Origin: an uncultured Moraxella sp.
Lineage (GTDB): Bacteria > Pseudomonadota > Gammaproteobacteria > Pseudomonadales > Moraxellaceae
DNA length: 64,000 bases
Assembly: GCF_945873075.1 (NCBI RefSeq)
Contig: NZ_CAMCBS010000001.1
Coordinates: 62,001-126,000 of the forward strand
Direction: 5' to 3'
Shown here: positions 1 through 64,000 of the stretch, piece by piece
Layout of the letters: every line of letters starts with the position of its first letter
How positions within the stretch are numbered: the stretch's first letter is position 1
Notes under the pieces: generated by a model
The model's database searches: none
The model's input: only the letters and a program-made list of their open reading frames with translations
Told to the model about the DNA's origin: nothing
Program-made: the position numbers and the translations under genes

Positions 1-1594
1 CTGGCTAGGCGACCAAGACGCCATCGAATATATGTGCCGTGAAGCGCCAAAGGTCGTCTATGAGCTTGAGCACATGGGTATGCCATTTGACCGTAACGCC
101 GATGGTACGATTTATCAGCGTCCATTTGGTGGTCACAGTGCCAACTACGGCGAAAAAGCTGTGCCACGTGCTTGTGCGGCAGCTGACCGTACTGGCCACG
201 CGCTACTGCACACGCTATACCAAAAGAACCTAGAAAAAGGCACTCAATTTTTCGTTGAGTGGATTGCACTTGACCTAATCAAAGACGACGAAGGCAATAT
301 CAACGGCGTGGTAGCGCTTGACCAAGAAACAGGTAATATCTCTGTATTCCAAGCCCAAACTACCGTACTAGCGACAGGTGGTGCAGGTCGTATCTTCCGT
401 GCATCAACCAACGCCTACATCAACACTGGTGACGGTCTGGGCATGGCAGTGCGTGCAGGTATCCCGCTACAAGACATGGAGTTCTGGCAATTCCACCCAA
501 CGGGTGTCGCAGGCGCAGGTGTCCTACTGACCGAAGGCTGTCGTGGTGAAGGCGCTATCCTTCGTAACAAGCACGGTGAGCCGTTCATGGAGCGTTATGC
601 CCCAACCCTAAAAGATTTGGCACCGCGTGACTTCGTCTCTCGTTCTATGGACCAAGAGATTAAAGAAGGTCGTGGCTGTGGTCCAAATGGCGACTACATC
701 GTGATGGACATGACCCACCTAGGTCATGCCGAAATCATGAAGCGTCTGCCATCGGTATTTGAAATCAGCCACAACTTCGCCAACGTGGACATTACCAAAG
801 AGCCAGTACCAGTTGTCCCAACCATCCACTACATGATGGGCGGTATCCCAACGAACATCCATGGTCAGGTGACTGTACCTGTGCTAGATGGCGAGCGTGA
901 TGAGCAAGGTTTATACACCGAAGGTCGTGTCATCAAAGGTCTATATGCCATCGGCGAATGTGCGTGTGTCTCTGTACACGGTGCAAACCGTCTAGGCACG
1001 AACTCACTGCTTGACCTTGTGGTATTTGGTCGTGCAGCAGGCCAGCACATCCTAGATGAGTTTGCTAAGTCAGACCGTGGCTACAAGCCATTGAACCCAC
1101 GCGTCCTAGACTTCACTCAAGCACGCCTTGATAAGCTACAAAACTCAACTGAAGGCTACAACGCGCAAGAAGTCGCTGATGAAATCCGCTCAATCATGCA
1201 GTCACACGCTGGTGTATTCCGTACCCAAGCGTTGATGGATGAAGGTGTTGAGAAGATTATGGCGCTTGCACCAAAAGTTGAGCAAATCCATCTAAAAGAC
1301 AAATCAGCGGTGTTCAACACAGCGCGTATCGAAGCTCTAGAAGTGGCAAACCTATACGAAGTCGCCAAAGCAACCATGCTATCAGCATCACTTCGTCATG
1401 AGTGCCGTGGTGCGCACAGCGTCCTAGACTATGAGCGTCCTGCAGATGATGCCGAAGCGCCACTAGGTCGTGATGACAAGAACTGGATGAAGCACACGCT
1501 ATGGTATTCAGAAGGTAACAAGGTAATCTATAAGCCAGTGCGCAAGAAGCCATTGACTGTGGATTACTGTGAGCCACGCGTTCGTACATTCTAA
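1..1594 (+). CDS. sdhA: Succinate dehydrogenase flavoprotein subunit SdhA (5' truncated by window edge)
   Basis: Catalytic FAD subunit of respiratory complex II, oxidising succinate to fumarate at the inner face of the cytoplasmic membrane. The frame is open from base 2 and about 530 residues are present, against roughly 590 for the family, so only the N-terminal FAD-binding region is missing. Diagnostic stretches include HSANYGEKAVPRACAAADRT, QFHPTGVAGAG, LTEGCRGEGAIL, SVHGANRLGTNSLLDLVVFG and the C-terminal HECRGAHSVLDYE with its substrate-binding arginine. sdhB follows after 72 bases, as in sdhCDAB operons, so sdhC and sdhD presumably lie just outside the window. No frameshift or missing motif is visible. 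Confidence 0.97.
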   Translation, partial: WLGDQDAIEYMCREAPKVVYELEHMGMPFDRNADGTIYQRPFGGHSANYGEKAVPRACAAADRTGHALLHTLYQKNLEKGTQFFVEWIALDLIKDDEGNINGVVALDQETGNISVFQAQTTVLATGGAGRIFRASTNAYINTGDGLGMAVRAGIPLQDMEFWQFHPTGVAGAGVLLTEGCRGEGAILRNKHGEPFMERYAPTLKDLAPRDFVSRSMDQEIKEGRGCGPNGDYIVMDMTHLGHAEIMKRLPSVFEISHNFANVDITKEPVPVVPTIHYMMGGIPTNIHGQVTVPVLDGERDEQGLYTEGRVIKGLYAIGECACVSVHGANRLGTNSLLDLVVFGRAAGQHILDEFAKSDRGYKPLNPRVLDFTQARLDKLQNSTEGYNAQEVADEIRSIMQSHAGVFRTQALMDEGVEKIMALAPKVEQIHLKDKSAVFNTARIEALEVANLYEVAKATMLSASLRHECRGAHSVLDYERPADDAEAPLGRDDKNWMKHTLWYSEGNKVIYKPVRKKPLTVDYCEPRVRTF

Positions 1595-1666
1595 TTGACA
1601 TTTATCTAATTTGAATTTTGGGCGTATTGCATCAGCCTACGCCCAAGCATTTTGCGGAGAAAGACT

Positions 1667-2377
1667 ATGAGTCGTGGAACTCGCACCGTTGAAATTTATC
1701 GCTATGATCCTGATAAGGACAAAGCCCCATATATGCAGACTTATCAGATTGAGCTACTAGAATCTGATCGTATGCTACTAGATGTGCTATTGCGTCTAAA
1801 AAAACAAGATGAAACCCTAACTTTCCGTCGCTCATGCCGTGAAGGTATCTGTGGTTCTGACGGTATGAACATCAATGGCAAAAATGGTTTGGCGTGTCTA
1901 ATCAACATGAACACCTTGCCAGAAAAGATCGTGATCCGTCCGCTACCAGGCCTGCCTGTGATCAAAGATTTGGTTGTGGATATGAACCAATTCTATGAGC
2001 AATACGAAAAAGTTCATCCATACTTGATCAACAATCAGCCTGCGCCACCAAAAGAGCGCCTACAATCACCAGAAGATCGTGAGAAACTAAACGGTCTGTA
2101 CGAATGTATCCTATGTGCGTGCTGTTCAACTTCATGCCCATCATTCTGGTGGAACCCTGATAAGTTCTTAGGCCCATCTGCGCTATTGAATGGCTACCGT
2201 TTCATCATCGACAGCCGTGACAGCGACACCCAAGCTCGCCTAGCTCGCCTAGATGACCCATTTAGCCTATTCCGTTGCCGTGGCATCATGAACTGCGTGT
2301 CAGTGTGTCCAAAAGGTCTAAACCCAACCAAAGCAATCGGTCATATCCGTAGTATGCTACTAGACCAAGCAGGCTAA
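1667..2377 (+). CDS. sdhB: Succinate dehydrogenase iron-sulfur subunit SdhB
   Basis: Iron-sulfur subunit of complex II, carrying electrons from the SdhA flavin to quinone. All three cluster motifs are visible in order: [13 protein letters not shown] with a later Cys for the 2Fe-2S centre, [12 protein letters not shown] for the 4Fe-4S centre, and [17 protein letters not shown] for the 3Fe-4S centre. At 236 residues it has the usual length. The ATG at 1667 is chosen because GGAGA ends 6 bases upstream; an in-frame TTG at 1652 has no such site. It is co-transcribed with sdhA. Unlike many relatives, sucA does not follow; it lies 42 kb away. Confidence 0.97.
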
Positions 2378-2395
2378 TGATTGGCAAAACTGCCC

Positions 2396-2425
2396 AAAAC
2401 CACATCATCTTTGGTGTGGTTTTGT
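2396..2425 (+). terminator. Intrinsic terminator of the sdh operon
   Basis: AAAACCACA at 2396-2404 pairs with TGTGGTTTT at 2415-2423 around a 10-base loop, 18 bases after the sdhB stop, and runs into a T-rich tail. Confidence 0.7.
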
Positions 2426-2456
2426 TGTCTTTGGCACATAAGATGGATAAACACGG

Positions 2457-3365
2457 ATGATGACATCGATTTTCAATAGTCTCATGCCATTGGTGCTGTG
2501 CATCGCACTGGGTGTGGGGTTGCGCCACTATCGTTTTGTGCCTGATGCGGTGTGGCAGGGTATCGATAGGCTCAATTATTATGTGCTGTTTCCATCATTG
2601 CTCTTTTTATCCATTTCGCAGGCGCAGGTGGTGCTGTCCGAATTTGGCTCGGTGGTGATGGTAGTTGCCATCGTGTTGATGCTTGCGACGATTGCGATGA
2701 TTGTGGCAAGCCGCTTGGGTGTGTCGCATGACAATATCGGTGTCTATACCCAAAGTGCCATCCGCTTTAATACCTATATTGGGCTTGCGCTCGTGGTGTC
2801 GCTATTTGGTAATGATGGCTTGACGCTGTATTCGCTGATTATTGCGATTTTTATTCCGATAATCAATGTCATCTCGGTGCTGTTCTTGACCGTACATCAG
2901 GGGCTATCGCCAAAGCGACTGATGCACAATCTGATGACCAATCCGCTGATTGTCGCTTGTATCTTGGCAATCTTGGTCAATCTCTCACCTGTATCCATGC
3001 CGACAGCCATCAATGAGCTGATGCGACTGCTAGGCACGGCAAGCCTACCTTTGGGGCTGATATGTATTGGTGCGGGGCTACAGTTTGCGGGGCTGTTGGG
3101 TCGGGGTTTACCGCTTGTGATGATGCACGCCTTGATACGCCTGCTGTTGATGCCTGCGTTGGCATTCTTGGTATGTGGCATGATGGAGATTACGGGGATT
3201 GGACGGCAAGTGGTGGTGTTGTTTTTTGCGCTACCGACAGCGCCGACGGCGTATGTGCTGACGAAGGTGCTGGGCGGTAATCATGCATTGATGGCACAAA
3301 TCATCAGCCTACAGACAATGCTTGCGATGGTAACTTTGCCGACTGTACTGTGGTGGCTACTTTAG
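2457..3365 (+). CDS. AEC-family (auxin efflux carrier/malonate-type) permease
   Basis: A 302-residue protein made almost entirely of hydrophobic helices (about ten), matching the AEC (Mem_trans) family. Bacterial members move malonate, malate and other small organic anions; the substrate here is not readable from sequence. The N-terminus (SLMPLVLCIALGVGLRHY) and the later NPLIVACILAILVNL and ALPTAPTAYVLTKVLGG segments are typical of the family. Two tandem ATGs (2457, 2460) are possible starts and neither has a strong ribosome site. The gene ends overlapping by 4 bases the end of the convergent MFS gene, so the two transcription units collide there. Confidence 0.8.
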   Translation: MMTSIFNSLMPLVLCIALGVGLRHYRFVPDAVWQGIDRLNYYVLFPSLLFLSISQAQVVLSEFGSVVMVVAIVLMLATIAMIVASRLGVSHDNIGVYTQSAIRFNTYIGLALVVSLFGNDGLTLYSLIIAIFIPIINVISVLFLTVHQGLSPKRLMHNLMTNPLIVACILAILVNLSPVSMPTAINELMRLLGTASLPLGLICIGAGLQFAGLLGRGLPLVMMHALIRLLLMPALAFLVCGMMEITGIGRQVVVLFFALPTAPTAYVLTKVLGGNHALMAQIISLQTMLAMVTLPTVLWWLL

Positions 3366-4552
3366 GCATCCACCTTATCATCACGACTGGCAAGGTAGCC
3401 AAAGGGCGCATTGATAAGCATGAGCACAGACAGGACAATCAGCGGCACTTGCCAATCGCCACAGGTCTCAAACAGCCAGCCCATGCTCAGCGGCCCAAAC
3501 ATCGCAATAAAATAGCCCACCGCCTGCACCATGCCTGATAAATCCCGAGCATTCTCCGTGCTACTGGTGCGTAGCGAGAACATCATCAGCGACAAGGTAA
3601 ACACCACCGCACAGCCAAAGCCCATCACCGCCGACCACAGCACGAGCTGACTTGGCATCATCAAAATGCCAAGCACGCCGATGGCATTGCACACACAGCC
3701 TGTCGCACCGATGATACGTGTGGGCACAGCGTGGCGAATCAGATAAGTCAACAGCAAAATCGCAGGCGGCGCCATCAGCTGAAAAATCAACGCCGTCTGT
3801 GTGGCACGCCCCAAATCTTGCCCAAGATTAGTACCAATCGACGGCAAAAAGCTTGCCACAGTATAAAATAAAAACGACTGCACACCCATCATCACTGCCA
3901 TCTGCCAAGCAGACAGGCTACGCCACGGACGAAAGCGAGCCGTGTGCTGTATTGCCGTATCTGCCACTGCCTGCGTGTGCCGTGTCCGATAAATCAGCGT
4001 CCAAATCAGCGTCGTCATACAGCCAAATATCGCCCAACTACTCAGCGCCACCTGCCACGACAAGCCATCCGCCATCGGCACGACCACCACCGCACTGATA
4101 CCTGCGATGGCTGACATACTCAGGCTAAAGATACCTGTCGCAAGCGCAATATGATTGGGGGCGTAGTTTTTGATAAAAGGCGCGGTGAGTGCGTTGAGCA
4201 TCCCGATGGCGAACGACAGCACAAGCGTCCCCGCAAATAGTAGTGGCGCACCTGCCCAGACACGAGTCGCCACGCCAAGTGTCAACAGCGCTGTCATGGC
4301 AATCATCATTATCTCTAGCCCAAACCGCTTGGCAAGCATGGGTGCAATCAGCGCACCGATGGCAAATAACGGCATGGGCAATGCGCCCAGCAAGCCAATA
4401 TCACTAGCACCAAGCCCCAATGTCTGCTGTAGCATCGATGCAATCGAGCCAATCATCACGATCGGCGAGCGCATATTGGTCGCAGCCAAGATAAGCCCGA
4501 TGATAAGCAGTGGCACGATAAAGCGAGCTTTGGCGGTGGTTGGGTGTGTCAT
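3362..4552 (-). CDS. MFS transporter, CynX/NimT type
   Basis: A 12-helix major facilitator resembling the CynX/NimT branch (cyanate and nitroimidazole transporters). The early NMRSPIVMIGSIASMLQQTL segment and the GLLGALPMPLFAIGALIAP helix are characteristic. The frame opens at 4612, but the ATG at 4552 (MTHPTTAKAR) is preferred because it gives the usual short cytoplasmic N-terminus before the first helix; the 20 extra residues look like translated leader. Substrate is unknown, and there is no cyanase or amino-acid gene alongside to suggest one. It converges on the AEC permease with a 4-base overlap. Confidence 0.8.
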   Translation of the reverse strand: MTHPTTAKARFIVPLLIIGLILAATNMRSPIVMIGSIASMLQQTLGLGASDIGLLGALPMPLFAIGALIAPMLAKRFGLEIMMIAMTALLTLGVATRVWAGAPLLFAGTLVLSFAIGMLNALTAPFIKNYAPNHIALATGIFSLSMSAIAGISAVVVVPMADGLSWQVALSSWAIFGCMTTLIWTLIYRTRHTQAVADTAIQHTARFRPWRSLSAWQMAVMMGVQSFLFYTVASFLPSIGTNLGQDLGRATQTALIFQLMAPPAILLLTYLIRHAVPTRIIGATGCVCNAIGVLGILMMPSQLVLWSAVMGFGCAVVFTLSLMMFSLRTSSTENARDLSGMVQAVGYFIAMFGPLSMGWLFETCGDWQVPLIVLSVLMLINAPFGYLASRDDKVDA

Positions 4553-4721
4553 GATGATATGGCAAAATGGCTTGAAAATTTGCGATATTGTAACATGAAA
4601 CTTGGTTGCCAATAGTCAAAAAAAGATTGGGGCTAAGCCAACTTTTGGGAAATGATAATCAATCAATGATAAAAAAGACTTGGCAGATATCCACCAAGTC
4701 TTGTGCATGATATGGGTGTGA

Positions 4722-4976
4722 TTAAGCAGGCTTGGACAAGCTTTCGGCTTTGGACTTGGTGTCGGCATCCAGCTTGGCTTGGCTTTCGCACTTGTTGGGG
4801 TCATTGCCACAAAATTGGCAATACTCATCACCCATCAAATTGGCAACACCGCCGCATGAGCCTTTGAGTGGTTGTTTTTTGACCAAATAACCCACGCCCA
4901 TGAATAAGAAAAACAGTAGAAACACCCCAAAAGTCACCGCAAAAATGGGGATGAATTGGCTGATGATGTCGCTCAT
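4722..4976 (-). CDS. nqrM: NqrM-like (Na+)-NQR maturation factor (DUF539)
   Basis: An 84-residue protein with one N-terminal membrane helix (FAVTFGVFLLFFLFMGVGYL), then KKQPLKGSCGGVANL and a cysteine pair CQFCG with a further Cys. The helix followed by LKGSCGG and clustered cysteines is the signature of NqrM, which is proposed to help insert the Fe centre between NqrD and NqrE of the sodium-pumping NADH:quinone reductase. In many genomes nqrM sits next to nqrABCDEF; here it is alone between an MFS gene and dnaK. The C-terminal tail is Lys/Ala/Ser-rich and probably unstructured. Confidence 0.8.
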   Translation of the reverse strand: MSDIISQFIPIFAVTFGVFLLFFLFMGVGYLVKKQPLKGSCGGVANLMGDEYCQFCGNDPNKCESQAKLDADTKSKAESLSKPA

Positions 4977-5146
4977 GGCTGTCTCACTTTATAGGTTTAC
5001 AAGGATTGCGGTTATTATATCACTTTTGCTGATGAATGTTGGCTAAGATTTGTCACTGTGATTGGCATTTTGTATGACTTTGTTTAACAAAAGCTGTATT
5101 TATTGGCAAATCCAAAAACTAAGCTTGCCAAGCAGTTTTATAAAAA

Positions 5147-5173
5147 AATGACCCATCACACGGATGGGTCATT
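5147..5173 (-). terminator. Intrinsic terminator of dnaK
   Basis: AATGACCCATC (5147-5157) is complementary to GATGGGTCATT (5163-5173). Read on the minus strand the stem is followed by a run of seven T, 30-50 bases after the dnaK stop. Confidence 0.85.
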
Positions 5174-5201
5174 GCTGATGTCTTGGACAAAAAACTTTGG
5201 A

Positions 5202-7112
5202 TTATTTGTCTTTGACTTCGGTGTATTCAGCATCCACCACGCCATCGTCGGCAGGCTTAGCATCTTGTTGTGGCTGTGCGTCAGCGCCTTGTGCACCAGC
5301 ATCAGCGTAGATTTTTTGACCGATTGGTAAGAAGGCATTGTCAAGCGCTTCAAGCTTGGCTTTAATGTCATCGACATTGTCTTCTTTGGTCGCTGCTTCT
5401 AGCGCTTTGATGGCTTCTTCGACAGCGGCAGTTTCTTCGGCAGTCGCCTTGTCGCCAGCATCTTTAAGTGCTTTTTGGACAGCGTGGATACGACCGTCTG
5501 CTTCGTTACGAGCATTGGCAAGCGCTGCAAATTTCTCATCTTCGGCAGCATTTGCTTCAGCAGCACGAATCATTTCTTCGATTTCGGCATCAGACAGACC
5601 TGAGTCAGCCTTGATTTGGATTGACTGTGATTTGCCAGTGCCTTTGTCTTTGGCGCTGATGTTCATGATGCCGTCAGCGTTGATGTCAAAGGTCACTTCG
5701 ATTTGTGGCACACCGCGTGGCGCAGGTGGGATGTCAGTCAAATCAAAGTTGCCAAGCAGTTTGTTTTGGTTAGCGATTTTACGCTCACCTTGATACACTT
5801 GGATAGATACCGCAGGTTGGTTGTCAGCTGCTGTTGAGAACACTTGTGATTTTTTGGTTGGAATCATGGTGTTCTTCTCGATGATGGCAGTCATCACGCC
5901 GCCCATCGTTTCGATACCTAGGGTTAGTGGGGTAACATCCAGCAGTAGAACATCTTTTTTGTCGCCTGACAGTACCGCGCCTTGAACCGCTGCGCCCATT
6001 GCGACCGCTTCATCAGGGTTCACATCTTTGCGTGGCTCTTTGCCAAAGAATTCTTGTACTTTTTGTTGGACAAGTGGCATACGAGTTTGACCGCCGACTA
6101 GGATGACATCATCGATGTCGCTGGTTGATAGGCCAGCATCTTCTAGTGCAGTTTTGCAAGGCAAAATCGTACGAGCAACCATCTCTTCGGTTAGGCTCTC
6201 AAGCTTAGCACGGCTGATGGTGATAACAAGGTGCTTAGGACCTGTAGCATCAGCGGTGATGTATGGCAAGTTCACTTCGGTTGATTGGCTGCTTGATAGC
6301 TCAATTTTGGCTTTTTCGGCAGCTTCTTTTAGGCGTTGCATTGCTAGCGGGTCGCCTTTTAGGTTGACATCTTGTTCTTTTTTGAACTCTTCAACCAAAT
6401 AATCAATCAATGCCAAGTCAAAGTCTTCACCGCCAAGGTGGGTGTCACCGTTGGTTGCTAGTACTTCAAATTGTTGTTCGCCATCGACATCAGCAATCTC
6501 GATGATTGACACGTCAAATGTACCACCACCTAGGTCATAGACAGCGATGGTCTTATCGCCGCCTTTTTTGTCCATGCCATAAGCTAGGGCGGCAGCGGTT
6601 GGTTCGTTGATGATACGCTTAACATCCAGACCTGCGATTTTACCAGCATCTTTGGTTGCTTGACGCTGTGCGTCGTTGAAGTATGCAGGAACAGTCACAA
6701 CTGCTTCGGTCACAGGCTCGCCAAGATAATCTTCGGCGGTCTTTTTCATTTTGCGTAGTACTTCAGCGCTGATTTGTGGTGGCGCTTGTTTTTTGCCATC
6801 GACATCTACCCACGCATCGCCATTGTCAGCTTTGACGATTTTGAATGGCACAAGTGAGATGTCTTTTTGCACTTCTTTGTCTTCAAAGCGACGACCAATC
6901 AGACGCTTGATGGCAAATAGAGTGTTTTTTGGGTTGGTGACCGCTTGGCGTTTGGCCGATTGACCCACCAAAGTTTCGCCATCTTTAAAAGCGACGATTG
7001 ATGGGGTGGTGCGTGCACCTTCTGCGTTTTCGATGACTTTGACTTTGTCACCTTCTAGGACAGCCACACATGAGTTGGTGGTACCTAGGTCAATACCGAT
7101 TACTTTAGACAT
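5202..7112 (-). CDS. dnaK: Molecular chaperone DnaK (Hsp70)
   Basis: ATP-dependent chaperone that binds exposed hydrophobic peptides, working with DnaJ and GrpE. The 636 residues match the usual length. The N-terminal ATPase domain has [45 protein letters not shown] and [13 protein letters not shown]. The substrate-binding domain has [18 protein letters not shown], and the C-terminal lid ends in EYTEVKDK as in proteobacterial DnaK. The start is unambiguous ([10 protein letters not shown]). grpE is upstream on the same strand 205 bases away; dnaJ is 25 kb away, so the usual dnaK-dnaJ operon is split here. A CCCTTGAAAA element sits in the leader (see the regulatory entries). Confidence 0.99.
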
Positions 7113-7317
7113 AATTTACTCCAGATTTAAATATTGTAATGATTAAAAAGTTTTTCTGCTTAGCCAAGCTTGATTATTTAATATCTAAAAACTTGCCAAG
7201 CTTGAGTGCTATATTTGTGTGATTTTTTACTTTTCAAGGGGAAATTTTGAAAATTTTTCAAAAATTTTTGACTTTTAAGCCATTGAAATCATTCAATAAA
7301 TCCCCAAGCTTGCCCAA
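7113..7317 (-). promoter_or_regulatory. grpE-dnaK intergenic leader with a CCCTTGAAAA heat-shock-like element
   Basis: This 205-base AT-rich gap holds no open frame. On the minus strand CCCCTTGAAAA is centred at 7233-7238 (TTCAAG on the plus strand). It matches a sigma-32 -35 box (CTTGAA), but no good CCCCAT -10 follows at the right distance, so the call is tentative. The word GCCAAGCTTGA occurs twice about 30 bases apart (near 7163 and 7194); its role is unknown. Confidence 0.35.
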
Positions 7318-7848
7318 TCAGCCACCAACAAGCACCATCGCAGGGCGTAGGGTGCGTTCATTTAGGGTATAGCCTTTTTGCAGCACTTGACCGATGGTGT
7401 CTTTTTCGGCATCAGGATAGATACCGACGGCTTCGTGTAGCTCTGGGTTGAATTTATCACCGACCACGCCGACAGCGACCACGCCATTTTTTTCAAGGAC
7501 GGTCAGTAGTGATTTGTGGGTCAGTTTTAGCCCTTCTAGGGTGCTGTCATCGGCGCCTGCTTTTTCGCTCGCTTCGATGGCACGCTCTAGGTTATCGACG
7601 ACATCTAAGAGTTCTTTGGCGAATTTTTGTAGGGCGTATTTTTTGGCCTTGTCCGCTTCTTGTTCCATACGGCGCTGAGCGTTGTAGCTCTCGGCATTGG
7701 CACGAGCGGCGACTTCTTTGGCGTCTTTGACTTGTGCTTCAAGCTCGCTGATGGTGGCTTTGAGTGTCGCCACTTCGTCAAGCTCGGCGGTGGTCTCGGC
7801 AGTTTGTGCCACTTCTTCGACGGTCGGCTCGTTGGTCTGTTCGGTCAT
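7318..7848 (-). CDS. grpE: Nucleotide exchange factor GrpE
   Basis: Dimeric cofactor that releases ADP from DnaK. The protein has an acidic N-terminal arm, a long heptad helix (ATLKATISELEAQVKDAKEV) and the C-terminal beta domain ending NERTLRPAMVLVGG, which is the family signature. The start is placed at the ATG at 7848 (MTEQTNEP), giving 176 residues, because a GGGGGA Shine-Dalgarno lies just upstream; the eight codons before it in frame are leader. It lies upstream of dnaK in the same direction, with hemD about 160 bases further upstream. Confidence 0.97.
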   Translation of the reverse strand: MTEQTNEPTVEEVAQTAETTAELDEVATLKATISELEAQVKDAKEVAARANAESYNAQRRMEQEADKAKKYALQKFAKELLDVVDNLERAIEASEKAGADDSTLEGLKLTHKSLLTVLEKNGVVAVGVVGDKFNPELHEAVGIYPDAEKDTIGQVLQKGYTLNERTLRPAMVLVGG

Positions 7849-7890
7849 AATTCCCCCAAAATTTAGTTTCAATGAAAATCCCTACATTGA

Positions 7891-7916
7891 TAATGGTAAA
7901 GGGGTGTTTTTTCAAG
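7891..7916 (-). promoter_or_regulatory. Candidate sigma-32 promoter for grpE
   Basis: On the minus strand CTTGAA (7911-7916), a 14-base spacer, then CCATTA (7891-7896). CTTGAA is the exact sigma-32 -35 consensus; the -10 is a partial match to CCCCAT. The same CCCTTGAAAA core occurs upstream of dnaK. Confidence 0.4.
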
Positions 7917-8006
7917 GGAATGGGGTGATAAAAGATGAAATTTTTGGCAAAAAATCGCCAAGTAATCGCACCGATGGCGGGTGTGACGGATAATCCGTTG
8001 CGATAG

Positions 8007-8786
8007 TTATGCAATGATGGTTGATGGATAAGTGCTGATGGCGTGCGCTATCGCCTGTACGGACAAATCATCAATCATGCTGATGATAGCAGATGGCTCG
8101 TGCGTACGGATGATACGGACAAGTCGCTCGCCCAGTGCCAAATAATGATACGCTGTGCCGTGATGTGGTAGGCTCGCCCAAGCCTGATACGCCATCGCAC
8201 TGCTGATGATGACATGGGTATGGCTAGGCACAGTGGGCAGTGTCGGTAAGATGGCGCTAAAGTTATCGGATAAATCAGACGGTGTCGTCCGCTCATACCA
8301 TTCGATGGCATCGATGTGCACGCTCTTTGCCACCAGCGTGTCGTGTAGCAGTCGCCGTCCACCCACCCCACGCCAAATCAGCACTCGGTCATGTGCTGTC
8401 AGACTTGCGATTTGCGGTAGGCTTAGCATCCCTTCGTTGTTAGCGGTCTGTGGCAAGATGACATCAAAGCCATGCGCCTGCATCACTTGGGCGGTGGCAG
8501 TGCCGACGGCGATGATGGGTGTGTTTGGCAGATGGATGGGCGTATCCACCTGATGCGTGTGCAGATAGTCCAAGGCTCGCCGTGCTGACTCGACACTGGT
8601 GATGACCAGTGCATCATACCCCCCTTGACAAAACTGCGCCATCATCGCCTGTGCATCATCAGCGATGGGCAGTGAGCGAATCTCAAGTAATGGCAAATCC
8701 ACCACCGTCACCCCCACCATTTGACGGATGGTATCACCCCGATGGATAGGGCGGGTGTTGATGAGCACAGGCAAGGTCGTTGGCAT
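8007..8786 (-). CDS. hemD: Uroporphyrinogen-III synthase HemD
   Basis: Cyclises hydroxymethylbilane, the HemC product, to uroporphyrinogen III in haem synthesis. The family diverges strongly, but the opening VLINTRPIHRGDTIRQMV, the YDALVITSVESARRALDYL segment, PIIAVGTATAQVMQAHGFDV and VLIWRGVGGRRLL fit HemD. The start at 8786 (MPTTLPVLINTRP) begins 1 base after the hemC stop, and the 41 in-frame residues upstream overlap hemC, so this start is clearly better. At 259 residues the length is normal. hemC and hemD are translationally coupled; no hemX/hemY follows. Confidence 0.88.
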   Translation of the reverse strand: MPTTLPVLINTRPIHRGDTIRQMVGVTVVDLPLLEIRSLPIADDAQAMMAQFCQGGYDALVITSVESARRALDYLHTHQVDTPIHLPNTPIIAVGTATAQVMQAHGFDVILPQTANNEGMLSLPQIASLTAHDRVLIWRGVGGRRLLHDTLVAKSVHIDAIEWYERTTPSDLSDNFSAILPTLPTVPSHTHVIISSAMAYQAWASLPHHGTAYHYLALGERLVRIIRTHEPSAIISMIDDLSVQAIAHAISTYPSTIIA

Positions 8787-8787
8787 A

Positions 8788-9753
8788 TTAGGCGTTATCA
8801 GCGGATTGATAAACTTCTTGTAAAATCGCATCCGCACCTTGGGCGAGTAGTTCACGGGCGATTTGTTCGCCAAGCGCTTCAACCGCTGTGATATTGGCAG
8901 TCTCATCATCGCCTAGGGTGATGGTGTTTTCGGCTTTTAGTAGTACCTTGCCATCGACAGAGCCGACCCGACCACGCAGACGCAGTGTGCCATCATTGAT
9001 GGTGGCAAAGCCTGCAATCGGCACTTGGCAGCCGCCTTCTAGCGTACGGTTCATCGCACGCTCTGCCATCACGCACAAGGCAGTGGCGGTGTCATTGAGC
9101 GGTGCTAGTAGCGATAACATCTCATCATCACCCGCTCGACATTCGATGGCAAGTGCCCCTTGACCCACCGCAGGCAATGACAGCGATTCACCGAGCTCAT
9201 GGCGAATACGAGCATCGAGTCCTAGTCGCTGAAGTCCGCTCGTGGCTAGGATAATCGCATCATACTCACCGGCATCGAGCTTGGCTAGGCGTGTGCCGAC
9301 ATTGCCACGCAGGCTTTTGATGACAAGGTCAGGGCGAGCTTGACGAAGCTGACATTCACGGCGTAGGCTAGATGTGCCAAGCACCGCACCACTTGGCAGC
9401 TTATCTAGGCTTGCATAGGTATTTGACACAAAAGCATCGGTCGGTGCATGACGCTTGCAATACGCCCCAAGTGTCAAGCCTTCGGGTAGTACCATTGGCA
9501 CATCCTTGAGCGAATGCACGGCAATATCGGCACGCCCATCATACAAAGCTTGCTCAAGTTCTTTGACAAACAGACCTTTGCCGCCAATCTTGGCAAGTGG
9601 CGTGTCCAAAATCTTATCGCCACGAGTCACCATCTCAAGCAAGGTGACGGTCATCTGCGGGTACAGGCGTTCAAGCGCATCTTTGATAAAATTGGCTTGC
9701 CATAGTGCCAATGGACTTTGGCGAGTGGCGATGGTCAGTGTGCGAGTGGTCAT
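8788..9753 (-). CDS. hemC: Porphobilinogen deaminase HemC
   Basis: Polymerises four porphobilinogens to hydroxymethylbilane. Visible motifs are [36 protein letters not shown], the active-site [23 protein letters not shown], and [10 protein letters not shown], which contains the cysteine that carries the dipyrromethane cofactor. The ATG at 9753 ([12 protein letters not shown]) gives 321 residues, the normal size; an in-frame TTG at 9774 is less likely. Divergent from argH, with about 150 bases between them holding both promoters. Confidence 0.97.
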
Positions 9754-9906
9754 AAGCGTGTCCAAATTTTGCAAAAAATCATAAAAATTATCCTATTATA
9801 AAACCTTTGGGACATAAAAGCCATGTTATGCCTGCGGATAATTGATGAATGCGATGGCGAAGATGTGTTATACTTTGGCAAAGTTAAGTAAATCAAAGGA
9901 TTTATC

Positions 9907-11289
9907 ATGAGTGAGCAAACTTCAAGTATGTGGGGCGGTCGTTTTAGCGAAGCGACCGACAGCTTTGTTGCCGAATTTACCGCGTCGGTGAATTTTGACA
10001 AACGCATGGCAAAACAAGATATTCAAGGCTCTATCGCCCACGCCACCATGCTGGGTCGCTGTGGGATTATCACAATGGACGAAAGCCAAACCATCGTCGA
10101 TGGCCTAAAGCAAGTCCAAGCCGAGATTGATAATGGCACATTTGTGTGGTCGGTGGCGCTCGAAGATGTGCATATGAATGTCGAAAGCCGTCTGACTGCC
10201 ATCATCGGCGATGTCGGCAAAAAGCTGCACACAGGACGCAGTCGCAATGACCAAGTGGCGACCGACATTCGCCTGTGGCTACGAGATGAGACCGATAATA
10301 TCTTGGCACTACTAAAACGCTTGCAATCAGGCTTGCTAGACTTGGCAGATAAGCATACCACCACCATCATGCCGGGCTTTACCCATCTACAAACAGCACA
10401 GCCGGTGAGCTTTGGTCATCATGTGATGGCGTGGTTTGAGATGCTGACCCGTGATAGCGAGCGCTTTGCCGATACTCGCCGTCGTATCAATCAGATGCCA
10501 CTAGGTAGTGCGGCGCTAGCAGGCACGACTTATCCGATTGACCGCACCATCACCGCTGAACTCTTGGGCTTTGAAGGCATTTGCCAAAATTCGCTAGATG
10601 CTGTCAGCGACCGTGATTTTGCCATTGAATTTACCGCCAATGCGTCGATTCTGATGATGCATCTATCTCGCATGAGCGAAGAGATTATCCTATGGATGAG
10701 TGCGCAGTTTGGCTTTGTGGCAGTGCCTGACCGCTTCTGCACAGGCTCATCTATCATGCCACAAAAGAAAAATCCTGATGTGCCAGAGCTTGTGCGTGGT
10801 AAGGCGGCGCGCGTGTTTGGTCAGCTCACCACCTTGCTTAGCTTGATGAAAAATCAGCCACTGGCATACAACAAAGACAACCAAGAAGACAAAGAGCCAC
10901 TGTTTGACTGCGTGGATACTTTGACAGGCTCGCTACTTGCCTTTGCTGATATGTTGCCAAATCTTGTGCCAAATAGCGAGAATATGCGTGCAGCGACGAT
11001 GAAAGGCTATGCTACAGCGACTGATTTGGCGGATTATCTTGTTAAAAAAGGCTTGCCATTCCGTGATGCGCATGAAGTGGTCGGCAAAGCGGTAGCGTTA
11101 GGCGTCGCCAAAGGTGTGGATTTAAGTGAGCTAAGCTTAGCTGAACTACAAAGCTTTAGTGAACTCATTGGTGATGATGTCTTTGAGTGCTTGACGCTTG
11201 AAGGCTCGCTCAACGCCCGTAATCACATCGGTGGTACAGCGCCAACTCAAGTCAAGGCGGCGATTGCTCGTGGTCGTGAGCGCATCTAA
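9907..11289 (+). CDS. argH: Argininosuccinate lyase ArgH
   Basis: Last step of arginine synthesis, splitting argininosuccinate into arginine and fumarate. The 460 residues include [40 protein letters not shown] and the fumarase/lyase-superfamily signature [12 protein letters not shown] with its catalytic serine loop. An AAAGGA site precedes the ATG. It is monocistronic, with a terminator close behind. argA, the first gene of the pathway, is 3 kb downstream on the other strand. Confidence 0.98.
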
Positions 11290-11309
11290 GTCTGGCTTGA
11301 TATAGAAAG

Positions 11310-11386
11310 TAAACCGTCATACAAGTGTATGGCGGTTTAATTATTGCCAATAAAAAGCCCCTTAAGCAAAATACTTAAGGGGCTTA
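11310..11386. terminator. Two consecutive terminator hairpins between argH and the channel gene
   Basis: The first hairpin pairs AAACCGTCATAC with GTATGGCGGTTT (11311-11340), just after argH. The second pairs AAGCCCCTTAAG (11356-11367) with CTTAAGGGGCTT (11375-11386); it is flanked by A and T runs and can stop transcription from either side. They separate the convergent argH and mechanosensitive-channel genes. Confidence 0.75.
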
Positions 11387-11402
11387 TGCTTGATTAGATT
11401 AA

Positions 11403-12587
11403 TTATTCATCATTTTTTTCAAGCTTGTCTTGTAGGCGACGCAGATAGCGAGCTGCTGCTTCTTGACCACCCAGACCGAATGACAGAGCAAATGCCACCG
11501 CCACAGCGCCAAGCGTTAGACCAAAGGCAAGATTGACGATGCTGTCAGCGATACCCATCGCTTTTAGACCCATCGCTAGTACCAGACCCATGATTAGGAC
11601 TCGGACGATGTTGGCTAGGAATTTTGAACCTTGTTCAGAACGCTCAACCACACCAGCGATAAGATTGGCAAGCCAAAAACCGATGGTCAAAATCACCGCA
11701 CCTAGAATGATTTGGCTGCCAAAAGCGATAAACATAGTCACGATGTCACTGATTTGACCAAAGCCAAGCAAATCTGCCGCTGCGATGATGGCAAATAGCA
11801 TCGCAAACACAAGCACGCCACAGCCGATGACATCAGACAGTTTTTTGGTGCCTAGCACGTTTTGTAGTCCGATTTTATTTGGTAAATCATCCAGTTGAGT
11901 GTTGGCAACCAAGCCTTTGATGACATCAGCAACCAAACGCACGACCAAGAAAGTAACGACAAGCACCGCCAATGCTGTAAAGACATTTGGCAATGACTCC
12001 ATCACTTTATTGAGCATATTGGTTGCAGGGCGTGAGATAGACTCAACTTTTAGTGCATCCAGTGCTGCAATGGTAAATGGCACAATCGTAAGCAAAAATA
12101 CCACCGAACCTGCGATATTTGGCAGATTATTTTTGCTATCGACACCAGCTTTGCTAACTAGCGCCTGAATGTTTAGGCGTGAGACCACCGTTGTTACCAT
12201 GCTGCGGACAATCTTGGCAACGATAAAGCCAATGAACATCACAAAGCCTGCCAACATCGCATTTGGCATAAAGGCAAAAATCTTATCAATCATATTGGTC
12301 AATGGGGTGAATAGCCCATTTAGACCCAGACGACCAACGACCATCGTCAGTACAATCAGCAAGATGAACCAATAAATCAAGTCGGCGATAATGCCACTGA
12401 TAGGCTGGATACCTGCTTCAGAAGATAGTTTGCTATCTAGCTTGGTTTTGGCAAGTGCTGCTGCCAAGACACGGCGGATGATACCTGCAACGAACCAGCC
12501 GATTGCAAGGATAATCAAAGCCCCAATGATTGAGCCCAATGGACCTTGTAGGCTTTGGTTTAAAATGGCGATTTTTGACAAATCCAT
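11403..12587 (-). CDS. Mechanosensitive ion channel family protein (TM-helix repeat type)
   Basis: A 394-residue membrane protein with several long hydrophobic segments in a repeated arrangement: SIIGALIILAIGWFVAGIIR, MLAGFVMFIGFIVAKIVR, VFTALAVLVVTFLVVRLVAD and QIILGAVILTIGFWLANLIAG. Each is followed by a short charged stretch. This repeated [hydrophobic]-GFxxAxxxR pattern is that of the TM_helix repeat (CmpX/MscS-related) proteins. The C-terminus AFALSFGLGGQEAAARYL corresponds to the start of the MscS pore/beta region but then stops, so the large cytoplasmic vestibule of MscS is absent. It probably eases osmotic stress; ion conduction is inferred only. Confidence 0.75.
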   Translation of the reverse strand: MDLSKIAILNQSLQGPLGSIIGALIILAIGWFVAGIIRRVLAAALAKTKLDSKLSSEAGIQPISGIIADLIYWFILLIVLTMVVGRLGLNGLFTPLTNMIDKIFAFMPNAMLAGFVMFIGFIVAKIVRSMVTTVVSRLNIQALVSKAGVDSKNNLPNIAGSVVFLLTIVPFTIAALDALKVESISRPATNMLNKVMESLPNVFTALAVLVVTFLVVRLVADVIKGLVANTQLDDLPNKIGLQNVLGTKKLSDVIGCGVLVFAMLFAIIAAADLLGFGQISDIVTMFIAFGSQIILGAVILTIGFWLANLIAGVVERSEQGSKFLANIVRVLIMGLVLAMGLKAMGIADSIVNLAFGLTLGAVAVAFALSFGLGGQEAAARYLRRLQDKLEKNDE

Positions 12588-12898
12588 ACCATTGCTCCAA
12601 ATTCATAAAAAATCAATAAAAAAAGTTCTTATCAATGATGGGGAATGCCCATGCAATGTGTTATTCCATTTTAAACCACAAAAAAGAGAAAATCATTGAT
12701 AAAAACCACAAAGTTTCGCAGATTGTAACACCAAATTGGCTATTGTTTCGCCCACTGTTAAACTATATTCACAAAATTAACAATATTCATACAGAGACCA
12801 CAACAAAATCGGCGTTTTTGATGGCGAAATGATGAATTTTTTGTTATTATTGGCACACATTTTTGTATTTCTTTTTTCACCATTTTTGAGAATTTTTT
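12588..12898 (+). promoter_or_regulatory. 311-base divergent intergenic region (channel gene / FKBP gene)
   Basis: AT-rich, no plausible gene. A weak promoter for the FKBP gene is TTGTTA (12841-12846), 17 bases, TGTATT (12864-12869). The 13-base word CAACAAAATCGGC near 12801 is also found inside the two long palindromes at 40446 and 41624 (the second copy with one change); otherwise nothing recognisable. Confidence 0.3.
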
Positions 12899-13771
12899 AT
12901 GAAAAAACATCTATTGGTTTCTGCAATCGCTGCGGCATTGGTTTTGACTGGTTGTAATAAAGACAAAGAAGCTGCATCTGCTACTGATGCCAAAGCCGAA
13001 AAATCAACGGTCGTGACCGACAAAAGCACCGAAATGGAAAAAGTAAGCTACTTGCTTGGCTTTGGCGCAGGTCAAGAAGCCAAAACAATCGATGAAGCGA
13101 TTGATTTGGAGATTTATAACAAAGCACTAAAAGATGGCTTTGAAGGCAAAGAAAGTGCATTGACCGAAGAGCAAGCACAAGCAGTCATCACAGCGTATCA
13201 AACTCGCAAAACCGAAGAAATGAAGAAGAAGTTTGAAGAAACTGCTGCCAAGAACAAAACTGATGGCGAAAAATTCCTAGCCGAAAATGCCAAGAAAGAA
13301 GGCGTAAAAACCACCGCATCAGGCCTGCAATACAAAGTCATCACTGAAGGTAGCGGTAATTCACCAAAAGCAACCGATACCGTTATCGTGAACTATGAAG
13401 GCAAGCTGATTGATGGTAAGGTATTTGACAGCTCATATGAGCGTGATATGCCAGCACAGTTCCCGCTAAATCAAGTCATCAAAGGCTGGACTGAAGGTAT
13501 TCAGTTAATGAAACCGGGTGCAAAATACGAATTTTATATCCCGTCGGCACTGGCTTATGGTGAGCAAGGCAACCAAAACATCGAGCCAAACAGCGTGCTG
13601 ATTTTCACTGTTGAGCTACTAAACGATGCACAAATCAAAGAAGCTGAAGCCAAAGTGAAAAAAATGATGGAAGAGCAAGCTAAGGCAATGGAAGAAGCAC
13701 AAAAAGCCCAAGCTGCGACCCAATCAGCCGCCGAAGCTAAGCCAGCTGAAGCTAAGACCGAGAGCAAATAA
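12899..13771 (+). CDS. FKBP-type peptidyl-prolyl cis-trans isomerase, lipoprotein (FkpA/Mip-like)
   Basis: Envelope proline isomerase and folding chaperone. The signal peptide MKKHLLVSAIAAALVLTGCN has a clear lipobox (LTGC), so the mature protein is lipid-anchored. Residues about 45-130 form the helical FKBP_N dimerisation domain (KVSYLLGFGAGQEAK). Residues about 140-245 are the catalytic FKBP domain (TASGLQYKVITEGSGNSPKA, VNYEGKLIDGKVFDSSY, IPSALAYGEQGN, LIFTVELLN). The last 45 residues are an Ala/Glu/Lys-rich tail that may be a flexible or coiled extension beyond the usual Mip length. Monocistronic, with a terminator right behind. Confidence 0.93.
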   Translation: MKKHLLVSAIAAALVLTGCNKDKEAASATDAKAEKSTVVTDKSTEMEKVSYLLGFGAGQEAKTIDEAIDLEIYNKALKDGFEGKESALTEEQAQAVITAYQTRKTEEMKKKFEETAAKNKTDGEKFLAENAKKEGVKTTASGLQYKVITEGSGNSPKATDTVIVNYEGKLIDGKVFDSSYERDMPAQFPLNQVIKGWTEGIQLMKPGAKYEFYIPSALAYGEQGNQNIEPNSVLIFTVELLNDAQIKEAEAKVKKMMEEQAKAMEEAQKAQAATQSAAEAKPAEAKTESK

Positions 13772-13793
13772 TCCTAGCTGATATATTGCGATA

Positions 13794-13830
13794 AAATCCC
13801 TGAAAAGCACATTTTCAGGGATTTTTTTGG
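13794..13830 (+). terminator. Intrinsic terminator of the FKBP gene
   Basis: AATCCCTGAAAA pairs with TTTTCAGGGATT around a 6-base loop, followed by a run of T. Confidence 0.85.
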
Positions 13831-13876
13831 GTTTTTTGCGTTTTAGGTGATTGCAGGCGATTAACACCGATTGATA

Positions 13877-14389
13877 TTATTTATTGAGCCATGCAATCAG
13901 CTCATCAACCGGCGGTGCGCCGTAGATGTATTCGCCATTTGGCTTGATAATCATTGGCGTGCCACGCATATTGAAGCTTTTGGCGACAATCATATTGCTT
14001 GTCATCGGGGTTTTGCACCAAGCACGAGCCGGTGGCTGGATGTTGTATTGCATCAAGTTCAAAAAAGCTTGATTGCGGTTTTTGCTACACCAGATGTTTT
14101 GGCTATTATCGCTACTGCCAAAATAATTGACCAGATATTTATTGACCGTGATGTTGTCAATACGGGCAAGATTTTGTTCAAGCTTACGGCAGTAGCCACA
14201 ATTGGGGTCGGTGATGACAGAGAATTTGATACTGCCTTTACCGCTTTTGAATACCAAAGCATTTTTTGGGTTCAGTGCTTGATAATTCACCGTATTGGCA
14301 AGTGCAGGCAGTGTGGTCAGTAGCAGTGCACCCAAGCCAAGCTTGAGTAGTGGCTTAAGTCGTGGTTTAACAAGTGTCTGTGTCATCAT
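13877..14389 (-). CDS. Short periplasmic DsbC/DsbG-like thiol oxidoreductase
   Basis: Periplasmic thioredoxin-fold protein with a signal peptide (KLGLGALLLTTLPALA) and the redox motif C64-G-Y-C67 in VITDPNCGYCRKLEQ. The cis-proline loop is RGTPMIIKPNGEY, and a second Cys pair (NIWCSKN and RAWCKTP) matches the structural disulfide of DsbC. Family DsbC proteins are about 235 residues because of an N-terminal dimerisation domain; here only about 25 residues lie between the cleavage site and the catalytic fold. A GGAA site precedes tandem ATGs (14389, 14386). It could act as a monomeric reductase or oxidase rather than an isomerase; that is inference. Confidence 0.85.
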   Translation of the reverse strand: MMTQTLVKPRLKPLLKLGLGALLLTTLPALANTVNYQALNPKNALVFKSGKGSIKFSVITDPNCGYCRKLEQNLARIDNITVNKYLVNYFGSSDNSQNIWCSKNRNQAFLNLMQYNIQPPARAWCKTPMTSNMIVAKSFNMRGTPMIIKPNGEYIYGAPPVDELIAWLNK

Positions 14390-14434
14390 CGTTCCATGTG
14401 TTAAGACTGCCCACGCATGAGCGGTCAGGTAGAA

Positions 14435-15772
14435 TTAGAGTTGTTTTTTTAGGACTTTTGAATTACGGCTGTGGTCATACACCGCTTGACGCTCGGCAGG
14501 CAAATCATCGACCGCCACTTCATTAAAGCCCTGCTCGACGAACCAATGTGCCGTGTGTGTCGTCAGGGCAAATAGCTGATGGCGACCGTGACTGCGTGCC
14601 TGCTGTTCCAAGAACGCCAATAAATCCGCACCACGACTGCCTTTGCGATAGTCAGGATGGATGGCAAGGCTTGCGACTTCGGCCGACTGCTCGTCAAGCG
14701 GATATAGGGCAGCACAGCCTAGGATAGTGCCGTCTCGCTCGATGACATTATAATACTCAATCTCTTGTTCGAGACGCTCTTGGGTGCGACGAATCAAGAT
14801 GCCTTGTTCTTCAAGTGGCTTGAGTAGTTCTAATAAGCCAATCACATCATTGACAGTAGCACGGCGAATCTCTTCGTATGGGTCGTGGCTAACGAGCGTA
14901 CCCGAGCCATCACGGGTGAATAGCTCTTCGATCAGTGCGCCGTCTTTGGCATAGCTGATGATGTGCGTGCGGTGCACACCTTCACGGCAGGCAGCAGCGG
15001 CACAGCGTAGGAAATGGGTAATCTCTTCTTGGTTGTTGCGATCACGCAGTAGGCGATCAACTTCGTTCGGAATCATCTCATGCAATAGGCGACCATCACG
15101 GCTGATGATGCCATCTTCTTCACCCAAGAAAATCAGCTTATCAGCGCCTAGTGCCACTGCGGTGCGTAGAGCGACATCTTCGGCAAGCAGATTAAAAATC
15201 TCACCAGTGACCGAAAATCCTGTCGGCCCTAGGATGACAATGTGGTTATTGTCCAGATTGTGGCGGATGGCATCGACATCGATAGAGCGGACTTCACCAG
15301 TCATCTGATAATCCACGCCGTCACGGATACCAAAAGGGCGAGCAGTAACAAAATTCCCCGAAATCGCATCAATGCGAGAGCCGTACATCGGCGAGTTGGC
15401 AAGTCCCATCGACAGCTGTGCTTCGATTTGTAGGCGGATTGAGCCGACCGCTTCGAGTAGAGCAGGCATTGCCTGTTTTGGCGTGACACGCACATCATCG
15501 TGGATATTGGTGGCAAGCCCTTGTTTAATCAGGTTTTGTTCGACTTGTGGGCGTGCGCCATGCACGAGCACAAGCTTAATCCCCAAGCTATGTAGTAGTG
15601 CAAAATCATGAATCAAAGTGCTAAAACCATCACGAGCGACCGCTTCACCACCAAACATGATGACAAAAGTCTTGCCACGGTGGGTGTTGATATAGGGGGC
15701 AGAATTACGGAACCAATGTACATGGTTGAACTGTGATTCGGTGGCGGCGGTGTGTGTGGTAATTGGATTCAT
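14435..15772 (-). CDS. argA: N-acetylglutamate synthase ArgA (kinase-like + GNAT)
   Basis: First step of arginine synthesis: acetyl-CoA plus glutamate gives N-acetylglutamate. The N-terminal amino-acid-kinase domain (GKTFVIMFGGEAVARDG, KLVLVHGARPQVEQNL, HIVILGPTGFSVTGEIFNL) probably senses arginine. The C-terminal GNAT domain has VASLAIHPDYRKGSRGADLLAFLEQ. The ATG at 15772 (MNPITTHTA) is preceded by GGAG at good spacing and gives 445 residues, the normal length; the 33 in-frame residues upstream are leader. Monocistronic. Confidence 0.96.
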   Translation of the reverse strand: MNPITTHTAATESQFNHVHWFRNSAPYINTHRGKTFVIMFGGEAVARDGFSTLIHDFALLHSLGIKLVLVHGARPQVEQNLIKQGLATNIHDDVRVTPKQAMPALLEAVGSIRLQIEAQLSMGLANSPMYGSRIDAISGNFVTARPFGIRDGVDYQMTGEVRSIDVDAIRHNLDNNHIVILGPTGFSVTGEIFNLLAEDVALRTAVALGADKLIFLGEEDGIISRDGRLLHEMIPNEVDRLLRDRNNQEEITHFLRCAAAACREGVHRTHIISYAKDGALIEELFTRDGSGTLVSHDPYEEIRRATVNDVIGLLELLKPLEEQGILIRRTQERLEQEIEYYNVIERDGTILGCAALYPLDEQSAEVASLAIHPDYRKGSRGADLLAFLEQQARSHGRHQLFALTTHTAHWFVEQGFNEVAVDDLPAERQAVYDHSRNSKVLKKQL

Positions 15773-16075
15773 GTCGTAGCTCCAAATTGGGCAAAAATGC
15801 AAATTTTTCTTATGGATACATTTATGAGAAAATAATCTTGATACGATAACAAAGTTTTGGGATTCTGCCAAGTTTTTTGGCGGATATTTGATGGATAATT
15901 GCCAAAATTATGGCGCATTTTGGGGGATTATCAAAAATATGCCAAGAAATTTGCCAAAAATGCACCAAAATCCGCCCAATTTACCATAAATAAACAGTTG
16001 AATACTTTAAAATTGCCAAAGCTATGCTATGATACCAAGAACTTTTTTGATTCGGCAGATAAAACAGGATTGATT
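15773..16075. other. 303-base divergent intergenic region (argA / lipoprotein)
   Basis: AT-rich and rich in the word TGCCAA. It must contain promoters for both neighbours but no convincing -35/-10 pair stands out, and no gene or palindrome is evident. Confidence 0.3.
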
Positions 16076-16612
16076 ATGAAAGCTTTTAAAATTGTAGCAA
16101 TGGGTTCGGCGTTAGCGGCATTGGCAGCATGTAGCGCAATGCCAAGCACTACTGGCAAAACCACAAGTACCCAAACAGCAGCAGCTAAAGTCAATACCAT
16201 GGCGACTACAAGTGTCCCTGACAGTATTGATGCTGTTGTGAATGCCTATTTGGTACGCACGGCGAATGGTCAAGAGACGCTTGAGCCGATTACTACTGCT
16301 ACCGTTGTAAAATCAGGTGATGTGGTTGAGTATCAGACACTTCTAACCAACACAGGCACCGATCGTGTGCGCAGCATGACAGTGACGCTGAGCTTGCCTG
16401 AAGGTGCGGTATTCACCGGTCAAGCCGATCCTGCGCTAGGCACGCTAGCGAGTGCTGATGGTGCTCGTTTTGTGCGTATGCCGATTCGTACGACAGTTAA
16501 TGGCGCAACACAAAACTTGCCGTTTGATCGTTATCAAGCCTTGCGTTGGACCATCGAAGAGATTGGTTTGGGCGGTACAGCGGTTGTTAAATACCGTGCG
16601 ACCATCCGCTGA
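16076..16612 (+). CDS. Small secreted lipoprotein with a DUF11-like beta domain
   Basis: A 178-residue protein. The start at 16076 is chosen because it begins a lipoprotein signal (MKAFKIVAMGSALAALAACS, lipobox LAAC) with AGGAT upstream. After a Thr/Ser/Ala-rich linker, residues about 45-178 carry the pattern VKSGDVVEYQTLLTNTGTDR, VTLSLPEGAVFTGQADPA and RWTIEEIGLGGTAVVKYRAT. That is the shape of the DUF11/conserved-repeat immunoglobulin-like domain found in surface proteins. The function is unknown; outer-membrane anchoring is likely but not shown. No operon partner. Confidence 0.75.
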   Translation: MKAFKIVAMGSALAALAACSAMPSTTGKTTSTQTAAAKVNTMATTSVPDSIDAVVNAYLVRTANGQETLEPITTATVVKSGDVVEYQTLLTNTGTDRVRSMTVTLSLPEGAVFTGQADPALGTLASADGARFVRMPIRTTVNGATQNLPFDRYQALRWTIEEIGLGGTAVVKYRATIR

Positions 16613-16743
16613 TTGCTTGATTGGCAGTGATGCCAAATGACCGTCCTGTTGGGCGGTTATTTTTTTGCCAAAAAAGTAAATCGGCTTGGCAAAGTAACGA
16701 TAGCATTACCGAACTGTTATCATATTGTATAAAAATCATTTGC

Positions 16744-16796
16744 AAATAAAAAACATTCTTATTTGGTTTGAATCTTGGCGGTCTGTGCATTATAAT
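16744..16796 (+). promoter_or_regulatory. Fur-box promoter of the siderophore ABC operon
   Basis: A promoter TTGAAT (16768-16773), 17 bases, TATAAT (16791-16796). Immediately upstream, touching the -35, is a near-palindrome at 16744-16764 whose halves read AAATAAAAAA and ATTCTTATTT. This differs at four of 21 positions from the Fur consensus with halves AAATGAGAAT/ATTCTCATTT. Iron repression of the operon that starts at 16874 is the expected consequence. Confidence 0.65.
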
Positions 16797-16873
16797 GGCA
16801 CGGCAAATTTGAGCGAACTTGGCAAGCGATACTTGTTCATTGGCTCAAGCAATGATTAATCATAGGGGTAATT

Positions 16874-17875
16874 ATGAAAAAGCGTTTATCACTGGGTTTG
16901 GCAGTCATGATGGCACTGGGTTTGGCTGCTTGTGGCGAGTCAAAAACCGAACAAAGCACCGAGTCAGCCCAAGCGACCCAAGCTGATGCCCAAAGCACCC
17001 AAAGCACCGAAACGGCTGCACCAACAGGTGATGTCACCATCAAGACAGCCACCGGTGATGTGACCATTGCGGGCAATCCACATCCGCTGGCAGTGTATGA
17101 TATGACGGCTATGCAGAACCTTGCTGTGCTTGGCGTGGCGGTCGAAGGGATGCCATCTGAGCTACGCTTGACCAACCTAAAAGCGGCGAACACCCCAGAT
17201 TCAGCAGAAATCGGCACTGTGCTAGAGCCGAATCTTGAAGCATTGAACGCCCTACAACCAAAAGCCATCATCGTCGGCTCTCGCATGGCAGAAAAAGCCG
17301 AAGAGCTTGGCAAAATCGGCACAGTGCTGAACTTAACCATCGACACCAGAAACCCGTACGAAGCCACCAAGCAGCAGCTGACTGACTTTGGTAAGCTATT
17401 TGGTAAAGAAGCCGAAGCGACCACTGCCATCAGCGACATCGATGCGGCAATCGCAGCCGCCAAACAAGCGGCGGCAGGCAAGGGCAATGGACTTGCGATT
17501 ATGGTGAATGGCAATAAGCTGTCTGCCTATGGCGACAAATCTCGCTATGGCTTTTTGCACACGGCGTTTGGTATCCCGATGGCAGATGCCAATATCGAAG
17601 ATGCTCGCCACGGTCAGCCAATCAGCTTTGAATACTTACAAAAAGTCGATCCAGATTGGCTATTTGTCCTAGATCGTGGTGCAGCGATCGGCGAAGAAGG
17701 CGAATCGGCTGAAGTGGTGCTAGATAATCCACTGATGCACGGCACTAAGGCATGGAAAAACAAACAAATCGTCTATCTAAGCCCAGATAGCTATTTGGCA
17801 TTTGGTGGTTATTATCAATGGCTCAACGATGCCCAAATCGTTACCGATGCGTTCAACGCCAAAACTGCACAATAA
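16874..17875 (+). CDS. Iron-siderophore ABC transporter, substrate-binding lipoprotein (FatB/CeuE-like)
   Basis: Periplasmic binding protein that hands a ferric siderophore to the inner-membrane permeases encoded next. The lipoprotein signal is MKKRLSLGLAVMMALGLAACG (lipobox LAAC), followed by a Thr/Gln/Ser-rich linker. The class III (helical backbone) fold is shown by NPHPLAVYDMTAMQNLAVLG, EPNLEALNALQPKAIIVGSR and the C-terminal NDAQIVTDAFNA. The segment QPISFEYLQKVDPDWLFVLDRG is typical of the petrobactin/catecholate group (FatB, CeuE, YclQ). The 334-residue length is normal. A GGGG site lies just before the ATG. Confidence 0.9.
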   Translation: MKKRLSLGLAVMMALGLAACGESKTEQSTESAQATQADAQSTQSTETAAPTGDVTIKTATGDVTIAGNPHPLAVYDMTAMQNLAVLGVAVEGMPSELRLTNLKAANTPDSAEIGTVLEPNLEALNALQPKAIIVGSRMAEKAEELGKIGTVLNLTIDTRNPYEATKQQLTDFGKLFGKEAEATTAISDIDAAIAAAKQAAAGKGNGLAIMVNGNKLSAYGDKSRYGFLHTAFGIPMADANIEDARHGQPISFEYLQKVDPDWLFVLDRGAAIGEEGESAEVVLDNPLMHGTKAWKNKQIVYLSPDSYLAFGGYYQWLNDAQIVTDAFNAKTAQ

Positions 17876-17977
17876 TCCCAAGGATGGCAGGTGTGATACT
17901 TGCCATCTTTTATTTTGCTGATATTTTGCTGATATTTTCCGATGAGTTAGCCAACCTGTGCGTATCTTGAGAGTGTT

Positions 17978-18967
17978 ATGACCACCGCCACATTATCCAA
18001 TCCTTGGCACAAAGCCATCAGTATCAATGCTGCAAGCCTAGTGGTGATGGCAGTGCTGATCGTGGTGAGCCTGTCTGTGGGCGTGGCGGATTTTAGTTGG
18101 CAAAACCTGATCACAGGTCAAGTCAGCCAAGACACCCAAATCCTACTACAAAGCCGCATCCCCCGTACGCTTGCCATCATCTTGACCGGTGCAGGCATGG
18201 CGATCAGTGGCATGATGATGCAAGTCGTGCTCAAAAATCGCTTCGTCGAGCCATCAATGGTCGGCGCTACCCAAAGTGCGGCACTTGGGATGCTCATCAC
18301 TGCACTTGTATTGCCATCAGCGCCCATCATCGCCAAAATCAGTATCGCTACCGTCTGTGCGATGGTGGGGATGATGATTTTTATGATGCTGATTAAGCGA
18401 CTGCCTGCCACCGATCATCTGATGATTCCGCTTGTGGGGATTGTCTTTAGCGGTATCATTGATGCGATGAGCACCTTTATTGCGTATCAAACCGAGATGG
18501 TGCAGCTGCTTGGTGTGTGGCGATTTGGCGATTTTTCGAGTATTTTGGCGGGTCGCTATGAGCTACTATGGCTCGTCGGTGCGGTATCGGTGATGGCTTA
18601 TGTCTTGGCGGATAAGCTGACCATCATTGGGCTTGGCGATCATATCGCAACCAATCTGGGGGTGAATCGTGAGACCATCTTACGCCTATCGGTGGTGATG
18701 GTGGCTTTGGTGAGCTCGGTGGTGGTGGCGACGGTTGGTATGATTCCGTTTGTCGGGCTGGTCGTGCCGAACATCATCAGCCGACTGATGGGTGATAGGC
18801 TTAGGCTCACCTTACCTGCGGTGGCACTGCTTGGTGCATCGGCGGTGCTATTGTGTGACATCATCGGGCGGCTGATTATTTATCCGTTTGAAATCCCTGT
18901 GACGGTGGTCTTTGGGGTGCTTGGGGCGATGGTGTTTTTGTATTTATTATTAAAAAATCCCAAATAG
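17978..18967 (+). CDS. Iron-siderophore ABC transporter permease 1 (FecCD family)
   Basis: Inner-membrane permease with about nine helices, 329 residues. The family motif RIPRTLAIILTGAGMAISGMM, the coupling region GVNRETILRLSVVMVALVSS and the ending GMIPFVGLVVPNIISRLMG with CDIIGRLIIYPFEIPVTVVFGVLGAMVFLYLL are all FecCD signatures. It forms a heterodimer with the next permease. The 102-base gap after the binding-protein gene has no clear terminator, so it is probably in the same operon. Confidence 0.93.
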   Translation: MTTATLSNPWHKAISINAASLVVMAVLIVVSLSVGVADFSWQNLITGQVSQDTQILLQSRIPRTLAIILTGAGMAISGMMMQVVLKNRFVEPSMVGATQSAALGMLITALVLPSAPIIAKISIATVCAMVGMMIFMMLIKRLPATDHLMIPLVGIVFSGIIDAMSTFIAYQTEMVQLLGVWRFGDFSSILAGRYELLWLVGAVSVMAYVLADKLTIIGLGDHIATNLGVNRETILRLSVVMVALVSSVVVATVGMIPFVGLVVPNIISRLMGDRLRLTLPAVALLGASAVLLCDIIGRLIIYPFEIPVTVVFGVLGAMVFLYLLLKNPK

Positions 18968-19058
18968 CTTTCTTTATCATTAATTTACTGAATCATCACT
19001 GATAATCGCCAATTTTTCGGCTTTTTAACGATTAAAATTAACCTTAACCTTATCAATC

Positions 19059-20054
19059 ATGTCTGTTACCCAACTGTTTGCCCGTCCTATTACGCTGATT
19101 CAGGCACGACCGATTGCCGTGATGGCGGTGCTACTTGTCATCGCCATGCTACTGTTTATGAGTGTCAATGCCAGTGGCAATTGGTCGTTTATCCTAAGCT
19201 TGCGTGGCAAAAAGTTGCTCGCACTTTTGACCGTCGGTTTTGCCATTGGCACATCGACGCTACTGTTTCAGACTTTGACGCACAATCCGATTTTGACCCC
19301 GGCACTGCTTGGCTTTGATAGCTTGTATGTGCTGATTAAGAGCTTGATGGTGTTTTTCTTGGGGTCGGTGGGGATGGCGTCGATACCGACTTTGGGTAAG
19401 TTTGGCTTTGAAGTCATCATCATGCTTGGGCTATCGCTTGTGATGTTTCGGATGCTGTTTGGGCGACACAGTCAGGATTTGACACGGCTGATATTGGTGG
19501 GTGTGGTCTTTGGGCTATTGTTTCGCAGTTTGTCATTTTTGGTGGCTCGGATGATTGACCCCGAAGAGTTTGTGACCATCCAATCGGTGAGCTATGCAGG
19601 CTTTAACACGATTAATACCCAAGTGCTCGGCGTCGGCATGGTGCTGTGTGCCATCTGTGCGGTCTTGATGTATCGGATGCGCCACAAGCTTGATATTCTA
19701 CTGCTTGGGCGACTGCCTGCGATTAATCTGGGCATTGACTATACTCGGCTGACGCTTGGGATGCTTGCGATGATTGCACTGCTGGTCGCTGTATCGACAG
19801 CGATGGTGGGGCCGGTGACTTTCTTTGGGCTATTGGTGTGTGCACTGACCAATGCGATTAGCCCATCGATGCATCATGGCAAACGGTTGGTGCTTGTGAG
19901 TCTGATTGCCATGCTGTGCTTGGTGGCAGGGCAGATGATTTTTGAGCATCTGCTCAAGATGGCAGGCGTGCTTGAAGTGGTGATTGAGCTGGTGGGCGGT
20001 TTGGCATTTTTGTGGATTATTTTTCATCAATATCAAAAGCAGGCAACACGATGA
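19059..20054 (+). CDS. Iron-siderophore ABC transporter permease 2 (FecCD family)
   Basis: Second permease subunit, 331 residues. It is more divergent than the first but has the same helix pattern (KKLLALLTVGFAIGTSTLLFQTLTHNPILTPALLGFDSLY, LLGRLPAINLGIDYTRLTLG, GPVTFFGLLVCALTNAI). The stop overlaps the start of the ATPase gene by ATGA (20051-20054), indicating translational coupling. Pairing of one FecC-like and one FecD-like subunit is standard for the Fat/Ceu/Yclnopq systems. Confidence 0.92.
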   Translation: MSVTQLFARPITLIQARPIAVMAVLLVIAMLLFMSVNASGNWSFILSLRGKKLLALLTVGFAIGTSTLLFQTLTHNPILTPALLGFDSLYVLIKSLMVFFLGSVGMASIPTLGKFGFEVIIMLGLSLVMFRMLFGRHSQDLTRLILVGVVFGLLFRSLSFLVARMIDPEEFVTIQSVSYAGFNTINTQVLGVGMVLCAICAVLMYRMRHKLDILLLGRLPAINLGIDYTRLTLGMLAMIALLVAVSTAMVGPVTFFGLLVCALTNAISPSMHHGKRLVLVSLIAMLCLVAGQMIFEHLLKMAGVLEVVIELVGGLAFLWIIFHQYQKQATR

Positions 20055-20821
20055 TACAAGTTCAAGGCGTCGGCTATCGACTCAATAACGGCACGCAGAT
20101 TTTGGATGATGTCAATTTGTCACTGCACACAGGGCAAGTGGTGGCGCTGATTGGGCCAAATGGCGCAGGCAAATCCACCTTGTTCAATCTGATGGCACGC
20201 ATCACACCACTACAGTCGGGCAAGGTGAGCTTTGGTGGCTGTGATGTGGCGACGACAGACAGTCGCAAGCTTGCCTGTACGCTTGCCATGCTGACCCAAG
20301 AAAATCATGTGCAAGGCAGGCTGCGAGTGCGTGAGCTGTTGATGTTTGGGCGGTATCCGCATCATCAAGGCGTGCCAACAGCGGCGGATGATGAACGAGT
20401 TGAGCAGGTGATGGCGGAGTTTGAGCTGACGGCACTGGCACAGCGGTTTTTGTCCGATTTGTCCGGTGGTCAGCGTCAGCGGGTGCTGATTGCGATGGTG
20501 GTGTGCCAAGATACGCCGTATCTGCTACTTGATGAGCCATTGAACAATCTGGATATGTACCACGCAGGGAGATTGATGCGTAAGCTTCGAGTGCTTGCCA
20601 AAGCGGGCAAAACCATCGTCATCGTCCTACATGACATCAACCAAGCGGCGCAGTTTGCTGATACGGTGGTGATGATGAAATCAGGGCAAGTCATCGCCAC
20701 AGGCAAGCCTATTGATGTATTGACCGCAAGTACGATGAAACAGCTGTATCATGTCGATGCCACCGTGCTATATCATGATGGCAAGCCTGTGATTGTTGAT
20801 GCGATGGTGGATGATGAATGA
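20051..20821 (+). CDS. Iron-siderophore ABC transporter ATP-binding protein
   Basis: Cytoplasmic ATPase that powers siderophore import, 256 residues. Walker A is GPNGAGKS at residues 35-42, the signature is LSGGQRQR, and Walker B is YLLLDEPLNNLD, followed by the switch-histidine region VIVLHDINQAAQFAD. The start at 20051 overlaps the preceding stop by 4 bases; the 13 in-frame residues upstream are inside the permease gene. This is the last gene of the operon, and the stop is 2 bases from the end of the convergent membrane-protein gene. Confidence 0.95.
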   Translation: MIQVQGVGYRLNNGTQILDDVNLSLHTGQVVALIGPNGAGKSTLFNLMARITPLQSGKVSFGGCDVATTDSRKLACTLAMLTQENHVQGRLRVRELLMFGRYPHHQGVPTAADDERVEQVMAEFELTALAQRFLSDLSGGQRQRVLIAMVVCQDTPYLLLDEPLNNLDMYHAGRLMRKLRVLAKAGKTIVIVLHDINQAAQFADTVVMMKSGQVIATGKPIDVLTASTMKQLYHVDATVLYHDGKPVIVDAMVDDE

Positions 20822-20822
20822 C

Positions 20823-21293
20823 TTAGTGATGGCTGATGGGGGTTTTGGCGATTTTGGGCAGGGTAAAGCGACCCAAGATGACCGCTGATAATTCGCCGAT
20901 GATACCCATATAAGGGATTAAATCATAATTTTGCAAAGGCATATATTTGGGGTCGTAATGTGGCGCTATACCTGCATCGATGGCTATGATGGTGAGCATA
21001 AATAAGGCGGATGACCCAAAGCCAATGGCAAATAGCTGACAATAATCCACCCAGCTGGTCAGCATCATCCGTCTAAGGACAATCGCCAAAGCGGTCAACA
21101 ACGCAGGAATTAAGCCAATCACTGCACCAGTCAGCATAAAGACTGGACTAAATAAGATAAAATCCAAGATGTCATTGGGTGATAACACAATGGCTGACAA
21201 TAAACTGGCAAGCAATCCGCCAACTGCCCCGCCTAATAAACCAAAACAAAGCAAGATACGCCAATAAGGATAAGGTGCGGGCTGTGTACTCAT
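20823..21293 (-). CDS. Hypothetical four-helix membrane protein
   Basis: A 156-residue protein not recognised. It has four hydrophobic segments (ILLCFGLLGGAVGGLLASLLSAIVL, FILFSPVFMLTGAVIGLIPALLTALAIVL, CQLFAIGFGSSALFMLTIIAI and YMGIIGELSAVILG) with short loops. The ATG at 21293 (MSTQPAPYP) has GGAA upstream and is preferred to the TTG at 21305. It sits back to back with the siderophore ATPase gene (1 base apart, convergent). There is no evidence for a role in iron transport. Confidence 0.6.
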   Translation of the reverse strand: MSTQPAPYPYWRILLCFGLLGGAVGGLLASLLSAIVLSPNDILDFILFSPVFMLTGAVIGLIPALLTALAIVLRRMMLTSWVDYCQLFAIGFGSSALFMLTIIAIDAGIAPHYDPKYMPLQNYDLIPYMGIIGELSAVILGRFTLPKIAKTPISHH

Positions 21294-21421
21294 GCCAATT
21301 TCCAAAAAAACTTTCGCTTAGTATAGCAACTATTGCACGCTTAGCAAGTGCTTGTCAGTGTTATAACCTTACAATTTATTAATTTATCATAAAAATCCAT
21401 AAAAAATTTCTATCAATTCAC

Positions 21422-21475
21422 TAGACATTATAATCACTCTTATTTATAATTGATAACCACTATCATTATCGATAA
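21422..21475 (+). promoter_or_regulatory. Strong Fur-box promoter with no protein-coding gene downstream
   Basis: TAGACA (21422-21427), 17 bases, TATAAT (21445-21450): a near-consensus sigma-70 promoter. Overlapping the expected start site is GATAACCACTATCATTATC (21452-21470), which matches 15 of 19 positions of the Fur consensus GATAATGATAATCATTATC. The next plus-strand protein gene is the TonB receptor at 22554, more than 1 kb away and beyond a terminator at 21499 and two minus-strand genes. Confidence 0.7.
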
Positions 21476-21533
21476 CATTCTTAATTGGAAGTAGAATGTC
21501 CGTTCGCCTGTCATGATGGCGAGCGGATTTTTT
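21457..21533 (+). ncRNA. Candidate Fur-regulated short transcript (about 75 nt) with a 6-codon ORF
   Basis: Predicted to start about 7 bases after the TATAAT at 21445-21450 and to end at the hairpin at 21499-21533. It contains GGAA, then an ATG (21496) opening a 6-codon frame MSVRLS with a stop inside the hairpin loop. It could be an iron-responsive sRNA, a leader peptide/attenuator whose downstream gene has been displaced, or a remnant. No target pairing was tested. Confidence 0.4.
21499..21533 (+). terminator. Intrinsic terminator behind the orphan Fur promoter
   Basis: TCCGTTCGCC (21499-21508) pairs with GGCGAGCGGA (21518-21527), a 10-bp stem with one G-T, followed by six T. Confidence 0.8.
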
Positions 21534-21563
21534 GTTTGAGCGATGTGATTGGTGATAAAGAAA

Positions 21564-21586
21564 AAGTGCCCCAACGTGGGACACTT
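21564..21586 (-). terminator. Terminator of the vapC-type operon
   Basis: The stem AAGTG-CCC / GGG-CACTT spans 21564-21586 and overlaps the toxin stop codon. On the minus strand it is followed by a T run. Confidence 0.5.
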
Positions 21587-22004
21587 AGATGAACGGGTTG
21601 ACAATGCGTAGATTGGGTATGTTTTCGAAGCCTGAAGTATTGTGAGTAACCAGTGTTAAATCATGAGCTAATGCTGTGGCAGCAATGAGCGAATCAAATG
21701 CTGGCTTAGGGTTTGGAATGTGCAATGTGGCACAGTACAAAGCAACTTTTTTGTTGACAGGCAGGGTTCTACCAGTGAAATTAAATCGTATGGTATCCAA
21801 CCAAGCTTGTAGCGCATCGGCTTTGACAAAATCATTTTTGTGAGCTGCCAATAAGACACCTTTTTGTAGCTCAAAAAGCGTGATGGTGCTGATGAATTGC
21901 GAACCAGTTTCGGCAGTTTTGAACCATTCAACAACCCCTTTATTAGCTTTGCCGTTGCTGATTTTACGAATTTCAGAAACGATGTTGGTATCAAGTAAAT
22001 ACAT
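21585..22004 (-). CDS. PIN-domain toxin of a type II toxin-antitoxin pair (VapC/FitB-like)
   Basis: A 139-residue PIN-domain ribonuclease. Acidic metal ligands are visible as D5 in MYLLDTNIVSEIRK, E45 in TLFELQKGV and D104 in KPAFDSLIAATALAHDLTLVTHN; the final THNTSGFENI matches the last PIN strand. VapC toxins cut tRNA or rRNA; the exact target is unknown. The start lies 5 bases downstream of the antitoxin stop, typical coupling. The pair sits between the siderophore ABC operon and its receptor on the opposite strand, which suggests insertion. Confidence 0.88.
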   Translation of the reverse strand: MYLLDTNIVSEIRKISNGKANKGVVEWFKTAETGSQFISTITLFELQKGVLLAAHKNDFVKADALQAWLDTIRFNFTGRTLPVNKKVALYCATLHIPNPKPAFDSLIAATALAHDLTLVTHNTSGFENIPNLRIVNPFI

Positions 22005-22009
22005 GAAAA

Positions 22010-22366
22010 CTATTCGCCATCACAGATTATATCGGCAAGTTTTGGGTCAAAGCTTTTGCCTAGGTCGTACAGCGTCTTTGGCAAGTCAAATGGTCTGTGC
22101 TCCATTTCGTCATCATAGTATGAAGAGTCAGCCAAAAAGTCATCTTCATCTAAAAAACCGAGCTTTTGAGCATCAAAATCTTGTTCGAGTCTTTTTAGGT
22201 AGTAATCGTATGATCGCTGTTCTGAAGTTTTTTGATTGGCTTTTGATTGGCTTTGGTAAGAAATTTTGTAAGCCGTCTTTGGTTGCTCAATTTTTAGAGA
22301 AATGGCAACAGGGTACTGATTATTGGATTGGACGGATGTACTCAAAAAATTCATGTAATTTGGCAT
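22010..22366 (-). CDS. Probable antitoxin partner of the PIN toxin
   Basis: A 118-residue protein directly upstream of the PIN toxin. I do not recognise a Phd, AbrB or ribbon-helix-helix DNA-binding motif in it. The N-terminal half is polar (FLSTSVQSNNQYPVAISLKI). The C-terminal half is acidic (LEQDFDAQKLGFLDEDDFLADSSYYDDEMEHRPFD), as expected for a toxin-neutralising tail. The ATG at 22366 has GGGGG 5 bases upstream. It is longer than most VapB proteins (about 70-90 residues). The antitoxin call rests mainly on position. Confidence 0.6.
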   Translation of the reverse strand: MPNYMNFLSTSVQSNNQYPVAISLKIEQPKTAYKISYQSQSKANQKTSEQRSYDYYLKRLEQDFDAQKLGFLDEDDFLADSSYYDDEMEHRPFDLPKTLYDLGKSFDPKLADIICDGE

Positions 22367-22404
22367 AAACACCCCCTTATTTGGTGGTTAAAGTGCACAG
22401 CTTA

Positions 22405-22433
22405 AGTATAGCATAAATTTAGATTTTTAACAA
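22405..22433 (-). promoter_or_regulatory. Promoter of the toxin-antitoxin operon
   Basis: On the minus strand TTGTTA (22428-22433), 17-base spacer, TATACT (22405-22410), about 40 bases before the antitoxin ATG. A small GCCC-N4-GGGC hairpin (22439-22450) and a TGTCCA-N4-TGGACA palindrome (22457-22472) lie just beyond it and might be operators. Confidence 0.6.
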
Positions 22434-22553
22434 AAAAAGCCCATTTGGGCAAGCGTTGATGTCCAGCGTTGGACAAAAAACAACAATCAAGCAGATTTGA
22501 TGATTTGACTGATTGGATTGTATTTCTTGTGTTGTTTTATAGGATGTTTTAAG

Positions 22554-24758
22554 ATGAAAACACATCGCCCAACCCTGTTTGCACCATCTGTATTGTGGCT
22601 GGCTGTCGCCACCGTCTGTGGTATTGTACCGACGGTTGCACTGGCTGATACGACCGAGCCGACTGTCGTTTTGGATACTGATGTCATCACCATCAAGCGT
22701 GATCACATCACGCTCAAAGAGTCTGCCCAAAAGGTGCTGATCATCGACCGTCAAGCCATCGACGATCAGCTGCTGCTTAGCGATGACACATCTGATGCGC
22801 TCTCAAAGCTTATCCCCGGCTATGCGCCAGCAAGCGAGAAGCTTGGCACGGTGGGCGAGAGCTTTCGTGGTCGTGAAGTGCTGTTTATGATTGATGGCGT
22901 GCCACAGTCCAACCCACTGCGTGATGGTAGTCGTGAGAGCCGCACCATTGATTTGGCGATGGTGGAGCGTATCGAAGTGGTCTATGGCGCATCTGCCGAG
23001 CAGGGGCTTGGGGCGACAGGCGGTATCATCAATTTCATCACCAAAACCAACCGCAAAAATGGCGTCGCACAACAAGTTACCATCACCGCAAGCAGTGACA
23101 ATCATTTTCATTCTGATGGTCTAGGCGGTAGCGTGCGTTATCAAGCCAGCTACGGCGGCGATAAGACCGATGCACTCGTCGCTGTCAAATACGCCAAAGA
23201 AGGGATGTACTACCAAGCGGACAATCGCATGGTGGGCATCTATGGCAACCAAGGCGACACTCAAGGCTCGCAAAGCTATGACATCTTTGCCAAAGCAGGC
23301 TATCAGATTGATGATGATAAGCGTATCGGCGCATCGGTGAATTATTATCACCTAGATTCGGATGCGACGCTTGATTATGAAAATGTCGCAGGCAATCGTG
23401 CCACAGGACTGACTGATACAGCAATCAAATATACAGGCAGTGCCTATCGTGGCAAGACGCCTTATAATGACGCTTTGACGGTCAATGCCACTTATAGCGA
23501 TGATGACTTTTTTGGTACTCGCCTATCAGCCCAAGCGTTTTATAATGATTTTACCGCACGCTATGGGGCGAACTATGCCAATAATTATCAAGACCCAAGC
23601 ATCGCCCCAAATGGTACGCTACTTGACCAATCCCAAAACGAATCCACTAAGACAGGTATTAAGCTGACCGTCAATAAAGACACGCTATGGCAAGACCGCC
23701 TATCGCTGACCGCAGGCGTGGATGCCATGCAAGATGTGACAGGGCAAAATCTGATTCAGTACAACCGTGTCTGGGCACCAGAGATGACTTATCAAAATAT
23801 CTCACCATTTGCCCAAGCTCGTGTGCGACTGGCTGACCGTCTTAGCCTAAGTGCTGGCGTACGCTATGAGCAAGGTCAGTTAGAAGTGGATGATTTTTCG
23901 ACTTTGGCAGGCTATACCCGTGCAGCAAGCTTTGGTGCTCGTCGCTGGACAAGCACCCCTGTGGCAGGCGGTACGGTGAAGTTTGATGAAGTCTTGCCAA
24001 GTGCAGGCTTGGTCTATGACATCAATGATAAGACCCAAGTATTTGCCAACTATGCCAAAGGGCTGGGTATGCCTGATGTGGGGGCGACTTTGCGTGCCAT
24101 CACCGCATTGAATCAGAGCGTTGAGAGCATCAACCTTGAGCCGATTGTCACGGACAACACCGAAGTGGGCGTACGCTATACAGGCGATAAGCTATCAGCG
24201 GACTTGAGCGTCTTTCAGTCCAAATCAGACTTGGGCTCGACGCTAGAATATGATGCCGCACTCGAAGGCTATCGTGCCAAGCGTGAAGCTACCAACATCA
24301 AGGGCGCTGAAGTGGCACTACGCTATCAAGCGACCGACAATGCGCAATTCACCGCAAGCTATGCACACACCCAAGGCAAATACGATGCCAATGGCGATGG
24401 CGTGATGGTGGATATGCCAGCACGCAATATCAGCCCTGATAAGCTGTCTGTCGGTGTGAACTATCGCTTTGGTGATAGTGATAAGCGATTTGGCATGACA
24501 GCCACGCACCTGTTTGCCCGTGATTATCCTGATGTGACTTCAGGTAGCACTTCTTATGAGTCCAAATTCGATGGCTATACTTTGGTGGATATGACTTATA
24601 AACAACCACTGGGCAAAGGGACAATCGGACTTGGTATTAATAACTTACTCAACGAAGAATACGATGTGTTCTTGACCGAAACTGTCTTGCCATCATCTGA
24701 GCGTTATACAGGCGGTCGTGGTCGCAACTACAATGTCAGCTATACCATTGATTTTTAA
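22554..24758 (+). CDS. TonB-dependent siderophore receptor
   Basis: Outer-membrane beta-barrel that imports a ferric siderophore with energy from TonB. The 734 residues start with a signal peptide (LWLAVATVCGIVPTVALA, cut before DTTEPTVV). Then comes the plug domain (DALSKLIPGYAPASEK, SFRGREVLFMIDGVPQSNPLRDGSR, IEVVYGASAEQGLGATGGIINFITK) and a barrel that ends in aromatic NYNVSYTIDF, as required for outer-membrane assembly. The ATG at 22554 has AGGA upstream. It presumably feeds the ABC system at 16.9-20.8 kb, from which a toxin-antitoxin pair now separates it. No Fur box is visible in the 180 bases immediately upstream. Confidence 0.93.
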   Translation: MKTHRPTLFAPSVLWLAVATVCGIVPTVALADTTEPTVVLDTDVITIKRDHITLKESAQKVLIIDRQAIDDQLLLSDDTSDALSKLIPGYAPASEKLGTVGESFRGREVLFMIDGVPQSNPLRDGSRESRTIDLAMVERIEVVYGASAEQGLGATGGIINFITKTNRKNGVAQQVTITASSDNHFHSDGLGGSVRYQASYGGDKTDALVAVKYAKEGMYYQADNRMVGIYGNQGDTQGSQSYDIFAKAGYQIDDDKRIGASVNYYHLDSDATLDYENVAGNRATGLTDTAIKYTGSAYRGKTPYNDALTVNATYSDDDFFGTRLSAQAFYNDFTARYGANYANNYQDPSIAPNGTLLDQSQNESTKTGIKLTVNKDTLWQDRLSLTAGVDAMQDVTGQNLIQYNRVWAPEMTYQNISPFAQARVRLADRLSLSAGVRYEQGQLEVDDFSTLAGYTRAASFGARRWTSTPVAGGTVKFDEVLPSAGLVYDINDKTQVFANYAKGLGMPDVGATLRAITALNQSVESINLEPIVTDNTEVGVRYTGDKLSADLSVFQSKSDLGSTLEYDAALEGYRAKREATNIKGAEVALRYQATDNAQFTASYAHTQGKYDANGDGVMVDMPARNISPDKLSVGVNYRFGDSDKRFGMTATHLFARDYPDVTSGSTSYESKFDGYTLVDMTYKQPLGKGTIGLGINNLLNEEYDVFLTETVLPSSERYTGGRGRNYNVSYTIDF

Positions 24759-24773
24759 GTATTTATGAGCAAC

Positions 24774-24806
24774 AACCGTTTGCGAGCGACTTGCAAACGG
24801 TTTTTT
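24774..24806 (+). terminator. Intrinsic terminator of the receptor gene
   Basis: AACCGTTTGC (24774-24783) pairs with GCAAACGGTT (24793-24802), followed by a T run. Confidence 0.85.
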
Positions 24807-24846
24807 GTTCATAATAATTTCATAACAATAACATAAGCGGTAATTT

Positions 24847-26670
24847 ATGGATTGGCAAAGTGAGCTTGGTGGCTCGGCGATTTGGTTTGTACAGACTTTG
24901 GCGTGGGTGTCGGCGGCGTTTGCTGTGGCGTTTTTTGTGCTGACACGCTACACGAGTACAGGGCAGAAGTTTTGGCATATTACTAAGCCATGCTTAACAA
25001 ATACCAGTATCACCAAGACAGTGCTGATGGTGGTGGCGCTCATCGCCTTTGTACTTATCGAAGTGCGTATCAGCGTGCTTAATACCTTTTTTTATAATGG
25101 GCTTTATACATCGCTACAAGAGATGAAGCCTGATGCGTTTTGGTTTTTTGCGCTGATTAATGCCAGCCTTGTCGGTATCAAGGTCATCCAAGAGATTGTG
25201 GATATCTTGATAGGGCAGGTGTTTGAGATTCGTTGGCTTGAAAAATTAAATGCAGTACTGCTAAACAAATGGCTAGATAATCAAAACTACTATCGCCTGA
25301 CTCGCCCAGACAATGCCAAGCCTGACAACATTGACCAGCGTATCGAGCAGGACGCCACCGCCTTTATCACCGATACGCTTGAGATGGTGCGTGGGGTGCT
25401 GAACGCCATCTTGTCATCGATTGAGTTTACCATCATTTTGTGGGGCTTATCAGGCGTGCTAGTGCTTGCAGGCATTGAGATTCCAAAGGGTGTGGTGTTT
25501 TTGGTGTATGGATTTATCATCACCGCGACCGTCATTTCGGTGTGGATTGGGCGACCGCTGATTCGTCTGAATTTTGAAAAAGAGCATCGTCATGGCGACT
25601 ATCGTTATGCGCTGGTGCGAGTGCGTGACCATGCCGAGAGTATCGCTTTTTATCAAGGTGAACGCCAAGAAAAGCGAAGTCTGACGGCGTATTTTCGTGC
25701 CATCATTGATAACCGCTGGGCAATTATTAAACGCTCGCTTGGCTTGGGCGGCTTTAATACAGGGGTGACGCAGTTTGCGATGCTGCTGCCAATCATGCTA
25801 CAAGCGCCAAGATTTTTTGCAGGACAAATCAAGCTTGGTGATGTGCATCAGACGGTGCAGTCGTTCAACCGCTTGATGCGTGCTTTGTCATTTTTCCGCT
25901 TATTTTATGAAGATTTTACCCTATATCAAGCTCGGGTTAATCGTCTGCATGGGTTTCTACATTCTTTAGATAATATTGATAAAAAAGCTGATAAAGCGGA
26001 TGGCGATACTCACCAAACAAGGGATGATACACTTGCCCAATCAGCAGATATCCGCCTAGCATTACAGCAGTTTGGGCTGATAAGTGGCGGTCAGCTGCTG
26101 TTTTGTCCTGTGGATATGGTGCTACGCCGTGGCGACCGTCTATTGATACAAGGCGAATCAGGCGTGGGCAAGACAAGTCTGCTACGAGCGATGGCGGGCA
26201 TTTATCCCTTACCGACAGTGGGGGTGATGTATCTGGATGTGCAACAAAAACTGCACTTTACGCCCCAAAAAACCTATGTCCCCCAAGGCAGTCTGCGTGA
26301 TGTCGTCACCTATCCTGCGATGATGGCGGATGATGCAACCATTGCTCATTGGCTAAGTGTCGTGGGGCTCAAAAAACTTGCCAAACGCCTAGATGACATC
26401 GAAGACTGGCAAGCGTATCTGTCTCCCGGTCAGATTCAGCGGATTGGTTTTGTGCGGATTTTACTGGCTTGTCCTGATGTGATATTTCTCGATGAAGCGA
26501 CATCAGCGCTTGATGAAGCCAATGAGAAGCTGATGTACACACTGCTTGCCACGCACCTGCCTGACAGCATCGTCGTGAGTATCGGTCATCGCACAAGCTT
26601 GCTTGAATTTCATAATAAAACGGTGCAGATTACAAGAGTGCCACAGCCAACTCTGACCACTGCGGTATAA
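24847..26670 (+). CDS. ABC transporter with fused permease and ATPase, SbmA/BacA-YddA family
   Basis: A 607-residue half-transporter. The first 340 or so residues form a membrane domain of the ABC_membrane_2/SbmA-BacA type (EVRISVLNTFFYNGLYTSLQ, RWLEKLNAVLLNKWLDNQNYY, NIDQRIEQDATAFITDTLEM, RLNFEKEHRHGDYRYALVRV). The ATPase domain has Walker A GESGVGKT at 436-443, a modified signature LSPGQIQR (Pro instead of Gly), and Walker B IFLDEATSALDE with D549-E550. Relatives include E. coli YddA and siderophore-linked exporters or importers. Its place just after the siderophore receptor suggests siderophore handling, but the receptor terminator lies between them. Confidence 0.85.
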   Translation: MDWQSELGGSAIWFVQTLAWVSAAFAVAFFVLTRYTSTGQKFWHITKPCLTNTSITKTVLMVVALIAFVLIEVRISVLNTFFYNGLYTSLQEMKPDAFWFFALINASLVGIKVIQEIVDILIGQVFEIRWLEKLNAVLLNKWLDNQNYYRLTRPDNAKPDNIDQRIEQDATAFITDTLEMVRGVLNAILSSIEFTIILWGLSGVLVLAGIEIPKGVVFLVYGFIITATVISVWIGRPLIRLNFEKEHRHGDYRYALVRVRDHAESIAFYQGERQEKRSLTAYFRAIIDNRWAIIKRSLGLGGFNTGVTQFAMLLPIMLQAPRFFAGQIKLGDVHQTVQSFNRLMRALSFFRLFYEDFTLYQARVNRLHGFLHSLDNIDKKADKADGDTHQTRDDTLAQSADIRLALQQFGLISGGQLLFCPVDMVLRRGDRLLIQGESGVGKTSLLRAMAGIYPLPTVGVMYLDVQQKLHFTPQKTYVPQGSLRDVVTYPAMMADDATIAHWLSVVGLKKLAKRLDDIEDWQAYLSPGQIQRIGFVRILLACPDVIFLDEATSALDEANEKLMYTLLATHLPDSIVVSIGHRTSLLEFHNKTVQITRVPQPTLTTAV

Positions 26671-26701
26671 TGGTTGAGATTATCATTATTGGAGAAATTT
26701 T

Positions 26702-27025
26702 ATGTCTGATTTTAAAGAAATTATCAATCGCTCGATGGCAATTCGTGCCAAATATCATGTCCTAGAAGACAAACATCATGGCTCAAAATGGACGGTGGAA
26801 GAAGATGCCTTAGCATTTTTAACTGATGCAGGCTTGGTGGGTCGCTTGACGATGGCACATGAAGGGCGTTGGACAAAGTCAGGTGGCGATGTGTACAGTG
26901 AGCTTGCCCATAAACTTGCCGAAAATATTTGGTGGCAAATTGTCTTGGCTGAACGCATGGGCATTGATATCAATATGGAGATGAATGAATTTTTAACGAA
27001 TTTAGAGCGTCGATTGTCTTGTTGA
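26702..27025 (+). CDS. MazG-like small protein
   Basis: A 107-residue all-helical protein. The C-terminal half, ELAHKLAENIWWQIVLAERMGIDI, resembles the second metal-binding helix of MazG-type nucleotide pyrophosphohydrolases (E-x-x-D/E then LADRxGID). The first half has WTVEEDALAFLTDAGLVGRLTM in place of the usual EExxE helix. So it belongs to the MazG-like group, but whether all metal ligands are present is unclear. GGAGA precedes the ATG. It follows the ABC transporter by 31 bases and may be co-transcribed; a functional link is not apparent. Confidence 0.65.
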   Translation: MSDFKEIINRSMAIRAKYHVLEDKHHGSKWTVEEDALAFLTDAGLVGRLTMAHEGRWTKSGGDVYSELAHKLAENIWWQIVLAERMGIDINMEMNEFLTNLERRLSC

Positions 27026-27030
27026 TCATA

Positions 27031-27058
27031 AAGCCAGCCTACAGGTTGGCTTTTTTTA
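27031..27058. terminator. Terminator between the MazG-like gene and dusC
   Basis: AAGCCAGCC pairs with GGTTGGCTT, with a T run on the plus strand. The hairpin overlaps the last codons of the convergent dusC gene. Confidence 0.7.
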
Positions 27059-28028
27059 TGCTATCTTTCATGCTATCCAAAAGTACTTGCTCAATCTCAC
27101 CCTTATCCTTGATTTTTTTGATGATGTGCCACAGCGTGTCTGCTTCATCGTAACCTTTGGTAAGCATACCTAGCCACTGCTTATAGCGACCAATCAGCCC
27201 ATTTTGGTTCTCTGTCTCATCCGCCAAAAACTGCAACTGATATTGGCATAATGTCGCCCAGTCCACCCCATCCAAGCCTGCGATGGTAGCAATCAAATCA
27301 GGACGAGTGACCGCCCCACGACCGAGCATCAGATGCGGGGTATCAGCTTCAGCCATACAGCGTTTGGCGTCATCCGCTGTCCAAATCTCACCATTGGCAA
27401 TCACAGGCATCCCAAGCGTGGTAAAGGGGGCGACTTTGTCCCAATAGGCAGGGGGCTTGTAGCCATCGACTTTGGTGCGAGCATGGACGGTCAGCCAGCT
27501 GGCATTGGCAGATTTGATGGCTTGCCCGATGTCAGTCATCAGGCTCGTGTCCGTGTAGCCCAGACGGATTTTGGCAGAGACAGGGATGTCACTTGGCACA
27601 GCACCGCGCACAGCCCTGATGATGTGGTACAGTACTTCGGGCTCTTCTAGCAGCACCGAGCCGCCTTTGTGGTTATTGACCGTCTTGGCAGGACAGCCAA
27701 AGTTTAGGTCAATTGCCGCCGCCCCAAGAGCGATTGCTGTCACGGCACTCTCTGCCATCGTCTCGGGGTTGTTGCCCAGTAGCTGAATATGCACAGGCGT
27801 ACCGCTGGCTGTCCGACCGCCGTGATGTAATTCTGGGACAAATTTATAAAAGACATGCGCAGGCAAAGGATAATGCGTGACACGGATAAACTCACTCACC
27901 GCCCAGTCATAGGGTGCGCCAAGTGTGCACGCAATATCGGTCAAAATCCGTCGCATCAGCGGGTCAGTCAGACCTTCCATCGGGGCAAGTAGGCGGACAG
28001 GGTGAGGGAAGAAATGGTTAAAAGTCAT
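27039..28028 (-). CDS. dusC: tRNA-dihydrouridine synthase, DusC type
   Basis: FMN enzyme that reduces a uridine in the tRNA D-loop (DusC acts on U16). The 329 residues have the TIM-barrel motifs LLAPMEGLTDPLMR, VHIQLLGNNPETMAESA and the catalytic-cysteine loop AIDLNFGCPAKTVNNHKGGSVLL, followed by SAKIRLGY, LTVHARTK, VIANGEI and HLMLGRGAV. The APMEGLTD opening and the CPAKTVNNHKGG loop are those of DusC rather than DusA or DusB. The last codons lie inside a terminator hairpin shared with the convergent neighbour. Confidence 0.88.
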   Translation of the reverse strand: MTFNHFFPHPVRLLAPMEGLTDPLMRRILTDIACTLGAPYDWAVSEFIRVTHYPLPAHVFYKFVPELHHGGRTASGTPVHIQLLGNNPETMAESAVTAIALGAAAIDLNFGCPAKTVNNHKGGSVLLEEPEVLYHIIRAVRGAVPSDIPVSAKIRLGYTDTSLMTDIGQAIKSANASWLTVHARTKVDGYKPPAYWDKVAPFTTLGMPVIANGEIWTADDAKRCMAEADTPHLMLGRGAVTRPDLIATIAGLDGVDWATLCQYQLQFLADETENQNGLIGRYKQWLGMLTKGYDEADTLWHIIKKIKDKGEIEQVLLDSMKDSIKKANL

Positions 28029-28091
28029 AAAGTTAGGATAAATACTGTTAAAATATTTGAAATGGGGCTAAATACCATCATTGATGGCAGC

Positions 28092-29591
28092 TTAGCCATA
28101 AATCACTTTTTTGTGCACCAAGCCATGTAGCAAATCGCCAATATGATGTACATCAAGCAGACTTTTGCCACGAGTGCAGGCGACATACAGCAGGCGTAGC
28201 TCTTCGGGCGTAATTTTGACCGATAGCGTATTGACATCGTACAAAAAATCATCGCTGATTTGCACCCGACCCCACTCAAGCCCCTTTGCCTTGTGCGCTG
28301 TGGAGACGACATAGTCGGCATGGCTTTGGGTAGATAGGCTATTGATGGCTTTGGTGATGGTGCTTGTGCCGTGCTCTTCGATGAGCTTGACCCAAGTTTT
28401 TAGGTCACGACCTTCACCAGTTTCGCTAAATTCTTGGACTTCGCCCCAGTGGTTGAAGTAAGCAAGCTCGGGGATACCATAGGCGGATTTGCCATTTTTT
28501 AGGCTGTCCGCCCCTTGACAAAAGCGCAAAATCCGCTGACTGTCCGCTTGTAGCGCCACCTTATGCCCAAGCTTGAGCCCATCAAGCAGATGGCTCATGG
28601 CGGTGGCATTGGTGCGACAAAGAATGGCGTCTTTTGCGCCGTGTACTAGGCTTTTGGCAAGTGTGGATGGCTGATTGGGATTGCCTTTGAGCGGGATGTC
28701 TTCTTGTAAGGCGGTCAAAAACACATTGGCAACATCAGCAATCGCCTCCCCAAAACGAAACGACTGCGTCAATAGCGTCTGCGGATAGGGCAGGCGTTTC
28801 ATGGCATTGAGCGCGCCACGCCATTCATAAATCTGCTGATGCGCATCGCCGACATAGATGGTCTGCTTGTCTTGGCGGATGAGTGCGCCCATCATCAAGG
28901 GGTCAGCGTCTTGGGCTTCGTCAAACAAGATAAAATCGGCAGGGATAACAGGATTGGACAGCGTCCATAATTTTAGATAAATATCATGGCTGATGCCCGC
29001 TTGATGGCGTGGGTCAATCGACTGTAGCCAGCGGCGCTCAAAGGCAGGATAAAGCGTCTGCTGTAGCTGACTGGCATCAGCTTCGCTCATCCACGATGGC
29101 GCAGTGATGTGGCGTGGCGCAGGATAGGCAGATGATGTCTTACAAAAGGTGGTAATCGACTCGCTGATGATATTGGCAAGCTTGGCAGGCGTGAGCGTGA
29201 CGGGCTTTTTGATGCCATCAATCATCCGCTCAGTGCTGATGGCAGTCAAGTCAAGCTCAGCTGCTAGTCGTGACGGTGTCAGGCGGGGCAGGCTAATCTT
29301 GGCGGTGATGTCACGATTGACATGACGATAAGCGAGTGAATGAAAGGTCTGACAGCGGACATTGGGCGGAAATTTGCCCTGTGCTTCGGCGGCGATGGCT
29401 TTGTTGAATGCCAAATACAGTCCACGACCTCGCAGATTTTCGCTGATGAGCTTCAGCGTCGTTGTCTTACCTGCGCCTGCATAAGCGACAATCTTAAACG
29501 ACTGCCCCGTCAATGCCATGTCCAAAGACGCCAACTGCTCATCAGTCGGCGTGGGGGTGGTGGATGGCATGGGTGAAAATTGACGATGCAT
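28092..29591 (-). CDS. UvrD/Rep-like superfamily 1 DNA helicase (compact)
   Basis: A 499-residue SF1A helicase. Motif I is AGAGKT at 38-43, then LYLAFNKAIAAEA (Ia), FILFDEAQDADPLM (II), YVGDAHQQIYEWRGA (III), TLLTQSFRFG (IV), VVSTAHKAKGLEWGRVQISDDF (V) and LRLLYVACTRGK (VI). It is much shorter than UvrD or Rep (about 700 residues), resembling the Fbh1-like branch. There is no nuclease domain of its own, but the next gene upstream on the same strand encodes a PD-(D/E)xK protein. Two starts are possible (29591, 29570); neither has a good ribosome site. Confidence 0.88.
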   Translation of the reverse strand: MHRQFSPMPSTTPTPTDEQLASLDMALTGQSFKIVAYAGAGKTTTLKLISENLRGRGLYLAFNKAIAAEAQGKFPPNVRCQTFHSLAYRHVNRDITAKISLPRLTPSRLAAELDLTAISTERMIDGIKKPVTLTPAKLANIISESITTFCKTSSAYPAPRHITAPSWMSEADASQLQQTLYPAFERRWLQSIDPRHQAGISHDIYLKLWTLSNPVIPADFILFDEAQDADPLMMGALIRQDKQTIYVGDAHQQIYEWRGALNAMKRLPYPQTLLTQSFRFGEAIADVANVFLTALQEDIPLKGNPNQPSTLAKSLVHGAKDAILCRTNATAMSHLLDGLKLGHKVALQADSQRILRFCQGADSLKNGKSAYGIPELAYFNHWGEVQEFSETGEGRDLKTWVKLIEEHGTSTITKAINSLSTQSHADYVVSTAHKAKGLEWGRVQISDDFLYDVNTLSVKITPEELRLLYVACTRGKSLLDVHHIGDLLHGLVHKKVIYG

Positions 29592-29694
29592 GGCAAATCA
29601 AAACAATCAAATCACGCCATTATAGCATAAAAAGCAGTGCCATTTGACAAAATCAAATCGCAACGCCAAGCAAGAAGTGTGAATCAATGCTTTG

Positions 29695-30789
29695 CTAATT
29701 GATGTTGGCTAGATGTTTTTTGAACACATCATAAAACTTTTGCACATTACCAACAAAAAAGTTAATGGCAGCATCCCAAGTTTGTTGATCAAAGGTGCCC
29801 ACATCGCTAAGCTCAGCTTTGATGCGACAAGCTTTTTTATCATCCAATGATTCCCAAATCAGCTCATAGCCAAGCTCTTGTTGGATCATGTCTTGAGATT
29901 TTAGCAGTTCATTGAATATTCTTGTGTTTTCTTCCGGACTGTTTTTGGAGATATACAGCTCAATTCTGCCTGTATTTCTAGTCATCACAAAATTCACACT
30001 CAGCCCTGTGATGCCGATACCTGTGCCAATGTTATTGAACTTTGATGGCGCGGCATTGGCGAATAGTGCGATGCCTGCTTGCTTACATCGATCAATCACC
30101 GTTTGCCAAAAATCCAATAACAATCGATCTCGCTCTTTGAACATATTTTGTTCTTCACGATTTTTTTCAGCCATCTTAATCATGAATTCTTCAGTTTCTT
30201 TGATGGGAATGATTTGTTCCATATCCAAAAATATTTGCTCGCCAAATTTATAAGGTGTTGCCTTAAAACATTGGATTGGCATTTCGTGCTTGGTCATTAG
30301 CCATAGTACTGTGGAAGTCACTTCTTTGCGATAGTGATTGGCGACAAAGATGATGCGCTGATTTTGATTAAATCGTACTTCGTCCAGATCGCTTGCTCGT
30401 AGAAATTTTAAAATCTCATGCTCGGCATTGTGTTCGCTGTGATGACCCAAATAGCTTTGATAAATATCAATAATTTGCGATTTGGTCAAAGTGGCACAAT
30501 ACGATGCGTATTTTAGAGCTTGCCAAGTGACATTGCGCCCAGAGTCATCCAGTTTATTTTCGATGATGACAAGATCACCTTGCTTGTCCAATGCCAACAA
30601 ATCCAAGCGTTCTCTGGTGTCGTCAAAGCCATCAAACTCTTTTTGGATAATCAGCAGTTCTTCACCGAGTGCCGCAGGATTTTTTGCAATCCATTCTTGC
30701 AAGTGGTTGCGCTCACTAAAGCCAAGTTCTGAAAAACTGGTTGGCTGAATCTTTTCGATGCTATTATCGACTTGATTGATGCTAAACAT
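29695..30789 (-). CDS. PD-(D/E)xK nuclease-like protein with DUF4268 C-terminus
   Basis: A 364-residue protein. Residues about 25-110 show the PD-(D/E)xK core RERLDLLALDKQGDLVIIENK, with D63, E77 and K79 as likely catalytic residues, preceded by the HLQEWIAKNPAALGEELLII segment common to NucS-like and predicted type IV restriction proteins. Residues about 215-364 match the DUF4268 family (DFWQTVIDRCKQAGI, FVMTRNTGRIELYI, ELGYELIWESLDDKKACRI). DUF4268 proteins often lie near defence genes. It shares strand with the helicase 103 bases downstream. The substrate is unknown. Confidence 0.75.
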   Translation of the reverse strand: MFSINQVDNSIEKIQPTSFSELGFSERNHLQEWIAKNPAALGEELLIIQKEFDGFDDTRERLDLLALDKQGDLVIIENKLDDSGRNVTWQALKYASYCATLTKSQIIDIYQSYLGHHSEHNAEHEILKFLRASDLDEVRFNQNQRIIFVANHYRKEVTSTVLWLMTKHEMPIQCFKATPYKFGEQIFLDMEQIIPIKETEEFMIKMAEKNREEQNMFKERDRLLLDFWQTVIDRCKQAGIALFANAAPSKFNNIGTGIGITGLSVNFVMTRNTGRIELYISKNSPEENTRIFNELLKSQDMIQQELGYELIWESLDDKKACRIKAELSDVGTFDQQTWDAAINFFVGNVQKFYDVFKKHLANIN

Positions 30790-30960
30790 AATGATCCTGA
30801 TAACTGTTGAAGGAGATTGAACAATCGTATTATTTTAACTTGAATCTGATTGGATTTTCAAGGCATTTGATTTGGGCTGACTTTTTACACTTTAGTCATA
30901 CGAACCAATGTATCTTTGTGATAAAATATGGTTGAAATCTCAGATTTTTATTAAGGAAAT

Positions 30961-32388
30961 ATGATGAATCACTTTGAAAAAATCACCATCGACTGCTTTA
31001 AGGCCTATGATGTGCGTGGCGAGCTTGGTGTCAATCTCGACGAGTCCATCGCGTATCGCATTGGCCGTGCTTTTGCACAGATTTTGGCAAAGAACACCAC
31101 CCACGACAAGCCTGCCATCGTCATCGGTGCAGACATTCGCCCATCAAGCTTCGCCCTAAAAGCCGCCGCCATCGATGGCATCACTGATGCTGGCGTCGAT
31201 GTCATTGACCTTGGCATGACAGGCACCGAAGAAGTGTATTTTGCCACCAGTTTCTATGATGCCATCGGTGGTATCGAAGTGACCGCAAGCCATAACCCAA
31301 TTAATTATAATGGCTTAAAAATGGTGCGTGAAAATTCTCGCCCAATCAGTGCTGATACAGGGCTTGGCGATGTGCGTGCTTTGGCAGAAAGCGGTGAATT
31401 TATCAATGCCCCAAAAGGGCAAGTGATTGAAAAATCAGACAAAACTGCCTACATCGATAAGCTGATGAGCTTTGTTGATACCACCAAATTCACCGCCAAA
31501 AAAATCATCGTCAATAGCGGTAACGGCTCAGCAGGCCCTGTGGTCGATGCCATCGAAGCACGCCTAAAGTCAGCAGGCGCACCGATTGAGCTAATCAAAG
31601 TACATCACACGCCCGATGGCAGTTTCCCAAATGGTATCCCAAACCCAATGATTATCGCCAACCAAGCATCGACCCGTGATGCCGTGCTTGCGCACAAGGC
31701 GGATTTTGGTGTGGCGTTCGATGGCGATTTTGACCGTTGTTTCTTGTTTGATGCCAATGGCAGATTTATCGATGGCAGTTATATTGTTGGGATGCTGGCA
31801 GCGGCATTTTTGCAAAAATACCCAAACCAAACCATCGTCTATGACCCACGCGTGATTTATAACACCGCAAATGTCATCGAGCAGATGGCGGGCACACCTG
31901 CGCTGAGCAAATCTGGACATTCGTTCATCAAGCAAGTGATGCGTGAAACGGGCGCTATCTATGGTGGCGAGATGTCGGCGCACCATTATTTCAAAGAATT
32001 TTTCTACTGCGACAGCGGTATGGTGCCGTGGCTACTCTTGATTGAGCTATTGTCCGTGACGGGCAAATCCTTAGCGGAGCTTGTCGATGACTATATCACA
32101 GCTTTTCCAAGCTCAGGCGAGCTTAATTTCAAGCTTGGACAAACGGATGCCGCCGCCATCAGCCAAGGGCTAGAAGACAAATACAGCGCACACAGCCCAA
32201 GCAAAAATACGCTGGATGGCTTAAGTCTGGATTTTGGCAATTGGCGATTTAACCTGCGCTCAAGCAATACCGAGCCACTGATTCGCCTAAATATCGAAAC
32301 TCGTGGCGATGCAGGCTTACTTGATGAAAAAGTGCGTGAAATCATGGAATTTTTGAGCGAGCATGGTGCGGTGCGTGCTGATCACTAA
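30961..32388 (+). CDS. Phosphomannomutase/phosphoglucomutase (AlgC/CpsG family)
   Basis: Interconverts hexose 1- and 6-phosphates for sugar-nucleotide and lipooligosaccharide synthesis. The 475 residues have the four alpha-D-phosphohexomutase signatures: KAYDVRGELGVN, the phospho-serine loop EVTASHNPINYNGLK (S110), the metal loop GVAFDGDFDRC, the sugar loop GGEMSAHHYF and the phosphate loop RSSNTEPLIRLNIE. GGEMSAHH fits the PMM/PGM group. AAGGAA precedes tandem ATGs at 30961 and 30964. Monocistronic with its own terminator. Confidence 0.93.
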   Translation: MMNHFEKITIDCFKAYDVRGELGVNLDESIAYRIGRAFAQILAKNTTHDKPAIVIGADIRPSSFALKAAAIDGITDAGVDVIDLGMTGTEEVYFATSFYDAIGGIEVTASHNPINYNGLKMVRENSRPISADTGLGDVRALAESGEFINAPKGQVIEKSDKTAYIDKLMSFVDTTKFTAKKIIVNSGNGSAGPVVDAIEARLKSAGAPIELIKVHHTPDGSFPNGIPNPMIIANQASTRDAVLAHKADFGVAFDGDFDRCFLFDANGRFIDGSYIVGMLAAAFLQKYPNQTIVYDPRVIYNTANVIEQMAGTPALSKSGHSFIKQVMRETGAIYGGEMSAHHYFKEFFYCDSGMVPWLLLIELLSVTGKSLAELVDDYITAFPSSGELNFKLGQTDAAAISQGLEDKYSAHSPSKNTLDGLSLDFGNWRFNLRSSNTEPLIRLNIETRGDAGLLDEKVREIMEFLSEHGAVRADH

Positions 32389-32408
32389 TTCGCTCAATGA
32401 CTAATACG

Positions 32409-32437
32409 ATCCCGATGTATGCATCGGGATTTTTTTA
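32409..32437 (+). terminator. Intrinsic terminator of the phosphohexomutase gene
   Basis: ATCCCGATG (32409-32417) pairs with CATCGGGAT (32422-32430) around a 4-base loop, followed by seven T. Confidence 0.92.
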
Positions 32438-32543
32438 TAAAAATTCCCCAAAATTTGCAGGTATTTGACAATTTAGGCTTGATAAATCACCCCATCAGCA
32501 CCATATTTAGGCATATTTTTTGTATTTTTTATGAGTTTTGGAT

Positions 32544-33695
32544 ATGAGTAAAGATTTTTATAGTGTATTGGGCGTGGATCGTTCTGCCGACGAAAAAGAA
32601 ATCAAAAAAGCCTTTCGTAAAATTGCGATGAAATACCACCCAGATCGCAATCCAGACAATCCAGAAGCCGAAGAAAAGCTCAAAGAAGCCACCCGAGCCT
32701 ACGAAACCCTAAGCGATGCTGAAAAGCGTGCCGCCTACGACCGCATGGGCCATGATGCCTATGAGCAGGGCATGGGCGCAGGCGGATTTGGCGGTGGTGG
32801 TTTTAGCGCCGAAGACATCTTTAGCCAATTCGGTGATATTTTTGGTTCGGCATTCGGTGGCGGTGGTGGTTTTGGCGGATTTGGCGGTGGTTCAGGCCGC
32901 CGTGCCAGCCGTGGGGCGGATTTATTGTACAACATTAGCTTGACACTTGAAGAAGCGGTCAAAGGCTGCAAAAAACAAATCACCTTCTCAACATCGGTCA
33001 CCTGTAGCACCTGTCATGGCAAAGGGGCAAAATCAGACAGCGACATCGTCACCTGTAGCCATTGTCACGGTCAAGGTCAAGTGCGTATGCAACAAGGCTT
33101 TTTTGTCATGCAGCAGACCTGCCCACAGTGTCATGGCACGGGCAAACAAATCAAAAACCCTTGCCCTGACTGTCATGGCGAAGGCAAAAAAAGCGAACAG
33201 CAAACTTTGGAAGTCTCTATCCCTGCCGGTGTCGATGATGGCGACCGTGTGCGCCTAGCAGGCAAAGGCGAAGCGGGCGACAGCGGTATGCCAAATGGCG
33301 ACCTATATGTCGAAGTGCGTGTACAGCCACACAGTATCTTTACCCGTCGTGGGGCGGATTTGCACATGGATGTCCCTGTTTCGATGGTGACAGCAGCGCT
33401 TGGCGATGAAGTGGAAGTGCCGACACTCGATGGCAAAATCAAAGTCAAAATCGCCGAAGGTACACAATCAGGCAAACTACTGCGTGTGCGTGGCAAAGGC
33501 GTCACCACCGTGCGTGGGCATATGCAAGGCGATTTGATCTGCCGTATCGTGGTGCAGACACCTGTCAATCTGACCCACGAACAAAAAGAGCTGATGCGCC
33601 AGCTACAAGCCAGCCTAGGCGAAAAAAATAGCGGCGAGCAGAAAAAAGGCTTCTTTGATAAGATCAAAGACGATGTCAAAGATCTGTTCGACTGA
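32544..33695 (+). CDS. dnaJ: Co-chaperone DnaJ (Hsp40)
   Basis: Delivers unfolded clients to DnaK and stimulates its ATPase. The J domain is [20 protein letters not shown] with the HPD motif in KYHPDRNPD. Then come a Gly/Phe-rich linker ([16 protein letters not shown], with [11 protein letters not shown]), four zinc-binding CxxCxGxG repeats ([36 protein letters not shown]) and the C-terminal substrate domain. The ATG at 32544 gives 383 residues; an in-frame TTG at 32538 is less likely. It is 25 kb from dnaK, so the two are unlinked here. Confidence 0.98.
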
Positions 33696-33718
33696 TCGCA
33701 TCGCCTAAATCATTTGAC

Positions 33719-33752
33719 AAAGCCATCATATCCTGCGTATGATGGCTTTTAT
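33719..33752 (+). terminator. Intrinsic terminator of dnaJ
   Basis: AAAGCCATCATA (33719-33730) pairs with TATGATGGCTTT (33738-33749), a perfect 12-bp stem with T-rich tail. It abuts the start region of the next gene. Confidence 0.85.
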
Positions 33753-33766
33753 TTATGGGTCAATCT

Positions 33767-34951
33767 ATGAAAAATCAAACCGCACTCATCCATGATGCTC
33801 GCCATGCCCCGCAGTACATCGACAGCTTGCAGCCGCCTGTATATCGAGCATCGACGATTGTGTTCAAAGACACCGCACAGCTATTTCACCGCCACTGGAC
33901 AGATCGCTACGATTATAGCTATGGCACGCATGGCACGCCGACGACTTATACGCTTGCTGATCAGATTGCACGGCTTGACGGGGGCGACTACTGCCTGCTT
34001 GCGCCAAGCGGTCTATCGGCGATTAATTTGGTGAATAGCACCTTTTTAAAATCAGGTGATGAAGTGTGGCTGCCTGATAATGTCTATGGACCAAACGCTG
34101 AACATTTAGAATTTTTACAAAATCACTACGGCATCATTCCAAAGGTCTATAACCCATTAGATGTCAGTTCATTTGCGCCATCAGATCGCTGTCGGCTGAT
34201 TTGGCTAGAAGCAGCAGGCTCTGTGACGCTAGAATTTCCTGATTTACAAGGACTAATCAAAAAAGCCCAAGCGCATGGTATCTTGACGGCGATTGATCAT
34301 ACTTGGGGTGCATCGCTTGCCTTTAGCCCGTTTGCCATCGGTGATGAAGCCCTAGCGGTGGATATCGCCGTGCACGCCTTGACCAAATACCCAAGCGGCG
34401 GCGGTGATGTGCTGATGGGTAGCGTGGTGACTAAGGATAAGGTTTTGCACACCAAACTGCTACTCACGCACGCACGACAAGGCATCAGCGTCTCAGGGGA
34501 TGACTGCGCCACCGTATATCGTAGCCTGCCTAGCATGAGTATGCGTTATGATAAGCAGTCTGCTACCTGCTTAGAATTATTAGAATTTTTAAAAAATCAT
34601 AAGCAAGTTATCCAAGTGCTACACCCTGCGATGGCAGACAATGCCAGCCATCAATTTTGGCAACAAAACTGCCCGACCGCCAAAAGTGCAGGACTGATCA
34701 GCGTCATCCTAGATAAGCGCTATTCATGGGCGGATGTCTGCCGATTTGTCGATGCGCTGCAGCTATTTAAAATCGGCTTTAGCTGGGGCGGGGCGACCAG
34801 CCTTGTGATGCTCTATAACATCAAAAAAATGCGCAAGCTTGCCAATAACCATCTTGCCGATGGCTATCTGGTGCGCTTTTGTATCGGGCTTGAAGATGCC
34901 AGTGATTTGATGGCGGATATTGAGCAGGCGCTCGCCGTTTTGTCAGACTAA
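33767..34951 (+). CDS. metC: PLP-dependent cystathionine beta-lyase-type enzyme (Cys/Met metabolism)
   Basis: Fold-type I PLP enzyme of the Cys/Met metabolism family. It has RYDYSYGTHGTPTTYTLADQIARLDGG at the substrate end, LAPSGLSAINLVNSTFLKSGDEV, TAIDHTWGASLAF and the PLP lysine in HALTKYPSGGGDVLMGSVV (K207). The YGTHGTPTT and KYPSGGGDV sequences are those of the proteobacterial cystathionine beta-lyase (MetC) group, which cleaves cystathionine to homocysteine. The start is uncertain: ATG at 33755 adds 4 residues and touches the dnaJ terminator, while 33767 has GGG upstream. No methionine-pathway neighbour. Confidence 0.82.
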   Translation: MKNQTALIHDARHAPQYIDSLQPPVYRASTIVFKDTAQLFHRHWTDRYDYSYGTHGTPTTYTLADQIARLDGGDYCLLAPSGLSAINLVNSTFLKSGDEVWLPDNVYGPNAEHLEFLQNHYGIIPKVYNPLDVSSFAPSDRCRLIWLEAAGSVTLEFPDLQGLIKKAQAHGILTAIDHTWGASLAFSPFAIGDEALAVDIAVHALTKYPSGGGDVLMGSVVTKDKVLHTKLLLTHARQGISVSGDDCATVYRSLPSMSMRYDKQSATCLELLEFLKNHKQVIQVLHPAMADNASHQFWQQNCPTAKSAGLISVILDKRYSWADVCRFVDALQLFKIGFSWGGATSLVMLYNIKKMRKLANNHLADGYLVRFCIGLEDASDLMADIEQALAVLSD

Positions 34952-34969
34952 GACTAAGTGCGACTGAAT

Positions 34970-35320
34970 TTATACCAAATTATCAGTATTATCAGCTGAG
35001 CGTGTGCGATCAAGCGCCTGTACGCATAGGCGTAGTAGCTGCCATAGCATGACTTCTTTTGCGATGATTTCGTTATACAGTGTATCTTCGCTCAGTACGC
35101 TGTATTCGCCATCGGTGGTGGTATCAAGTAAGCCTTTTGCATCAAGGGCAAGCAGCTCATGATAGTCATCACTCATATAGGCACGCTCTAGCGCTGTGAT
35201 GGTCTCTAGGGCGGCGGTTAGGTGTCGTTCAAGCGTGTCTAGCTGTGATTTTTGGTCAAGCCATTGGCGGTATAGAGATTGTAGTTGATCTAGGTGAGCT
35301 TGGGCATCTTTTGGTGTCAT
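34970..35320 (-). CDS. DUF4298 family small helical protein
   Basis: A 116-residue protein, mostly alpha-helical with a heptad-like N-terminus (LDQLQSLYRQWLDQKSQLDTLERHL). The central DDYHELLALDAKGLLDT and GEYSVLSEDTLYNEIIAK match the DUF4298 pattern (acidic segment, then the VLSEDxxY core). DUF4298 has no known function. Its start overlaps the tatC stop by 4 bases, so it is translated together with the Tat translocase genes. Confidence 0.7.
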   Translation of the reverse strand: MTPKDAQAHLDQLQSLYRQWLDQKSQLDTLERHLTAALETITALERAYMSDDYHELLALDAKGLLDTTTDGEYSVLSEDTLYNEIIAKEVMLWQLLRLCVQALDRTRSADNTDNLV

Positions 35321-36096
35321 GGCGTCTGCTCAAGCGGCGGCGTGGCATCATCGGCAGGCTTATCCTTGACCAACATCTTCGCCATAAATAAACCCAGTTC
35401 AAATAATAAACACATCGGAATGGCGAGCATCAGCATACTTGCACCATCAGGTGGTGTGACGACAGCAGCGACGGCAAAGCAGCCGACGATGATATAGCGG
35501 CGCTTGTCCGCAAGGCTCTGCACGCTCACAAGGCGCATCAGCACCAAAATCATCGTCGCCACAGGAATCTCAAACATCACACCAAATACCAAAAACAGCT
35601 TGAGTACGAAGTTTAGATAGCTGTCAATGTCAGTCATCGGCAAGACATTATCCGGTGCGAACATCACAAAGAATTTGAGCGCAGGTACGAGTACGATAAA
35701 ATAGGCAAATGCCACACCAACATAAAATAAGACAATGGCGGATAATAGCAGCGGTACGGCAGCTTTTTTTTCGTGCTTATATAAAGCTGGTGAAATAAAG
35801 CCCCAAATCTGCGCCAAAATAAACGGCACGGCGATGAATAACGCCACAAAAAAAGTCAAGCGAATCGGCGCCAAGAACCCTGATGCGACATCGGTGGCGA
35901 TCAGACTGGCTTCTTTTGGCAGTAGGGCGACTAAGGGATTGGAAATAAAATCATACAGATCACGACTAAAACCCACTAATGCCAAAAAAATCACCAACAG
36001 TGCAATAAAAATGCGAATAAAGCGAGTCCGCAGCTCAACAAAGTGCGACATCAATGGCATATCATCCAGTGCTTGATTTGGTGTGTCTTGACTCAT
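35317..36096 (-). CDS. tatC: Sec-independent protein translocase TatC
   Basis: Core receptor of the twin-arginine export pathway, recognising RR signal peptides. The 259 residues have six membrane helices, the N-terminal MSHFVELRTRFIRIFIALLV, the conserved periplasmic FLAPIRLTFFVALFIAVPFILAQIWGFISPALYKHEK, and GVAFAYFIVLVPALKFF. It overlaps tatB by 4 bases and the DUF4298 gene by 4 bases, forming a compact operon hisIE-tatA-tatB-tatC-DUF4298 on the minus strand. Confidence 0.97.
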   Translation of the reverse strand: MSQDTPNQALDDMPLMSHFVELRTRFIRIFIALLVIFLALVGFSRDLYDFISNPLVALLPKEASLIATDVASGFLAPIRLTFFVALFIAVPFILAQIWGFISPALYKHEKKAAVPLLLSAIVLFYVGVAFAYFIVLVPALKFFVMFAPDNVLPMTDIDSYLNFVLKLFLVFGVMFEIPVATMILVLMRLVSVQSLADKRRYIIVGCFAVAAVVTPPDGASMLMLAIPMCLLFELGLFMAKMLVKDKPADDATPPLEQTP

Positions 36097-36608
36097 GATT
36101 TCACCTGATTGAGCAGTGGATCGGCAGTGTAGTTGGGCATTAGTGGTGCAGCAGGCAGACGACGAGCACGATCATAATCACCTAGGACGAACCAGCGGTT
36201 CGCTAGGGGCTGTGTCGATGGTATCGATGGTGCGGTGTCCGATGTACTGCTTTGATTGGTTGTATTGTCTGATATGTCAGGTAGTGTTTGCCAAGCATCC
36301 AAGGCTTGATGTTTGGCTTGGGCGAACTGACTTTCACGACGACCAAGCGACTGCTGCAAGGCATTCATCTGTGCTTGCATTTGCGCTTCGGATTCACGAA
36401 TCTTGGCAAGCTCTTTTTTGAGCTCTTCTTGGGTTTCTAAAATCTGAAGCTCGTTTTGGATTTCTGATTGCAGGCGATTCCCTGCACGGCGAATCGTGCC
36501 GTACCAACGCCCAGCTGTACGAGCGGCGACGATGAGCTTTTCGGGCCCAAGCACGATAAGTGCGATGATACCGAACAGCGTCAGTTCAAATAAACCGATA
36601 TTAAGCAT
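36093..36608 (-). CDS. tatB: Sec-independent protein translocase TatB
   Basis: Forms the TatBC substrate receptor. One N-terminal membrane helix with the TatB signature (MLNIGLFELTLFGIIALIVLGPEKL), an amphipathic helix (RTAGRWYGTIRRAGNRLQSE), a coiled-coil (QILETQEELKKELAKIRESE) and a polar tail ending in an RRLPAAPLMPNYTADP segment. At 171 residues it is typical. Stop and start overlap with tatC. Confidence 0.95.
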   Translation of the reverse strand: MLNIGLFELTLFGIIALIVLGPEKLIVAARTAGRWYGTIRRAGNRLQSEIQNELQILETQEELKKELAKIRESEAQMQAQMNALQQSLGRRESQFAQAKHQALDAWQTLPDISDNTTNQSSTSDTAPSIPSTQPLANRWFVLGDYDRARRLPAAPLMPNYTADPLLNQVKS

Positions 36609-36626
36609 GGATGTCGATTGCGGCTA

Positions 36627-36845
36627 TTAGGCTTTATCGTCGGTTTTTTCGACTTTGACTTCTTCGGCGACGATGGTTTTTTCGCTTTGGTTGATGGCTT
36701 TGGTATCATCTTCTTTGACTGCATCTTTAAAGCCTTTGACCGCTGAGCCTAGGTCTTTGCCTGCGTTTTTTAGCTTACTAGTGCCAAAAACGACAACGAC
36801 AACGACCAACAAAATCAGCCAGTGCCAAATAGAAAAAGTACCCAT
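36627..36845 (-). CDS. tatA: Sec-independent protein translocase TatA
   Basis: Pore-forming subunit of the Tat system, 72 residues. It has the short membrane helix [22 protein letters not shown], then the amphipathic helix with [21 protein letters not shown], and an acidic Lys/Glu tail. The ATG at 36845 (MGTFSIWHW) is preceded by AAGGAT; the 13 in-frame residues upstream are leader. It is 18 bases from tatB. Confidence 0.96.
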
Positions 36846-36935
36846 ATTATTATCCTTATTGTCAATGAAATTTGTGCCCATCATAGCATATTTTTGATGG
36901 GCTGTGAATGTACGATACCGCCTGTTTTTGCAACT

Positions 36936-37745
36936 TCAGTTTGCGGTTTTTCGGCTATTTTTTTCGTCAATGCCGGACACACCGAAGCGGCGAGCCAGCT
37001 CACTGATGACAGCCTGTGAGTCCAGACCCAGTGCTGATAGCGCCACCATCTGATGAAACCAAGTATCCGCCACTTCATAGACGAGATCATGTGCTTTGGC
37101 ATCGATGTCACTGCCAGATGTCTGCGCTAGCTGTAGCTCTTTGGCGGCGATGATGCTCTCAACCGCTTCTTCGCCGACTTTTTCAAGGATTTTATTGAGT
37201 CCTTTGTGGTACAAGCTTGCGACATACGAGCTGTCTTTATCAGCGGTTTTGCGCTCTGCCAAGATGCCATCAAGCGCTGACAAAACTGTCTTGGCATCGA
37301 CTGTAGCGACAGCAGGCGTATCATCTGTGTGGCTGTGCTGATCACTGTGACCATAGATGTCATCTGGATCTTTGATGACTTCGCTCGTAATTTGCCATTG
37401 TCCGTGTTCATCCAGTTTTTGGAAAAAACATGACTCACGACCTGTATGACAAGCAATGCCACCAAGCTGTGTCACCGACAAAATCACCGTATCGCCATCG
37501 CAGTCGGTGTAGATGTCATGGACAAGCTGTGTATGCCCTGATGTTTCGCCTTTGTGCCATAATTTGCCACGAGAGCGAGAAAAATACACCGCTGTGCCTG
37601 TTTGCTTGGTTAGGCTCAGCGATTCACGATTTTGCCATGCCATCATCAAAATTTTGCCCGTGGCGTGATCTTGGGCAATGGCAGGCACGAGTCCATCAGT
37701 GTTAAATTTGATGGCGTCAAGCCATCTGTCATCGGCTGTCGTCAT
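36936..37745 (-). CDS. hisIE: Bifunctional phosphoribosyl-AMP cyclohydrolase / phosphoribosyl-ATP pyrophosphatase HisIE
   Basis: Second and third steps of histidine synthesis. Residues about 1-125 are His[63 protein letters not shown] with the zinc cysteines. Residues about 140-255 are His[36 protein letters not shown] and [19 protein letters not shown] linker with [21 protein letters not shown] joins the domains. The ATG at 37745 (MTTADDRW) has GGAT upstream. tatA follows on the same strand; the hisIE-tatABC order occurs in other gamma-proteobacteria. Confidence 0.95.
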
Positions 37746-38042
37746 GGTGAGTATCCTTATTCTGATCAAATAACGCTTAGTGTAGCATAGGCTGTATCAG
37801 ATGATAACCACCAAATGACGCAAAAGTCATCAATCGTCATATTATGCCGTCCAAAGATGGCAGCTTGATGAAATCTTGGGTAATATTGCCCAAAGTCGCC
37901 ACCCGTTTTATCAAAAAAATCGATAGGTTTATTAATATTATCAAATTATGATGATAAATTGGCTGTGTTATAATTGACAAAAATTTTAGAAATACATAGG
38001 GCGTGCTTGTCATGCCCTTCGCTACATTTATAAGTGATTGTT

Positions 38043-39716
38043 ATGTCTTATCCCAAGCCAAATAACCATTCAGCCAACTTTTTCTTTTTGGTGTTGCCAC
38101 GATTTGCCCTGTTTTGGGTGTGTGTGGCGCTCATTCCTGTGGCGTGGTTTTTTCAGATTTGGTGGTTGCTTGTCATTGCAGTGGCTTTGACCTGCCTTGG
38201 CATTTATAACATCAACCAAAAACGCCATGCGATTTTGCGTAATTATCCCATCAGCGGGCACATTCGCTTTTTGTTTGAGAATTTTCGCCCAGAAGTGCGT
38301 CAGTATTTCATCGAAGGCGACCGCGAAGAAGTGCCATTTTCACGCTTGCAGCGCTCCATCGTCTATCAGCGTGCCAAAGATTTGGACAGCACCACAGCCT
38401 TTGGTAGCTTGAATGATTTGAGTAAGCCGGGGACGGATTGGTTCTTGCATTCGGGGCGTAGCCACAAGATTGACAATCATGATTTTCGTGTGCGTATCGG
38501 TAATGAGCGCTGCCTTAAGCCTTATGATTTGTCCGTGTTTAATATCTCGGCGATGAGCTTTGGGGCGTTGTCTGCCAATGCCATCGAAGCGCTCAATAAA
38601 GGCGCAAAAGAAGGCGGTTTTGCCCATGATACGGGCGAAGGGAGTATCAGTCCTTATCACCAAAAGCATGGCGGTGATTTGATTTGGGAGCTTGGCACGG
38701 CGTATTTTGGCTGTCGTGATGAGCATGGCAGATTCAATCCTGAGACCTTTAAGCAGCGTGCTAGCCTTGAGCAAGTCAAGATGATTGAAATCAAGCTATC
38801 ACAAGGCGCAAAACCGGGTAAGGGCGGCGTGCTACCGTCATCAAAAATCACCGAAGAGATTGCCTTGACCCGTGATATTCCAATGGGCAAAGACTGCATT
38901 TCGCCGGCGACGCATCCTGAATTTAGCACGCCAAAAGAACTGGTGCAGTTTTGGCAGCAGCTGCGTGAGCTATCAGGCGGTAAGCCTGTGGGCTTTAAGC
39001 TGTGTATTGGTATGCCGTGGGAGTTTATGGCGATTGTCAAGGCGATGAAAGAAGAGAATAACTATCCTGATTTTATCGTCATCGATGGTGCTGAAGGCGG
39101 TACAGGTGCTGCCCCTGTGGAGTTTATGGACTCGGTGGGGATGCCGCTTGTCGATGCACTGATTTTTGTCCAAAATACTTTGGTCGGTGCAGGCATCCGC
39201 GACAAAATCAAAGTCGGCGTCAGTGGCAAAATCATCAGTGCCTTTGATATCGCCAAGATGATGGCGCTTGGGGCAGATTGGTGTAACTCGGCGCGTGGCT
39301 TTATGTTTGCGGTGGGCTGTATTCAGTCTCGCTCATGCCATACCAACAAGTGCCCAACCGGTGTCGCCACCCAAGACCCAGCTCGCCAAAAAGCGCTGGA
39401 TGTACCAGACAAATCTCGCCGTGTCAAAAACTATCATGGCAACACCCTAAAGGCACTCGCAGAAATCGTCGGCTGTGCAGGGCTTACCCACCCAACCGAG
39501 CTGATGCCACATCATATCGTGCGTCGTCAGCCTGATGGCTGGATTAAGCTACTATCAGAGCATTATCAATTCATCGAGTCAGGCTCGCTACTGACCGGTG
39601 ACTGTGGTCGCCGTGTACTCGATGATATGTGGCTGCTTGCCGATCCGAACAGCTTTCAGGCGATGAGTATCGCTGATGAGATCGTCGATGCGGAGAATGA
39701 ACGCAATCGTGCCTAA
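38043..39716 (+). CDS. FMN-binding glutamate synthase family protein (membrane-anchored)
   Basis: A 557-residue protein. Two N-terminal hydrophobic segments (FFFLVLPRFALFWVCVALIPVAWFF and WWLLVIAVALTCLGIYNI) anchor it. The rest is the GltS central/FMN domain: MSFGALSANAIEALNKGAKEGGFAHDTGEGSISPYH, KPGKGGVLPSSKITEEIA, FIVIDGAEGGTGAAPVEFMD and CIQSRSCHTNKCPTGVATQDP with cysteines able to hold an Fe-S centre. The glutaminase domain of GltB is absent, so it is probably not a classical glutamate synthase; its electron donor and substrate are unknown. ATG at 38043 is preferred to an upstream in-frame GTG at 38034. Confidence 0.88.
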   Translation: MSYPKPNNHSANFFFLVLPRFALFWVCVALIPVAWFFQIWWLLVIAVALTCLGIYNINQKRHAILRNYPISGHIRFLFENFRPEVRQYFIEGDREEVPFSRLQRSIVYQRAKDLDSTTAFGSLNDLSKPGTDWFLHSGRSHKIDNHDFRVRIGNERCLKPYDLSVFNISAMSFGALSANAIEALNKGAKEGGFAHDTGEGSISPYHQKHGGDLIWELGTAYFGCRDEHGRFNPETFKQRASLEQVKMIEIKLSQGAKPGKGGVLPSSKITEEIALTRDIPMGKDCISPATHPEFSTPKELVQFWQQLRELSGGKPVGFKLCIGMPWEFMAIVKAMKEENNYPDFIVIDGAEGGTGAAPVEFMDSVGMPLVDALIFVQNTLVGAGIRDKIKVGVSGKIISAFDIAKMMALGADWCNSARGFMFAVGCIQSRSCHTNKCPTGVATQDPARQKALDVPDKSRRVKNYHGNTLKALAEIVGCAGLTHPTELMPHHIVRRQPDGWIKLLSEHYQFIESGSLLTGDCGRRVLDDMWLLADPNSFQAMSIADEIVDAENERNRA

Positions 39717-39734
39717 TGCCACAGCATCCATACC

Positions 39735-39765
39735 AAGACATCGCCAATCGGTGATGTCTTTTTTT
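39735..39765 (+). terminator. Intrinsic terminator of the glutamate-synthase-like gene
   Basis: AAGACATC (39735-39742) pairs with GATGTCTT (39753-39760), followed by a T run. Confidence 0.75.
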
Positions 39766-39839
39766 GTGGGGTTTCATGTGGAACTTCGTTTAGGTTGTCT
39801 ATCAAAGAAAAGGGTAAAGGCTAAAAAATGAATTGCATA

Positions 39840-39854
39840 AAAATGCCGTTTGAA
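39840..39854 (+). repeat. Left copy of a 15-base direct repeat flanking the hydrolase islet
   Basis: AAAATGCCGTTTGAA, identical to 42692-42706. The two copies lie just outside the TetR gene and the second hydrolase gene. Confidence 0.6.
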
Positions 39855-39868
39855 TGTTTTGTTCAAAA

Positions 39869-40408
39869 TCATTTGGTTTCGCCATGCCAATTTTGTACGA
39901 TTTTCCCCAAATGTCGTTCAACTGTATTTGCCATTTCATCAGGCGTTTCTATGCAACCACGCCTAATCCATTCATCAACCGCACCAAAGACCACGCCCAT
40001 AATTAAGGTGTTTTTATACGCCAAATCATTATCTTGTTCAGGCTTTGCACCGCAACAATTTTTAATAAAATCAAGCAATAAATGTGAAATTTGATGGTCA
40101 TACAAAACAAATAACATCTGTTCGCTATTTTTCATAAAAGCAAAAATATTCACAAAAATATCATGCGTATTGCGTAATTTGCCCGCTAGGGCAACTTGTA
40201 CAAATTGTTCGTCAAATTGAGCGTGTAGATACTGATGTAAGACATCTTCTTTGCTACTAAAATTACGATAAAAAGACGCACGATTTACCCCAGCACGAGC
40301 GGTAATTTCGCTAATGCGAATTTGCCCAAATTCTTTTTCTTTCATCAATAATAACAGAGCTTGGGTAATATAGTTTTTGATGGCGTGATTGAGTGTGGCT
40401 TTGGTCAT
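39869..40408 (-). CDS. TetR family transcriptional regulator
   Basis: A 179-residue regulator. The N-terminal helix-turn-helix is FGQIRISEITARAGVNRASFYRNFSSKEDVL, the standard TetR DNA-binding unit. The C-terminal ligand domain (FVNIFAFMKNSEQMLFVLYDHQISHLLLDFI, ending ERHLGKIVQNW) is of the TetR_C type found in AcrR-like regulators. It is divergent from the 41-residue peptide and hydrolase genes, with 149 bases between them holding a long palindrome. The region is noticeably richer in A and T than the flanking genome. It probably controls the adjacent hydrolases. Confidence 0.9.
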   Translation of the reverse strand: MTKATLNHAIKNYITQALLLLMKEKEFGQIRISEITARAGVNRASFYRNFSSKEDVLHQYLHAQFDEQFVQVALAGKLRNTHDIFVNIFAFMKNSEQMLFVLYDHQISHLLLDFIKNCCGAKPEQDNDLAYKNTLIMGVVFGAVDEWIRRGCIETPDEMANTVERHLGKIVQNWHGETK

Positions 40409-40445
40409 GGAAGCTAAGGATTAAGAGACTTTGCATAATTTTAAC

Positions 40446-40484
40446 AAAAAACTGCAACAAAATCGGCTTTTTGTTGCAGTTTTT
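40446..40484. promoter_or_regulatory. Long palindrome (copy 1) in the divergent TetR/hydrolase control region
   Basis: AACTGCAACAAAA pairs with the complementary TTTTGTTGCAGTT arm around a TCGGC core. It lies between two divergent genes, where no transcript should end, about 33 bases upstream of a candidate -10 (TAGAAT, 40517-40522). An operator for the TetR protein is more likely than a terminator. Confidence 0.5.
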
Positions 40485-40557
40485 ATTAAAGATTTCTGTT
40501 TTTTAAGTTGGTCATGTAGAATTTATTTTCGTGTCTATTTTGAGAGTTTTTATATTT

Positions 40558-40683
40558 ATGCAACAACGCAAATTTCGTCTTTTTCATTGGTTTTTATTAG
40601 TGATTGCCATGATAGGCTTTATTTTAGGATTAAATATTAAAGATTTGGCTTTAGATATGTTACTTGGTGGAAGTATATTTTGA
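40558..40683 (+). CDS. 41-residue single-pass membrane peptide, coupled to the hydrolase
   Basis: A short frame starting MQQRKFRLFHW, followed by a hydrophobic helix (FLLVIAMIGFILGLNI) and ending LLGGSIF. Its positive N-terminus and single helix suit an N-in membrane peptide. The TGA stop (40681-40683) shares one base with the ATG of the hydrolase, a TGATG coupling that supports real translation. GAGAG lies about 10 bases upstream of the start. I do not recognise it; it may stabilise or localise the hydrolase. Confidence 0.5.
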   Translation: MQQRKFRLFHWFLLVIAMIGFILGLNIKDLALDMLLGGSIF

Positions 40684-41615
40684 TGAATATGATAAAAAAA
40701 ATTTTAAGCGTATTGACAGTATTTTGCTTGGCAGTATTGCTTGGTTTTGGCGTATCCATTGTGATGGCTGATAATCCAATGACGGTCAAAACAGATTGGA
40801 ATGACAGCGTTGGTACGGTTCAATATGATTTTACTTATGGCGATAAACCTTTAAATACTTTTGATTTATACTTGCCAAGTGATCAATCCAAGTCTGCTTA
40901 CGGATTAGTCGTTTATCTACATGCAGGTGGATTTACAGGTGGCGATAAGCATGATGATGCCGATATTTTAAAATTTTTTACCGCAAAAGGTTATGTATCG
41001 GCAGGCATTAACTATTCACTAAGCAGTCCAAACGATAAAGTCAGCGTTTTGGATATGAGTAATGAAATCAAGCAAGCCATTCCAAAAGTCGTTGAACAGG
41101 CAAAACAATTGGGCTACCCCATTGATAAAATGATGATTGCAGGCGGTTCGGCAGGTCATTCTTTGGCGATGATTTATGCATATCGTGATGGCAAAACCGC
41201 CCCTGTGCCCGTAAAAATGGTATTCGGTATGGTAGGGGGTGCTAATTTTGATGCCAAAAATTGGTATGCTCCCAATGCCACACCCGAAGAACAAGCCCTT
41301 TGGGTAGCAATGATGACAGGCACAAAATTAACGACTGAACAAATTAAGAATGGCGAACATTATGCAGCTTTAAAGCTCATTAATGCAGCTGATTGGATTG
41401 ACGAACACTCGCCACCTAGCTTATCCGCTCATGGTAAATTGGATAAACTTGTGCCGTTTAATGCGGTTATTCCATTACATCAGGCATTGAAAAAATATCA
41501 GGTGCCACATACTGCTTTTGTCTTTGAACATTCTGGACATGGTTTACACCGAGATAAAGCGATGCAAGAAAAATTGTGGGCAGAATTAGACAACTATTTA
41601 GCCATGTATATGTAA
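40683..41615 (+). CDS. Exported alpha/beta hydrolase (HSL/carboxylesterase-like)
   Basis: A 310-residue esterase-like enzyme. An N-terminal hydrophobic segment (ILSVLTVFCLAVLLGFGVSIVMA) is a signal peptide or anchor. The oxyanion motif is HAGGF at 80-84 (the HGGG position of the hormone-sensitive-lipase group). The nucleophile is S156 in GGSAGH; the acid and base are likely in GKLDKLVPF and HSGHGLH. The ATG at 40683 overlaps the small membrane peptide; GGTGGA is 10 bases upstream. Substrate unknown, possibly short-chain esters. Confidence 0.82.
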   Translation: MNMIKKILSVLTVFCLAVLLGFGVSIVMADNPMTVKTDWNDSVGTVQYDFTYGDKPLNTFDLYLPSDQSKSAYGLVVYLHAGGFTGGDKHDDADILKFFTAKGYVSAGINYSLSSPNDKVSVLDMSNEIKQAIPKVVEQAKQLGYPIDKMMIAGGSAGHSLAMIYAYRDGKTAPVPVKMVFGMVGGANFDAKNWYAPNATPEEQALWVAMMTGTKLTTEQIKNGEHYAALKLINAADWIDEHSPPSLSAHGKLDKLVPFNAVIPLHQALKKYQVPHTAFVFEHSGHGLHRDKAMQEKLWAELDNYLAMYM

Positions 41616-41623
41616 TAATTTTT

Positions 41624-41662
41624 AAAAACTGCGACAAAATCGGCTTTTTGTTGCAGTTTTTA
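41624..41662. promoter_or_regulatory. Long palindrome (copy 2) upstream of the second hydrolase
   Basis: Nearly identical to 40446-40484 (GCGACAAAA in place of GCAACAAAA on the left arm). It lies 9 bases after the first hydrolase and about 31 bases before a TATAAT (41693-41698) that precedes the second hydrolase. It may both terminate the first transcript and serve as an operator for the second. A partial third copy (AAAATCGGCTTTTT) follows directly at 41662. Confidence 0.5.
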
Positions 41663-41733
41663 AAATCGGCTTTTTATTTATTTTTGGCTTGGTATAATTA
41701 CCTTATTCTTTAACTTCAACTTTTGGATTAATA

Positions 41734-42684
41734 ATGAAAAAATTTAAAAAAGGTTTAATTGGTGTAATGCTTGTTACAGGCATGGTGGCGGTTGGTTGTA
41801 CTGCGATTGGTAAAAAACTTGAACAAGTTTTTGCCATTCAGCCCAATTATTACATCCAAACACAAACCAATTACCCAATAGAACGCCAATATACAGGCAT
41901 GGGTCAATATGCGGTACAAAGCCAAGTTTTCCCAAGTAATGACGCTCGTTTCAAAACTTATAAAGTTTGGTATCCTGCCAATATCGCTCAAAGCACCAAG
42001 CCTTTTCCTGTGATTGTTTCGGCAAATGGTTCAGGGTCTGCCTATCAAAAATATGAGCCAGTCTTGGAACGCTTGGCAAGTTGGGGTTTTGTGGTGATTG
42101 GCAATGATGACGGCACCAGTTGGAGCGGTTTATCATCATCGCAATCATTGGCAAAATTAGACGAGCTTAATGCTGATAAAAATAGTATCTTTTACAGAAA
42201 GCTAGATACAAACAATGCAGGGATTACAGGACATTCTCAAGGCGGTGTTGGTGCAATCAATGGTGCAACCGAGTTTGCCAATAGCCGTCAATTTAAATCC
42301 GTGCATACTGCCAGCACGACAAAATTACCTTTGGCACAACAGTTGAAATGGGATTACCACATCAACAAAATTTCCGTACCGTATTTTGCTACCGCAGGTA
42401 TGGGGGGAGTAGATGCAGGTAATGGTGATGACAAAAAATCAGGCATTACACCGCTTTCATCTATGCAAGAAAATGCCAAACAAATCAATAGTAAAAAGCT
42501 AAATGTCATGGCTCGCCGTAAAGATGCTGACCACAGTCAAATGCTCTATATTGGCGATGGCTATATGACGGCTTGGTTTCTTTATACCTTGTTGAATGAC
42601 GCCAATGCAGGTAAAGCGTTTGTCGGTGCAAATCCTGAAATAAAACATAATGGGCTTTGGCAAGATGTGCAAATTAAGCCGTAA
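41734..42684 (+). CDS. Lipoprotein alpha/beta hydrolase
   Basis: A 316-residue hydrolase with a lipoprotein signal (MKKFKKGLIGVMLVTGMVAVGC). The nucleophile is S168 in GITGHSQGGVGA (GHSQGG). Upstream is VIVSANGSGSAYQKYEPVLERLASWGFVVIGNDDG, the strand-oxyanion region of dienelactone-hydrolase/PET-hydrolase-like folds; a likely His is in KDADHSQML. It is not closely similar to the first hydrolase, so this is not a simple duplication. It has its own promoter and a terminator directly behind. Substrate unknown. Confidence 0.8.
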   Translation: MKKFKKGLIGVMLVTGMVAVGCTAIGKKLEQVFAIQPNYYIQTQTNYPIERQYTGMGQYAVQSQVFPSNDARFKTYKVWYPANIAQSTKPFPVIVSANGSGSAYQKYEPVLERLASWGFVVIGNDDGTSWSGLSSSQSLAKLDELNADKNSIFYRKLDTNNAGITGHSQGGVGAINGATEFANSRQFKSVHTASTTKLPLAQQLKWDYHINKISVPYFATAGMGGVDAGNGDDKKSGITPLSSMQENAKQINSKKLNVMARRKDADHSQMLYIGDGYMTAWFLYTLLNDANAGKAFVGANPEIKHNGLWQDVQIKP

Positions 42685-42691
42685 ATTTAAC

Positions 42692-42725
42692 AAAATGCCG
42701 TTTGAACTGACAAACGGCATTTTGT
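42692..42725 (+). terminator. Terminator of the second hydrolase; contains right copy of the 15-base repeat
   Basis: AAAATGCCGTTTG (42692-42704) pairs perfectly with CAAACGGCATTTT (42711-42723). The left arm with two more bases is the same 15-mer as at 39840-39854. It also differs by one base from the Neisseria uptake sequence ATGCCGTCTGAA, which in Neisseria often forms such inverted terminators. Confidence 0.8.
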
Positions 42726-42754
42726 TTAGGGCTTGCTATCAAGATGGGATAGAC

Positions 42755-44266
42755 TTAGAAAAATCCCATTGCCTTGGCAGAATAGCTGACCATCAGGTTC
42801 TTGGTTTGTTGATAGTGGTCAAGCATCATCTTGTGCGTCTCACGGCCGATACCTGATTTCTTGTAGCCGCCAAAGGCAGCGTGTGCAGGATAGACATGGT
42901 AGCAGTTGGTCCACACACGGCCTGCTTGGATGGCACGACCAGCACGATAGGCGGTGTTACCGTCACGGCTCCAGACACCTGCGCCAAGTCCATACATGGT
43001 ATCGTTGGCGATGGCGATGGCTTCGTCAAAGTCCTTGAAGGTGGTGACCGACAAGACAGGGCCAAAGATTTCTTGTTGGAAAATCTCCATGCTGTTCTCA
43101 CCCTTAAAGATGGTCGGCTCAATATAAAATCCGCCATCAATCTCACTGCGCGCTTCACCGCCTGTCAAGACTTCCGCACCTTCGGCCTTGCCTTTGGCGA
43201 TACAGCCTAAAATTTTATCCTGTTGCTCTTGGGATGCTTGTGCGCCAATCATGGTCTCGGTGTCGAGCGGATGACCGGTTTTGATTTTCTTGACACGCTC
43301 AACAGCTTTTTTCAAGAATTCTTCGGCGATGCTCTCATGCACCAGTGCACGAGATGGGCAGGTGCAGACTTCGCCTTGGTTTAGGGCAAACATCGCAAAG
43401 CCTTCGAGTGCCTTGTCCAAAAAGTCATCATCTTTGTCCATGACATCGGCAAAGAAAATATTCGGTGATTTACCGCCAAGCTCAAGCGTCACAGGAATGA
43501 TGTTCTCGGTGGCGTATTGCATGATTTTTTGACCGACTTCGGTTGAGCCGGTAAAGGCGACTTTGCCGATGCGTGGATTGGTTGCAAGCGGTGTGCCGAC
43601 TTCAGGGCCAAAGCCATTGACCACATTGAGCACGCCTTTTGGTAGCAAATCTGCAATCAGCTCAATCAATACCATGATGCTGACAGGGGTTTGTTCGGCA
43701 GGCTTGAGCACGATACAGTTACCCGCTGCCAGAGCAGGGGCGATTTTCCATGCTGCCATCAAGATTGGGAAGTTCCAAGGGATAATCTGACCCACTACGC
43801 CAATCGGCTCATGGAAATGATACGCCACCGTGTCGTCATCGATTTGGCTGATGCTACCTTCTTGGCTGCGGATACAGCCAGCAAAATAACGGAAATGGTC
43901 AATCGCAAGCGGAATATCGGCCGCCAGCGTCTCACGGATTGGCTTACCATTCTCCCAAGTCTCGGCAACCGCCAGCGTCTCAAGATTGGCTTCTAGACGG
44001 TCAGCGATTTTTAATAATAATGCAGAGCGTTCGGTCGGTGAAGTCTTGCTCCAAGCGTCTTTGGCGGCGTGTGCAGCATCAAGTGCTAGCTCGATGTCTT
44101 TGGCATTGGATTTGGCGACTTTGGCAAAAGGCTTGCCATCGACCGGTGAGATGTCATCAAAATATTCACCATCCACAGGGGCGACCCATTGCCCACCGAT
44201 GAAATTGTCGTATTTTTCTTTGAAATTGACTTTACTGCCTTCGGTATTTGGATTGGCATAACGCAT
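42755..44266 (-). CDS. NAD-dependent aldehyde dehydrogenase (ExaC/AldB-like)
   Basis: Oxidises aldehydes, probably acetaldehyde, to the acid. The 503 residues have [34 protein letters not shown], the general base in [10 protein letters not shown], the catalytic cysteine in [14 protein letters not shown] (the ExaC/AldB arrangement) and [25 protein letters not shown] at the C-terminus. An AGGAACTT site precedes the ATG. Monocistronic; the next gene upstream, sucA, is divergent across a 488-base gap. Confidence 0.93.
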
Positions 44267-44754
44267 GATAAGTTCCTTTTATGAGTGACCGTTTATAGAT
44301 GAGTGTCATCAACGACAGAGGTGATGCCACCATGCATTCCCTGCATTGTCGATACACTTATAATGCATGAAAAATTTGATGCTTGGCAAATGGCATCTTG
44401 TAGTTATTTTGTATCAATAACTTGCTAAAATGTAAATAAATAACGTATCACTCGGTACAAGCAACTTTAAAAAAATCAATGATAACGATTAAAATTTTTC
44501 GCATAAAAAGTCGTCAAACATCTTGACATTTTTAAAATTCTTAAAATAACAAACTGTTTAGCCAAACCTTGAAAATAATTGCGTCAATCGGCACGAATTT
44601 TATCGACATTTACACGATTGAAACTTGTTATCTTTAGAAAAAAGGCGTACACTATATAGCGGTATGTCTTATAACAAGACGCATAGTTCGTTGCCATCAT
44701 TTGATGAATCAGTCAGGATGGCAATCTGATTTTGGCTAACCATGGCGTAATACA
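44267..44754. promoter_or_regulatory. 488-base divergent control region of aldehyde dehydrogenase and sucA
   Basis: No gene found. A sucA promoter is TTGTTA (44625-44630), 17 bases, TACACT (44648-44653), about 100 bases before the ATG. A second candidate is TTGACA near 44523. The region is strongly AT-rich (44400-44640), and its length suggests several regulators, but no clear operator was seen. Confidence 0.5.
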
Positions 44755-47607
44755 ATGACAAACAGTAAAGAGACGGTGGCGTTTTTAAACACCGAATTGG
44801 CGGCAGACAGTGCAGCCTATGTCGAAGCACTGTATGAACAATATTTAGAAGATAATAACAGTGTCAGCACCGAGTGGCAAACCTACTTTGCCAACTATCA
44901 GCAGCCGACTGATGCACCGCACAATGCCATCAAAGAGCAGTTCTTGCTTTTGGCACGCAACCAAACCAATGCACCACGAGCAGCAGCTCAGTCTTCTGGT
45001 GACACCAATCCAAAATTGATGGCAGTACAGCAGCTGATCTCATCGTATCGCCGCCGTGGTCATCGCATGGCGAACCTAGATCCGCTAGGGCTACAAGATC
45101 GCCCACAGCTAGAAGAGCTGACTTTGGCGTATCATGGTCTGTCTGAAGCCGACCTTAATACAACTTTCCCAACCAATGATCTTGCCATCGGCAAAGACAG
45201 CGCAACGCTGCGTGAGATCATTGAGATCCTAGAGCGTATCTATTGCAGCAGCATCGGCTATGAGTACATGCATGTATTCACCGCCACCGAAAAACGCTGG
45301 TTTGAGAATTATATCGAATCAAATCAAGGTCATATCACCTTTGACAAAGCCAAAAAACTAGAAATCCTAGAGCGCCTAACCGCAGCTGAAGGTCTAGAAA
45401 AATACCTAGCTCGTAAATACACAGGCGTGAAGCGTTTTGGTCTAGAAGGTGGCGAAAGCTTTATCCCTGCGATGCATGAGATGGTACAGCGTGCTGGTGG
45501 CTATGGCTCAAAAGAAGTCGTCATCGGTATGGCACACCGTGGCCGTTTGAACCTACTTGTCAATATCTTGGGTAAAAATCCAAGCGATTTGTTTGATGAA
45601 TTTGATGGCAAAGTACAGCCAGCGGTTGGTTCAGGCGACGTCAAATACCACAATGGTTTTTCATCAAACGTGATGACACCGGGCGGTGAGATGCACTTGG
45701 CATTGGCATTCAACCCATCACATCTAGAGATTGTCTCGCCAGTGCTACTAGGTTCAGTGCGCGCTCGTCAAGCTCGTCGCTCAGACAAGTACGGCTATGA
45801 GATTGACAACAGCACCGTTATGCCAATCGTGGTGCATGGTGATGCTGCCTTTGCAGGTCAGGGCGTGAACCAAGAAACTTTCCAAATGTCACAAACTCGT
45901 GCCTACAAGACAGGTGGTACGGTTCATGTGGTTATCAATAACCAAGTAGGCTTTACCACATCACGTCCAGAAGATGCTCGCTCAACCGAGTACTGTACTG
46001 ATGTTGCCAAGATGGTTCATGCACCGATTATCCATGTCAATGGTGATGACCCTGAAGCGGTGGTATTCGCTTCTCAATTGGCGGTGGATTATCGCCGTGA
46101 ATTTGGCAAAGATATCGTGATTGATATCGTCTGCTATCGCCGTAACGGTCATAACGAATCAGATGAGCCATCAGCCACACAGCCGCTGATGTATGCTGTT
46201 ATCAAAAAACTACCAACCACTCGCACGCAGTATGCGGACAAGCTTGTTGCAGCAGGCGTGATTAGTGCCGAAGAAAATGCCAAGTACGAAGACGACTACC
46301 GTGTCGCTCTAGACAATGGTCAAAATGTCGCAAGTGGCTGGGTCAGTGAGCCAAATACCGAATTGTTCGTGGATTGGAAACCTTATCTAGGTCATAAGCT
46401 AGAAGATGACTGGGAAACTGGCGTTGATATCAATAAGCTAAAAGCTTATGGCGAAGCAATGGCAAAAATCCCAGAAGGCTTCACCCTACAGCGTCAAGTG
46501 GCAAAAGTCGTGGAACAGCGTCTAGCCATGCAAACCGGTCAAGAGCCACTGAACTGGGGTGCTGCTGAGACTTTGGCTTATGCTAGCCTTGCAGACGAAG
46601 GCTCATTGGTGCGTATCACCGGTGAAGACGTCGGTCGTGGTACATTCTCACATCGTCATAGTGAGCTGTACAACATGAATGACGGCAGTATGTACATTCC
46701 GCTACAGCACATTTCACCAACCCAAGCACGATTTGCGACTTATAACTCGCTACTATCAGAAGAAGCGGTGCTTGCCTTTGAATATGGCTATGCGACCACA
46801 GTGCCAAATTCATTGATTATTTGGGAAGCGCAGTTCGGTGACTTCGTGAACGGTGCGCAGGTGGTGATTGACCAATTCATCTCATCAGGCGAAACCAAAT
46901 GGCAGCGTCTGTGCGGTCTAACGATGTTATTGCCACACGGCTTTGAAGGTCAAGGCCCTGAGCACTCATCAGCCCGCCTAGAGCGTTTCTTGCAACTGTG
47001 TGCCGAAGAAAATATGCAAGTCATCACACCGACGACACCTGCGCAGATTTTCCACGCATTGCGTCGCCAAGTGGTTCGCCCAGTGCGTAAGCCATTGATT
47101 GTGATGTCACCAAAGAGCTTGCTACGCCATCCGCTAGCGACTTCTGAGCTGTCAGAATTGGCAACAGGTAAGTTTGAGACAGTATTGCCAGAGATCGATA
47201 CCATCGACAACAGCAAAGTGACTCGCTTGGTACTGTGTGGCGGTAAAGTGTACTACGATCTACTTGATCAACGCCGTAAGCTGGGTCAAGAGCATATCGC
47301 CATCGTGCGTATCGAACAGCTATATCCGCTACCAGAAGCACGCATTCTAGAAGAGATTGCAAAATATCCAAAGCTAGAAGAAATCATCTGGTCACAAGAA
47401 GAGCCATTGAACCAAGGTGCGTGGTACTACCTAGCGCCAGAGCTATATCGTATCGTGGTGCCTGTGCCAACCAAAGCGAAAATCATCGCACCATCTGCTC
47501 GCCCAGCGGCAGCTGCACCGGCGACTGGTTCACCGAAGATGCACGCAGAACAACAAAAAGCCCTAGTCGCCCAAGCGCTTGGCGTTACTGTTGATGAGCT
47601 ACAATAA
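44755..47607 (+). CDS. sucA: 2-Oxoglutarate dehydrogenase E1 component SucA
   Basis: Thiamine-diphosphate decarboxylase of the 2-oxoglutarate dehydrogenase complex in the TCA cycle. The 950 residues show the N-terminal E2-binding segment (YVEALYEQYLEDNNSVSTEWQ), RRRGHRMANLDPLG, GMAHRGRLNLLVNILGK, the ThDP-binding HGDAAFAGQGVNQETFQMSQ with NNQVGFTTS, YRRNGHNESDEPSATQPLMY and LPHGFEGQGPEHSSARLER. The start MTNSKETVAFLN is clear. It is the first gene of sucA-sucB-lpd. The preceding sdh genes are 42 kb away rather than adjacent. Confidence 0.98.
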   Translation: MTNSKETVAFLNTELAADSAAYVEALYEQYLEDNNSVSTEWQTYFANYQQPTDAPHNAIKEQFLLLARNQTNAPRAAAQSSGDTNPKLMAVQQLISSYRRRGHRMANLDPLGLQDRPQLEELTLAYHGLSEADLNTTFPTNDLAIGKDSATLREIIEILERIYCSSIGYEYMHVFTATEKRWFENYIESNQGHITFDKAKKLEILERLTAAEGLEKYLARKYTGVKRFGLEGGESFIPAMHEMVQRAGGYGSKEVVIGMAHRGRLNLLVNILGKNPSDLFDEFDGKVQPAVGSGDVKYHNGFSSNVMTPGGEMHLALAFNPSHLEIVSPVLLGSVRARQARRSDKYGYEIDNSTVMPIVVHGDAAFAGQGVNQETFQMSQTRAYKTGGTVHVVINNQVGFTTSRPEDARSTEYCTDVAKMVHAPIIHVNGDDPEAVVFASQLAVDYRREFGKDIVIDIVCYRRNGHNESDEPSATQPLMYAVIKKLPTTRTQYADKLVAAGVISAEENAKYEDDYRVALDNGQNVASGWVSEPNTELFVDWKPYLGHKLEDDWETGVDINKLKAYGEAMAKIPEGFTLQRQVAKVVEQRLAMQTGQEPLNWGAAETLAYASLADEGSLVRITGEDVGRGTFSHRHSELYNMNDGSMYIPLQHISPTQARFATYNSLLSEEAVLAFEYGYATTVPNSLIIWEAQFGDFVNGAQVVIDQFISSGETKWQRLCGLTMLLPHGFEGQGPEHSSARLERFLQLCAEENMQVITPTTPAQIFHALRRQVVRPVRKPLIVMSPKSLLRHPLATSELSELATGKFETVLPEIDTIDNSKVTRLVLCGGKVYYDLLDQRRKLGQEHIAIVRIEQLYPLPEARILEEIAKYPKLEEIIWSQEEPLNQGAWYYLAPELYRIVVPVPTKAKIIAPSARPAAAAPATGSPKMHAEQQKALVAQALGVTVDELQ

Positions 47608-47615
47608 TTGATCCG

Positions 47616-47646
47616 CAGCCAAATCATTTGGCTGGTTTGGCTGTTT
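47616..47646 (+). terminator. Intercistronic hairpin between sucA and sucB
   Basis: CAGCCAAA (47616-47623) pairs with TTTGGCTG (47627-47634) and the T run comes only about 8 bases later, so it may attenuate or stabilise the mRNA rather than stop it. Confidence 0.4.
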
Positions 47647-47699
47647 TTACTTTTTAAAATTAAATTAATTGATATTTATAAACTTTTAAGGAGTTTATT

Positions 47700-48902
47700 A
47701 TGGCTGAAATCAAAGCCCCAGTATTCCCAGAATCAGTTCAAGATGGTACGATCGTTGAGTGGCACGTTGCCGAAGGCGAAGCAGTCAGCCGTGACCAGCT
47801 ATTGGCTGAAGTTGAGACTGATAAAGTTGTGCTAGAAATCGTTGCCCCTGATGATGGCGTGATCACCAGCATCGTCAAAAATGTCGATGACACTGTACTA
47901 TCAGTAGAAGTGGTTGCTATTTTTGAAGCGGGCGCAGTCGCTGCAGCACCTGCCGCTGCACCAGCTGCCGAAGAAGCACCAAAAGCAGAAGCTGCCGCAG
48001 CTGCACCAGCACCAGCATCAACTGGCGCTGAAGGTGACTTCAAAGACCAAAGCCCAGCCGTACGCAAAGCTGCCAAAGAAACTGGCGTAAACCCTGCTGA
48101 TGTCCAAGGCTCAGGCCGTGGCGGTCGTGTGACCAAAGCAGACATGGTGAACCCAACGCTAAAAGGCGACAATGGCCAAGTCATCGCAACTGCAGTAGGT
48201 CAGCGTATCGAAAAACGCGAGCCAATGACTCGTCTGCGTAAGCGTATCGCTGAGCGTCTATTGTCAGCAACCCAAGAAACTGCAATGCTGACCACGTTCA
48301 ACGAAGTGAACATGAAGCCATTGATGGATCTGCGTGCCAAGTACAAAGATCGTTTCGAAAAACGCCACGGCGTAAAACTTGGCTTTATGTCACTATTTGT
48401 AAAAGCAGCGACCGAAGCCCTAAAACGCTTCCCAGCGGTGAACGCATCAATCGATGGCAACGACATCATCTATCATGGCTACTATGATGTGGGCGTGGCA
48501 GTATCTTCTGATCGTGGCTTGGTTGTGCCTGTACTGCGTGATACTGACAACATGAGCATGGCTGATGTGGAAGCGGGTATCCGTGACTATGCGATCAAAG
48601 CTCGTGAAGGCAAGCTATCTATCGAAGAGATGACTGGCGGTACATTCACCATCACCAACGGCGGTGTCTTTGGTTCGCTACTATCAACCCCAATCATCAA
48701 CCCACCACAAACTGCGATTCTAGGCATGCACGCCATCAACGAGCGCCCAATGGCGGTCAATGGTGAAGTGGTGATTCTACCGATGATGTATCTTGCGCTA
48801 TCTTATGACCATCGCCTAATCGATGGTAAAGAAGCGGTACAGTTCCTAGTAACTATCAAGGAGCTGATCGAAGATCCACAAATGCTACTACTAGACCTAT
48901 AA
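47700..48902 (+). CDS. sucB: Dihydrolipoyl succinyltransferase E2 component SucB
   Basis: Transfers the succinyl group to CoA. Residues 1-78 are the lipoyl domain, with the lipoylated K42 in [11 protein letters not shown]. An Ala/Pro/Glu-rich hinge follows, then the E3-binding domain ([31 protein letters not shown]). The catalytic domain ends in [17 protein letters not shown] with H371 and D375. The 400 residues are normal. AAGGAG sits upstream of the ATG. Confidence 0.98.
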
Positions 48903-48970
48903 TGTCTGTAGCATGATTCACACAAAGGATTGTCGGCTGATGGCTTGGCAATTCTTTGTCCATTTTATAA

Positions 48971-50440
<1,470 letters not shown>

Positions 50441-50473
50441 TCAATAAACTGATTGATTTAACTTAAGTTTGAT

Positions 50474-50510
50474 ACACCCCAAAAGTTTTGCGCTTTTGGG
50501 GTGTTTTTTG
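50474..50510 (+). terminator. Intrinsic terminator of sucAB-lpd
   Basis: ACACCCCAAAAG (50474-50485) pairs with CTTTTGGGGTGT (50493-50504), followed by six T. The right arm is identical to the right arm of the hairpin at the other end of the defence-like module (57240-57251). Confidence 0.92.
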
Positions 50511-50562
50511 TGGCAAAATAACACAAAATCTAGCACCCATCGATGACAGGAGTATCGATCAG

Positions 50563-51543
50563 ATGGCGACAAAAGCACGCAAATCCAATAAGCAAGGGGC
50601 GGTTTACCTGCTTGAAATGCTTAAGAAAATTCCCAAACAGCCCAAAAGCATCAGCAGTAGCGAGCTACATCATGCACTGACGGCACAGGGCTACACACTC
50701 AGCCTGCGTACGCTGCAGCGGGATCTACAGTCATTGTGCGATGCATTTGGGATTATTTGTGATGATCGTCAGACACCTTATCGCTATCAGTGGTCGGCGC
50801 AGTCTTCTGGCGTGAGCATTTCGCAGATGAATGACCAAGAAGCGTTGCTACTGCAATTGGCATATCAGCATCTTAAGCATTTTTTGCCAAATTCTGCCAA
50901 GACATCGCTGGAATCTCTCTTTGCGCAAGCAGGTTATGAGCTGTATCATCGGGATGCGACCGATGATCATGCCAAAGCATGGATGAAAAAAGTTGCCATT
51001 GCGCCGATGGCTCAGCCATTATTACCCCCTGTGATTTTGCCTGAAGTGCTCGATGCCATCAGTACAGCTTTGTATGACAATCGATATTTGACCATCAGAT
51101 ATGCCAACCAAACTCAGCGTCGCCACAATCTTAGCAGTGAATACAGCATCAAGCCTTTGGCGCTCGTGCAACAAGGGAGTAATCTGTATCTGGTCGCACA
51201 GTTTGATGGCTTTGATGATATTCGTCATTTGGCACTGCATCGCTGTCAGGCAGCAGCTGTGTCGTCGCTGACATTTGAGTATCCGAGTAGGTTTGATTTA
51301 TCGGATTATATCAATCAGCAGGCGGGTTTTGGTTTTGGGCGAGAGCGGATTTGCCTTGAGTTTTGTATTGATGCGATTGAAGGATTTCATCTGACCGAGA
51401 CGCCATTATCAGCCGATCAAGTGATACAGGCGCATGATGGCTATTATCATGTCCGCGCGACCGTGATGGATAGTGATATGCTAGATCGCTGGCTCAATGG
51501 CTTTGGCGAGAGCGTGTGGCAGGTGAAAAAGACGAAGGCGTGA
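50563..51543 (+). CDS. WYL-domain transcriptional regulator (BrxR/CapW-like)
   Basis: A 326-residue regulator. Residues about 15-75 form a winged helix (VYLLEMLKKIPKQPKSISSS, YTLSLRTLQRDLQSLCDAFG). Residues about 165-240 are the WYL domain (YLTIRYANQTQRRHNLSSEY, IKPLALVQQGSNLYLVAQFD, IRHLALHRC), in which the W of the WYL triad is replaced by L (NLYLVA). A C-terminal WCX-like domain follows. WYL proteins commonly repress defence operons and sense nucleic acid or nucleotides. The ATG at 50563 has AGGAG upstream; the in-frame extension overlaps the lpd terminator. The stop is 3 bases before a palindrome that is repeated before the AAA+ gene. Confidence 0.85.
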   Translation: MATKARKSNKQGAVYLLEMLKKIPKQPKSISSSELHHALTAQGYTLSLRTLQRDLQSLCDAFGIICDDRQTPYRYQWSAQSSGVSISQMNDQEALLLQLAYQHLKHFLPNSAKTSLESLFAQAGYELYHRDATDDHAKAWMKKVAIAPMAQPLLPPVILPEVLDAISTALYDNRYLTIRYANQTQRRHNLSSEYSIKPLALVQQGSNLYLVAQFDGFDDIRHLALHRCQAAAVSSLTFEYPSRFDLSDYINQQAGFGFGRERICLEFCIDAIEGFHLTETPLSADQVIQAHDGYYHVRATVMDSDMLDRWLNGFGESVWQVKKTKA

Positions 51544-51546
51544 TGC

Positions 51547-51563
51547 GCGACACAGATTGTCGC
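51547..51563 (+). promoter_or_regulatory. Operator palindrome 1, upstream of the DUF262 pair
   Basis: GCGACACAGATTGTCGC: perfect arms GCGACA and TGTCGC with a 5-base spacer, 40 bases before the DUF262 start. TTGTCG inside the palindrome followed 17 bases later by GATAAA (51580-51585) could be the promoter, so binding would block it. Confidence 0.7.
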
Positions 51564-51603
51564 CAAATCGTGTTATCATGATAAAAAATAGCAGGAGAGT
51601 GTT

Positions 51604-52947
51604 ATGAGTACGACAGGTTCAGATCCAAAATTGGATGTCTATAAGATCAATGAAGTGTATAAAAAAGGTCTATCCATCCCTGATTATCAGCGGCCGTATA
51701 AGTGGCGTGTGGAGAATGTACGCCAGCTACTTGATGACCTAAATCATCATTGTATCAATCAACCAAACAGCACCTATCGTCTGGGTACTTTAGTGATTCA
51801 CAAAAATCAAGATAAATATGACATCGTTGATGGTCAGCAGCGCTTGGTGACTTTGGCGTTGATTTTGCATCGTTTGAAAGATACAAGCATTGATGCATTT
51901 TTGGAAAAAGATCAATTTGCCCACCCAATCAGCCAATATCATATCTATCATAATTATCAACTGATTAAGCAGTATCTAGGTGCATTGGATGGCAATAGTA
52001 AAACAAGCTTGCGGGAATTTATCCAAAAGCAGTGTGAGTTTGTGTGGATTGAGCTGACCAATCAAAATGAAGCGTTTCAGTTTTTTGATTCACAAAATGC
52101 TCGTGGTAAAAGCCTTGCGCCGTATGATTTGCTCAAAGCGTATCATCTGCGAGCCATCCCATTCGATCACCCAAATAAGCTTGACTATGTCATGCGCTGG
52201 GAGCGGGCTATTGATGGTAAGCCAAGCTTAGATCAAGTCATTAGCAAGACATTGTTTTGCTTGCGTCAGTGGTCAAAATCTCGTCGGGCAGATGAGTTTA
52301 CGGTCAAGCAGCTGTCTGTGTTTAAAGGTGTGACGCTTGAAGAGCCTTATCCCTATCTCAACGCTGTGCGTGCCAATTTGGCATTATACCAAGAGCACCA
52401 AGCAAATCCATGGCGTATGGTACAGCCGTCGCCGTCGCCGTTTCAGACCACGCAGCCATTGATTGATGGTGAGTTGTTTTTTATGTATATCGACCATTAT
52501 GTGCAGATGTATCATCGGTTGTTTGATAAAGATCAAGGTGCGTTAAATGGCTATTTTTTCACCTATGGTACCAGCGAAGTCAAAAAGCAAATCAGCTATT
52601 TGGATGCGATGGATTATGATGGTTCGCATCGTACAGGTGATGGCTATTTACGCATCTTATTTTATGCGATGGTATTGATGTATTATGATAAATTTGAGAC
52701 ACATGGTTTGGATGTGGCGTTATCGCGGATTTTTAATTGGGTGTTTCAAGTGCGTCTAGACAAAGAACGAATTGATTGGGGCACGATTGAAAAAATCGTC
52801 GCTGAGCGTGATGGTTTGTTTGATGTGTTGTTGCACGCCATCCATCCTAAACAAATTGCCAATTTTATCGTGATGCCTTTATCTGAGAGTAAAAGCAAAT
52901 CCGTTCAGTTAGCAGAGTATCTATCAGCACCAAAGTCGTCATCATAA
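51604..52947 (+). CDS. DUF262 protein without DUF1524 (GmrS-like)
   Basis: A 447-residue protein. The N-terminal DUF262 (ParB-like NTP-handling) domain has SIPDYQRPYKWRVENVRQLLDDL, GTLVIHKNQDKYDIVDGQQR and the core DGQQR at 76-80, then FQFFDSQNARGKSLAPYDLLKAYHLR. The C-terminal half is helical, and I cannot find the HNH/DUF1524 pattern (IEHxxP... NxxN) seen in the next gene. So it may be a non-nuclease partner. GGAG precedes the ATG; the next gene starts 11 bases after the stop. A Pro-Ser repeat (PSPSP) sits near residue 276. Confidence 0.85.
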   Translation: MSTTGSDPKLDVYKINEVYKKGLSIPDYQRPYKWRVENVRQLLDDLNHHCINQPNSTYRLGTLVIHKNQDKYDIVDGQQRLVTLALILHRLKDTSIDAFLEKDQFAHPISQYHIYHNYQLIKQYLGALDGNSKTSLREFIQKQCEFVWIELTNQNEAFQFFDSQNARGKSLAPYDLLKAYHLRAIPFDHPNKLDYVMRWERAIDGKPSLDQVISKTLFCLRQWSKSRRADEFTVKQLSVFKGVTLEEPYPYLNAVRANLALYQEHQANPWRMVQPSPSPFQTTQPLIDGELFFMYIDHYVQMYHRLFDKDQGALNGYFFTYGTSEVKKQISYLDAMDYDGSHRTGDGYLRILFYAMVLMYYDKFETHGLDVALSRIFNWVFQVRLDKERIDWGTIEKIVAERDGLFDVLLHAIHPKQIANFIVMPLSESKSKSVQLAEYLSAPKSSS

Positions 52948-52958
52948 GAGGAAAAGTT

Positions 52959-54962
52959 ATGAGTGAAGCAGTCAAATTATTAACCATCGAGCAGCTATTA
53001 AGCCAAGATCACTATCTAATCCCCGTCTATCAGCGCAACTATGCATGGGGCGGTGTTGAGATTGGGCAATTGGTTCAGGATTTGTATAAAGCGTTTGAGC
53101 AGGATAAGGACAAGGCTTATTATCTCGGTACTTTAGTGGTGCATCACCGAGCTGATGGCAGGTATGAAGTCATTGATGGTCAGCAGCGATTGACGACTTT
53201 GCATATTTTGAACAAATGTTTATCAAAGTTTGATGATGGTTGTGATTTGTATAAAATTCAATGGGATACAGAACAAACCAAGCTTGACTTTGAATCTCGT
53301 CCAGAGTCCAAGGCGCAAATCGATGATCCGGCGATAGCGATGAAAACCGATAGCAGTATCGCTTGTGGCTTTGATGAAATGTGGCAGGCATTGATGAATC
53401 TTAAAAATTTGAATGGTGCAAATATTGATTCATTTAAAAAATTTATCAATGAACAAGTTAAAATCTGCCGCACCATCGTGCCTAAAGATACAGATTTGAA
53501 CCATTATTTTGAAATCATGAACACGCGTGGCGAACAGCTTGAAAAGCATGAAATCATCAAGGCGCAGTTAATGGGTAAATTAGACCAAAAAGACCAAAAA
53601 GACCAAAAAGCATTTGCGATGATTTGGGATGCCTGTTCGGATATGAGTCGCTTTGCGGTATCGGGCTTGCCGACAGTCATACGAGCAGAATTTTTTGTGG
53701 ATGAATTGCCCAATCGCCTAGAGCAGGATTTTGACTTGGACAAGTTTAAGCAGTCACTGATTAAAAAAAGGGTAGAAGAATTAGAGTCTGAAAAATTAGC
53801 AACTGAAGAGTTTGAGACAAGAAAAGCTAAGATTGAACAAGATCTTGAAACTGGCGAATTAGAAGACGGTCTTTCTATCCGTGATATTATTGGCAAATCA
53901 ATCAACAAACCCAAAGATGATAATCATACCGATGATGGCAAATACCAATCGGTGATTGATTTTCCAAACTTTTTATTGCATGTACTAAAAGTGCAAGAAA
54001 AGGAAGCAGAAAAAGAAAAAATCAGCTTGGATGATGAGTCATTGCTGACAGCATTTGAATCTTTGAAGGATGCAGATGCGGTTAAGCGATTTGCGATGGA
54101 TTTGTTAAAATGCCGTTTGTTGTTTGATTATTATGTGATCAAGCAGGACAACCGCAAGGCAAATGATGGCACGGATGTCAAGTGGGCGATCTTACAGCCC
54201 AAGCTAAGTAATAATAGTATCTATGCCAAAAATACTTTTCAAACCAATGTGGATGGGGAATCTAAATACAACGAGCATCTGGTGATGGTACAGGCGATGT
54301 TTCATGTGTCGCACTCGAGCCGCACTTATAAAACTTGGCTACAGGATATTTTGGCGTATTTGTGGAAGAATCATGCTCAGACTAAAGATGAAGATTTTGA
54401 TAAGAAGTTTCTTAATAAACTACATTGTTTGGCGTATGACTATTACCAAAAACAGCAGGACAAACTAAGCTATCCTGATGTGTCTTATTTTATGCTCAAT
54501 TATGTTGATTATTGTTTGTGGTATCAGTGGAAACAGGCTGGGCAGGATAACAAAAGTGATGAGTTTTTTAAAGGGTACGCACCAAATCAAAATTCCAATG
54601 CTAATGAGCTAAAAAAGGCTTTTGCTAAGTTTGTCTTTATGCATCGCTCATCGATTGAACATTGTTATCCACGCAATCCAGAAGATCAATCCAATCGAAA
54701 AACAACAGACGATGATTTAATAGCACTGAATCAATTGGGCAATCTGTGTTTGGTAAGTCATAGCGAAAACTCACGATTATCCAATCTGATGCCTGCTGCA
54801 AAATGCGATAAAGTCATCGCACGGCTCAATAGCGGGAAGAGTACCCAAAGTCTAAGTCAGCTGATCATGCTGATGCACAAAAACTGGGATATAAGTGCGA
54901 TTGAAAGCTATACAGGCAAATTGGAAGGATTGATCAAAGAGCAAATTGAAACCATTGTCTAA
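52959..54962 (+). CDS. DUF262-DUF1524 HNH endonuclease (GmrSD/SspE-like)
   Basis: A 667-residue protein. DUF262 at the N-terminus: YLIPVYQRNYAWGGVEIGQLVQDL and DGQQRLTTLHIL with DGQQR at 73-77, plus FEIMNTRGEQLEKHEIIKAQLMGKL. A central Lys/Glu-rich helical region follows. The C-terminal DUF1524 HNH nuclease has H568 in IEHCYPRNPED, N595 in ALNQLGNLCLVSH, and NSRLSN. In GmrSD, BrxU and SspE the same pairing cuts modified or phage DNA using NTPs. It is close to the upstream DUF262 gene (11 bases), followed by a strong terminator. A 9-base unit GACCAAAAA is repeated three times in frame (53583-53609). Confidence 0.9.
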   Translation: MSEAVKLLTIEQLLSQDHYLIPVYQRNYAWGGVEIGQLVQDLYKAFEQDKDKAYYLGTLVVHHRADGRYEVIDGQQRLTTLHILNKCLSKFDDGCDLYKIQWDTEQTKLDFESRPESKAQIDDPAIAMKTDSSIACGFDEMWQALMNLKNLNGANIDSFKKFINEQVKICRTIVPKDTDLNHYFEIMNTRGEQLEKHEIIKAQLMGKLDQKDQKDQKAFAMIWDACSDMSRFAVSGLPTVIRAEFFVDELPNRLEQDFDLDKFKQSLIKKRVEELESEKLATEEFETRKAKIEQDLETGELEDGLSIRDIIGKSINKPKDDNHTDDGKYQSVIDFPNFLLHVLKVQEKEAEKEKISLDDESLLTAFESLKDADAVKRFAMDLLKCRLLFDYYVIKQDNRKANDGTDVKWAILQPKLSNNSIYAKNTFQTNVDGESKYNEHLVMVQAMFHVSHSSRTYKTWLQDILAYLWKNHAQTKDEDFDKKFLNKLHCLAYDYYQKQQDKLSYPDVSYFMLNYVDYCLWYQWKQAGQDNKSDEFFKGYAPNQNSNANELKKAFAKFVFMHRSSIEHCYPRNPEDQSNRKTTDDDLIALNQLGNLCLVSHSENSRLSNLMPAAKCDKVIARLNSGKSTQSLSQLIMLMHKNWDISAIESYTGKLEGLIKEQIETIV

Positions 54963-54966
54963 CAGC

Positions 54967-54996
54967 AAATAACCGCCATTGTGCGGTTATTTTTTT
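54967..54996 (+). terminator. Intrinsic terminator between the DUF262 pair and the AAA+ gene
   Basis: AAATAACCGC (54967-54976) pairs with GCGGTTATTT (54983-54992), followed by T. It makes the AAA+ gene a separate transcription unit. Confidence 0.88.
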
Positions 54997-55011
54997 GTGC
55001 CATATCTGTAT

Positions 55012-55044
55012 GCGACACAAAATGTCGCACTGTGTTGTTATACT
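55012..55044 (+). promoter_or_regulatory. Operator palindrome 2 and promoter, upstream of the AAA+ gene
   Basis: GCGACACAAAATGTCGC (55012-55028) has the same arms and spacing as the palindrome at 51547; here the arms extend to 7 bases (TGCGACA/TGTCGCA). A -10 TATACT lies at 55039-55044, so the palindrome covers the -35 region. The AAA+ start follows 33 bases after the -10. Confidence 0.75.
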
Positions 55045-55076
55045 ACCATTACCCACCCGTGACAAAGGAGCGTATG

Positions 55077-57155
55077 ATGAAGCAGACAAAGCAATGGGTT
55101 GATGTGAATCAAGTCAGTTTATCGCCTTATGCGGAGTATATGGTGCTACATGCCTATTTTGGCTGTGACTGTGGCATACGGTTTGATGAGTATTTACAGC
55201 AGTGTGGCAAGGCGCTGGGCGTCATTGATGATGTTGATGAGATTGATCGAGATGACTATGCCAAGATTAAACAGCGACTCGATGACCGCTATCAGACGAT
55301 CAAGCGGACAGGCATCGCAGACAGCGACGACTGGCAGCAGCCGTATGAGAATATCGCTTGTTTGGCAGAGTTTTTGGCGCTAAGCGATGATGAGATTGCG
55401 TTTCTTAGATTGGCGCTACATACCGTCGCCGAAGAAGTGCTGCGTGAGTTGTTGCAGCAGATTAAAAAGGATTATCGGCAATTACTGCGCTTTGTCGCCA
55501 AGCTATTGGACTGTGATGAGACGGCGATACGCTTTTTGATGACATCCAAAAATCAGCTGCGCAAATTTGGTATCTTGGCTGCTTGTTATAGATATGGCTC
55601 GAACAATTATACTCATGCAAGTGATTTGCTTGACTGGGGTGACTGCATTACTTGCACTGATTTTTTGATGCGACCGATCAGCAAGGATGAGCTCGTCAAG
55701 CAGTGCGTCATGCCGGTGGCATCGGCAGGCCTTTTAGCGACTGATTTTGCTTATATGGATGAGCACTATCAGATGATGGCGGCATATCTTCGCCATGCTT
55801 ATACTGCCCAAAAATCAGGCGTGAATATCTTACTCTATGGCGCACCTGGTACGGGCAAGACGCAGCTGGCGAGCGTCTTGGCAGAGCAGCTGGGCGTTGC
55901 GGGGCTTGCGGTGACTCATCAAGATGATGATCAAGACCCACTTTCTGCCAAATCTCGACTTTATAAGCTAAGACTCAGTCAGGCGCTATTGGATAAAACA
56001 TCGACGCTGTTGATTTTCGATGAAATCGAAGATGTTTTTGCTGCAAATGCTTTTGATAAATCGGTGGGTCAAGCGCACAAGGCATGGGTGAATCATCAAC
56101 TAGAGACCAATCCTGTGCCGACGATTTGGATCAGTAATGACATCGATATGATGGATCGAGCGTTTTTGCGGCGCTTTGATCTGGTGGTGCAGATGCCCGA
56201 TTTGTCTGTCGCACAAAAAGCAGCGCAGATCAAGGCGCAAGTCGGCGATCGGCTTAGCGATCAGCAGATTGCACATTTTGCACAGGTCAAGTCATTGAGC
56301 GTGGGTATGATTGAGCGTATCTTTGGTGTGGCGATGAGTGTGGATCAGCAAGGCGGTCATCAAAACTTCGATCAGCTGTGCTTGATGATGGTGAATGAGG
56401 TGCTAAAAAGTCGCGGTGCACCTACCATCCAAGCTTATCAAGACAAAAAATCCGAGTTTCGACTAGAGTATGTATCTTGCCAAAGTACGCTTGCCAAGAT
56501 CAGCGATGGCATTAAAGTGCATAAGACAGGGCGGATTTTGTGCTATGGCGAGCCTGGCTCAGGCAAGAGTGAATGGGCGAAATGGCTTGCCTTGCAGATG
56601 GATGTGCCGCTGCATCTGTATCGTGCATCGGATCTGATGTCCAAATATGTCGGCGAAACCGAGCAAAATATCGCCGCCGCCTTTAAACTTGCAACCCAAA
56701 CGGGTGGTGTGCTGATGATTGATGAAGTAGATAGCCTGCTGTTTGACCGTGAGCAGGCGCAGCGGCACTGGGAGCGTACACAGGTCAATGAGATGCTGAC
56801 ACAAATGGAGGATTTTGAAGGGGTGATGATCGTCTCGACCAATGCCAAGTCTGTGCTTGATATGGCTGCCATGCGCCGTTTTGATGTCAAGCTTGAGTTT
56901 GGTTATTTGACCGCCGAGCAATGCTGTGCCATCGCTGATGAGATGCTGAGCGAGCTTGAACTTGGCGCACTCAACGACACCCAAAGACGCCGTCTGTCAC
57001 GACTGAGTAATCTGACGATGGGGGATTTTGTGGCGGTGCGCAGGCGTCATCGTCTGGCAACGTTTGCATCGGCAGGCGAGTGGCTTGATGGCGTCTATGA
57101 TGAATCGATGGCAAAGCAAGACAATTTGCCACAGCCGATGGGTTTTGTGGCGTGA
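55077..57155 (+). CDS. Tandem AAA+ ATPase of the WYL/DUF262 module
   Basis: A 692-residue protein with two AAA+ domains. Residues 1-225 are a helical N-terminal domain I do not recognise. D1: Walker A GAPGTGKT at 255-262, Walker B LIFDEIED (D315, E316), sensor-1 WISNDID and arginine-finger-like RAFLRRFD. D2: Walker A GEPGSGKS at 491-498, Walker B MIDEVDSLLFD (D549, E550), pore-like KYVGETEQNI, sensor IVSTNAK and AAMRRFDVKLEF. KYVGETEQNI and RRFD recall Cdc48/FtsH-type remodelling ATPases. Start at 55077 has AAGGAG 6 bases upstream; ATG at 55074 is also possible. It shares an operator with the DUF262 pair. Confidence 0.88.
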   Translation: MKQTKQWVDVNQVSLSPYAEYMVLHAYFGCDCGIRFDEYLQQCGKALGVIDDVDEIDRDDYAKIKQRLDDRYQTIKRTGIADSDDWQQPYENIACLAEFLALSDDEIAFLRLALHTVAEEVLRELLQQIKKDYRQLLRFVAKLLDCDETAIRFLMTSKNQLRKFGILAACYRYGSNNYTHASDLLDWGDCITCTDFLMRPISKDELVKQCVMPVASAGLLATDFAYMDEHYQMMAAYLRHAYTAQKSGVNILLYGAPGTGKTQLASVLAEQLGVAGLAVTHQDDDQDPLSAKSRLYKLRLSQALLDKTSTLLIFDEIEDVFAANAFDKSVGQAHKAWVNHQLETNPVPTIWISNDIDMMDRAFLRRFDLVVQMPDLSVAQKAAQIKAQVGDRLSDQQIAHFAQVKSLSVGMIERIFGVAMSVDQQGGHQNFDQLCLMMVNEVLKSRGAPTIQAYQDKKSEFRLEYVSCQSTLAKISDGIKVHKTGRILCYGEPGSGKSEWAKWLALQMDVPLHLYRASDLMSKYVGETEQNIAAAFKLATQTGGVLMIDEVDSLLFDREQAQRHWERTQVNEMLTQMEDFEGVMIVSTNAKSVLDMAAMRRFDVKLEFGYLTAEQCCAIADEMLSELELGALNDTQRRRLSRLSNLTMGDFVAVRRRHRLATFASAGEWLDGVYDESMAKQDNLPQPMGFVA

Positions 57156-57190
57156 GCAGAATTTATTAAATTATCTCAAAAGTTTGTCAT

Positions 57191-57256
57191 AACCACACCC
57201 CAAAGCTTAGCCTAAGTATTTAACTGTCTAAGCGCTCAACTTTTGGGGTGTGGTTT
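57191..57256 (+). terminator. Large nested inverted repeat ending the module
   Basis: AACCACACCCCAAA (57191-57204) pairs with TTTTGGGGTGTGGTT (57241-57255), and an inner GCTTAG/CTAAGC pair can stack within. A T-rich tail follows. It likely ends the AAA+ transcript and, on the other strand, the convergent lipoprotein transcript. Confidence 0.7.
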
Positions 57257-57270
57257 TAGGCTTGTTTTTT

Positions 57271-57957
57271 TCAGAAATTTTTGGATTCTGTCTGTTGTTG
57301 GCTGGTTTTGGCATTGTGCTGTGCTTGCTTGCGCATCTTGCCAAATTCATCTGTATAGTATTCTACATAGACCTGAAAATCACCCATGTGTGGCGATGAT
57401 ACCGTGATGGTTTCGGCTCTTGGGGTCTTAAATCGTGTTTCACGATCACCAACAAATGGCTCTTTGCTTCCAATAACTGTGTAGTCGTTTTGCTTAACAT
57501 AAGAAACAATCTTTTTGTAGGTGGTATGATCCATGGGGTCGGATTCGTGTATCTGCATAAAGACATAAACCAATTTTTGATTGGTATCAAAGCCAAATTG
57601 CACATGATTTAAGCCTTCTATGCCAAAGCCTGCGCCGTCATTTTCTAGGATGTATCCGCCGGCGTATGATTTGGCATATTCATCAAATTGGTAATTTTCC
57701 AAGCGTTTTTTGACGGATTCAAAGGTCGATGCCTGTAGCTTAAAGCCTAGCACATTAGTGCCTGTGATGCTTGGGTCGTCTTCTGGGTCGGGGGTTGTTG
57801 GCGCAGATGTCGCTATAGGTGTAGTGACCGCCGAATCAGCAGTACGAGCGTGCGGTGTATCATCGCTTGGGCGCGTGGTGGTGTTTGATGTATCGGTGCA
57901 AGCGGTGGTTGCGCTCAATAATACGACTGTGCAGCAAAAAGTTTTGAGTGGTGTCAT
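57271..57957 (-). CDS. Hypothetical lipoprotein
   Basis: A 228-residue lipoprotein: MTPLKTFCCTVVLLSATTACTD with lipobox TTAC, then a Thr/Pro/Asp-rich linker. The folded part has LGFKLQASTFESVKKRLENYQFDEY, FGFDTNQKLVYVFMQIHESDPMDHTTYKKIVSYVKQNDY and PHMGDFQVYVEYYTDEFGKM, an alternating alpha/beta pattern I do not assign to a family. The ATG at 57957 is chosen for AGGAG upstream and for starting the signal peptide; the in-frame stretch to 58002 is leader. Confidence 0.7.
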   Translation of the reverse strand: MTPLKTFCCTVVLLSATTACTDTSNTTTRPSDDTPHARTADSAVTTPIATSAPTTPDPEDDPSITGTNVLGFKLQASTFESVKKRLENYQFDEYAKSYAGGYILENDGAGFGIEGLNHVQFGFDTNQKLVYVFMQIHESDPMDHTTYKKIVSYVKQNDYTVIGSKEPFVGDRETRFKTPRAETITVSSPHMGDFQVYVEYYTDEFGKMRKQAQHNAKTSQQQTESKNF

Positions 57958-58116
57958 GACAAATCGCTCCTTGCAAATGAATTTATTGTAATAATATTTC
58001 AAAATATTTGCAAGAATTAAGCCCTGTTCGTATAACAGAGCCTAATTTGAGTTGTGCACATAGGGCTAGCGTCGGATAAGTTTTTTTTAAGATTGATTGT
58101 AAATAAATTAAGCCAT

Positions 58117-58350
58117 CTATTTAAACTTCACCACGCCCACGCCATCAGCTTTGGCATTTTGCTCTTGGATGATGGCGGTCTCATCGGGGGTGGGGCGGCG
58201 TTCGCTGTGCCCACAGTCGATACATTCGATGTATTCATCAAACTGTGGCGTGAACACCTGAATTTGTACGATGACATCGACTTTTTTGCACGATGGACAA
58301 GCGACGCCAGCTAGAAATTGGCGTTTTGGGCGATTGGATTGATAGCGCAT
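58117..58350 (-). CDS. YheV family putative zinc ribbon protein
   Basis: A 77-residue protein with two CxxC pairs (GVACPSCKKVD and IECIDCGHSERRP) that form a zinc ribbon, as in E. coli YheV. In Pseudomonas and others the yheV homologue follows prlC, as here (8 bases after prlC on the same strand), so the two are co-transcribed. Function unknown. Confidence 0.85.
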   Translation of the reverse strand: MRYQSNRPKRQFLAGVACPSCKKVDVIVQIQVFTPQFDEYIECIDCGHSERRPTPDETAIIQEQNAKADGVGVVKFK

Positions 58351-58358
58351 GACCGCTC

Positions 58359-60476
58359 CTATGCCAAGCCACGATGGCGAAGTAGTGCTTCATTAGTCGC
58401 CTTGCGACCACGGAATGCCAGATAGTTGTCTTTGGCATCTCGTGAGCTACCACGAGCCAAAATCTCGGCACGAAAAGCACGACCGGTAGCAGGATTATAA
58501 ATCCCATCTTCTTCAAATTTGCCAAACGCATCCGACGACAGCACTTCTGCCCAGATGTACGAATAATAGCCACAGGCATAACCGCCGGCAAAAATATGAC
58601 TAAAGCCATTGCCAAAACGCTGATAAGCAGGCGGCATCACCACCGCAATCTCTTGGCGGACGGCATCGGCGACAGCTAGGATGTCTTGGTAGCTGACATT
58701 GCCAAAGTTCGCCATCGACTGACTATGTAGGCGCAAATCATACAGCCCAAACTCCATTTGGCGTAGGGTCTGTAGTCCTGTTTGGAAATTTTTGGTGCGA
58801 ATCAGTGCATCTTTTTTATCGCTTGGCAGAGGCTCGCCAGTGTCGATATGACGGCTGATTTTTTGTAAGCCTTCATCAGTGATGGCAAAATTTTCCATAA
58901 ACTGACTAGGTAGCTCAACCGCATCCCACTCCACGCCACTGATACCTGCCACATCCGCCACGCCAACTTCGGTCAATAGATGGTGCAAGGCATGACCAAA
59001 CTCATGGAATAAGGTATTGGCTTCGTCAAAAGATAGTAAGCTTGGCTTGTCATTCACCGGCGGGGCAAAATTCCCCACGATAAAGCCCACAGGCAAGGTG
59101 ATGCTATCGCCTTGCTCGTTGCGTTTTTGGAAATCATCAAGCCATGCGCCGCCTTGCTTGCCACTACGGGCAAATAGGTCAAGATACAGACCGCCGAGCA
59201 ATTCACCGCTATTTTCATCGCTCAATTGACAAAATAGCACATCATCATGCCAAGCAGAATATGCCTGCTTATCCACAACTTCGATGACCACGCCAAACAA
59301 GGTGCGACAGATGTCAAACAAGCCATCGAGCACCACAGGCAATGGGAAATAAGGGCGTAGCTCGTCAGATGTCAGACTAAATTTGGCTTGGCGGATTTTT
59401 TCGCTGACATAGGCGACATCCCAAGGCTTGAGCTCATCAATGCCTAACGATTTGGCAAAATCCTGCAATTCGGCATATTCTGCCAATGCTTTTGGCTTGG
59501 CTTTGTTTGACAAATCTAACAAAAACGTTTCGATTTCTTGGCTATTTTCTGCCATCTTGGTCGCCAGTGAATATTCACTATAATCTGCCATGCCAAGCAA
59601 TTTGGCTTTTTGGGTACGCAGATTGATGATGTCGGTCATGAGTGGTGAATTATCAAAGTCTTTGGTATCAGGGCTTTGGTCGGATGCACGAGTATTGTAG
59701 GCGTGATAAATCTCTTCACGCAGTGCACGGCTATCAGCAAAGCTAATCACCGCCAAATACATCGGAATATCAAGTGTCGCTACATAATCACTTGGCAAAT
59801 TGGCATCAGGATGGCTAGCACGATAAGCATCACCGGCAGCCTTGAGTAGCGCCAAGCCATTGTCGCTAATCCCTGATAATTCATCAGTAGCTAGTGGGCG
59901 AGCATAGTGGCGAGTGGCATCCATCAGATTATCCGAAAATTTGGCGGATAATAGGCTAAGCTTACTTTGGATATCGGCAAATTCGGCCTTTTTGGCATCA
60001 TCAAGCGCCACACCTGACAGCACAAAGCTTTGTAGGGCTTTTTTGATGGCTTGGCGTTGGGCGTCGCTTTGGTGCTCATTTGGTAATTGTTCAAAGCCAT
60101 CATGCACGGTCTGATACAGCTGATACAGGGCTTTTGATTGACCCACACGAGTACCAAAGGCAGACAGCTTGGGCAATACTTCATGATGTGCATGGCGAAT
60201 ATCGTCAGTGCTTGCCACGCTGTTTAGGTGTGATAATACGCCAAACGCACGCTCAATGGCGCGGCTAAGCGTATTAAAAGTTTCAATCTGCACAAAAGCA
60301 TCTGCCACGCTCACATCGCTATCCATCGCTTCGATGGCATCTAGCTTGTCGGTGGCGGTTTGTAGTGCTTGTTCGGTCAGGGCTTGTAAGGTGCTTGGTG
60401 TGGCTTTATCAAAATCCACCAATGCCAAGCGAGCATCCAGTGGGCTTGTGGTCAAATCAATCGTAGTCATTGTCAT
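58359..60476 (-). CDS. prlC: Oligopeptidase A (M3 family) PrlC
   Basis: Cytoplasmic zinc metallopeptidase that degrades short peptides, including cleaved signal peptides. The 705 residues carry the M3 zinc site HEFGH (H491-H495) in NTLFHEFGHALHHLLTEVG, the third ligand in SGVEWDAVELPSQFMENF, and the C-terminal FSHIFAGGYACGYYSYIWAEVLSSDAF. GAG lies upstream of tandem starts at 60476 and 60470. It is divergent from the EEP-family gene. Confidence 0.95.
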   Translation of the reverse strand: MTMTTIDLTTSPLDARLALVDFDKATPSTLQALTEQALQTATDKLDAIEAMDSDVSVADAFVQIETFNTLSRAIERAFGVLSHLNSVASTDDIRHAHHEVLPKLSAFGTRVGQSKALYQLYQTVHDGFEQLPNEHQSDAQRQAIKKALQSFVLSGVALDDAKKAEFADIQSKLSLLSAKFSDNLMDATRHYARPLATDELSGISDNGLALLKAAGDAYRASHPDANLPSDYVATLDIPMYLAVISFADSRALREEIYHAYNTRASDQSPDTKDFDNSPLMTDIINLRTQKAKLLGMADYSEYSLATKMAENSQEIETFLLDLSNKAKPKALAEYAELQDFAKSLGIDELKPWDVAYVSEKIRQAKFSLTSDELRPYFPLPVVLDGLFDICRTLFGVVIEVVDKQAYSAWHDDVLFCQLSDENSGELLGGLYLDLFARSGKQGGAWLDDFQKRNEQGDSITLPVGFIVGNFAPPVNDKPSLLSFDEANTLFHEFGHALHHLLTEVGVADVAGISGVEWDAVELPSQFMENFAITDEGLQKISRHIDTGEPLPSDKKDALIRTKNFQTGLQTLRQMEFGLYDLRLHSQSMANFGNVSYQDILAVADAVRQEIAVVMPPAYQRFGNGFSHIFAGGYACGYYSYIWAEVLSSDAFGKFEEDGIYNPATGRAFRAEILARGSSRDAKDNYLAFRGRKATNEALLRHRGLA

Positions 60477-60578
60477 TGCATCTCAATTATCAAAAAGCTG
60501 GTTCTATTATGCGTCCAAATGCATATTTTGCAAGACAAAATCATGCTACAATAGCCTTTTATTGCGATAAATTCACTC

Positions 60579-61322
60579 ATGACACCCATCACGATTACCA
60601 GTTTTAATATCCACAAAGGTATGTCACCGACCAATCGTGCCGTGCGACTTTCTGGCATGAAAGATGCGTTGGCACGCCTAAACCCCGATATCATCTGTCT
60701 ACAAGAAGTCCAAGGGCAAAATCTAAAGCGCGTCATCGCCTTTAATGAGTTTCCGTCACAGCCGCAGCATGAGTGGTTTGGCGAGTTTTTGGGCTACTCA
60801 GACAGTTATGGCAAAAATGCCGAATACGAGCATGGTCATCATGGTAATGCTGTCTTGTCACGCCATCCGCTTGACCCCAAGCATAATCTGAACATCACCG
60901 TCAATCGTCTCGAAAAACGCGGTATTTTGCACTGCGAAGTGACACCTGATGGCTGGCAGATGCCAGTGATTGTACTGTGCTGTCATTTAAATTTACTACA
61001 TAAAGACAGGCTAAAACAGTATCAAGCCATCCGTGAGTATATTGCCACATTGGATGCACAAGTGCCATTGATTTTGGCGGGGGATTTTAATGATTGGTCA
61101 AAAAAGTCTTGCCAAGCATTGTCAGGACTTGGGCTTGTTGAAGTGTTTGATGCCTGTCATGGTGCATATCCTGCGACTTATCCTGCCAAGATGCCGATGC
61201 TCTGCCTTGATCGTATCTATGTGCGTGGACTACAGGTGCATAATGCGGTGGTGCATGGCGGTGTGCCGTGGTCAAATTTATCCGATCATCTGCCAATCAG
61301 TGCGGTGGTATCACTAGTTTAA
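60579..61322 (+). CDS. Endonuclease/exonuclease/phosphatase (EEP) family protein
   Basis: A 247-residue metal-dependent phosphoesterase. Motifs are ITSFNIHKG (Asn), DIICLQEVQ (metal-binding Glu), CCHLNL (His), LILAGDFNDW (catalytic Asp/Asn), DRIYVRG and SDHLPISAVV (catalytic Asp-His). Related proteins act on DNA, phosphoinositides or nucleotides; the substrate here is unknown. rdgB begins 24 bases after its stop, so they probably form an operon. Confidence 0.88.
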   Translation: MTPITITSFNIHKGMSPTNRAVRLSGMKDALARLNPDIICLQEVQGQNLKRVIAFNEFPSQPQHEWFGEFLGYSDSYGKNAEYEHGHHGNAVLSRHPLDPKHNLNITVNRLEKRGILHCEVTPDGWQMPVIVLCCHLNLLHKDRLKQYQAIREYIATLDAQVPLILAGDFNDWSKKSCQALSGLGLVEVFDACHGAYPATYPAKMPMLCLDRIYVRGLQVHNAVVHGGVPWSNLSDHLPISAVVSLV

Positions 61323-61346
61323 TTGAGTAATATTAAAGGAAATCTT

Positions 61347-61958
61347 ATGAAGCAATGGGTCTTAGCCAGCAATAACAAAGGCAAGCTTACCGAATTTCAA
61401 GCACTGTTTGATCAGGCAAATCTAGGCGTCGAGATCATCAGTCAAGGCAGCCTAGGCATTGATGATGCCATCGAAGATGGACTGAGCTTTGTCGAAAATG
61501 CCATCATCAAAGCCCGTCATGCCTCTCGTGCCAGTGGCCTACCTGCCATCGCTGATGACAGTGGCCTGTGCGTACCTATACTTGGCAATGCACCGGGGAT
61601 ATATTCGGCACGCTACGCAGGTACGCATGGTGATGATGCTGCCAATAACGAGAAGCTTTTGGCGGATTTATTGCCTTATCGGGGTGATGCACCGATTGCA
61701 GGGTTTTTTGTCTGTGTGCTTGCGATGGTGCGTCATGCCGACGATCCACTGCCACTGATAGCCATTGGCAAATGGCAGGGTGAGATTTTGGATGCACCGC
61801 GTGGCGAGCAGGGCTTTGGCTATGATCCGCTGTTTTTAATCCCAGATCTTGGCAAATCATCAGCTGAGCTAGATAAAGCAGATAAAAACGCCATCAGCCA
61901 CCGTGGCCAAGCCCTACAGCAGCTGCTTCATCAGCTCAAAAACATGAATACGCTTTGA
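61347..61958 (+). CDS. rdgB: XTP/dITP diphosphatase RdgB
   Basis: Housekeeping enzyme that removes dITP and XTP from the nucleotide pool. The 203 residues have VLASNNKGKLTEFQALF, SFVENAIIKARHASR, ADDSGLCVPIL, GIYSARYAG and GYDPLFLIPDLGKSSAEL, all family signatures. The ATG at 61347 is preceded by AAAGGA; the in-frame extension to 61323 abuts the previous stop. Confidence 0.96.
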   Translation: MKQWVLASNNKGKLTEFQALFDQANLGVEIISQGSLGIDDAIEDGLSFVENAIIKARHASRASGLPAIADDSGLCVPILGNAPGIYSARYAGTHGDDAANNEKLLADLLPYRGDAPIAGFFVCVLAMVRHADDPLPLIAIGKWQGEILDAPRGEQGFGYDPLFLIPDLGKSSAELDKADKNAISHRGQALQQLLHQLKNMNTL

Positions 61959-62164
61959 TTTGATTACGCAAGTTGAGCGATTGTACGGTTTTTCAAGCAA
62001 ATTGAGTTGTAATTTTAGCTTGATATGGGTATACTGTATTGCTTTTAGTCTATTTATATGCTTATTGGTTAATTATATCTAAATATGGAAATTAGTTAGC
62101 AAGCATATCCGAATTTTATGCCTTAGGGCAAACTGTTTTATTTTTAATGATATTAAGGTGAATT

Positions 62165-63499
62165 ATGAGCGATCTACAAGTATCTGTGAATGTCATCTCT
62201 GACAAAGAAACACAGCTAACCGTTAAAGTGCCAGTGGGCAACATCCAAAGCAAAGTCGAAAGCCGTATTCGCAGCGTCGCTAAGACTGCCAAGATTGATG
62301 GTTTCCGCAAAGGTAAAGTACCAGTGTCGCACATCCGTGCTCAGTATGGTGCAGGCATCCAACAAGAAGTCATCAACGATGTGATTCGTGACACCGTATT
62401 TGAAGCACTAGCAGCCGAAAAAGTCCGTGTGGTTGGCGTGCCAAACATCGATGATGTCAAGCTAGAAAACGATTTCTTGGTTTATCAAGCGACTGTTGAG
62501 ACTTTCCCAGAAGTGGAAGTTAAAGGTCTAGGCGAAATCGAAGTTGAGCGTCAAGTAGCGACTGTGTCTGACGAAGATGTCGATGTGATGATCGAGAGCC
62601 TACAAAAACAACGCCAAACTTTTGAAGCCAAAGACGGTGCAATCGAAGATGGCGACCAAGCGACTTTTGATTTCTCAGGCTCAATCGATGGCGAAAAATT
62701 CGAAGGCGGCAGCGCTGAGAACTACACGCTAGTGATCGGCTCTGGTCGTATGATTCCAGGCTTTGAAGATGGCATGAAAGGCATGAAAGCTGGTGAAGAA
62801 AAAACCATCACCGTCACCTTCCCTGCTGACTACCAAGCTGAACACCTAGCGGGCAAAGATGCACAGTTTGTCATCACCGTCAAAGAAGTCAAAGCTGCGA
62901 CCTTGCCTGAGCTAAACGACGAATTCTTTGCACTATTTGGTGTGACTGAAGGCGGTCTTGACAAGCTAAAAGCTGATGTTCGTAAGAACATGGAGCGTGA
63001 AGTCAAGCACGCAGGTCGCAACCAAGTCAAGCAAGCGGCATTTGATGCACTACTAGAAAAGAACGAATTTGATGTGCCAAAAGCGATGCTGGATCAAGAG
63101 ATTGACCGTCAGCGTCAAATGATGCTAAACCGCTTTGCACAGCAGTTCGGCGCAAACCCTGCAAGCTTTGATGCAAATATGCTACCAAATGAGCTATTTG
63201 AAGACCAAGCATTGCGTGCGGTGCGTCTAGGCGTACTAGTAAGCCAAATCATCGAAGCGCAAAAGCTAGAAGTGGATCAAGAGCGTGTCTCTGCGTTCAT
63301 CGCTGAAGCTGCCGAGAACTACGAAGACCCACAAGAAGTCATCGACTACTACACCAACGACAAGCAGCAACGCGCTCAAGTTGAGTCTGTGGTGCTAGAA
63401 GATCAAGTAGTGGATTATCTACTAGGTCAAGCCAAAGTGACTGAAAAAGAAGTCAAGTACCAAGAGCTATTGGCGGCAGCACAACAACAAGCCATCTAA
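62165..63499 (+). CDS. tig: Trigger factor (ribosome-associated chaperone)
   Basis: Peptidyl-prolyl isomerase and chaperone at the ribosome exit tunnel. The ribosome-binding signature is in [20 protein letters not shown]. The PPIase domain is [21 protein letters not shown] with [17 protein letters not shown]-like residues, followed by the helical C-terminal substrate domain. The 444 residues are typical. clpP follows after 127 bases, the conserved tig-clpP(-clpX) order. AAGG lies upstream of the ATG. Confidence 0.97.
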
Positions 63500-63551
63500 T
63501 TGCCCAAGTACTTAGACGGCTAAAGGTTGAATTTTAGCAAATTGACAAATG

Positions 63552-63578
63552 CCCCAAAGCGTATGCATTGGGGTTTTT
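63552..63578 (+). terminator. Terminator of tig
   Basis: CCCCAA (63552-63557) pairs with TTGGGG (63568-63573), followed by a T run. Confidence 0.65.
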
Positions 63579-63626
63579 GTTCTCAAGTTTCTTAGTATGG
63601 ATAATTAATTAAACAGCGGAATATTT

Positions 63627-64000
63627 ATGAATATCAAGAACAATCCTTTTTATGACCAATTGGCGGATGCCTATCATGCGCCCCAAAATACGCTTGTGCC
63701 GATGGTCATCGAGCAGTCAGGTCGTGGCGAACGCTCATTTGACATTTTCTCTCGTCTATTGCGTGAGCGTGTGATTTTTTTGACCGGTCAAGTCGAAGAT
63801 AACATGGCGAACCTAATCGTCGCTCAGCTACTATTCCTAGAAGCGGACAACCCCGAAAAAGACATCCATCTGTACATTAATTCACCAGGCGGTGTGGTGA
63901 CAGCAGGCATGGCGATTTATGATACGATGAATTTCATCAAGCCAGATGTCTCAACCATCTGTCTAGGTCAGGCGGCATCAATGGGCTCGTTCCTGCTGTC
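63627..64000 (+). CDS. clpP: ATP-dependent Clp protease proteolytic subunit ClpP (3' truncated by window edge)
   Basis: Serine protease barrel of ClpXP/ClpAP. The visible 124 residues include [58 protein letters not shown] and the active-site serine in [13 protein letters not shown], where the window ends. The catalytic His and Asp lie outside. The start ([11 protein letters not shown]) is the first ATG after the tig terminator. Confidence 0.95.

Follow-up and report, generated by a model that had tools for sequence, protein, structure and literature searches.

The four genes studied lie in a 64,000-nt stretch of DNA from an uncultured Moraxella sp. (the window) and may be read, with a probability of about 0.6, as an anti-phage module with three linked components: a TgvAB-type restriction pair, a DriD-like WYL switch and a double AAA+ unfoldase (AAA2) with a putative ClpP-docking tail. 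What is new here is the wiring, i.e. TgvAB and AAA2 placed behind near-identical operators; the restriction pair itself is known. The original prediction of a defence-type module was supported, and its view that no described system combines such a pair with a WYL regulator and a double AAA+ protein agreed with full-text searches of an open-access library and passages of selected papers, in which no such description was found.

The lpd terminator is followed by four plus-strand genes, all judged to be real from the ORF list and Pfam searches. The first (50563..51543) encodes a WYL transcription regulator of wHTH-WYL-WCX type (Pfam WYL 5.5e-10; WCX 7e-4, below the WCX cut-off). Operator 1, the exact repeat GCGACA-CAGAT-TGTCGC (51547..51563), and a -10-like TATCAT (51574-51579) precede tgvA (51604..52947), which encodes a 447-aa protein with DUF262 and DUF7834 (Pfam GmrSD_N 7e-31, DUF7834 1e-53), and tgvB (52959..54962), whose 667-aa product combines DUF262 with GmrSD_C, a DUF1524 HNH domain (GmrSD_N 1e-31, GmrSD_C 4.2e-10). 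A hairpin and T run resembling an intrinsic terminator, read from the sequence, lie 3' of tgvB (54970..54996, plus strand). Operator 2 (GCGACA-CAAAA-TGTCGC, 55012..55028), which is perfect over 19 bp (TGCGACA-N5-TGTCGCA), and a -10-like TATACT (55039-55044) then precede the gene for the 693-aa AAA2 (55074..57155), identified by Pfam, motifs and a structural model; the codons of its MGF tripeptide (residues 689-691), an IGF-like candidate for ClpP docking, lie at 57138..57146 on the same strand. Because a hairpin follows tgvB, AAA2 has a promoter-like region of its own and the repeat stands before each unit, the four genes probably do not form one simple operon. A fixed four-gene operon conserved as one system was also rejected in that form among 369 genomes of the class, in which DUF7834 (TgvA) was found in 11, AAA2 in 25 and both in four. 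DUF7834 and AAA2 genes were adjacent in the genome of the window, 26 kb apart in G417 and on different short contigs in G093 and G243. The same genes were found in another order in G514. Genes were called with a home-made caller, loosened in later use, which may miss genes, and neighbour counts are therefore approximate.

Judged by sequence, the DUF262 proteins form a TgvAB-type pair of the GmrSD family of type IV restriction enzymes, an already known kind; the earlier placing of the pair in the GmrSD/BrxU/SspE group was thus supported and can be made more exact. The QR, DGQQR and FxxxN motifs are kept in both proteins (YQR 28, DGQQR 76 and FDSQN 161 in the TgvA-type protein; DGQQR 73 and FEIMN 184 in the TgvB-type protein), and the C-terminal DUF1524 of the latter keeps H...N...N (EH 567-568 with H568, GN 594-595 with N595, and NSRLSN 604-609). 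The TgvA-type protein scored 37.9 % to a protein whose gene follows hsdS on a plasmid of Vibrio aerogenes and the TgvB-type protein 35.0 % to the partner protein of V. aerogenes. No hsd gene was found beside the pair in the ORF list from the sucA-like to the clpP-like genes or by Pfam searches of five genes. According to the V. cholerae report (PMC11411939), TgvAB restricts phages with modified cytosines and both genes are required; homologues outside type I loci, including some in Moraxellales, are reported there, the majority not being in a type I RM operon. Matches to already named systems in PADLOC, NCBIfam and Pfam did occur, but were partial or domain-level only: HEC-06, Orf5 and SspE for the DUF262 proteins, and IetA, TRIP13, DolB and mad8 for AAA2. 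The HEC-06 and Orf5 models each describe a single chain, of about 530-600 positions, and were for this reason not used to name the pair.

The perfect 17-bp inverted repeat GCGACA-N5-TGTCGC upstream of both tgvA and AAA2 links the two units. Exact copies numbered three in the 2.09-Mb genome, two of them at this locus. The third, on contig 14, is upstream of a gene with an OGFr_N domain. Two exact sites at the locus are more than chance: of 2000 dinucleotide shuffles of a 6,860-base stretch holding the two real sites, 1998 had none and two had one. Sites with two or fewer mismatches preceded 14 of the 29 AAA2 genes that have a WYL gene within 6 kb (the window being one of the 29), six of the 45 without one and 29 of 733 other genes, compared with 0/29, 0/45 and 1-4/733 for three control palindromes; these operator counts covered AAA2 genes for which 200 nt or more around the start were available. 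The operator upstream of AAA2 was conserved in distant genera, and in a second sample it was found, again at two or fewer mismatches, before only seven of 35 AAA2 genes. The core CGAC-N7-GTCG stood before 22 of 108 AAA2 genes, compared with 45 of 1017 other genes; for four control palindromes the figures were 1-3/108 and 5-28/1017. Two loci, L293 and L035, are apparently the same; both are in the second-sample counts and L293 was dropped from the core count and the tree. A -10-like xAxxxT started 10 nt past the core in a fraction of 0.43 of the core sites before AAA2 and 11 nt past it likewise in 0.43, other offsets reaching at most 0.14, and the operator sits over the -35 box. Whole-genome enrichment was weak (16 operator against 11 control sites at two or fewer mismatches in the genome of the window; 29 against 17 at one or none, by hand count, in the 25 AAA2 carriers among the 369 genomes), and therefore only position and perfection are telling. 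Among 10 tgvA loci, nine had no site at two or fewer mismatches, and three have sites with three.

An AlphaFold model of the WYL protein (pLDDT 80) matched, by rank, DriD, PafBC, CapW and BrxR in the PDB. The full-chain TM-score to DriD was low (about 0.3), as were those of the AAA2 model to its matches (about 0.4; pLDDT 82.5, pTM 0.62), so the folds match by domain; a comparison of the WYL protein with PDB sequences led nowhere. Its six closest homologues (39.6-42.4 % identity) are encoded directly beside AAA2 genes or one gene away. In a scan that took in 42 of the 66 AAA2-bearing genomes, 12 of 68 WYL domains lay within 6 kb of AAA2, against 0.31 expected. In the first and second samples of AAA2 genes, 45 of 74 and 29 of 35 had no WYL gene within 6 kb in the stretch covered, some of the stretches being short. 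As given in PMC12340889, the DriD consensus is ATACGAC-N7-GTCGTAT, with sites reported at bapE, recJ, dnaG and didA that overlap the -35 box at a fixed distance to the -10 box. The operators described here resemble these sites in both core and position. In PMC9122601 and PMC9122588, BrxR and CapW are described as WYL proteins that bind inverted repeats and repress defence genes, and their presence among the structural matches would fit a protein that shuts off tgvAB and AAA2 until infection. We consider this less likely, since CapW sites, according to the same sources, overlap the -10 box, whereas the sites here, as for DriD, lie over the -35 box, a spacing of 10-11 nt to the -10 box being preferred, and since the structural match to DriD (E 3e-14) is better than those to CapW (3e-8) and BrxR (4e-7). 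We infer activation rather than repression and hypothesize, by analogy with DriD, that the WYL protein may sense ssDNA.

AAA2 carries Walker A motifs at 256 and 492, Walker B motifs at 316 and 550, RRFD at 366 and 601 and a D2 pore loop, YVG, at 525; an aromatic-X-Gly pore loop was present in 27 of 28 AAA2 proteins. Its PDB matches by fold were Rix7, Cdc48, p97, NVL and Drg1, and those best by profile were also Cdc48/p97-type double-ring proteins. By these features the AAA2 family is a family of Cdc48-like unfoldases. A Cdc48 N-domain was not found: among the 25 of 42 Pfam matches listed, none had its best stretch before residue 258 of the 724-aa reading. A tripeptide of the IGF/MGF type ([I/L/V/M]-G-[F/L]) stood within five residues of the end in 62 of 74 AAA2 proteins and in none of the products of 723 other genes, and within eight residues of the end in 31 of 35 proteins of the second sample. 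Clp unfoldases grip ClpP by an IGF/LGF tripeptide, which lies in a loop and is not C-terminal. That the AAA2 tail docks on ClpP is our working hypothesis, which the clpP gene beside AAA2 in L066 would fit; a remodeller of the Cdc48/Rix7 kind that acts without ClpP, with the GF tail held by the ring of AAA2 itself or by a partner such as, perhaps, TgvA or TgvB, is plausible too, if not the option that we favour. The structural matches, the C-terminal place of the tail and the presence of clpP beside AAA2 in only one of 107 loci (L066) speak for such a remodeller, but the tail also occurs in proteins without a DUF262 neighbour, at a variable distance from the end and where the model has low confidence (pLDDT about 46-60), as would befit the docking peptide of a widespread partner. 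The suggestion that the ATPase remodels the nuclease complex or modified DNA gained no support, and a general, perhaps ClpP-linked, unfoldase fits better. A scan of genome_contigs with AAA2 as a single protein led nowhere.

AAA2 is common: at E ≤ 1e-60, the threshold behind the count for the class, it was found in 42 of 398 genomes of the phylum. The main counts drew on eight loci of 894 plasmid records, 39 of 80 genome_contigs loci and one of 44 viral_contigs loci (L110). AAA2 genes usually adjoin genes other than those for DUF262 proteins, so the result is largely that of a gene rarely next to DUF262, and the role of dedicated DUF262 helper proposed for AAA2 was rejected, most of its loci having no DUF262 gene. 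In a Burkholderiales clade AAA2 is indeed stand-alone, with fixed neighbours among which no WYL gene lies within 6 kb. Genes for ADP-ribosylglycohydrolase-phosphatase, Sir2, RtcB and REase-fold proteins occur in several of the islands with AAA2. The link to DUF262, rare overall, does recur: in the 66 AAA2-bearing genomes three of 41 DUF262 loci (merged from 47 rows, one under the family cut-off) lay within 3.5 kb of AAA2, or two without the genome of the window, against 0.13 expected at random, and the AAA2 proteins concerned include sisters from two families. G514, which belongs to another family, has a WYL gene, four operator-like sites and contiguous tgvA-tgvB-AAA2, and its AAA2 is the closest relative found of that in the window (SH-aLRT 100 % in a tree of the 59 best of 110 sequences, at least 600 aa long). 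In G206 the WYL gene is divergent from tgvAB, with two perfect operators and no AAA2 at E ≤ 1e-60, and the congener G006 keeps WYL-tgvAB, the hairpin and both operators (operator 1 with its arms kept and its spacer changed) and lacks AAA2; therefore AAA2 is not needed to retain tgvAB. It could be supposed that the units are chance neighbours in a defence island, TgvAB being self-contained and AAA2 having another function, since AAA2 mostly occurs without DUF262, G006 keeps tgvAB without it and TgvAB by itself is enough to restrict T-even phages in E. coli, as stated in PMC11411939. This appears doubtful given the same operator before both units of the window, the contiguous genes with a sister AAA2 in G514, and the orders AAA2-DUF262-WYL in G081 and AAA2-WYL-GmrSD in L030.

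The shared operators suggest that restriction and protein unfolding would be turned on together in the three-part module. TgvAB would cut phage DNA with modified cytosines. The DriD-like regulator, probably sensing ssDNA from infection or damage, would turn on the tgvAB and AAA2 promoters through CGAC-N7-GTCG operators over weak -35 boxes. AAA2 would serve as a general unfoldase of this kind of regulon, not specific to TgvAB, and its MGF/IGF tail may dock on the ClpP peptidase of the cell, so that phage or damaged proteins would be destroyed while TgvAB cuts the DNA. We know of no restriction system tied to a dedicated ClpP unfoldase. A bolder and quite tentative reading is that of a DriD-like, ssDNA-activated immune regulon across Pseudomonadota and beyond, usually with an IGF-tailed Cdc48-type unfoldase recruiting the housekeeping ClpP and with interchangeable nucleic-acid effectors, which here would couple type IV restriction of modified phage DNA to ClpP-dependent protein destruction. 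The effectors listed for it are TgvAB, GmrSD, Sir2, RtcB, a DUF2779 protein and a PLD-helicase. The three-part module offers testable answers on what turns on type IV restriction of the TgvAB kind and on the job of the double AAA+ proteins that are widespread in defence islands. Should the operator be an ssDNA switch of the DriD type, restriction would be tied to damage sensing as a late second line after the first cuts yield ssDNA; should the IGF tail serve to dock on ClpP, defence islands would hold an unrecognized class of unfoldases that belong to the classic AAA clade and feed ClpP. Further members can be searched for by CGAC-N7-GTCG with a -10 box 10-11 nt downstream.

Among known systems, IetAS is a pair of an AAA ATPase and a protease. 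IetA was the best partial PADLOC/NCBIfam match of AAA2, with its best stretch in the second AAA+ domain, but it scored 114 bits against a cut-off of 510, its model of 367 positions is about half as long as AAA2, and neither the ORF list nor Pfam gave a protease gene directly beside AAA2 in the window. The systems centred on ADP-ribosylglycohydrolases with WYL/Nudix regulation (Iyer 2022, PMC9503650), in the text of which 'AAA+' had no match, share enzymes with several AAA2 islands, but none of these is among the four genes here. Cdc48/p97, Rix7 and Drg1 share with AAA2 two AAA+ modules, Walker A/B and RRF motifs and the D2 aromatic-X-Gly pore loop, from which AAA2 differs in that no N-domain family was found in it and in its conserved C-terminal IGF/MGF tail; unlike the unfoldases that partner ClpP, it has the tripeptide at the C-terminus and not in an AAA+ loop, in what is likewise a flexible element. 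BrxR and CapW also involve a WYL regulator beside defence genes and inverted-repeat operators, but are repressors and the weaker structural matches. DriD, the ssDNA-activated WYL activator of Caulobacter, is closer in its modelled wHTH-WYL-WCX fold and in an operator with the same core, place and fixed spacing; the WYL protein has about 20 % identity to it, and its predicted targets here are a restriction pair and an unfoldase. TgvAB itself is matched in two adjacent genes, each with an N-terminal DUF262 and the second with a C-terminal DUF1524, and in the same motifs; here, by contrast, no type I genes were seen beside the pair, which stands behind a WYL regulator and an operator and is followed by AAA2, itself preceded by that operator.

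Four plus-strand genes lie downstream of lpd and its terminator, and reading of the genes in the window confirmed their predicted identities: a WYL-domain transcription regulator (50563-51543), two DUF262 genes, here named tgvA (51604-52947; a DUF262 domain, then DUF7834) and tgvB (52959-54962; GmrSD_C present), and, last, a double AAA+ ATPase, AAA2 (55074-57155). A hairpin with T residues (54970-54996) parts tgvB from AAA2, so the module probably forms two transcription units.

The original prediction of a GmrSD-like DUF262 pair, one member with an HNH-type C-terminus, also held. Both proteins retain QR, DGQQR and FxxxN, and the second, which carries GmrSD_C, retains H568, N595 and then NSRLSN; judged from layout and motifs, the pair is TgvAB-like. 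In the available text of the VPI-2 study (J Bacteriol 2024, PMC11411939), tgvAB has the same gene layout and motif set, both genes are required, E. coli carrying them resisted Tevenvirinae phages, and there were 1,341 tgvAB matches in all, including Psychrobacter (Moraxellales), compared with 79 within the five-gene type I context. A related pair, GrwAB, was added in a review (PMC12409362, available text). Relatives of the window pair on a Vibrio aerogenes plasmid (38 and 35 % identity) were located behind hsdR-hsdM-hsdS.

The window holds two exact copies of the inverted repeat GCGACA-N5-TGTCGC, one before tgvA (operator 1) and one before AAA2 (operator 2); the whole 2,087,468-base genome holds three, and the reversed control gave no match. 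None of 2000 dinucleotide shuffles of the module stretch had two operator sites, and among 300 shuffles none contained any 6-5-6 inverted repeat in two copies. The third exact copy of the core (L156, contig 14, 3951-3967) precedes a gene with an OGFr_N domain, and no defence gene was seen near it in a 3-kb stretch. Genome-wide, loose matches mean little, because 16 sites with two mismatches or fewer compared with 11 for the control in this genome, and 29 with at most one mismatch compared with 17 (hand count) across those 25 of 369 genomes that carry AAA2, the sum being over the carriers alone. A match at one mismatch was present in 147 of the 369.

A 19-bp operator consensus was scored at −250 to +100 of gene starts in a first AAA2 sample (eight plasmid loci, 39 of 80 genome-contig loci, one viral contig and 25 genome stretches). 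This held 74 AAA2 genes, 29 of them, including that of the window, with a WYL gene within 6 kb. With two mismatches or fewer, sites preceded 14 of these 29, six of the 45 without WYL and 29 of 733 other genes (three control palindromes: 0, 0 and 1 to 4). At three mismatches the counts were 20/29, 7/45 and 50/733 (controls 0-1, 0-1 and 12-24), and at four mismatches 23/29, 16/45 and 128/733 (controls 3-6, 5-10 and 94-120). By these counts the operator is conserved before AAA2 genes. The signal was weaker in a second, phylum sample (34 stretches, 35 AAA2), in which most AAA2 (29/35) had no WYL neighbour: 2/6 with WYL within 6 kb and 5/29 without at two mismatches (summed three-pattern control 0 and 1), and 3/6 and 5/29 at three (1 and 3). 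Nine Burkholderiales AAA2 (L042, L043, L046, L049, L202, L294, L297, L298 and L301) have recurring neighbours, lack a WYL gene within 6 kb and show no upstream operator at up to three mismatches; these are a stand-alone form.

By sequence, the window WYL protein matched no solved chain at E ≤ 0.01. Its AlphaFold model (12-sequence alignment, pLDDT 80, pTM 0.56) was structurally closest to DriD, the Caulobacter WYL activator (E 2.6e-14), followed by PafBC, CapW and BrxR; full-chain TM-scores were about 0.3, so the likeness to DriD holds by domains. According to the available text of a preprint (PMC12340889), DriD is an ssDNA-activated activator whose site, consensus ATACGAC-N7-GTCGTAT, lies over a weak −35 and is set at a constant distance from the −10. 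The window operators share its CGAC-N7-GTCG core, which was found before 22 of 108 AAA2 genes and before 45 of 1017 genes of other kinds; the four control palindromes gave 1, 3, 2, 1 and 11, 28, 5, 7, respectively. A −10-like xAxxxT started 10 and 11 nt past the core in fractions of 0.43 and 0.43 of core sites, and at any other offset in at most 0.14; −10-like boxes lie past operator 1 (TATCAT, 51574) and operator 2 (TATACT, 55039). The protein could instead be a repressor like BrxR and CapW, both described as such (PMC9122601, PMC9122588), but CapW, in the text available, covers the −10 (PMC9122588), unlike the window operator layout. A DriD-type activator is preferred, because of the common core and the −10 box at the favoured 10-11 nt.

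An lpd gene was found in 19 of the 22 genomes of the genus, that of the window among them. In the stretches examined, WYL follows it in two: the window genome and a congener, G006 (lpd 98.8 % identity, WYL 90 %, TgvA 90 %, TgvB 82 %). In G006 the operator before tgvA retains its arms with a changed spacer, and the second operator and promoter are retained past tgvB (L283, 6320-10168), where AAA2 is missing, save for 38 nt that may be a remnant of it (84 % identity), and the next gene carries a YadA-like anchor. G012 has the empty arrangement, lpd adjoining the gene found downstream of the module in the window. In G206 tgvAB and a WYL gene are divergent; one perfect operator lies in the gap that parts them and a second on the far side of WYL. 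At E ≤ 1e-60 this genome gave no AAA2. In G514 (L331, 1-11927), an island that includes two Sir2-like genes and genes of unknown function holds a WYL gene together with four operator-like sites: three have identical arms (AGCGACA-N5-TGTCGTT) and the fourth is a variant. One strand reads operator site, Sir2-like gene, others, then tgvA-tgvB-AAA2; AAA2 has, in addition, its own core site close upstream. This AAA2 is the closest to that of the window among the other 109 (39 %, 486 bits; next 368 bits) and its sister in a 59-row tree (100 % SH-aLRT). The G514 TgvA is, narrowly, the closest after G006 (263 compared with 258 bits), and its TgvB is not the closest. Among ten tgvA loci surveyed, G206 alone had the operator at two mismatches or fewer; with the window, G006 and G514 added, the count was 4/13.

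Beyond these loci, an operator with one mismatch, an AAA2 broken over two frames, a DUF262 protein and a WYL gene share one strand in G081; a Methylococcaceae locus (L030) has AAA2, WYL, a single-chain GmrSD and a dynamin-like gene; and in L037 a divergent unit holds a GmrSD-like gene. Of 66 AAA2-bearing genomes, 34 had a DUF262 match, giving 41 DUF262 loci. The supposed co-occurrence did recur, with three of the 41 within 3.5 kb of AAA2 compared with 0.13 expected at random (two without the window genome), four within 10 kb and seven within 30 kb. This excess is modest evidence for a link, because the random expectation takes no account of how defence genes cluster. WYL domains, drawn from 42 of the 66 genomes, lay within 6 kb in 12 of 68 cases compared with 0.31 expected (11/66 without the window genome). 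AAA2 keeps much other company: DUF2779, Sir2, RtcB, ADP-ribosylglycohydrolase-phosphatase, calcineurin-like phosphatase, PD-(D/E)XK and UvrD genes, and type III-like methyltransferase with helicase genes. Given this variety, AAA2 fits better as a common part of islands under WYL control than as a subunit of TgvAB. Iyer et al. (2022; PMC9503650), in whose available text ‘AAA+’ gave no match, predicted ADP-ribosylglycohydrolase systems that contain REases and are regulated by WYL or Nudix proteins. In L025, L027, L033 and perhaps L021, a set of an unknown protein of ~411 aa, a PLD-like protein and an SNF2-like helicase recurs next to AAA2 and WYL; PADLOC gave partial matches only. An unverified ‘Bacteriophage sp.’ record (L332, MT835507.1) holds an AAA2 with 67 % identity to Pseudomonas lactis plus WYL, Sir2-like and UvrD-like genes, and may be a bacterial defence island.

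Walker A/B and RRFD motifs mark two AAA+ modules in the window AAA2. An aromatic-X-glycine pore loop, a mark of protein translocases, was present in D2 of 27 of the 28 relatives aligned; X is V, I or L and, in one case, Y. Solved relatives were VCP/Cdc48, NVL, AFG2 and Rix7 proteins by profile, and Rix7, Cdc48, p97, NVL and Drg1 by fold. The last residues of the model were of low confidence. A tripeptide [ILMVF]GF lay within five residues of the end in 62 of 74 AAA2 compared with none of the 723 other genes at these loci; in the second sample it lay within eight residues in 31 of 35. Loops of LGF/IGF type are what Clp unfoldases use to dock on ClpP (PMC10149685, available text). In an Oligosphaeraceae MAG (L066, 1637-4598) a clpP gene (Pfam 2e-63) directly precedes AAA2, and a divergent WYL gene lies on the opposite strand; this clpP was the only such neighbour in 107 loci (73 first-sample, window left out, and 34 second-sample). 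That AAA2 might dock on ClpP by its C terminus is an idea based on three things: its tail, its pore loop and the single clpP neighbour in L066. In the window, a gene resembling that for trigger factor and the first part of a clpP-like gene (62165-63998) lie 5 to 6.5 kb past AAA2, probably by coincidence.

In the working we propose, ssDNA arising from infection or damage would be bound, as by DriD, by the WYL protein, which would also bind the operators and so could induce tgvAB and AAA2 jointly; TgvAB would cut modified phage DNA (only the V. cholerae pair is reported to do so), and AAA2 would unfold proteins and hand them to ClpP. Within the open-access text searched, no system joining a DUF262 pair to a WYL regulator and a double AAA+ protein was described, as the original prediction had supposed, and no description of the regulatory wiring or the AAA2 tail was found. 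The parts of the module are of known kinds; what appears new, within that search, is the shared-operator wiring and the conserved AAA2 tail.
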